From: a virus
IMG/VR virus record: IMGVR_UViG_3300040856_001104
Coordinates: 1 to 25,888 of that record
Length of the DNA: 25,888 bases
Reading direction: 5' to 3' (one strand)
This document shows, piece after piece, positions 1 through 25,888 of this stretch; positions within the stretch are counted from its first letter, which is position 1; each line of letters begins with the position of its first letter. A program made the translations under genes and the position numbers. The notes below the pieces were generated by a model. That model made no database searches. It saw only the letters and a list, made by a program, of their open reading frames with translations, and had not been told where the DNA came from.

Positions 1-67
1 CGTCGAGGTACTTCTCGATGTACTTCTTGACGAGTTCGCCCTCGGGTGTTGATTCGTTCGCTGCCAT
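1..67 (-). CDS. 5' end of an unknown gene running off the left edge
   Basis: Only 22 codons are visible, starting at the ATG at 67 and reading MAANESTPEGELVKKYIEKY before the window ends. The start is preceded by an A/C-rich leader (GTGAAAACCAACACA) like those of other genes here. The gene diverges from the plus-strand gene at 170. The Y-I-E-K-Y stretch loosely recalls the N-terminus of some Bacteroidetes phage proteins, but too little is present to name a function. By position after the prohead protease it could belong to the head block. Confidence 0.6.
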   Translation of the reverse strand, partial: MAANESTPEGELVKKYIEKYLD

Positions 68-72
68 TGTGT

Positions 73-85
73 TGGTTTTCACAAA
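73..85 (-). promoter_or_regulatory. Leader element TTTGTGAAAACCA upstream of the left-edge gene
   Basis: On the minus strand TTTGTGAAAACCA lies just upstream of the ATG at 67. The same 13 bases occur upstream of the gene starting at 25328, where they follow a clear TAACTTTG box. Here the preceding bases are GAAATTTG, a weaker match to TAnnTTTG, so the promoter itself is uncertain. Confidence 0.35.
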
Positions 86-107
86 TTTCAAAAATTTTCT
101 TCAAATG

Positions 108-147
108 TTTGGTATTGTTGAAAACGGTTGTATATTAGCAGTGTCAA
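108..147 (+). promoter_or_regulatory. Cassette promoter P1 (Bacteroidetes type)
   Basis: TTTG at 108-111 is followed after 19 bases by TATATTAG at 131-138, a variant of the -7 box TAnnTTTG, and then by TGTCAAAC at 140-147. The spacer contains TGTTGAAAA. The same arrangement occurs before the genes at 9238 and 18227 on the other strand. It drives the gene at 170. Confidence 0.7.
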
Positions 148-169
148 ACAACAACAAAACAAAACCGAC

Positions 170-505
170 ATGAACTCAATCAACAAAATCGCCACCCGCT
201 CAACTATCGCAAACCACTTCGGAACTGGCAGCGATGTCACTCACAGAATTATCGAGAATTTGAAGTGGAGCTTTTTTCGCACTCACTTTGGCGATGATGC
301 CACAGCCATGTGGGAAGAGGCGCATCCCTTCAATTATCCGGGCAGCTCTGTCAAAAATTACACAGCCTTCTCGATCGACTTTGTTCAGAAGCACTTTGAC
401 CTCTTCGCGGGAACTAAATTTCAGACAAGCGCAGGGTGGAAGCTCAATAAAGAAACCGGCAAAAGTGAATGGGGTTACAGATCGGGCTACAAAGCGACAA
501 AATAA
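170..505 (+). CDS. Unknown 111-residue protein of a one-gene cassette
   Basis: This is the only convincing plus-strand gene. I chose the ATG at 170 because a promoter and a leader rich in A and C (GTCAAACAACAACAAAAC) lie directly upstream; an in-frame TTG at 128 lies inside the promoter. The protein has no signal peptide or membrane segment. Residues about 7-30 (IATRSTIANHFGTGSDVTHR and following) could form a helix-turn-helix-like unit, but this is weak. The C-terminal half is rich in aromatic and basic residues. The gene is AT-richer than its neighbours, points against the tail operon and ends in two terminators. Function unknown; a phage moron is the best description. Confidence 0.75.
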   Translation: MNSINKIATRSTIANHFGTGSDVTHRIIENLKWSFFRTHFGDDATAMWEEAHPFNYPGSSVKNYTAFSIDFVQKHFDLFAGTKFQTSAGWKLNKETGKSEWGYRSGYKATK

Positions 506-508
506 CAC

Positions 509-556
509 AAAGCCCTTCGGGGCTTTTTTCTTTGAGAGGCTTCGGCCTCTTTTTTT
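509..556 (+). terminator. Tandem UUCG-loop terminators
   Basis: Two hairpins follow the stop codon at 505. The first has stem GCCC/GGGC (512-515 with 520-523, extended by A-T pairs) and the second AGAGGC/GCCTCT (535-540 with 545-550). Both have TTCG loops and both run into T tracts in the plus direction. The second T tract overlaps the stop codon of the convergent protease gene, so it may also slow read-through from that side. Confidence 0.85.
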
Positions 557-1145
557 ATTTCAAGCGCGCCTGCTCGGTCTTTGGCTGCGCCTTTGTCTTC
601 ATCTTATCGACGAACCACCCCTCGATGCTAAAGCCGCGAACCTTGCCCTCCTTGATGTACTCCTTCCAGACCTCATCGTTGTCGATCTTCATCGATACCA
701 TCCAAGTGCCGACGGGGAGGTTCATCTTGTAGAAGCGGCTCTTGTCGTTCACCTCGTCCTCGATGATCCAACTCTCCACCACGCTCACGCCCTTGAGCCT
801 GTCGCCTTCCTCATGCTCGAGGTTGGTGCTCCTCTGGTAGCCGTTCTTCAGAAAGCTCTCCGATGCCTTGCGGGTGGTGTCCTTACTGAAGTATATGTAA
901 TACTCATCGCCTCCGTCGTTGCGGTAGATGGGCTTGTTCGGGACGAGTGCCGCACCTGTGACGATGCGCTTGTCTGCGTCGCTCAAGGTCATGCGCATAG
1001 ACTCGGACGACAGGGCGACCCTGCCCTCCTGCTGCTTGCTTAAGGCGACAAAGTTCTCCTCGATCGCGGGGTCGTAGACGAGGCTGATCGTGTCCACTCC
1101 GGCACGCTTCTCGTCCTCCATCATTATCAGCTCGATGATCTTCAT
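555..1145 (-). CDS. Prohead maturation protease, XkdF / peptidase S78-2 type
   Basis: A 196-residue protein with the layout of the XkdF-like phage serine protease family, which cleaves scaffold and capsid proteins during head maturation. Visible family features are TGAALVPNKPIYR (about 63-75), the YYIYFSKDTT strand (82-91), the presumed catalytic His111 in NLEHE, the strand VSVVESWIIED (120-130) and the presumed nucleophile Ser173 in GFSIEGW. Length fits the family. It is the last gene of the tail operon, 9 bases after the small gene at 1155. It sits far from the portal, which is unusual; the capsid gene expected next to it is not in this window. Confidence 0.8.
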   Translation of the reverse strand: MKIIELIMMEDEKRAGVDTISLVYDPAIEENFVALSKQQEGRVALSSESMRMTLSDADKRIVTGAALVPNKPIYRNDGGDEYYIYFSKDTTRKASESFLKNGYQRSTNLEHEEGDRLKGVSVVESWIIEDEVNDKSRFYKMNLPVGTWMVSMKIDNDEVWKEYIKEGKVRGFSIEGWFVDKMKTKAQPKTEQARLK

Positions 1146-1149
1146 GGTG

Positions 1150-1157
1150 CAAAATTA
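1150..1157 (-). promoter_or_regulatory. Possible -7 box before the protease gene
   Basis: The minus strand reads TAATTTTG, matching TAnnTTTG, 4 bases before the protease ATG. A transcript from here would be leaderless or nearly so, and I see no good upstream TTTG partner. The TAA of the preceding gene forms part of the box. Weak candidate. Confidence 0.25.
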
Positions 1158-1322
1158 GTCATTAGCTCCGTACACGTCCCCGATGCCTTGATTCAGGAGG
1201 TAGCCCTGACAGCACTCGATCTTGTAGGTGTCATCTTCACAGAGGCACGCCCTGCGCCCTCCTCTCTTGCCTGAACGCCCCCATGTGAGGGACTTGTTGC
1301 CGATGGGTTTCTGATAGCTCAT
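1155..1322 (-). CDS. Cys-rich 55-residue phage micro-protein
   Basis: The ATG at 1322 overlaps the stop of the upstream gene as ATGA. The product is basic at its N-terminus (RSGKRGGRRACLC) and carries CLC near residues 26-28 and CC at about 37-38, followed by GYLLNQGIGDVYG. A small protein with this CLC...ECC...QGIG layout recurs in Bacteroidetes phages near tail genes; this is from memory of the family, not a search. Function is unknown; the four cysteines could bind a metal. Confidence 0.75.
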   Translation of the reverse strand: MSYQKPIGNKSLTWGRSGKRGGRRACLCEDDTYKIECCQGYLLNQGIGDVYGAND

Positions 1323-1690
1323 TTCTTTCTTTTATATCCTCCACGCTCCCCGATCTCTGCCAGTTCGATGCCGAGCTCCTTTAGCTTGGACGCTGCCCAC
1401 CGCTTCCCTGCCTTGCCTCCCCAGAGGAGGTAGCTGATAGTCCCGCAGGCTTTGGTGTCGCTCTCGTCGTAGTAGGTTTCGGCTCTGTTTAAATAGCTGT
1501 ACATCCGTCGGATCACAGCCTCTGTGATGGGTTTTTTTTGTGCGAGCTGTTGGGCTCTTATCTTCCCGATTTGGGTCGCGCACTTGTTTCCGACCTTCTC
1601 GTTTAGTTCGATCCCTCTCTTCGCGTTGTTGCTTACAGCTTCGGGGTAGTCGTTGTAAGATTCGAGGATTGTCTTCAGCTTTGCCTTCAT
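1319..1690 (-). CDS. Conserved phage protein downstream of the tape measure
   Basis: A 123-residue basic protein starting at an ATG that overlaps the tape-measure stop (ATGA). The central part (NAKRGIELNEKVGNKCATQI, then AQQLAQKKPITEAVIRRMYS, then ISYLLWGGKAGKRWAASKL) matches a short domain I recognise from many phage structural gene clusters: alternating helices, an 'AxxLA...ITxxxIxRM' helix and a 'WGGxxGxxWA' end. No enzymatic motif is visible. It may be a minor virion or head-assembly protein; the biochemical role is unknown. Confidence 0.7.
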   Translation of the reverse strand: MKAKLKTILESYNDYPEAVSNNAKRGIELNEKVGNKCATQIGKIRAQQLAQKKPITEAVIRRMYSYLNRAETYYDESDTKACGTISYLLWGGKAGKRWAASKLKELGIELAEIGERGGYKRKK

Positions 1691-3255
1691 CCGAATGATG
1701 CGTTTCGTTCAATTCTACGATCGAGTGCTTGGTTGTCTGTGATCTCACCGCTCACCACGAAGGCGCGGGTCGGTTTCTTCCCGAACTGGGCGAGCGATCG
1801 CGTGGCCTGCGTCATGGCTTCGTTGCCTCCCAAGATGGAGACGTTCGGGAGGGTGGGCGTAGGCGCCCCCCCTCTGCCTGCGCTTGCTCCTCCACCGCCT
1901 CCGAATCCGTTGGGGACTGGTGTGCTCAAGATGTTGCGCACCTGTGCGAAGCCCGAGGCGAGCGTCAAGCCTGCCGCGATCTGTGGGCCGGGAGGTGGCA
2001 GGGGCGTATTCGCGAGGGCGTTCGTGAATGCCTTGTATGTGTCGATGGTTGCGGAGGCGATGGCTGCGGCCTTCCCTGCTGCGCTCTCTCTTCCGAATAT
2101 CTCCCCGATGACATTCAAGCCAGTCTGTGCGAGGGCGACCCTTGCTTCTGCAAATTGCTCCTCCGTCCTTTGCTTCTGCTTGGCGATCTGCTCCGCGATC
2201 TCGCCCTCCTTGATCTGTTCGTCGATGCGCTCGAGGTGTGCCTTCTTCCGCACCTTGCCCATCTCAATCTGTCGGTCGAGCTCTGCGTTGAAGTTCTCCT
2301 CCATGATAGCCTCGTCCTCTTCCTCCATCGCGATGGCCTCCTTCATGGCCTTGATCTTGTCCTCGATGCTCTGCGTCTGCTGCTGCTCGGCTTTGCTCAA
2401 TGAGTTCAGGCGGGTGATCATCTCCTTCAGTCGCTTGTCCCTGCGCCTCTCAAGGTCGAAGAGTTCAGCCTCGGCTTCCCTCTGCCTCTTGATGTCCTCG
2501 GTCAGGCTCTCGCTCATGGCCACCTCCTCGGCAATAATGCGGGCGCGTTCCCTTGCAATCTCGATCTGCTCGTCTGCTTCTTCCCTCTGGAGGCGTATGG
2601 CTTCGCGGAGTGCTGCGGCCTGCTCCTTCCTGCTCTTCGTTTGGTCTTCAGCGGCAAGCCTTAAATCTTCGATCTGCGCCCTTCTTTTTGCCGAGGTGAG
2701 TATCATCTCCGCCTCCTTCTTTTCGAGCTGGTCTGTGGCTTCTGCGAGGCCGATGGCGAGCTTTGTCTCTCTTTCTATCTCATCGCCCACACCCCTGACG
2801 GCTTCCGCTGCCAGATTCGCGGCCTCCGTGAACTCTCCCCTGAATACCAAAGTGATCGCCTTGCCGAGCATACTGATGCGGTCGATCACGACGTTGATGG
2901 TCGCCCCGATGCCTGCGGTGATCTTGTTGAACATCTCCGCGCCCTCCTGCGTCTTGCTGAACATGGTGGCCAATGAGCCCACAGCGATGACGAGCGCACC
3001 GATGCCCGTGGCTGCGATCGCTCCCTTGAGCGTTGTCATGGCTACGACCCCGCTCTTCGCCCCCTTCACGATGCCCCTGAAGGCTGTCACCGCCCCGCCC
3101 GTCATCTTGTCGAGCTGTCCAGTCAGCCCTTTGGTGGCTGCTGTCGCGTCCTCGGTGGTCTTCTTCGTGTCGTTGAGCTTCCCCTCGAGGTCTTTGATCT
3201 TGCCCTCTGCCGCCTCCGTCCGGGCGATGAGCTCGATGATTACTTCGTTCGCCAT
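1687..3255 (-). CDS. Tail tape measure protein
   Basis: A 522-residue protein that would set tail length and help DNA entry. I start it at the ATG at 3255 (MANEV), which overlaps the preceding small gene by 16 bases; an upstream in-frame start would lie inside that gene. Order of parts: a short N-terminal helix region, a hydrophobic segment at about 70-98 typical of tape measures, a long charged coiled coil at about 155-375, a second alanine-rich helical part, a Gly-rich stretch (GFGGGGGASAGRGG, near 455-470) and a conserved end (FVVSGEITDNQALDRRIERN). It is short for a siphovirus tape measure, suggesting a fairly short tail. Confidence 0.85.
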   Translation of the reverse strand: MANEVIIELIARTEAAEGKIKDLEGKLNDTKKTTEDATAATKGLTGQLDKMTGGAVTAFRGIVKGAKSGVVAMTTLKGAIAATGIGALVIAVGSLATMFSKTQEGAEMFNKITAGIGATINVVIDRISMLGKAITLVFRGEFTEAANLAAEAVRGVGDEIERETKLAIGLAEATDQLEKKEAEMILTSAKRRAQIEDLRLAAEDQTKSRKEQAAALREAIRLQREEADEQIEIARERARIIAEEVAMSESLTEDIKRQREAEAELFDLERRRDKRLKEMITRLNSLSKAEQQQTQSIEDKIKAMKEAIAMEEEDEAIMEENFNAELDRQIEMGKVRKKAHLERIDEQIKEGEIAEQIAKQKQRTEEQFAEARVALAQTGLNVIGEIFGRESAAGKAAAIASATIDTYKAFTNALANTPLPPPGPQIAAGLTLASGFAQVRNILSTPVPNGFGGGGGASAGRGGAPTPTLPNVSILGGNEAMTQATRSLAQFGKKPTRAFVVSGEITDNQALDRRIERNASFG

Positions 3256-3389
3256 GTCATTCTTTTGATTGCCTTCACCGCGCCCCTCCATGTGGTCGGG
3301 AGGTAGTGCCTACCCTTCGCGATGTCGACCTCTTCGCTTATTCCCTTATGCTCCTCCATCTGGAGCAGCTTGATGATTTCTGTGATCAT
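3240..3389 (-). CDS. 49-residue gene between baseplate and tape measure genes
   Basis: The ATG at 3389 overlaps the stop of the 866-residue gene as ATGA, and the 3' end overlaps the tape-measure start by 16 bases, so the unit is translationally coupled at both ends. The product reads MITEIIKLLQMEEHKGISEE and continues with a basic C-terminus (WRGAVKAIKRMTWRTK). No homologue is recognised. The position just ahead of the tape measure is where tail assembly chaperones usually lie, but this protein is much shorter and that role is only a guess. Confidence 0.65.
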   Translation of the reverse strand: MITEIIKLLQMEEHKGISEEVDIAKGRHYLPTTWRGAVKAIKRMTWRTK

Positions 3390-5986
3390 GCTCTCTTTAC
3401 TATGAATGAAGCGTCCGAGATCGTGAGCGTGGCGTTGCCGCTTGCCACCTTCTTGATACCGATGCTGATGGTGTCCTCGTTGAACAAATTCATCAGCCCC
3501 ACAAGCATCACCTCGCTCGACCCGTTCGGCTCAAATGCTACAAAGTTAGTCTCGACCCCGTTCACAAGGATGGCGAACTGGATGTCCTTCGTTGTCTCAT
3601 TTGTGAAGGATGCGTGAAAGATGACCTCGGTGATGAAGTTGTCGTTCTGCGTGAACTCCCCCGTCGTGAGGTTCTTGGTGAAGCAGGTGCATTGGTCGAA
3701 GGTGCTCGTGTCGTAGCCTCCGATCTCTTGGTAGCTCGTCGTCATGCTGATGGCTTCGTCCGTGTTGATGATCATGTCCAAGACGCGAGGGTTCGCCAAA
3801 AAGGTCAAGTGCTGAATCGCCCCCTGCTGTGTGATGCCCCTGCTCCTGCTCTTATATAGTTCGTCTGGCTTGATGAGGTAGTTGCTGCCCACCTTGAGAG
3901 CCCCCGCGAGCTTGAGCTCTTGGTTCGTTGGGGTCTGATCCCATGTGAGCGTGCCGTCGTCCGAGTAGGTGGGGGTCGCTGTGGCCTTTTGGTCGTAGGT
4001 GAACAGGTCGAGCGCCGCCCTCCCTTCCGTCATGTTGTAGGATATCTTCTCGATCTTGTAGGGGCGCGTCGCGATCTGAATGGTGTCGTTCATCTCGAGG
4101 GTCAGCCAGTCCGTCGTGTCGAGGTAGGCGGTCATCTGCACGCGCCTCATCGCAGGGTTGAAGATGCGGTCGAGGTGCGGCCTCCAATACTTCTCGAGGA
4201 AGGTGTTGGTCGTGATCGCTCTGCTCGGTGGTGTCTCAATGCTGAAGGCGATCGAGTTGTCCGTTGAGGCCACAGGCTTGTCGTCCCATGTCCTGAAGTA
4301 GGGGAAGGAGGTCTGATCCACCACGACGGCCGAATCGTTCACCATCTTCCAAGTGAAGGCGGTCGTCTCATATCCTGCCCAGTAGAAGAGGGACAGCTCC
4401 ACCTGTATCGGCTCGCCATCCGTGTCCATGAACTTGTAGATTTCGAGGTCGGTCGTCCCTATGCGCACCCCTGCGGTGTCCACCTGATTCTCGAGCGTTG
4501 TCGGCATAATAACGAAGGGACTCTCCACCTCGATGCCGTCGGACGTGAAGTCAAACAAGCCCGCGTTCTCGTACTTGACCGCTCCGTAGTCCCGGGCGAA
4601 GGCGTTCTTAAAGCTGATGTTCGCGAGGTCTTCGCTCTCCTTGTGCTTGAGCTTGACGGACTCGGGCACTTCCTGCTTGTCTATCTTGACGACGGAGGTG
4701 TCTATCTTGTCCGACCACTCCTTCGTCGCCCCTGCGTTGAGGTAGTCCGTGAGCGGGCTCATGGTGTAGGCCACCCCGTCGGAGGTGGTCAGCACCGCAT
4801 TGAACATCTTGAGCACTCCGTTGATGAAGTCGGTGATCTTCACCTCTGGCATCCCGTCCTCGATGAGGATGGTCGCCCCTGTCTTGAAGGTCGGCCAGTT
4901 GATGAGGTCGTATATAAGGTCGGCTGTAAAGGCGAGCCCCTGCGTCTCTGCCACTTGGAACTTGATGACGTCGCCCTGCTGCAGGAACATGGTGAAGGTG
5001 TAGGTCTGCGAAGTGCCTGAAGATTGGACTGGAGCGTTCGGCATGACGTTTCCATTCTTCCGAGCTCGAATGTTGAAAGATCGCGATGAGGTGATGGAGG
5101 TGAAGGCGAGTCTGAAGGTGTAGTTCCCAACGGTTGCCGCTGTGAACTCCCCCGTCGTGTCGTTGAATCTGATGTCGTTGTCCGTGTTCTCGGTGAAGCC
5201 TGCAAGGTCGTTGTAAGATGTCCCCGCTGATACATCCACAACAAGCTCCGCGTTCACCTCTGCGTCGTAGCCATCGAGAAACTTGCCGACCTTCTCCATG
5301 CCCATTATGTAGAGGTTGTCGTCGTCGATGGAGGAGTCGAGCGTGAGGGTCTTGCTGATATGCGTGAAGCACTTGGTCAAGATGGTGCTTAATCGCACCG
5401 CAGGGCGTAGCTCTGCCGGGTGGATTGCTCCGTCGTCGATGGCGATGCTGTTCTGTGCCATCCCTGCGGTGGAGTAGTTCCATGCTCCCTGCTCTCTGCT
5501 TCCGAAGTCGATGACAGGGTAACGTATCTGACCGCTCTGAAGAGTGCCTCCCCACGATGCTGTCACGTTCGTGTAGGTCAGCGCGTGGTCGAGGTTCATG
5601 TTGATGTCGCGGAGGTAGTCATCGCCCCAGAGGGTGGTGAGCTGCTTGTTCCTTCCGTAGAAGTTCACCTCGTAGCTGTCGGGGATGTTGTTCTTCAGGG
5701 TGACATTCATCAGCTCGAGCACGCCCTCGAATATCTGCACGCCCTTGACGTTGATGGATGCCTCTGCCTTGTTGTGTACAGGGTAGGGGTCGTCGATGTC
5801 GAGGTTGTAGAAGTGCTCGAAGATGCCGTTGTTCGTGTCCGTCGCGGGGATAGTGAACGGGCGGCTGAAGTCCGTCCGCGTCGCCCCGAGGTCGGTCAGG
5901 TCTTTGGCCTGCTTGACGAGGGTGATGTCCTCCCCCTTGTACAGGTCAGCGGTGACTCCTCCAATAATTAGCGAGACCCTGCTCAT
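3386..5986 (-). CDS. Large tail/baseplate structural protein
   Basis: An 866-residue protein starting with MSRVSLIIGGVTADLYKGED. The N-terminal part has the pattern TDFSRPFTIPATDTNNGIFE followed by a YPVHNKAEASINV strand, which I recognise from Bacteroidetes phage tail proteins that precede the tape measure. The middle is a series of beta-rich segments; the C-terminal 100 residues resemble a small beta-sandwich (TTKDIQFAILVNGVE). It is coupled to the gene at 5983 by a 4-base overlap. The likely role is a tail-tip or baseplate component; the exact structural assignment is inference. Confidence 0.7.
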   Translation of the reverse strand: MSRVSLIIGGVTADLYKGEDITLVKQAKDLTDLGATRTDFSRPFTIPATDTNNGIFEHFYNLDIDDPYPVHNKAEASINVKGVQIFEGVLELMNVTLKNNIPDSYEVNFYGRNKQLTTLWGDDYLRDINMNLDHALTYTNVTASWGGTLQSGQIRYPVIDFGSREQGAWNYSTAGMAQNSIAIDDGAIHPAELRPAVRLSTILTKCFTHISKTLTLDSSIDDDNLYIMGMEKVGKFLDGYDAEVNAELVVDVSAGTSYNDLAGFTENTDNDIRFNDTTGEFTAATVGNYTFRLAFTSITSSRSFNIRARKNGNVMPNAPVQSSGTSQTYTFTMFLQQGDVIKFQVAETQGLAFTADLIYDLINWPTFKTGATILIEDGMPEVKITDFINGVLKMFNAVLTTSDGVAYTMSPLTDYLNAGATKEWSDKIDTSVVKIDKQEVPESVKLKHKESEDLANISFKNAFARDYGAVKYENAGLFDFTSDGIEVESPFVIMPTTLENQVDTAGVRIGTTDLEIYKFMDTDGEPIQVELSLFYWAGYETTAFTWKMVNDSAVVVDQTSFPYFRTWDDKPVASTDNSIAFSIETPPSRAITTNTFLEKYWRPHLDRIFNPAMRRVQMTAYLDTTDWLTLEMNDTIQIATRPYKIEKISYNMTEGRAALDLFTYDQKATATPTYSDDGTLTWDQTPTNQELKLAGALKVGSNYLIKPDELYKSRSRGITQQGAIQHLTFLANPRVLDMIINTDEAISMTTSYQEIGGYDTSTFDQCTCFTKNLTTGEFTQNDNFITEVIFHASFTNETTKDIQFAILVNGVETNFVAFEPNGSSEVMLVGLMNLFNEDTISIGIKKVASGNATLTISDASFIVKRA

Positions 5987-7206
5987 ATCGTCACCATGTT
6001 CTTCAGGTCGTTGGCCACCCTGAATGCGAGGGTGTAGTTGACGAGCTTGTTGTTGATGTGCTTCTGCTTCGCCACGTCTCCGCTCGAGGGGATCAGGGGC
6101 ACGATGGTCGTCCCATCGACGAGGAAGACCTTCTCGCTCTGCATCATGTCGGTGATCATCTCCCAGATGTCCTCGGGTTGGTAGCCTGTATTGATGGTGA
6201 TGCTCTCCTGCCCGTTGGCTTCAAAGATGCGCTCTGTGCCTTCGGTGTCGGTGTAGCTCACCGCGAGGGCTGCTGTCGTGAGGTAGCTGTTGTCGAACTC
6301 CCTCCGCTCGAAGGTCGCGCTGTCCTCCCTTGCCTTGAGCGCGGGGATGTAGTCATAAGCCCCGAAGCGATTCAGGAAACCGATGAAGAACTGCGTGTAC
6401 CTATCTGCGCAGGCCACCTCCACGCTCATCCTCCGCTGCTCTGCTGCGCCATCTTTGGCGATGATGGTGTAGGTGTCGTTGTATTGCGTTGCGTAGCTGT
6501 AAACGCAGGAAAACGACTCAACCGTCCCGCTGTCTGCGATGATGTCCTGCCTCCTCTTCTCGAGCGTCTGGCCGTAGAGGTCAGAGCCGAGGAGCACATG
6601 GACGAGGCTCTCGGTGGTTTCGGTCGTGTCCTTCCCTGTCATGTCGATCGCGTAGTCGATGCCGTGCTCCCCCTCGATGACGAGGTTGTCGATCGTGGCA
6701 GTCAGGAAGGAGGTGGTGAACTGGAGGTTGTTCGGGATGACGAGGCCGTCGATGAAGTTGCTCATCGTTGCCCTTGAGCTGTGCGTCGAGTTCACCCCCT
6801 GCGAATACTTGGAGAAGCCACGAACAGCGAGGCGCGTGCCTGAATCTACTGGCGTGGCCGTGCTGTCGTCGCTTGTGTAGGTTGCTGTCACTTGCACCCA
6901 CACAGCCCCCGTCGTGTTGTTGTTCACTTGGCTGCTGTTCGCATTGAGCAGCGCGTCGGGCTCTTCAAAGCCGAGCTGCGACCTGATGAGCTGACTGATG
7001 TCAAAGATGCCCACGTTGTTGCTGTCGGGCAGCTTGGTGAGGGTGTAGGTGGCCGAGCCGGGCTTGTCGCTTGGGTTGTCTCCGCTCCAGATGTAGACCT
7101 CGAGCTTGTACCTGAAGTTGGCCTCGTTGTATGCGCTGTCGCTGATGTGATAGATCACAGGGCTCAAGGCGTAGATCGTGCCTCCGGGCTGTTGGTTGAT
7201 CGTCAT
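5983..7206 (-). CDS. Tail structural protein
   Basis: A 407-residue protein whose ATG at 7206 overlaps the upstream stop, and whose own stop overlaps the next start. It begins with a beta-rich domain (ALSPVIYHISDSAYNEANFR, KLEVYIWSGD) resembling a fibronectin-like fold, and has the segment FLNRFGAYDYIPALKARE near the middle of the C-terminal half, which recurs in Bacteroidetes phage virion proteins. With the 866-residue neighbour it probably forms the tail tip or baseplate. No enzymatic motif is seen. Confidence 0.65.
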   Translation of the reverse strand: MTINQQPGGTIYALSPVIYHISDSAYNEANFRYKLEVYIWSGDNPSDKPGSATYTLTKLPDSNNVGIFDISQLIRSQLGFEEPDALLNANSSQVNNNTTGAVWVQVTATYTSDDSTATPVDSGTRLAVRGFSKYSQGVNSTHSSRATMSNFIDGLVIPNNLQFTTSFLTATIDNLVIEGEHGIDYAIDMTGKDTTETTESLVHVLLGSDLYGQTLEKRRQDIIADSGTVESFSCVYSYATQYNDTYTIIAKDGAAEQRRMSVEVACADRYTQFFIGFLNRFGAYDYIPALKAREDSATFERREFDNSYLTTAALAVSYTDTEGTERIFEANGQESITINTGYQPEDIWEMITDMMQSEKVFLVDGTTIVPLIPSSGDVAKQKHINNKLVNYTLAFRVANDLKNMVTI

Positions 7207-7787
7207 GCTGTCACTTGGTTTCTGATGTCCTCCTCGAAGGCTTCAATAATTTTCTGTTCATACTTATCACGCGCCTGCTCCTCCGGCTCGCTGAAGAAGT
7301 GGGTGGGCTCGATGCCGAACCACTTGATCTTTCTGTTCATCAGGAAGGCCATCGTCTTGATCTGCGTCTTGTTCTTGTCGATCTTGATGAACTGCCCGGT
7401 CGTGAGGTCGCGGGGCTTCACCTTCTTCTCCTCGATCCATCTGTTCATGGCCGAGGGAGGGATGCCCTTCCCCTGCGCCACGCTCTTCATGAATGGGTAG
7501 CGACCCTTGTCGAGATAAAGGCCATAAGACCGCCCCCTGTATTCTATGACGATGCCCTGATCGGTTTCCTTTAGGTCATAGCCGAGGGACTTCTCCAGTG
7601 TTCCAGATGCGGAGCTTTTGCGCTTGCCCTTCTTGAACTCGAAGCTCGTCGGCCTGCCATCCTTCCACTTTGCCCGTACATTGATGCGTTCCCGCTTCTC
7701 GGTGAGGTTGCGCTTCGCTTGCTTGACAACGAAGTCGCCCATCTCTTGGAGCACCGCTTCCAATCTTGGGAATTTAGCAGAGGCCAT
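7203..7787 (-). CDS. HK97 gp10-like neck/tail-completion protein
   Basis: A 194-residue basic protein. The order of an N-terminal helix, a Ser/Gly loop with a leucine-rich helix (ASGTLEKSLGYDL) and a strand ending YGLYLDKGRYPF is the pattern of the HK97 gp10 family, where a strand leads into 'YAxyxExG'. It lies directly after the tail-terminator-like gene with a 14-base overlap, the usual position for this family. A C-terminal helical extension (RDKYEQKIIEAFEED) is longer than in gp10 itself. Family assignment rests on pattern and context. Confidence 0.55.
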   Translation of the reverse strand: MASAKFPRLEAVLQEMGDFVVKQAKRNLTEKRERINVRAKWKDGRPTSFEFKKGKRKSSASGTLEKSLGYDLKETDQGIVIEYRGRSYGLYLDKGRYPFMKSVAQGKGIPPSAMNRWIEEKKVKPRDLTTGQFIKIDKNKTQIKTMAFLMNRKIKWFGIEPTHFFSEPEEQARDKYEQKIIEAFEEDIRNQVTA

Positions 7788-8247
7788 CGGTCGTTGTTGC
7801 GTTCGGTGCGGTGATGCTGATGGACGCGCTCCACCCTGCGAGGCTGTTCGTCTGCGTCTCGAGGAAGCTCTGGAGCGTCACCCCTCCATCGAGCTGAAGG
7901 TTGTCCGCGTGGCGATCTCCCCTCCTGAACTCATCGAGCCAGATGTGGAAGGTGAGGGCTGTGTCGTTCAAGATGTCCTGCACGTTGTCCGTCCCGTGGA
8001 AGGAGACAGGCGCATCGCGAACGTCGTCTTTGTTAAAATCCACCTGATCGAAGATGCTGATGTTGAAGCTCCACGTCGAGGTCGCTCCGTTCATCGTGCA
8101 GTTCTCCGGGGTGATATGGGCGATGGGGTAGATGTTCTGTTTGTTCAGATCAACGTCCCCGAGGTTGCCGAAGGTGATGGTGTTCACCCTGCTCGTGTTC
8201 TCGATTGCCTGCCTGATCTGTCCTGTGATTCTGTAAAAGTTAGCCAT
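7774..8247 (-). CDS. Tail terminator-like protein
   Basis: A 157-residue protein starting MANFYRITGQIRQAIENTSR. The segment DVDLNKQNIYPIAHI followed by two long beta strands (STWSFNISIFDQVD and a matching pair near the C-terminus) fits the alpha/beta layout of tail-terminator or tail-completion proteins, which cap the tail tube at the neck. The position next to a gp10-like gene and upstream of the tail genes supports this. The start follows the preceding stop after 9 bases. Confidence 0.55.
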   Translation of the reverse strand: MANFYRITGQIRQAIENTSRVNTITFGNLGDVDLNKQNIYPIAHITPENCTMNGATSTWSFNISIFDQVDFNKDDVRDAPVSFHGTDNVQDILNDTALTFHIWLDEFRRGDRHADNLQLDGGVTLQSFLETQTNSLAGWSASISITAPNATTTDGLC

Positions 8248-8256
8248 GTGCCTGCT

Positions 8257-8976
8257 TTATTCGTCTTCGTTCGTATTCATCGCGGTCGCTTTCGTAAGCA
8301 AGCCAGAACAGCGCTCGATGAAGCGGTAGTGATGTGATGGAATCAGCTCTTGTAGGGTCTCCGTCGCATAGTCGATGGATCGCTGCAAACCACCCCCACT
8401 TTTTGAGGAAGTTGTCCCCTCCGATGCCTCCGTCGCTTCGAGGTTCAAAGATTTCAGGATATGCATCGATAAGTGTGTTCCGATGCGATAAAAAAAAAGC
8501 AGGGCTGCGATGGCCGTCCCTGCGCTCATCTTTTTGATGACCTCGCTGTCTCCGTCCGCGTTGTATGGCTCGATCTCGTAGCGGTCGCCCATGCTGCGCA
8601 CAATGGGGCGGTAGAGTATGGCCATGATCTTGTCGAGGCTGTCAATGTGGTACTGGTACTTCTCGAGGTCGATGAACTCCCCGAAGGTGATCTCGTCGAG
8701 GTTGGGGTGGAAGCCGTAGTCCTTACCGAAGAGGCTGAAGGCCTGCGTGAACTCGGGCTCTTGGTTCAGCACCTCGGTGATCTGGGCGATGATGGCCTCG
8801 CGGTCTTTGACCTTCATGTCCATCGCGTCGAGCTCGTTGATGCCGCAGAAGTAGGCGAGGGCTTTGACTTGAATGAACTCCTCCTTCGCGTCGGTGTCGA
8901 TGGCCGAGAACTTCATGTAAGCCTCGAGGGTGATGTCCTCCCACGATGTGGGCACAATGACTTTCAGTTCGCGCAT
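8257..8976 (-). CDS. Conserved phage protein at the head of the tail operon
   Basis: A 239-residue acidic, helical protein. I start it at the ATG at 8976; an in-frame GTG at 8982 lies inside the inverted repeat of the leader. Recognisable conserved stretches are LDEITFGEFIDLEKY and YRPIVRSM, which I associate with a family often found in Bacteroidetes phage tail regions. A hydrophobic helix (AIAALLFFYRIGTH) precedes a Ser/Gly-rich low-complexity linker. It is the first gene after promoter 8994-9001. Its role is unknown; a tail assembly factor is possible by position. Confidence 0.65.
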   Translation of the reverse strand: MRELKVIVPTSWEDITLEAYMKFSAIDTDAKEEFIQVKALAYFCGINELDAMDMKVKDREAIIAQITEVLNQEPEFTQAFSLFGKDYGFHPNLDEITFGEFIDLEKYQYHIDSLDKIMAILYRPIVRSMGDRYEIEPYNADGDSEVIKKMSAGTAIAALLFFYRIGTHLSMHILKSLNLEATEASEGTTSSKSGGGLQRSIDYATETLQELIPSHHYRFIERCSGLLTKATAMNTNEDE

Positions 8977-8997
8977 TTGCACAGGGGTATGTGCAAA
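8976..8997. repeat. Perfect 8-bp inverted repeat over the tail-operon leader
   Basis: TTTGCACA (8976-8983) and TGTGCAAA (8990-8997) are exact inverted copies separated by GGGGTA. The right arm overlaps the -7 box, and the left arm touches the ATG at 8976. It could be a repressor operator or an RNA hairpin that hides the start codon. Confidence 0.7.
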
Positions 8998-9001
8998 GAT
9001 A
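8994..9001 (-). promoter_or_regulatory. -7 box of the tail-operon promoter
   Basis: The minus strand reads TATCTTTG, an exact TAnnTTTG box, directly downstream of two terminators and about 17 bases before the ATG at 8976. No clean TTTG is present at the usual upstream distance, which is occupied by the second terminator hairpin. The leader would be very short. Confidence 0.55.
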
Positions 9002-9002
9002 G

Positions 9003-9021
9003 AAAAAGGGGCGTGTGCCCC
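9003..9021 (-). terminator. Second terminator before the tail operon
   Basis: On the minus strand GGGGC-ACAC-GCCCC is followed by TTTTT. It lies right after the terminator at 9029-9050 and ends at the -7 box of the next promoter, so it insulates the tail operon from upstream transcription. Confidence 0.6.
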
Positions 9022-9028
9022 CTTAAAC

Positions 9029-9050
9029 GAAAAAAGCCCCCGGAGGGGCT
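9029..9050 (-). terminator. Terminator of the 60-residue cassette gene
   Basis: On the minus strand AGCCCC-TCCG-GGGGCT is followed by TTTTTTC. It begins 5 bases after the stop codon at 9056. Confidence 0.85.
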
Positions 9051-9055
9051 TGGTT

Positions 9056-9238
9056 TTATTTTGCTTCGAGGTAGTCTTTGCAAGACTTCACCAATTCAGA
9101 GAACTCGCTTTCTTTTCCCTTCAAGGCTTGAATGAATTGCTCGCCAGTCATTCCAATTTTATCAGCCCTCTTCATCATGATTTCCATAGCTCCAAATGTT
9201 GCTGCGATGTCGTTACTTGTGATTTCTTGAGTTGTCAT
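9056..9238 (-). CDS. 60-residue protein of a one-gene cassette
   Basis: The ATG at 9238 gives MTTQEITSNDIAATFGAMEI. An in-frame GTG at 9271 lies where transcription should begin, so it is not used as the start. The product is a small, soluble, helical protein ending FSELVKSCKDYLEAK; no family is recognised. It sits between the large terminase gene and the tail operon with its own promoter (9274-9306), A/C-rich leader and terminator. The base composition is AT-richer than the flanking GC-rich genes. Likely a phage moron; function unknown. Confidence 0.75.
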   Translation of the reverse strand: MTTQEITSNDIAATFGAMEIMMKRADKIGMTGEQFIQALKGKESEFSELVKSCKDYLEAK

Positions 9239-9263
9239 GGTGTTGGTGTTTTGGTTGTTGTTG

Positions 9264-9306
9264 TTTGACACTTCAAATATATGAAACTCTTTTCAACATA
9301 TCCAAA
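9264..9306 (-). promoter_or_regulatory. Cassette promoter P2
   Basis: On the minus strand TTTG (9306-9303) is followed after 21 bases by TATATTTG (9281-9274), then TGTCAAAC. The spacer carries TGTTGAAAAGAGTT, nearly the same as in P3. It drives the 60-residue gene. The minus-strand leader after it is almost free of G and T. Confidence 0.8.
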
Positions 9307-9323
9307 CAAATCGCAAACTTTTT

Positions 9324-10475
9324 TTATCTCAAGTGGTACTTCCCATGATTCGGCTTGCCCACCTTTGAGAAGATCGCGTACCTGCTCGCGTCGATGGCGT
9401 GGTTGAAAGCATCGACTGGCTTGTTCAGGTTGCGCCCGTCTTTGTCCTTCGTCCACTTGTAGTTGCGCAGCTCCTTGATGAGGTTGGTGCTCGAGGGCTC
9501 GACGTGAATCTTGAAGGTCTTCATCAACTGGATGCCCGCGTTCACGCTGTCCTTCCCTTTATCTGCGGGGCGCACGTTCCACCCCATCCTGCGCAGCTCC
9601 TCGATGCTCTTGGGCTCTGCGCTGTCGCAGTAGATGATGTCGCGCCTGTCGATGTTGAGGTTCTTGAGTTCCCTCCCGATGTCTTGGTTGGTCATGTCGG
9701 TGCGGTAGATGCGCTCTCTGATCCAAACGTCATCCCCCTGCGCCCACACCTCCACGAAGGCGGTGGGGTCGTTGGTGAAGCCGAAGTCCATGCCCATGCT
9801 CATCAGCTTCGCCTCCTTCGGGATTTCCTGCTCGTCGAATGTGAATACGTTGTCCCTGCTGATCGCTCGCTCCCCGAGGCCATAGACCTGCCACGCTTGG
9901 GGGTCGGTTTCCTTGAGCCGTTCGATGCGCTGAATGGTGAGGGCATCGAGGAAGGGGTTGTTCCGGTATGTGGACTTGATGAAGTGCGCCCGGGGGATCA
10001 CATCCTCGTAGAGCCAATGGTACTCGTCGGACGGGTTGAAGTCGATGAATATCTGCTCGGTGGTTCGGAGCTCGAGCTGAAGAAAGTCCTCCTTCGCCAG
10101 TTCGTTCGCTTCATTACAGAAGAGGATGTGCCTCTTCGCTCCGCGTTTCTTCTGGGGGTCGTCCATCCCCATAAATTCGAAGCGGTTGCCATTGATGAAG
10201 TAGATGTTGTCCGACTTGTTGTGCAGGCTTTGGTCGTACATCTGCGCCTTCTCCAGTATCTCGAAGAAGTCGCGCATCGCTGTGGAGCGCAAGCTCTTGA
10301 GGGTCTTCCGTGCGATTGTGAAGGTCTTGCCTGTGGTCTGGTGCGCTTTGATGATGAGCACCTGAAGGATCGAGTAGGTCTTCCCCGATCGGCTGCCGCC
10401 CTGATTGACGACGATGGACTCGGTGGCCTCGAGGTTCTTTTTGAACAGGCCGGACGTCTCAAGGCGTGCTTTCAA
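9324..10475 (-). CDS. Terminase large subunit (ATPase and nuclease)
   Basis: A 383-residue DNA-packaging motor of the PBSX-like terminase 3 family. The ATPase has Walker A GGSRSGKT (26-33) and a Walker B-like strand HILFCNEANEL (116-126) with the adjacent acidic residue. The nuclease carries acidic residues in GMDFG (Asp230), YCDSAEP (Asp284) and PVDAFNHAIDASRY (Asp355 and Asp362). The start is the TTG at 10475: it overlaps the small-subunit stop as TTGA, there is an in-frame stop two codons upstream, and Walker A sits at the normal distance from the N-terminus. Confidence 0.95.
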   Translation of the reverse strand: MKARLETSGLFKKNLEATESIVVNQGGSRSGKTYSILQVLIIKAHQTTGKTFTIARKTLKSLRSTAMRDFFEILEKAQMYDQSLHNKSDNIYFINGNRFEFMGMDDPQKKRGAKRHILFCNEANELAKEDFLQLELRTTEQIFIDFNPSDEYHWLYEDVIPRAHFIKSTYRNNPFLDALTIQRIERLKETDPQAWQVYGLGERAISRDNVFTFDEQEIPKEAKLMSMGMDFGFTNDPTAFVEVWAQGDDVWIRERIYRTDMTNQDIGRELKNLNIDRRDIIYCDSAEPKSIEELRRMGWNVRPADKGKDSVNAGIQLMKTFKIHVEPSSTNLIKELRNYKWTKDKDGRNLNKPVDAFNHAIDASRYAIFSKVGKPNHGKYHLR

Positions 10476-10804
10476 AAGTCATCAGCCTCTCGGATCACGA
10501 TCTCGATCTCGTCGATTTTACTCACCTCCTGCTGTATCTGCTGAAGCGGTTGCCCATAGGCTGAATCGAGCAGGGCTTTGTAGGCTGCGACATCTCCGTC
10601 GCGTGCTTTCTTGATGATGGCGAGGGTCATGATGTCCTGCTGCTCGAGCTTCTCCTTCTCCCCTGTGATGGGGTTGGTGATGTACTGGCTCACCTCGAGC
10701 CACTCGCGGGCGATGGTGCTGCGGTTTCGTGAGCCCTTGGGCCTGCCGTTGGGGTTTCGCACTTCGCCTTTTTTGGCGGGTCGGAGGTTCTCGGGGTTCG
10801 GCAT
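10472..10804 (-). CDS. Terminase small subunit-like protein (DUF5681 type)
   Basis: A 110-residue protein with the basic N-terminal motif VRNPNGRPKGSRNRSTIARE (about 15-34) typical of DUF5681-like proteins encoded just before large terminase genes, followed by helices (IMTLAIIKKARDGDVAAYKA) and a short coiled end. It probably binds the packaging site and recruits the large subunit. The stop overlaps the TTG of the large-subunit gene. The start follows the methyltransferase stop by 4 bases. Confidence 0.75.
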   Translation of the reverse strand: MPNPENLRPAKKGEVRNPNGRPKGSRNRSTIAREWLEVSQYITNPITGEKEKLEQQDIMTLAIIKKARDGDVAAYKALLDSAYGQPLQQIQQEVSKIDEIEIVIREADDF

Positions 10805-10808
10805 GGGT

Positions 10809-12011
10809 CTAATTAGTTTCTAAATTCTTGGCCTCGTAGGGTTGGCCGTTGCGCTTGATCTGGAGCGAGGGGTCGAGCTTGTGCATCCTGTCCACGATCA
10901 CTTGGCAGTATTTCGGGTCGAGCTCCATGCCGTAGCACTTGCGCCCGAGCTGGTGAGCTGCCACCATTGTCGAGCCGCTGCCGAGGAAGAGGTCAAGAAT
11001 ATTTTTGGCGTTATGATTTTTTAGGGCGCGTTCTGGCAGCTCGACTGGTTTTTGAGTTGGGTGTAAATCTGTTTTTGAGTCGCGCTTCAATCTCCAAATC
11101 GTTTCTTCATTATTTTCCCCGCACCAATTTCTGTCGTTTCCTTGAGGCAGGAGATAGTAAAACATTTCAAAGCAAGGTTTGTAATTTGCTCCAATGGCTT
11201 GCCCGCCAAACCTCATTTTATCCCATATAAGAGTGTTTATATGCTTTATGTTGTTGTTTTCAATACATCGCAACACTTCAATCTCATTTCCAGCCCCGCA
11301 GAAAACATATAAAGGGCCGACGCTAAACATACACATTATCGGCATGGTCTCCGCGTACAGACTCGCGTCTTTGTCGCCAATAATCCTTTCTCGCTCCTTT
11401 CCTTTTTTTCCTTTTCCGTAGTACATCGTCGAGTTTTGGGAGTGGTAGTCTACTCCGTATGGAGGATCAGTAAACACCATGTCAGCCTGCTCCCCATTCA
11501 TCAGCTTGGACACTTGATCAAAGTCCGTCGAATCCCCGCACAGCAGGCGGTGCTCTCCTATCTCGAAGAGGTCGCCCGGCACGATGTCGGTCTTGATCTC
11601 GTCGGGCACATCGAAGTCGTCCTCCTCTGCCTCGAGCACTTCCTGCATCTCCTCAAAGCCCGGGATGTCGAGCCCCCAGTCTTGCAGCTCCTCCTCGTTC
11701 CACTCATTGGCGAGGGCATCCCAATCCCATTCACCGAAGCCCACGTTGTCCTTGATGATGAACTGCCGCTGCTTGACCTCATCCCACGATGCGATGTAGA
11801 CGGGAGCTTCTTCGACCCCTGCCTCGCGGAGTGCCTTCAGTCTCATGTTGCCACCGAGCACCACCATATCGGGGTTCACGACAACGGGTCGAGCCTCGAG
11901 CATCTCGGGGAACTCCTTGATGGACTTGACAAGCTTCTTGAACTTCTCGTCCCTGATGACCCTCGGGTTGTTGGGGTTCGCCTTGAGCTTATTTACTGGT
12001 AGCCTTTCCAT
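10809..12011 (-). CDS. ParB-fused DNA methyltransferase, beta-class order
   Basis: A 400-residue protein. The N-terminal ParB/Srx-like domain (about 1-90) has VVLGGNMRLKALREAG. The methyltransferase has the catalytic TDPPYG (181-186) before the SAM-binding DLFLGSGST (340-348), so motif IV precedes motif I as in beta-class N4/N6 methyltransferases; PTQKP lies between them. It probably methylates adenine (or N4 of cytosine) in phage or host DNA to escape restriction. I use the ATG at 12011; a TTG at 12020 is also in frame. The DNA encoding about residues 193-338, which includes the target-recognition part, is much more AT-rich than both flanks. Confidence 0.9.
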   Translation of the reverse strand: MERLPVNKLKANPNNPRVIRDEKFKKLVKSIKEFPEMLEARPVVVNPDMVVLGGNMRLKALREAGVEEAPVYIASWDEVKQRQFIIKDNVGFGEWDWDALANEWNEEELQDWGLDIPGFEEMQEVLEAEEDDFDVPDEIKTDIVPGDLFEIGEHRLLCGDSTDFDQVSKLMNGEQADMVFTDPPYGVDYHSQNSTMYYGKGKKGKERERIIGDKDASLYAETMPIMCMFSVGPLYVFCGAGNEIEVLRCIENNNIKHINTLIWDKMRFGGQAIGANYKPCFEMFYYLLPQGNDRNWCGENNEETIWRLKRDSKTDLHPTQKPVELPERALKNHNAKNILDLFLGSGSTMVAAHQLGRKCYGMELDPKYCQVIVDRMHKLDPSLQIKRNGQPYEAKNLETN

Positions 12012-12372
12012 AGGTGTCAAAAATGCGGTCGATATCTCTGATCCACTCGTTCCACTTCTTGGGCGAGCAGGTGCAGGGCTTTGTGAACTTGTGGTGGAAG
12101 AGGTCGGAGTGCATACGCGCCACCATCTCCTGCTCGGGGCTTGTGATCTTCGCGCCTCTGTTCTCCTTGAAGTCCTGCCAGACGGAGTGCTGTGCTCTGT
12201 TCATGCAGGCGGGCTTCTGGTATGGAAAGAGCTCGTTCAGTATCTCCTTGCGCTTGTCGCAGCCGCAGTCGATGCCTGTGGCCTTCGTGAAGCGTTTGAT
12301 GACCTGCTTTATCCCTGTTGCCTCCGTGAGCCTTTCGATCGAATCTCCGAGTCCGGCTGATTTGTTATCCAT
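11989..12372 (-). CDS. Cys-containing conserved phage protein
   Basis: A 127-residue protein beginning MDNKSAGLGDSIERLTEATG. Cysteines at 36 and 38 (DCGCDKRKEILNELFPY), 56, 100 and 102 (KPCTCSPKKWNEWI) are arranged like a zinc-binding site. The pattern GLGDxIExxTxATGI...CGCDKRK recurs in Bacteroidetes phages next to ParB/methyltransferase and terminase genes; I know no function for it. It overlaps the upstream gene by 64 bases and the methyltransferase gene by 23 bases. Confidence 0.7.
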   Translation of the reverse strand: MDNKSAGLGDSIERLTEATGIKQVIKRFTKATGIDCGCDKRKEILNELFPYQKPACMNRAQHSVWQDFKENRGAKITSPEQEMVARMHSDLFHHKFTKPCTCSPKKWNEWIRDIDRIFDTYGKATSK

Positions 12373-12686
12373 GCTTTTCTTGATGTGAAAAAATAGTCAA
12401 TGGCTTCCACCTTCTTGCCCTCTTCGATGAGGTCGTGGAGGTGGTGCACCCTTGACAGCTCAAAGTTATCAATTCGGGAGCGAACGTGTTCCTTGAACTC
12501 CTCAAATGAGACAGGAGCGCCCGAGTTGGCGATGCGCCTGATCTTGTACTCCTCGGGCGTGAACATCTTCCAGAACTTGCGGGCGGTCTTCGCGCAGATG
12601 AGGTAAGCCTGCATCTTGTTGGCCTCCTCCCTTGCGTAGAAGTCCAGACGCTTGCCCACGGGTCGCTCGTTCTCGAAGGTTGCCAT
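12309..12686 (-). CDS. Unknown 125-residue protein
   Basis: The ATG at 12686 directly abuts the stop of the DnaA-like gene. The protein starts MATFENERPVGKRLDFYARE and is helical and basic with many aromatic residues (AYLICAKTARKFWKMF). The last 20 or so residues are read from DNA shared with the next gene in another frame and look less natural, so the functional part may end near residue 105. No family recognised; the operon context suggests a DNA-related accessory role. Confidence 0.65.
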   Translation of the reverse strand: MATFENERPVGKRLDFYAREEANKMQAYLICAKTARKFWKMFTPEEYKIRRIANSGAPVSFEEFKEHVRSRIDNFELSRVHHLHDLIEEGKKVEAIDYFFTSRKAWITNQPDSEIRSKGSRRQQG

Positions 12687-13115
12687 TTATGCCTTCTTCA
12701 TCTCGTAAAGGAATTGAAGCATCTCCACGCCCCACCCGTGCTCGTCGTATGCTTCGTTGGCCTTGTCCACAAAGTCGCGCCACTGCTGCGCGTCGCCTGT
12801 CACCATCTCATACCTGAACGCGCTGACGAGCTTGTCGAACTTGAACTTATACTTCGCATCCGTCTTCATTAGGTCGTCGTGCAAATTGCGGTAGTGGATG
12901 ATGGTCGCGTGGTCTTTGTTCAGGAAGCGGGCGATCTCTGACAGCGTGAGCCCTTCCTTCAGGAGGAGCTTGCTGATCATCATCCGCGCCTCGACGATAT
13001 GCCTCTTGCGCGTCTTCATCACCACCTCCTCGGGCGGGATGTCGTCCTGCTCGCACTTGACCCGGAGGGCGAAGTGGAAGAGCTGCTTGTCTGTAAATTT
13101 TTCGCTGATGTTCAT
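12687..13115 (-). CDS. Stand-alone DnaA domain-IV-like DNA-binding protein
   Basis: A 142-residue protein. Residues 34-75 match the DnaA C-terminal domain: KTRKRHIVEARMMISKLLLK, then LSEIARFLNKDHATIIHY, the last being the DHxTVxxA signature of DnaA-box recognition. There is no AAA+ ATPase domain. It may bind DnaA-box-like sites to direct or block initiation. The start overlaps the VRR-NUC stop as ATGA, with an A/C-rich leader inside the preceding gene. The C-terminal 60 residues are helical and unassigned. Confidence 0.8.
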   Translation of the reverse strand: MNISEKFTDKQLFHFALRVKCEQDDIPPEEVVMKTRKRHIVEARMMISKLLLKEGLTLSEIARFLNKDHATIIHYRNLHDDLMKTDAKYKFKFDKLVSAFRYEMVTGDAQQWRDFVDKANEAYDEHGWGVEMLQFLYEMKKA

Positions 13116-13474
13116 CTGTTCGTGTGTTGGTTTAGGTAATCGCTGACAATGTTCTGAAACTCCTCGACCGATCTGGCGAGGGCGTAAATATAGCCATGCT
13201 GCTCGACATGGGTCTGCCACGCCTTCTGGTGGTCGGTCTGCCTGCCCTTTGGTGTCTTCATTTCGATACACAGGCCGTGGAAGTCGTGCGAGGGGATGAG
13301 CAGAATGAGGTCGGAGACTCCGGCCACCACGCCCTCGAGCTTCATGCGCTTCGCTGTGGCGATGTTTCGGAAGCCTCCGTTCGGGACGGAGAAGAGGAGC
13401 TTGCGGTGCTGCGGGTACTGCATCCTGAACCACTTGACGCAGGCCATCTGAAGGCGGCTTTCGTCTTGTTTCAT
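13112..13474 (-). CDS. VRR-NUC domain nuclease
   Basis: A 120-residue stand-alone VRR-NUC protein of the PD-(D/E)XK type. Visible motifs are an N-terminal acidic helix (DESRLQ), VPNGGFRN (30-37), AGVSDLILL with Asp55, and the catalytic IEMKTPKG with Glu71 and Lys73, followed by HQKAWQ. Such small phage nucleases are thought to act on branched DNA. The ATG overlaps the upstream stop (ATGA). The C-terminus YLNQHTNR is written in the A/C-rich leader of the next gene. Confidence 0.9.
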   Translation of the reverse strand: MKQDESRLQMACVKWFRMQYPQHRKLLFSVPNGGFRNIATAKRMKLEGVVAGVSDLILLIPSHDFHGLCIEMKTPKGRQTDHQKAWQTHVEQHGYIYALARSVEEFQNIVSDYLNQHTNR

Positions 13475-14202
13475 ACTGGAGAAACTTTTGAGAGGTAGCA
13501 CTTCCGAAAGTAGCTCTCCACGATGTGGCGCATCGTTGCCACTCTGATCCACTCCTCGGCCTTCGTGGGCTCGAGTTTCGCGGCCTTGAGCTCGTCCATG
13601 CGTTTGCGCGCCGCGTTGCGGAGCACTGGGTTGCTGATGCAGTTGGCCGTGTCCTCCATCTCCTTCTCGATCGTGTCCTTCAATGCCTGCCACTTCTCGA
13701 TGGTGGTCATGTCAATCTTGCCCATCTGCTCGAGGTGGTGGTACAATCGCTCCGCACCATACAGCCCCCCTCCGATATTGTAGCGGTCGAAGGCTTTGGT
13801 GATGAACTCCTCCCTGTCGAATGTCTCCTGCGGGAGTGCCTTCTTTGGCTTGATGCTGTGGTCGAACGCCTTCACCCTGATCTCCTTCATGTACGTCTCG
13901 AGCCATTGGGCGAGGGTGCGGGAGCTGAAGAGGTGCTCCTCGTTCCTTCGCGCCCCCTCCCGGAAGGCGATGCTCACCTCCTCGATCGTGAGGATGCGGT
14001 ACTTGGTGCGGAGGTCGTTGGCGATGTCCTCGACTGCTATCTTCAGCACGTCGGGGTCAATCTGTTTTCTCCCCAGTCGGTTGAGTGCTTTCTTCACCTC
14101 ATCGCGCAGGAACGCCCCGAGGTCGTCATCGTTCAGGGAGCTCATCTGCTGCCCTTGTTTTGCCGCTACGATGTCAGCGGTGAGTGGTGCGAGTTGGTTC
14201 AT
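13471..14202 (-). CDS. Unknown protein in the replication cluster
   Basis: A 243-residue, mostly helical protein starting MNQLAPLTADIVAAKQGQQM. The stretch TKYRILTIEEVSIAFREGAR recurs in proteins of Bacteroidetes phages near replication genes. A second half is charged (DTIEKEMEDTANCISNP). No ATPase or nuclease motif is visible. The start and stop both overlap neighbours by 4 bases. It may be a replication or helicase-loading accessory protein, but that is only from context. Confidence 0.65.
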   Translation of the reverse strand: MNQLAPLTADIVAAKQGQQMSSLNDDDLGAFLRDEVKKALNRLGRKQIDPDVLKIAVEDIANDLRTKYRILTIEEVSIAFREGARRNEEHLFSSRTLAQWLETYMKEIRVKAFDHSIKPKKALPQETFDREEFITKAFDRYNIGGGLYGAERLYHHLEQMGKIDMTTIEKWQALKDTIEKEMEDTANCISNPVLRNAARKRMDELKAAKLEPTKAEEWIRVATMRHIVESYFRKCYLSKVSPV

Positions 14203-14366
14203 GTTTGGCTTTTTATGTATTTCAATTTACGGAGCTTGGCCTCTGCCATGTGCCGCGCCTCATTGCTGATCTTCTCGCGGATGATGAACTTGAGGTTGTG
14301 CTCCTCCTTGTGTAGGTCTTCGGGCGACAATGTACGCAGCCAATTTTTGTAGATGTCCGAGTTCAT
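14199..14366 (-). CDS. 55-residue helical protein
   Basis: The ATG at 14366 overlaps the stop of the DUF6291-like gene as ATGA, and the stop overlaps the next start. The product begins MNSDIYKNWLRTLSPEDLHK and forms two amphipathic helices with a basic end (RKLKYIKSQT). No family recognised. Coupling at both ends supports it as a true gene of the replication operon. Confidence 0.7.
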   Translation of the reverse strand: MNSDIYKNWLRTLSPEDLHKEEHNLKFIIREKISNEARHMAEAKLRKLKYIKSQT

Positions 14367-14971
14367 ATATCTGCGACGTTGATCATGTTGCTGCTGTTCT
14401 CCTCTGGCTTTGGTTCGACGAAGCCCCTCCACCCGTGCGCCATCGTATGGTGGAGGATGGCGATCGCTTTCTTCTCCTGACTGCCGGACATCTTGCCCAG
14501 TTCTGTGAGTGCTGCCTGTTCCGAGGCGGGGGATTTGTAGGTGAAGCGGTGCTGCTGTTTGCGATACTGCTTCCAGAGCTGCCACTGGCTTTTAAATGTG
14601 TCAGTCTCAAAAGGCAAAAAAACTTGTTTTTCTTCTTTACTCTCCTCCTCTTCTCTTCTCTCTTCTCTTCTCTTCTGTTGGTAAGGGGTAACCTCCACCC
14701 CTTGGCAAGGGGGTTCTGCACCCCCTTCGTAAGGGATGCCCATCTTGTCACACCACCCCCTTCGTGAGGGCTCGAGCGTTCCCTTCATTCCCTGCCAGAT
14801 TGCGGCCTCGATCCAGTCCTCGAGGTTGCTCGGCTCGCATCCATCGAAGGCGAAGGCTGTGATCGCGTCGAACATTCGCAGACGCTTATCATCTGGCAGC
14901 TCTTGTAATGTCTTGTAGTAGCTTCGGAGGAAGCTGAACGCCTTGCGCTCTTCTGTCTTGTCGTCTTTCAT
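14363..14971 (-). CDS. DUF6291-like replication protein with internal iterons
   Basis: A 202-residue protein. Residues 9-80 (RKAFSFLRSYYKTLQELPDD, then RLRMFDAITAFAF) match the DUF6291 pattern. A low-complexity linker (about 98-116, QQKRREERREEEESKEE) joins a C-terminal domain with AIAILHHTMAHGWRGF (169-184), the helix typical of phage replication or helicase-loader proteins. I use the ATG at 14971, preceded by AAA; a second ATG lies at 15028. The linker DNA and adjacent bases carry four iteron-like repeats and a homopurine tract, as in lambda gene O. A replication initiator role is inferred from this combination. Confidence 0.7.
   Translation of the reverse strand: MKDDKTEERKAFSFLRSYYKTLQELPDDKRLRMFDAITAFAFDGCEPSNLEDWIEAAIWQGMKGTLEPSRRGWCDKMGIPYEGGAEPPCQGVEVTPYQQKRREERREEEESKEEKQVFLPFETDTFKSQWQLWKQYRKQQHRFTYKSPASEQAALTELGKMSGSQEKKAIAILHHTMAHGWRGFVEPKPEENSSNMINVADI
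14640..14676 (+). repeat. 37-nt pure pyrimidine tract (TCTTC-like repeats)
   Basis: The plus strand contains only C and T from 14640 to 14676, built of TCTTC/TCTC units; the minus strand encodes the Arg/Glu/Lys linker. Such tracts can form triplex DNA or slip during replication. Confidence 0.9.
14678..14770 (+). repeat. Four iteron-like repeats TTSGYRAGGG
   Basis: Cores TTGGTAAGGG (14678), TTGGCAAGGG (14702), TTCGTAAGGG (14726) and TTCGTGAGGG (14761). The spacings are 24, 24 and 35 bp, so all face the same helix side if the last step adds one turn. The last three are extended leftwards by CACCCC or CACCCCC. The fourth copy is read in a different frame from the other three. Confidence 0.7.
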
Positions 14972-15081
14972 TTTAGTCCAAAAAAGAAGCCCCACAACTT
15001 CAGCACGCCTTCGACCTCGCGCCTCCATTGTAGAGCTTAATTAGTACCTCATGCGTCCGTAAAGTCGAAGGGGACACAGGT

Positions 15082-15089
15082 CAAAGATA
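15082..15089 (-). promoter_or_regulatory. -7 box upstream of the DUF6291-like gene
   Basis: The minus strand reads TATCTTTG directly after the TAG of the upstream gene, in the only sizeable gap (118 bases) of the early operon. No clear upstream TTTG is seen. Transcription from here would give a leader of about 105 bases before the ATG at 14971. Confidence 0.4.
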
Positions 15090-15527
15090 CTACCTTATCC
15101 GCCTGATCGCCACACGATACCGGAAAGAATTGCTCGGATATGGGTGCAGCGGAAGGATCGGCAGCCACTCGCCCCGCCTGCGGCTCATCATGTACGCCTT
15201 GACGGGGATTTCGTTGGATGCGCTCGCCTTGAGCTCCTGCACGCCTAACAATCGCCCCCGGTCGTCTTCGTAGGTCTTGGCCGTCTCGAAGATGCGCCCC
15301 TCGGAGGTTGCCCTGAAGCAGATGTCCTGACTCCTTCCCATCCCCTGAAAGCCGAGGATAGGCTTGTACTTTCTCGCTCTGATATCGCTCATGTGCGCGT
15401 TCTTCATATCGTCGGGGAAGTAGATGAGCACCTCCACCTCGCGGGCGAAGAGGAGCTTCCTGAAGATGTACCACAGCCCCCCGATGTTGCAGAACTTGCG
15501 CTCGGCTTTCTGTCTGATTTCAATCAT
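15090..15527 (-). CDS. Unknown 145-residue basic protein
   Basis: Starts at the ATG at 15527, overlapping the ParB-like gene by 8 bases. The protein begins MIEIRQKAERKFCNIGGLWY and alternates strands and basic turns, ending in an Arg-rich tail (SFRYRVAIRRIR). An ATG-led alternative frame over the same DNA gives an unnatural composition and was rejected. No family recognised; a DNA-associated role would fit the basic charge and the position between ParB-like and replication genes. Confidence 0.65.
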   Translation of the reverse strand: MIEIRQKAERKFCNIGGLWYIFRKLLFAREVEVLIYFPDDMKNAHMSDIRARKYKPILGFQGMGRSQDICFRATSEGRIFETAKTYEDDRGRLLGVQELKASASNEIPVKAYMMSRRRGEWLPILPLHPYPSNSFRYRVAIRRIR

Positions 15528-16332
15528 CGGAGAGGTATTTGAGGGAGACCTTGTTGCGGCTCTTGTAGTTGTAGATGTGCTCGATCAAGTCGATGTATCG
15601 GGATCTGTTTGTGCAGTCCACCATCATGTTGCTGAACTTGCTCAACTTGTCAATGAAGAGCTCTACATCAAAGGCGTCGTGCTTCATTAAGCGTCTTACG
15701 GCACTAATAAAGCTTGATCGATGTGCTCCTTTGTAGTAGGGCTTTATTTCATGCAAGGCTTTAAGTAATCTCGCCACCTCAACCTCTCTTTGTTTGTCAT
15801 GCTTATAAGTTCCACTTTCAAAAAGTGCCTTGCGGGCACTTCCGTTAAAGCCATGAGCTGTCAGAATAACCTCCACACCATTGTGTTCCGAATGCTCTTC
15901 AATGAACCTCAATAATTTAACAAAATGTGGATTCCCCATATCAGCGTGCGCCTTTATATGGTCAATCGTTTGCCACTTTATCATCAGCTTGTTCATCTGC
16001 TGCATCTGACTCAAGGCGTAGCCCCTGACCTTTATGAATCGGATCGGAAGCTCGAGCTGTCTCGCTGCCTCGAAGCGGTGCTGCCCGTCGATGATCTCCA
16101 TCTTCTCGTTCACGATGATGGGGCTCATGAGATACTCCTCCTCCATTGAGGATTTGAGGCGTTCAACGTGGAGCTGTATCACGTCGCGGTTGCCTGCGGC
16201 CTTGTTGAATTGTTGGTAGTCTTTGGTCTGGACTACCTGCGCCACGACTTGATGGTCTTGCGTCGTTGGCTTCTCTTTGGACTTACCTGTAAAGCTGTTC
16301 AAGTAGTCGGTGAAACTGGTCTGTGTGTTCAT
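15520..16332 (-). CDS. ParB-like nuclease-domain protein
   Basis: A 270-residue protein. Residues about 30-105 form a ParB/sulfiredoxin-like domain: a strand region (NRDVIQLHVERLKSSM), then SPIIVNEKMEIIDGQHRFEA with the signature DGQHR at 82-86. The C-terminal half is helical and unassigned. The family includes phage regulators, nucleases and partition-like proteins; the role here is not settled. The ATG at 16332 overlaps the stop of a 38-residue gene, whose 3' end supplies the leader AAACAACAACAACC. Codons from about residue 113 to 230 are clearly AT-richer than the first 110. Confidence 0.8.
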   Translation of the reverse strand: MNTQTSFTDYLNSFTGKSKEKPTTQDHQVVAQVVQTKDYQQFNKAAGNRDVIQLHVERLKSSMEEEYLMSPIIVNEKMEIIDGQHRFEAARQLELPIRFIKVRGYALSQMQQMNKLMIKWQTIDHIKAHADMGNPHFVKLLRFIEEHSEHNGVEVILTAHGFNGSARKALFESGTYKHDKQREVEVARLLKALHEIKPYYKGAHRSSFISAVRRLMKHDAFDVELFIDKLSKFSNMMVDCTNRSRYIDLIEHIYNYKSRNKVSLKYLSDD

Positions 16333-16445
16333 TGGTTGTTGTTGTTTAGGTGTTGATTGATTTCGATGATGGTGCTCCTGACCTCCTTCACGAAGAAGAA
16401 GATCACGGAGCACAGGGCGATGGTCAAAAGGATGGTCTGTATCAT
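16329..16445 (-). CDS. 38-residue single-span membrane micro-protein
   Basis: The ATG at 16445 overlaps the upstream stop as ATGA. The product has a hydrophobic segment at about 4-18 (TILLTIALCSVIFFF) and ends HLNNNNQ; this Asn/Gln tail is simply the A/C-rich leader of the next gene translated. Its TGA overlaps the ParB-like ATG. It is probably real because of coupling on both sides. Function unknown. Confidence 0.6.
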   Translation of the reverse strand: MIQTILLTIALCSVIFFFVKEVRSTIIEINQHLNNNNQ

Positions 16446-16657
16446 GGCGTTTCGAATAGGTTTGCGAATTCAACGAAGTCGAAGCGCACGTTGCCGCCCT
16501 TGATGATCTGCCACACCATGACCGCCTCGAGGATGGTCAGGTGCATGGCGAAGGAGTGGGTGCGCAGGGCAGGGAGCACGATGGTGCTGTTCTCGCTCTT
16601 CTCGACCTTCTGGCGGTCGGTGTCCGAGAGCTTGGACATGAGTGAACGTCTGATCAT
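16442..16657 (-). CDS. Unknown 71-residue protein
   Basis: The ATG at 16657 overlaps the stop of the 140-residue gene (ATGA). The product begins MIRRSLMSKLSDTDRQKVEK and has a hydrophobic helix near the middle (HLTILEAVMVWQII), probably part of a soluble fold. No family recognised. It belongs to a run of small coupled early genes. Confidence 0.65.
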   Translation of the reverse strand: MIRRSLMSKLSDTDRQKVEKSENSTIVLPALRTHSFAMHLTILEAVMVWQIIKGGNVRFDFVEFANLFETP

Positions 16658-17076
16658 GACTTCCGTGCTTTAGAGATGAAGATGGTCTCCTTGCCGGGCG
16701 TGTAGTCCGCAGGCGGCACGATCTCGCCCGTCTCTGGGTCGATCACCTCGCTGCCTTTTAGGTGGAGCTTGTGCGCTTGCTTGCGCAGTTCCTCCGCATC
16801 CTTGAGCTGCTGCTTGAGTGCCGCGTGAGCGTCGTCGGTGAACTTCCACCGCCCCGCGCTGCTGCGTGCTTCGATGATGATGTCGCCCTGCTCGAGCCTT
16901 CCGTTGTGGTCGGATAGCTCCTCCAGAGCGAGGTGCTCGATTTGCTTCATGCAGTCCTTCGCGACCTTCTCGATGTTGCGGAAGGAGAGGAACGCCTGAA
17001 GCGCGCTCTCGTTGCCCTCCTCGATCTCGGTGACCATGTTCGCCATGACCTCCTCGTATGTGTTTGGTTGGCTCAT
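16654..17076 (-). CDS. Conserved early phage protein, 140 residues
   Basis: A helical, acidic protein starting MSQPNTYEEVMANMVTEIEE. The segment SSAGRWKFTDDAHAALKQQL followed by a coiled helix and an end like DPETGEIVPPADY recurs in Bacteroidetes phages beside SSB-like genes. It overlaps both neighbours by 4 bases. The biochemical function is unknown; proteins in this position are sometimes nuclease inhibitors or recombination helpers, which I cannot confirm. Confidence 0.7.
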   Translation of the reverse strand: MSQPNTYEEVMANMVTEIEEGNESALQAFLSFRNIEKVAKDCMKQIEHLALEELSDHNGRLEQGDIIIEARSSAGRWKFTDDAHAALKQQLKDAEELRKQAHKLHLKGSEVIDPETGEIVPPADYTPGKETIFISKARKS

Positions 17077-17219
17077 TTCTTTCTTTTTGACTTGTTTGAC
17101 TTATTTGGCCTGTTGGCCTTTTGTTTCTGGAGACTCCATTGAAGATACTGGTAGTCCTCATCGTAGCGGGAAGCATTGGCCTCCCGCTCTTTGATGAATA
17201 GCTCGCGGCTCGCCCCCAT
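17073..17219 (-). CDS. 48-residue basic micro-protein
   Basis: The ATG at 17219 overlaps the SSB-like stop as TGATG and the stop overlaps the next ATG (ATGA). The product begins MGASRELFIKEREANASRYD and ends in a Lys/Asn/Arg tail (RPNKSNKSKRKK). Coupling on both sides and the natural composition support it. The tail could bind nucleic acid; no family recognised. Confidence 0.7.
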   Translation of the reverse strand: MGASRELFIKEREANASRYDEDYQYLQWSLQKQKANRPNKSNKSKRKK

Positions 17220-17734
17220 CACTTCGCAGCTTGGAAGGGATCGTCGCCCGTGAAGAGCGCGTGAACGTCCGGGAAGTTGGTGTTCATCGCCTCCTCGACC
17301 TTCTTCGTCATTGCCTTATGTGGCAGCGCGGTGAGGGCGTAGGATGTTTCGAGCCCTGCCCCGGTGCGTGAGATTTTGAGGTCGTAGGTGTTGGGATGCC
17401 CCCAATCTTCGTCCGTTGCGTAGTTGCGAAGGCTGTCGAGGATGCTCTTCTGTGTGATCTCCCACACCTCGGACTGCTCCGTCTCGTAGTTCCAGACCAC
17501 GAGAGCCCAAAAGTATTTGGCCTTGTCGCCTTCGCGGAAGTCGAAGCCCGCAGGCTCGTCCTCGCCATTGCGCCATCTGATCGGCTTGTTGTCGTTTGAC
17601 CACCGAACGAAGCCGTCCACGATCTGAAGAGACAGGACGCGGAGCTTGAGGGTCTCGCCCTCCTTGACTTTGGTGTAGCGTCCTTTTGAGGATGGCATCT
17701 TGTGCCCCTCTGGGATAAAAGAGAAATTGCTCAT
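17219..17734 (-). CDS. Single-stranded DNA-binding-like protein
   Basis: A 171-residue protein of the phage OB-fold ssDNA-binding type. Residues 20-35 (YTKVKEGETLKLRVLS), an aromatic strand with FWALVVWNYETEQSEVWEI (75-93) and TYDLKISRTGAGLETSYAL (116-134) form the expected beta barrel with exposed aromatics and basic residues. The C-terminus is short and moderately acidic (FTGDDPFQAAK). It would protect ssDNA during replication and recombination. It is the second gene of the early operon, coupled by ATGA; family name from pattern only. Confidence 0.7.
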   Translation of the reverse strand: MSNFSFIPEGHKMPSSKGRYTKVKEGETLKLRVLSLQIVDGFVRWSNDNKPIRWRNGEDEPAGFDFREGDKAKYFWALVVWNYETEQSEVWEITQKSILDSLRNYATDEDWGHPNTYDLKISRTGAGLETSYALTALPHKAMTKKVEEAMNTNFPDVHALFTGDDPFQAAK

Positions 17735-18021
17735 GTGTTGGTTGTTTGAGCGTTGTGATCCGATTGAAGGCTCGGATCGTCGCCTGTCTTGTCAATGTCT
17801 TCAAAGCAGTTGTAAACCGCCACAATCCCATCACCGATGGAATGCCGACCATCGCCCAAGTATCGCACGATGTCGATCACATCGCCAAAGGGCACATGGA
17901 TGAGGAGGGTGTGGTTTCGGAGTACTTTGATGAGGCCGTCCTGCACGAAGGGCATCTCCTTCTTCAGTTCTTGCAGGCGTTCGCGCTGCTCTGGCCGTAG
18001 CCGTTCAAATAGTGTTTTCAT
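17731..18021 (-). CDS. First gene of the early operon, unknown
   Basis: A 96-residue protein from the ATG at 18021, preceded by the leader CTCAAACACCAACACC just after the cassette terminator. It begins MKTLFERLRPEQRERLQELK, so a charged helix precedes a strand-rich part (HTLLIHVPFGDVIDIVRYLG). The last residues (HNAQTTNT) coincide with the A/C-rich leader of the SSB-like gene. An in-frame upstream start at 18051 lies in the terminator and is rejected. No family recognised. Confidence 0.7.
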   Translation of the reverse strand: MKTLFERLRPEQRERLQELKKEMPFVQDGLIKVLRNHTLLIHVPFGDVIDIVRYLGDGRHSIGDGIVAVYNCFEDIDKTGDDPSLQSDHNAQTTNT

Positions 18022-18039
18022 GGTGTTGGTGTTTGAGGT

Positions 18040-18069
18040 AAAAAAAGACAAAGCCCCCGAGATGGGGGC
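18040..18069 (-). terminator. Terminator of the 49-residue cassette gene
   Basis: On the minus strand GCCCCC-ATCTC-GGGGGC is followed by TTTGTCTTTTTTT. It begins 9 bases after the stop codon at 18078 and separates the cassette from the early operon. Confidence 0.85.
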
Positions 18070-18077
18070 GTTGTGGT

Positions 18078-18227
18078 TTAATCAATGTACTTATATCCAG
18101 TAAGGCGGAAGAGCTCTGCCTTGTAGGATTCAATGACTTGCTTGTCTGAAGAGCCGTGTTCGATTGCCTCTACGATGTAGTAGAACTCACTCTCTAAAAC
18201 TTCTCTGAATGTCATTGCGTTGGTCAT
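18078..18227 (-). CDS. 49-residue protein of a one-gene cassette
   Basis: The ATG at 18227 gives MTNAMTFREVLESEFYYIVE; a second ATG four codons later could also serve. The product is small, acidic and helical, ending RLTGYKYID. No family recognised. It has its own promoter (P3, 18265-18295), A/C-rich leader and terminator and stands between the lysis block and the early operon. Like the other two cassette genes it is AT-richer than its surroundings. Confidence 0.75.
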   Translation of the reverse strand: MTNAMTFREVLESEFYYIVEAIEHGSSDKQVIESYKAELFRLTGYKYID

Positions 18228-18253
18228 GTCGTTGGTTTTTGTTGTTTGTTTCT

Positions 18254-18295
18254 GTTTGACAAGTCAAATATATAACTCTTTTCAACACTACCAAA
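18254..18295 (-). promoter_or_regulatory. Cassette promoter P3
   Basis: On the minus strand TTTG (18295-18292), then 19 bases, then TATATTTG (18272-18265), an exact Bacteroidetes -7 box, then TGTCAAAC. The spacer contains TGTTGAAAAGAGTT, shared with P2. It drives the 49-residue gene. Confidence 0.8.
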
Positions 18296-18313
18296 TAAAA
18301 AAAGAAAAAAAAT

Positions 18314-18796
18314 TTACGCCCCGAGGAAGCGGTCAATCGCTCTCTGGATAATCTTGAAAGCGAACAGCCCGGCCAACAGCCACGCGAGGATGGTCTGCCA
18401 CGTCGGGCGCGGCTCGTACTTGATGACTGGAGGAAGCTCCACCTCCTCGATGATGCGGATCGTGTCGGTCATGCACACCCCCTCCACCTTCAGAGTGTCG
18501 TGTATGCGCTTTATTTGGATTCTAAGGCGTTCTTTTTCGATTGTGATGGTATCCATCGGAAGCGACACAAAAGTCGTCTCTGCGCGTATTTCTTCGATGA
18601 CGATGGTAGTGTCCACGATCTCCACCTCGGGCGGTTGAATGATGCTCGGGTCTTTGGCGATGGCTCTGCTCAAGTGCCAATTCGCGGAGCAGGAGGTGAG
18701 GGACAAGATGCAGATGGCTGTGATCAGGATCAGCACCTTGAGGATGTCGCTGTCAGGAATATGCAGGCGGTATCTGGAAGTAGAGAACCTTGTCAT
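18314..18796 (-). CDS. Probable unimolecular spanin (lipoprotein with C-terminal anchor)
   Basis: A 160-residue protein if started at the ATG at 18796. A basic N-terminus (MTRFSTSRYRL) leads into a hydrophobic segment and the lipobox LTSC, with the lipidated Cys at 36. A beta-rich periplasmic part follows (about 50-128, with repeated DTI strands such as MDTITIEKERL). A membrane segment at about 134-150 (QTILAWLLAGLFAFKII) closes the protein. Outer-membrane lipoprotein plus inner-membrane anchor is the layout of u-spanins, which fuse the two membranes in the last lysis step. The context supports this. A start at 18853 is also possible; the overlap with the 40-residue ORF makes the start uncertain. 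Confidence 0.75.
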   Translation of the reverse strand: MTRFSTSRYRLHIPDSDILKVLILITAICILSLTSCSANWHLSRAIAKDPSIIQPPEVEIVDTTIVIEEIRAETTFVSLPMDTITIEKERLRIQIKRIHDTLKVEGVCMTDTIRIIEEVELPPVIKYEPRPTWQTILAWLLAGLFAFKIIQRAIDRFLGA

Positions 18797-18875
18797 CGTC
18801 GGGGGCGTATTGATGCAGGCAAAAGTACACAAGGAAGAGAGACCCATCCTCATACACTTGGTAACAAGGGTTCAT
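18753..18875 (-). CDS. 40-residue ORF overlapping the spanin start
   Basis: The ATG at 18875 follows the previous stop after four A residues, a good Bacteroidetes-type start. The product begins MNPCYQVYEDGSLFLVYFCL and is rich in aromatics, with a hydrophobic middle. It overlaps the first 44 bases of the spanin gene in another frame. It may be a real small lysis-related protein or just a leader ORF. No family recognised. Confidence 0.4.
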   Translation of the reverse strand: MNPCYQVYEDGSLFLVYFCLHQYAPDDDKVLYFQIPPAYS

Positions 18876-18879
18876 TTTT

Positions 18880-19059
18880 TTAGAGGTGCAGAGTGTCCCC
18901 CTTGACGATGTAGATGGTGTCGTGGTGGATGTGCTTCTCGATGTCGCGCTCAAGGGTCGGGAGGAAGAAGCGCACCTCAATCCACGCGAACATGGCGAAC
19001 GCGAGCAGGGCGATCACAAGCCATTGAATGAGCTCCCCGATGAATCGCTGCTTGTTCAC
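18880..19059 (-). CDS. 59-residue single-span membrane protein of the lysis block
   Basis: Starts at GTG 19059, which overlaps the holin-like stop as GTGA. The product begins (M)NKQRFIGELIQWLVIALLAF, has one membrane helix at about 11-28, and then a charged tail ending HDTIYIVKGDTLHL. The DTIYI strand resembles those in the neighbouring spanin. It could be a second lysis regulator (antiholin-like) or a partner of the spanin. No family recognised. Confidence 0.65.
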   Translation of the reverse strand: MNKQRFIGELIQWLVIALLAFAMFAWIEVRFFLPTLERDIEKHIHHDTIYIVKGDTLHL

Positions 19060-19334
19060 TTTGTGACCTTGTCGAAAAACTTGTGGTAGAACGCCTCGAC
19101 CATCTTCAGCCCTCCGAAGCCAACGATGAATGCCGTGCCGTATTGGGATGATCCTGTAAGATTCAGCCAGTCGATGAGAACAGGGGCGAGGTAGTTGGCC
19201 GACATTGTGCCCGTGACTACAGAGAGGAGCTGCTCCTTCAGGTCGCGCTTCTTCTTGATGGTGATGAGGCTGCCGAAGAAGCCCCCTATCATCAGGCCGA
19301 TGTTGATGCCTATCTCGTCAAGGTCGAACTTCAT
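19056..19334 (-). CDS. Holin-like membrane protein
   Basis: A 92-residue protein with up to three hydrophobic segments: about 9-25 (INIGLMIGGFFGSLITI), 37-55 and 67-80 (GTAFIVGFGGLKMV), with a basic loop KKKRDLK after the first. Size, topology and position between a DUF5675 lysis-type gene and a spanin suggest a class I-like holin that opens the inner membrane. The start overlaps the DUF5675 gene by 17 bases. Confidence 0.65.
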   Translation of the reverse strand: MKFDLDEIGINIGLMIGGFFGSLITIKKKRDLKEQLLSVVTGTMSANYLAPVLIDWLNLTGSSQYGTAFIVGFGGLKMVEAFYHKFFDKVTK

Positions 19335-19758
19335 CTTTTCCGATTGTCGTGATCTTCATTGCAAATTTACGAGGCAAAGCCCGCAGCAACTTGGTGATTG
19401 TGTTGCGTGAATTGTACACATCGAGGTGGCCGTCGCCATTGATGTCCTTAAGTCCCTCACCCACAAGGATGCAGCCGTGTGTATCTCTGTGATAATTTCC
19501 GGCATGAATTAGTATCTGGGAACGGCTGCCCGTGTCTTGCAGCCAAAAAGACTGCCCGAACTTGGGGCTGATGTGCTTGATGACGGGATAAATGCCGCCC
19601 GGGATGCGGCTGATGTTGCGCTCGTTGTTGCGCCACGGCAGCTCGAGGGTTTTGGCGAGCTCGATGCCGTTGCGATCTTCAAGGCGTCCTGTCGTCTGCC
19701 ACTCGTCCTCCCGCTCCCTGATGAGGTGGAGGCGTATCTCGTCGCTTTTAGCTGCCAC
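19318..19758 (-). CDS. DUF5675 family protein, probable lysis or cell-wall enzyme
   Basis: A 146-residue protein from GTG 19758, which overlaps the upstream stop region by 11 bases. It shows the DUF5675 core: SRIPGGIYPVIKHISPKFG (50-68), RSQILIHAGNYHRDTHGCI (79-97), with His85, His94 and Cys96 arranged as in L,D-transpeptidase-like sites (the resemblance is my inference). An extra loop DINGDGHLD (105-113) matches the DxNxDGxxD calcium-binding pattern. It is the first lysis gene, followed by the holin-like gene. Substrate is unproven; peptidoglycan is likely. Confidence 0.8.
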   Translation of the reverse strand: MAAKSDEIRLHLIREREDEWQTTGRLEDRNGIELAKTLELPWRNNERNISRIPGGIYPVIKHISPKFGQSFWLQDTGSRSQILIHAGNYHRDTHGCILVGEGLKDINGDGHLDVYNSRNTITKLLRALPRKFAMKITTIGKDEVRP

Positions 19759-20479
19759 TTGTGATCGTGTTAAGTTCGGTCTGCGTGAGGGCGGTGTCCC
19801 AGAGGGCGAAGACCTTGATCTCGTCGCTGTCGTCGCTGCTCTTCCCTGTGATGCGTATCTCGTCGAAGTAGGCCGAATCGTTCCACTCGGTGATGCTGTG
19901 CGTCTTGGTCGCTCCGTTCTGGCTCATCAAGATCGTCGGGGTCGCGCTTGCTGCTGTGCCCGCCCCACTCCATGAGACCGCGATCCGTGTAACGATATGC
20001 GTGCCATCGCTGTCGAAGATCGTCCCATCGGAGGAGACCACCGAGCCCCCCTGCCTAATAGTAAAACCCCTTTGAGAGGTTCTGATGCGGTTGTCGCTGA
20101 AGTCGGAGCTCAAGCCTATGTCCACGAAGCCGCTCACGGTGTCGGGCAGCTTGCCCTCGAGCATCAGCGTGCCGCTGTCGCCCGTCAAGATTCCCTTCGT
20201 TACGATGTCCGAGAGGGTGAAGGTGGCGGCTGCCGTGCTGTTCTCCACGCGGAAGGATGGGCACGTCTCGGGGTCTCCCGCTGTGCCGTAGTGCAGGGCG
20301 GGGACGTTGGTGGCGATGCCTGTCTCCGTCGTGCCGTCGCTCTTCGTGCGGGAGGATGTCGCTGCTCTGGCGAAGGTGAAGTCTCCGTCTCCGTCCGTCG
20401 GTATTACGCTGTATGCTTTTGCTGATTTGAATGCAGATGCGACGAGCAGGAGGCTCGCGGAGTCAAAGAGGTTCGCCAT
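19748..20479 (-). CDS. Virion surface protein with concanavalin-like fold
   Basis: A 243-residue protein starting MANLFDSASLLLVASAFKSA. The motif YSVIPTDGDGDFTFARAATS with following NVPALHY is the 'FTFxRAsxAT...nvPr' element found in many Bacteroidetes phage appendage proteins; the rest is a beta sandwich (SGTLMLEGKLPD, THIVTRIAVSW, FDEIRI) like LamG/concanavalin domains. It probably binds glycans as part of a fibre or head decoration. Starts 3 bases after the stop of the 75-residue gene. Confidence 0.7.
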   Translation of the reverse strand: MANLFDSASLLLVASAFKSAKAYSVIPTDGDGDFTFARAATSSRTKSDGTTETGIATNVPALHYGTAGDPETCPSFRVENSTAAATFTLSDIVTKGILTGDSGTLMLEGKLPDTVSGFVDIGLSSDFSDNRIRTSQRGFTIRQGGSVVSSDGTIFDSDGTHIVTRIAVSWSGAGTAASATPTILMSQNGATKTHSITEWNDSAYFDEIRITGKSSDDSDEIKVFALWDTALTQTELNTITSGS

Positions 20480-20482
20480 GTT

Positions 20483-20710
20483 TTAGAGTTCTTCCTCGGG
20501 CGTCCATTCGTCCGAGAGCTGAACTTCAAAGATAAGATTTGAATCCTCTTGTGGCTCGATGGAGTTGTTCGCAACAATCGCCCACTTGCTCCCGTCAGGG
20601 TGCTGCCTTGGGTTCGCCCAGTTGCTTGTAATGCTTCCCTTGTACGCCTTGGCCTCGTTTACCTTCTCGTTGTAGGCTTCAACCTCTTCGCGTGTTCCTA
20701 TGTACCACAT
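20483..20710 (-). CDS. 75-residue protein between fibre genes
   Basis: The ATG at 20710 overlaps the fibre stop as TAATG. The product begins MWYIGTREEVEAYNEKVNEA, with aromatic residues and the segment SNWANPRQHPDGSKWAIV. It ends acidic (DEWTPEEEL). No family recognised; a small fibre accessory or chaperone is possible by context. Confidence 0.65.
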   Translation of the reverse strand: MWYIGTREEVEAYNEKVNEAKAYKGSITSNWANPRQHPDGSKWAIVANNSIEPQEDSNLIFEVQLSDEWTPEEEL

Positions 20711-22530
20711 TAGACGATGTCGAAATAAGTGTTAATGTTGCCCTCGATGAGCGTGCCTCCTCCCGTTGTAACTGTGCCTCGGTTGCTGCTTTGGTCGGAG
20801 TCGAAGAGGATGATTTCTTGAAATGTTCCATCGGGGGAGTTCTTCCCGATTTGTAGCAATGTTGCACTTGTAAACGTGCTCACTGCTTGTGCTACTTGTG
20901 TTCCATTAGCGTAAATGGTTGCGTTCGTGTCATCTTCAATACCCGTTAAAAGCACTTGGCTATCGCTATGCGTTCCACCATTTGCGCTAAATCCTATATC
21001 ATTAAACCGATATTGGTTAGTTCCCCTTCGTCCTAATTCGGGCGAATTTCCAATTAAATATGACCCTGCCTTTGTGTTTTTGTATACTCCGAAGACGCTA
21101 AATCCTGCCGTAATTGGAACGCTGATAGCAAATTCATCATCCACCCCATCAAAGTCAATAGCCGCCTTGCCGTTCTCGGTTACCAATGTCCCCCCACTCA
21201 CTACAAGTGGCTGCTCTGATTCGGTAATCTTGGTCGCATCGTTGCCGTTGCCCGTTTGGTCGTACCAAGTTGTGACCGCTCCGTCTGCGGTGGTTTGGGT
21301 TACGACAATGTTTTTGAGGTAATACACATCTCCATCGGCATCAATACTGCCAATAAATTCACCTACGGCTGCTGCAAACAAAAGTAAATTGCTTGTGCTT
21401 GGACTCCAATTCTGAATTGTTTCAGATTCCCAACTATCAAGAACACTAAATGGATATGCACCATCTGACCCCGTTCCTGTCCGAACTACAATTCCATCTA
21501 TTGTTTGGGGTGTTACTCCGTCAGGTCTTACACTTGGTATGTAGTACTCAAAGGAAACATCGTAAGTATTGGAAAGGTCAAAAGTTCCGTTTTTATATAT
21601 ATAATGAGTATTTGAACCACTTGTCAGAACTGATTGAAGCACATCATCTTTTGAGGTTGTCCCGTCACTTATACCATCCACACTCGATGCGGTTACTCGT
21701 GATTCAATCAACCCATCAATGCCTGATGAAAAATCAGAAGAGTAGGTGTTCACATCCTCATTCACAAAAGTGGTCAGAGCCGTACTATCCAAATCCCCGT
21801 TCGCATCGAAGCCAATATCTTGCTCGGTGTCATCCGATGACCTTCTAACCCGTATGGCGTTGAGCGTTTCGGCCTCTGTGAATTGCCTCAATGAGTAGTA
21901 AGCCGTAACCCCTCCGAAAGCATCCCCGAAGCCGCTATATGCAGGCGCGGGTGCGCTGCCGCTGACCGACGCATCTGTCTTCACATAGTCGCCCGCTGTC
22001 GCTCCCTCGTTCAACATCGCTCCCCAGAACTCAAGCGTCCGGGCGGTGTTGTCGTTGTTCTGGAGGGAGAGATCGTAATCTCCTGCCGTGGTCGTGGTGA
22101 AGGTGTAGCTGAAGCGCGTCCATGAGGTCGTCGCTGTCTTGCTCTCCGCATCTCCGAGCGTCACATTGCGAAGCCTGAAGTTCTGCGTGCCTGTGTTCAC
22201 CTTTGCGTAGATGCTGAAGGTGTACTCCTTGGAAGCTTCAAGCGTGACCCTCTGTTGAAGGCGTGCCTGTCTGTTCGCGCTGAAGTCCACGCGCTCGGCT
22301 GTCGTCCCCCCATTGGGGTCTGTGATGGTATTGGCCGAGACGGTTGGCACGTCCGTGGTGTCGGGTAGCCTGTCCCAGTCGATTGTGTTGTCGAGGTCTT
22401 CCGATCCTTTTAGCAAGTTCAACCCAAAGCCCGGAGGTGCTGAATCGATGAAGAGTGTGTTCGCGCTCCATGCTTTGTCCCCCCACCATGTGGACTTGTA
22501 AATCTCTCCCCAGTTGTTGCTGTTTGCCAT
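20710..22530 (-). CDS. Fibre/spike protein with carbohydrate-binding modules and a split LamG/AbfB domain
   Basis: A 606-residue protein starting at the ATG at 22530 (MANSNNWGEIYKSTWWGDKA); longer starts lie inside the connector gene. Order: a short virion-attachment part, a carbohydrate-binding-like module (about 38-185), the first half of an AbfB/LamG-like domain (207-256, YYSLRQFTEAETLNAIRVRR...DIGFDANGDLDS), a second beta-rich module (about 257-417), then the remainder of the AbfB/LamG domain (418-606, VTTWYDQTGNGNDATKI...IDFDGVDDEFAI). The coding DNA of roughly the last 370 residues is AT-rich. It is a likely receptor-binding protein for host surface glycans. Confidence 0.8.
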   Translation of the reverse strand: MANSNNWGEIYKSTWWGDKAWSANTLFIDSAPPGFGLNLLKGSEDLDNTIDWDRLPDTTDVPTVSANTITDPNGGTTAERVDFSANRQARLQQRVTLEASKEYTFSIYAKVNTGTQNFRLRNVTLGDAESKTATTSWTRFSYTFTTTTAGDYDLSLQNNDNTARTLEFWGAMLNEGATAGDYVKTDASVSGSAPAPAYSGFGDAFGGVTAYYSLRQFTEAETLNAIRVRRSSDDTEQDIGFDANGDLDSTALTTFVNEDVNTYSSDFSSGIDGLIESRVTASSVDGISDGTTSKDDVLQSVLTSGSNTHYIYKNGTFDLSNTYDVSFEYYIPSVRPDGVTPQTIDGIVVRTGTGSDGAYPFSVLDSWESETIQNWSPSTSNLLLFAAAVGEFIGSIDADGDVYYLKNIVVTQTTADGAVTTWYDQTGNGNDATKITESEQPLVVSGGTLVTENGKAAIDFDGVDDEFAISVPITAGFSVFGVYKNTKAGSYLIGNSPELGRRGTNQYRFNDIGFSANGGTHSDSQVLLTGIEDDTNATIYANGTQVAQAVSTFTSATLLQIGKNSPDGTFQEIILFDSDQSSNRGTVTTGGGTLIEGNINTYFDIV

Positions 22531-22531
22531 A

Positions 22532-23032
22532 TCAGTAGACCCAACGATTTGACCTGCGTGAATGATTCGGGTGCATGCCATCCTCCTGCGCTGCCGTGTA
22601 CTCCGGGAAGCGCGTCGGATAGTATTCGAGGTGATCGACGAGCCGCCTCTTGTAGTGGTCGCCCACATCCGTCTGCTTGGTGATAAGAGCCTGAAGCTCG
22701 TCGATGGAGGGCGTGGTCGCGTTCTCGCTCTGATGCCTGAACACCCCCGCGTTGCTTACCTCGTAGGCGTGGAACTGGTAGAACTCCGCAGCAGCTAAAT
22801 GGATGAGGCAGGGCTGCACGAACTCGGTCAGGAGGGTCGAGTAGTTGCCCGCCAATGTGCTGCCGCTGATGTCGCTCTGGAGCTTCTCGTATAACTTCGT
22901 TCCGAGGATGGGGAGGATGTGGATGTCCTGCGCCACCTTGATGTGTGGGATGATCTTGTCGGTGTCCACATTACCCCCGATCAGCGTGTAGCGGATCAGG
23001 TCTTCGCGTTGTATGAATAGCACGTCGCTCAT
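22532..23032 (-). CDS. Head-tail connector-like protein (DUF6712 type)
   Basis: A 166-residue helical protein beginning MSDVLFIQREDLIRYTLIGG. The pattern DxxKIIPHIKVAQDIHILPI LGTKLYEKLQ is that of DUF6712-like proteins, which in Bacteroidetes phages take the place of the head-tail adaptor; the Gly-Thr-Lys-Leu-Tyr turn is characteristic. The ATG overlaps the portal stop. The stop lies one base before the fibre ATG. It probably attaches below the portal ring. Confidence 0.75.
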   Translation of the reverse strand: MSDVLFIQREDLIRYTLIGGNVDTDKIIPHIKVAQDIHILPILGTKLYEKLQSDISGSTLAGNYSTLLTEFVQPCLIHLAAAEFYQFHAYEVSNAGVFRHQSENATTPSIDELQALITKQTDVGDHYKRRLVDHLEYYPTRFPEYTAAQEDGMHPNHSRRSNRWVY

Positions 23033-24792
23033 CGTCTCCCTTGGTTTGGCATATCAATGGGGCGCATCTTCGCGTCGTCGTAGCCTGCGGGGTTCATGTT
23101 TTGAACGCCTGCGCTCTTCGCTGCGCCCTCGCTTGTGCGCTTGTAGTTCTCTTCGATGTCGCGCCTCGTTGTTCCCTTCTCGGTCTCGTCCAATGGCTTG
23201 ACCTTCCCGCCTACTTGCTTGCGCTTGAAGATCATCCTGAACCAACGATGATGACAATTTACACCCCCTTTGAAGCGCCAGATGCTGTACGAACTCGATC
23301 CTTTCGGTGCGAAGTCGGAGTTCACCCCTGCGCTGCTCATCTTCTCGATGTCCTCGCGTCGGTAGTATACGCCCTGCTCTGCGTTGGCGACCATGTTCTT
23401 GCAAAATGTCCTGCTATTGTCTTTGGTTCTTTTCGGGTCGTAGCGGTAGCGAATCTTGTAGACGCCCCCATCGTGGCGGCTCTTCTCTTCTGGGTCGCTG
23501 AATCTCTTGAAAAACTTGAAGACCTCCCCGTCGGGTTCGTCGGGGTCAGTCACCTCCTCCTCATGAACGAGCTCCCACTCGTCGAGGTCTACCTTGTCGC
23601 CCTTGTCCTCGAGGTACTTGAGCCATGCCTCCTCCGCTGTATCGCTGAAGTGAGGGGCGTCGATGGACATCTCGACCTTGTTCAGCTTCGCAGGCGTTGC
23701 GCTTGCCTCCATCATCACGGGAGAAAGGTCTTTGAAGTACAGCTCGATCTCCTGCCCGTTGTGCGCCATGACGCTCTCGGCTGCTTCTGTCACCAGATGC
23801 CTGAAGGGCTTGATGACGCTGTTCTTAAAAAGCTCATAGGCGACCTGTAGCTCCTCCGCGTTGTTTCCGAGGCCTGTGTTGTCCTTGATGCCCAAAAGCA
23901 TCGGAGACGTGATCCTATGCGCCACCATGACCTTCCTGATGCACTCGTCGGAGAGGAACTGGTACTGGTTGTGCGCATCGGATAGCTGCACCGCCTCGAT
24001 CGTTGCCGCGTTGTCTGGGCTGTCGTTGAAGGCGATGATGGCCTTGCCGCTGTTGGATGACCCTCCCCACTTTGCGAGAATGTCGCGCTCGATCTCGAAC
24101 TGCTCCTCGATGGGTGGCACTCCGTTGTTGAAGTTGATCATCATGGACGGAGCGAGGCCGTTCTTGATGTTGTTCAAGTGGTAGTTCGCGATCTCTCCCT
24201 CGAGCTCTGCGTATTGAAGCCCTCCCTGATAGTCCACAGGGGAGAAGTAAACAGACCCGGGGCTGTAACTCTCCACGCTCAAGATGGCCACGTCGTCGCC
24301 TGCTGCCTGATGCCCAAACGCGGGGAAGGCTTGAGGCGCGAACTTGGGGCTCTTCGCCTTGCTCCAGTCGTTCGAGAAGTAGAAGGTGTCCACCTCGCCC
24401 TCGTCGTTCACCTTCGCAGGGCGCAGATAGTTGCGGGGGATGTGGAAAGCACCCACCACCTGACCCTTGTCAAGGGTGAGCTGAAAGGATGCATGGCCGA
24501 AGAGCTTCAGATCGTGGCAGACCCTGCGCACGTCCTCGGCTTGGAATATCTTGATGAAATTGACATACGCCTCGAGGCTGCTCCCCTCTGCTGCCTCCAT
24601 GCCCTCTCCATAGATCAGGTCGCTGATCCCTTGAATCGCTGCGTTATTCGTTGGCGAAGAGTGGAAGAGGTCGATCAGGTACTGGTAAAAGTTGTTGTCC
24701 TCTCCGTACTCGACCCACGCATTGCGAGGCTTCTCGCTCACCTTCGGGGAGGTGTAGCTCGCGAGCTTTAGTATTTTCAGATTGTCACCCAT
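23029..24792 (-). CDS. Portal protein with a C-terminal Cys/His module
   Basis: A 587-residue protein. Residues 1-360 have the portal layout of Bacteroidetes phages: YGEDNNFYQYLIDLFHSSPT (29-48), NNAAIQGISDLIYGEG (49-64), the wing strands with FHIPRNYLRP, and the long helix region with MLLGIKDNTGLGNNAEELQV (298-317). The ring would form the packaging and ejection channel. After an acidic linker, residues about 432-525 add a module with YKIRYRY, FCKNMVANA, YYRREDIEKM, YSIWRFKGG and VNCHHRWFRM; Cys464, Cys513, His514 and His515 might bind a metal. This module occurs with structural genes of related phages. It overlaps the upstream gene by 16 bases. Confidence 0.85.
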   Translation of the reverse strand: MGDNLKILKLASYTSPKVSEKPRNAWVEYGEDNNFYQYLIDLFHSSPTNNAAIQGISDLIYGEGMEAAEGSSLEAYVNFIKIFQAEDVRRVCHDLKLFGHASFQLTLDKGQVVGAFHIPRNYLRPAKVNDEGEVDTFYFSNDWSKAKSPKFAPQAFPAFGHQAAGDDVAILSVESYSPGSVYFSPVDYQGGLQYAELEGEIANYHLNNIKNGLAPSMMINFNNGVPPIEEQFEIERDILAKWGGSSNSGKAIIAFNDSPDNAATIEAVQLSDAHNQYQFLSDECIRKVMVAHRITSPMLLGIKDNTGLGNNAEELQVAYELFKNSVIKPFRHLVTEAAESVMAHNGQEIELYFKDLSPVMMEASATPAKLNKVEMSIDAPHFSDTAEEAWLKYLEDKGDKVDLDEWELVHEEEVTDPDEPDGEVFKFFKRFSDPEEKSRHDGGVYKIRYRYDPKRTKDNSRTFCKNMVANAEQGVYYRREDIEKMSSAGVNSDFAPKGSSSYSIWRFKGGVNCHHRWFRMIFKRKQVGGKVKPLDETEKGTTRRDIEENYKRTSEGAAKSAGVQNMNPAGYDDAKMRPIDMPNQGRR

Positions 24793-25328
24793 TTCGCTGT
24801 ATTGTCGAGCGGTTGCTGCGTCATCGGCTGCTTGTCGTAGACGCTGAAGTCTTGGAGGTCGGTGCTGTTTGTGCAGAACACCTTGCCCCGATAAATCTCA
24901 TTCAATATCTCCCCGCTGCCGAGATACGAAGTTACGAGTTCATTCGCCTGCCTTCTCGTCTTGCTCGTGTAAGGATCAACGAGATTTGTAACACATTGAA
25001 AGACGCTCTCCTCCCATCCCTCTGCCGCCTCGAGGTCGTCCGTCACTCTCTTGCGGTAGATGGTCGGCTCGTCGAGGGCTGACATGGTAGAAGACAAAGC
25101 CCCAGAGGGCAAGCGGAACACCCGGAGGTAGTAGTACAAGTTTTCATATAAGGGGAAGGTTCGGGTGATGCTGACGTAGCTGTCGTCTTGAATCCCGTAG
25201 CCGATCATCTGAAAGGTCGTGCCGCTCTCCTCCTCCTGAAGGTGGAGAAGGTACTGGAGCGCACCAATCGAGCGAGGCGCGAACTTGATGGTCTGCAAGG
25301 CGGTCTGACTGCTTGTCAAGATGTGCAT
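24777..25328 (-). CDS. Conserved virion protein upstream of the portal
   Basis: A 183-residue protein starting MHILTSSQTALQTIKFAPRS. It has a beta-sandwich first half (ESGTTFQMIGYGIQDDSYVS, then FPLYENLYYYLRVFRLPSG) and a conserved end IYRGKVFCTNSTDLQDFSVY, which recurs in Bacteroidetes phage structural clusters near portal genes. The start lies behind a promoter-like TAACTTTG box. The exact role in the virion is unknown. Confidence 0.65.
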   Translation of the reverse strand: MHILTSSQTALQTIKFAPRSIGALQYLLHLQEEESGTTFQMIGYGIQDDSYVSITRTFPLYENLYYYLRVFRLPSGALSSTMSALDEPTIYRKRVTDDLEAAEGWEESVFQCVTNLVDPYTSKTRRQANELVTSYLGSGEILNEIYRGKVFCTNSTDLQDFSVYDKQPMTQQPLDNTAKWVTI

Positions 25329-25338
25329 CTGTCCCTTG

Positions 25339-25355
25339 TGGTTTTCACAAAGTTA
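25339..25355 (-). promoter_or_regulatory. Promoter-like box for the portal operon
   Basis: The minus strand reads TAACTTTG (25355-25348), matching TAnnTTTG, followed by TGAAAACCACAAGGGACAG up to the ATG at 25328. No TTTG at the usual upstream distance. The sequence TTTGTGAAAACCA is shared with the left-edge gene. Confidence 0.5.
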
Positions 25356-25394
25356 AAGCATTCAGAGGCTTGTTGAGTCGCTTGGGGGTGTTGA

Positions 25395-25421
25395 TAAAAA
25401 AAGGAGGGCGTGAACCCTCCT
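25395..25421 (-). terminator. Terminator of the tail-tube-like gene
   Basis: On the minus strand AGGAGGG-TTCACG-CCCTCCT is followed by TTTTTAT. It lies about 60 bases after the stop at 25484 and separates that gene from the portal operon. Confidence 0.85.
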
Positions 25422-25422
25422 C

Positions 25423-25449
25423 TTGTCAAACAATAAACCAACACCAACG
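25423..25449 (+). repeat. Orphan copy of the cassette leader motif
   Basis: The plus strand contains TGTCAAACAATAAACC followed by AACACCAAC, like the leaders of the three cassettes, but without a promoter before it or a credible gene after it. It lies in the 3' untranslated part of the opposite gene. Confidence 0.45.
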
Positions 25450-25483
25450 AGGAGCAGATCAGCTCCATGTGTCGGGTGCTAAG

Positions 25484-25888
25484 TTACGAATTTGTTCCTT
25501 CAGTCACAGTCCCGAGGAGAGCCTCGAAGGTTGCTTCTGTCAAAGCGTTGTCCATGAACTTGGGAAGAGTGCGCTCCTGTGCCGTGAAGGTCAGGGTGTA
25601 GCCCGAGAGGTCGCCCATCGCGTTGCCTGTCACCAGAGTACCTCCAGTTACCTCGCAGCCGTACTCATGGCCTACGATCATGCGGTTGTCGTTGTTGTCC
25701 ACCACGACGATGTGAGGGCGTCCGTGTGCCATGATCGCGAGCTCTGCGTTGTCCTCTTGGGAGAGCTTCTTGAAGGTCAGCTCCAGAGTGCTCTCGAAGA
25801 AGGTCGTGCCCGTCTCGCGGGAGCTGTTGATGTTCGTGGTCAGGGAGGAAGCGTGGCGCACCTCGTAGACTACCGCATCAACGTCAGC
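25484..25888 (-). CDS. 3' part of a virion protein, probably tail-tube-like
   Basis: The frame is open to the right edge; 134 residues are visible, beginning ADVDAVVYEVRHASSLTTNI. Segments with FESTLELTFKKLSQEDNAEL, HEYGCEVTGGTLVTGNAM and GDLSGYTLTFTAQE resemble a family of small beta-rich virion proteins of Bacteroidetes phages that I associate with the tail tube. An internal GTG at 25861 is not a likely start because the upstream codons are in keeping with the rest. The stop is followed by a terminator. A decoration protein is the alternative. Confidence 0.6.
   Translation of the reverse strand, partial: ADVDAVVYEVRHASSLTTNINSSRETGTTFFESTLELTFKKLSQEDNAELAIMAHGRPHIVVVDNNDNRMIVGHEYGCEVTGGTLVTGNAMGDLSGYTLTFTAQERTLPKFMDNALTEATFEALLGTVTEGTNS

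Follow-up and report, generated by a model that had tools for sequence, protein, structure and literature searches.

Exchange of the predicted target-recognition core in a ParB-fused orphan methyltransferase gene of tailed phages

Host restriction genes are known to shuffle their recognition domains. In Type III genes of Helicobacter, recognition domains move at conserved methylase motifs (Furuta and colleagues, PMC3983042), and modular swaps of methyltransferases, also across classes, have been described in Bacteroides prophages, with escape from restriction as the suggested benefit (Tisza et al. 2023, PMC10333322); these and the following articles are cited for the portions available to us. 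Fusions of a ParB-CTPase fold with an N6_N4 methyltransferase are enriched in phages, where anti-defence or phage-host roles have been suggested for them (Kaljevic et al. 2025, PMC12704722), and the Wolbachia phage WO carries an adenine methylase with an N-terminal ParB-like domain (PMC3089641).

Whereas recognition-core exchange was known from host genes, here we describe it, on a large scale, in a phage orphan methylase whose slot can also house other modification chemistries. As far as the available accounts go, the likeness to Type III Mod and Type I HsdS movement lies in the unrelated recognition domains found between near-identical ends in close relatives and, for Type III Mod, also in junctions that fall where conserved methylase motifs are encoded. 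Mod and HsdS, however, belong to the restriction-modification systems of hosts, whereas our enzyme is an orphan from a phage and has a ParB-like domain; unlike in those, its cassette can include motif IV and its slot can hold Mom or TET/JBP genes. The Bacteroides swaps, in the available part of that article (PMC10333322), are at the level of whole genes, while those described here lie inside a gene and have mapped junctions. The ParB-CTPase-fold fusions have the same domain architecture as our protein, and the accessible text of PMC12704722 does not mention core exchange. The methylase of phage WO, which belongs to a different phage group, also shares the architecture and is a distant relative in its core (~31%); no core swap is reported in the portion of PMC3089641 at hand. 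Our literature search, mostly outside subscription journals, retrieved no account of phage methylases exchanging their cores within the gene.

The window, that is, the whole stretch of DNA analysed, is the 25,888-base virus record IMGVR_UViG_3300040856_001104 of IMG/VR. Its minus strand holds, at 10809-12020, a ParB_N and N6_N4 DNA methyltransferase gene of 403 codons counted from a TTG; the ATG at residue 4 (position 12011), where the relatives in contigs L089 and L091 begin, is the likelier start. The protein matches phrog_498 over practically its whole length (residues 4-396, E 3.4e-95) and PF01555 well above the curated cut-off (E 2.7e-22; 80.3 bits against 26.7), and the ParB N-terminal domain scores 25.0 bits against PF02195, whose cut-off is 26.3. 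G57 and R60 of the GxxR P motif are invariant in 17 of 17 aligned sequences. An AF2 model (mean pLDDT 67.3) served for domain identity only, by structure search against the PDB: residues 3-102 resemble ParB N domains (Z ~12; ParB 7bnr, Z 12.4 over 92 residues) and residues 156-383 have CcrM as best structural match (6pbd, Z 15.3 over 203 residues). The order of motifs is that of the beta class, with DPPY at 185-188, the recognition region, HPTQKP at 320 and FLGSGST at 345; we take these motifs to be IV, X and I, respectively. No match to a restriction subunit (Res) was found among the 19 distinct ORFs scanned in the window, which may be an incomplete record. We read the protein as a probable orphan enzyme, a DNA methyltransferase of the beta class that is encoded by a tailed phage and fused to a ParB-like domain.

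The gene occupies a slot flanked on the left by a small conserved phage gene of 127 aa (11989-12372, minus strand; phrog_32048, E 5.5e-9) and on the right by a DUF5681 gene (10472-10804, minus strand; PF18932, E 3.6e-10), a possible small terminase gene that adjoins the gene for the terminase large subunit (9324-10475, minus strand). On the same strand, the methyltransferase gene itself can be divided into a kept N module (11526-12020, residues 1-165), with the ParB-like domain, an acidic linker and the start of the methylase up to GDST; a left junction zone of 69 nt (11457-11525, residues 166-188), which ends in the catalytic motif IV, DPPY; an exchanged core (10992-11456, residues 189-343), with the predicted target-recognition region and motif X (HPTQKP); and a kept C module that begins with the SAM motif I, LFLGSGST (10812-10991, residues 344-403). 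Since AF2 models the core poorly, with pLDDT below 50 at residues 189-218 and 269-307, its predicted role was assigned from motif order and known relatives, not from structure.

Using the terminase as query we found 13 contigs of sister phages with 92-99% terminase identity (L082-L093, and L098 together with L103 as one contig). Around the slot their DNA is ~81-96% identical to that of the window, and the middle of the methylase does not align. The methylase gene was kept in four of the 13 (L082, L084, L090 and L098), and in all four the middle alone diverges: the DNA of the N and C modules matches that of the window at ~91-98% (95.6-97.9% for the C module), whereas the cores are unrelated to the window core, with amino acid identities of 0.14-0.20 and lengths of 166-260 aa against 155 aa. 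The five phages thus carry four core types, with one shared by L082 and L098. Motif IV reads TDPPYG in the window and ADPPYG, NDPPYG or TSPPYN in the sisters, and at the left junction zone homology with the sisters is lost somewhere from ~55 nt ahead of PPY to 14 nt past it. The initial annotation had placed the left boundary just after DPPY and regarded both catalytic ends as native. The boundary is indeed near DPPY and the SAM motif I end is kept; the left junction, however, often lies upstream, up to ~60 nt before DPPY, and motif IV can travel with the core.

The same pattern extends to the wider family. From 145 fetched ORFs with both end modules we kept 130 distinct ones, after dropping 15 that lacked motif IV in place or were exact duplicates. 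Over 8385 pairs, identity in the N module was strongly correlated with identity in the C module (r 0.84), and neither followed the core (N-core r 0.24, C-core r 0.26). Among the 168 pairs with N identity of at least 0.9, core identity was below 0.3 in 121, 0.3-0.5 in 22 and at least 0.5 in 25. Clustering of the 130 gave 75 backbones (N identity 0.9) and 45 core types (core identity 0.5); two or more core types (2 to 8) were found in 16 of the 18 backbones with several members, and 24 of the 45 core types span more than one backbone, a figure that includes plain divergence. The core identity exceeded the N identity by more than 0.15 in 50 pairs.

In 140 pairs with the same backbone and different cores, the 5' edge of homology had a median position of +10 nt from the first PPY codon (5th-95th percentile -55 to +19); for the 3' edge, where homology resumes, the median distance from motif I was 0 nt (-46 to +18). 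Change-point fits for 15 hand-picked pairs from 12 backbones gave -63 to +14 for the left junction and -18 to +63 for the right one. For 22 pairs with the same core and different fronts, many fits were absorbed by gaps at the 5' end, and the left estimates (-567 to +118 nt) are mostly unusable. Junctions of this kind mark edges of homology, and the crossover itself may lie anywhere in the conserved ends; the motifs are where the exchange becomes visible and perhaps, though not certainly, where it happens.

The reverse arrangement, with a shared core behind a different front, was found in a distant phage (L002). Its core is 75% identical to the window core over 154 of 154 residues and the N modules only 39%, whereas typical family members share ~57-73% with the window in the N module and ~24-43% in the core. 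In AU tests on 36 of the 130 sequences, picked for core or N-module similarity to the window and its four sisters, a clade of these five phages was not rejected for the N module (p 0.93) but was rejected for the core (p 3.4e-5, lnL 422 lower). Both trees have long branches, and the free search on the N module missed a better tree that holds the five together. The core tree places the window beside L002, L084 beside L139 and L110, the L082/L098 core beside L175/L177, and L090 in a group to which L154/L158 belong. The clearest case of one core behind two fronts is L055/L079, in which DNA identity climbs from ~42-73% in the fronts to mostly 92-100% in the core, the step falling on the PPY codons, and then fades gradually ahead of motif I.

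The initial annotation had suggested an exchange of sequence specificity by recombination. As to the exchange, neither the four sisters nor L002 match the whole gene evenly: the middles of the sisters do not align and L002 shares the middle, not the front. With the same ends around other cores in the sisters and the same core behind another front in L002, exchange by recombination is well supported. One could imagine that there was no exchange at all and that the region simply evolves fast by point mutations and indels under diversifying selection. No part of a methyltransferase is less conserved than its recognition region, and across distant relatives this alone would leave a variable middle between conserved ends. 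We find a history without exchange highly improbable. The ends of the sisters differ by only ~2-9% in DNA, while their cores share 14-20% of residues and differ in length by up to ~100 aa; identity falls abruptly at the motifs; and neither the core shared with L002 nor the AU result for the core would be expected. That the gene is an assembly chimera of two methylase genes has an even smaller, nearly negligible probability. The record is an IMG/VR contig and conserved motifs would be natural misjoin points, but the reading frame is open across both junctions, in-frame swaps occur at the same places in four further contigs and in the 15 fitted pairs, and in L002 the core runs without a break into DPPY and HPTQKP, at 76% identity.

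Searches for a close donor of the core found none in viral contigs with the core alone (two loci at 43%), in phage records (ten records, best 33%) or in plasmids (three records, best 37%). With an alignment of the window and L002 cores, L002 itself was recovered at 76% and the next reached at most 42% among the matches listed. Because the nearest core, that of L002, is only 75% identical in amino acids, no recent donor is identified.

The exchange had been proposed on account of an AT-rich island in the middle of the gene, with 19 G/C of 60 at 11221-11280 and 37 of 60 at 11641-11700. Both counts are exact and the island is real: the core (10992-11456) has a GC content of 0.424, against ~0.58 on both sides (N module 0.580, the 69-nt stretch up to DPPY 0.478, C module 0.578). 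It exceeds chance: none of 5000 codon shuffles of the gene matched the score of the observed AT-rich segment, and windows of the same size with GC as low as that of the core or lower make up 0.7% of the record. At fourfold-degenerate sites, which exclude amino acid effects, G or C occupies 73 of 94 positions in the ends and 26 of 52 in the core (Fisher p 8.5e-4). At least five other stretches of the record, however, drop to 0.45 or less (e.g., 1-566, 8858-9534 and 20987-21949), so that the dip by itself is unremarkable there.

AT-rich cores are in fact a standing trait of the family. GC3 is lower in the core than in the ends in 121 of the 130 members (mean -0.14; the window is third lowest), and fourfold GC in 122 of 130 (the window ranks 16th). 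In 265 other ORFs of at least 300 aa from the same loci the mean GC3 difference was -0.005, and none reached the -0.334 of the window. The difference remained negative in 32 of 35 members of a thinned set and, when split by fetch source as a check on sampling bias, in 31 of 35 loci retrieved solely with N- or C-module patterns, 79 of 81 viral loci fetched by protein and 10 of 13 loci from bacterial genomes. GC3 of the ends follows that of the phage's own genes more closely (r 0.91) than GC3 of the cores does (r 0.69), and at third codon positions the cores are AT-richer than those other genes as well. The L082/L098 core is equally foreign, yet its GC3 dips only slightly (-0.073 and -0.055). 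The lower core GC3 being family-wide, the dip is a poor clock and cannot date the import in the window; while the dip stands, we dropped GC as sole proof of import, most relatives sharing the same sign.

The trait fits either an origin of the cores from a common AT-rich pool, with amelioration still incomplete, or a faster evolution under weaker codon selection. It is quite conceivable, at slightly less than an even chance, that the dip in the window merely reflects such a standing property of cores and is coincidental to the exchange in this copy, as its recurrence through the family, contrasted with the controls, would suggest. Nevertheless, the window dip is the third largest of 130 in GC3, and the GC of its core is practically that of the L002 core (0.426), although the ends of L002 are at 0.484 and those of the window at 0.579. 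Besides, a circulating AT-rich pool is itself an explanation by exchange.

We consider it probable, at roughly 85%, that the central core (motif IV edge, target-recognition region and motif X) is a recombination cassette swapped in a modification context, re-targeting methylation and evading restriction. Phages with a common ParB module and SAM-binding end swap cores, the junctions falling at the stretches that encode DPPY (motif IV) and FLGSGST (motif I). The ParB domain would be a putative shared carrier that binds DNA or nucleotides. From the position of the core we infer a changed specificity: each core most likely directs methylation to a DNA site of its own, and a swap would re-target the enzyme, alter the methylation pattern of the phage in one step and help it to pass host restriction.

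Escape from restriction is suggested by what sister phages carry in the same place. In nine of the 13 the ParB-like module is kept and the methylase domain is absent. Two of these have Mom-family genes in the place of the methylase domain (L083:649-1335 and L086:1611-2354; PF25680, E 6e-38 and 3.5e-46). Three others (L089, at 6208-7669, L091 and L092) have a TET/JBP-type oxygenase and an FkbM methyltransferase downstream of the ParB module; the family scans were done on the L089 copies, to which those of L091 and L092 have equal match scores. In L093 (908-2529) a TET/JBP-type oxygenase (E 7e-15) adjoins a glycosyltransferase-like gene (phrog_842, E 1e-5; TAGT model, E 0.042, below cut-off). 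The oxygenases and partner genes of L089, L091, L092 and L093 are possible DNA hypermodification sets. No modification gene was found in the slot of the remaining three (L085, L087 and L088), which counts against this reading. Outside the sisters, too, there are ParB modules that lack the methylase domain; they have Mom-like genes nearby in L114, L170 and L178, and TET-like ones in L118, L171 and L184. Mom of phage Mu shields phage DNA against restriction, and TET/JBP-type enzymes act in phage DNA hypermodification. We read the slot as a phage modification slot, probably anti-restriction in function, with indirect support from the lack of a restriction partner among the ORFs scanned, the strong diversification of cores and the replacement by Mom- and TET-type genes.

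Orphan methylases such as CcrM are regulatory. A regulatory role of orphan methylases is also considered in the available part of PMC3089641. Given that CcrM is the best structural match and that the gene stands directly beside the terminase genes, it might instead serve packaging, the timing of replication or gene control by marking the DNA of the phage or of its host, with a specificity that follows the host. This appears unlikely to us: a packaging or regulatory mark would be expected to be conserved in sister phages, which instead show other chemistries or loss.

A wider version of the cassette reading, which we put forward tentatively and regard as rather doubtful, would make this a dedicated, ParB-anchored modification slot beside the terminase genes, in which recognition cores are interchangeable and so are whole chemistries (methylation, Mom-type, and TET/JBP-type with sugar transfer or FkbM). 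Cores would circulate among distant phages as an AT-rich pool, the ParB module would load any enzyme on phage DNA, and the restriction-evasion identity of a phage would change in a single recombination event.

The family provides direct sequence evidence that phages play the same kind of game as host restriction genes, within a single gene for which junctions are mapped and many core types are present. It also offers natural isogenic-like sets, with the same backbone and different cores, for assigning specificity core by core, while best-hit annotation is a poor guide to what such methylases target. The systematic AT-richness of the cores poses a testable question on their origin.

When 26 ORFs of the window were compared with eight sister loci, only the methyltransferase gene and a tape-measure-like gene at 1687-3291 (minus strand) showed a replacement that lies wholly inside an ORF; internal segments of the tape-measure-like gene do not align in L087, L090 and L103. 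A second ParB-like protein is encoded at 15520-16473 (minus strand; phrog_12305, E 6e-36), and nearly all of its gene is replaced in L084 and L090 (~15527-16374 unaligned). A candidate second methylase at 13471-14202 was rejected, as that ORF has no family match; the methylase there is an insertion in L091 (3320-4147, also L092:246-1073; phrog_67, E 2.5e-37), placed near 13471-13475 of the window. In L085 (1793-2314), and likewise in L087 and L088, the sisters whose slot lacks a modification gene, the DUF5681 and terminase genes are separated by an additional ORF that weakly matches a PADLOC model for Type II restriction enzymes (E 8e-5).
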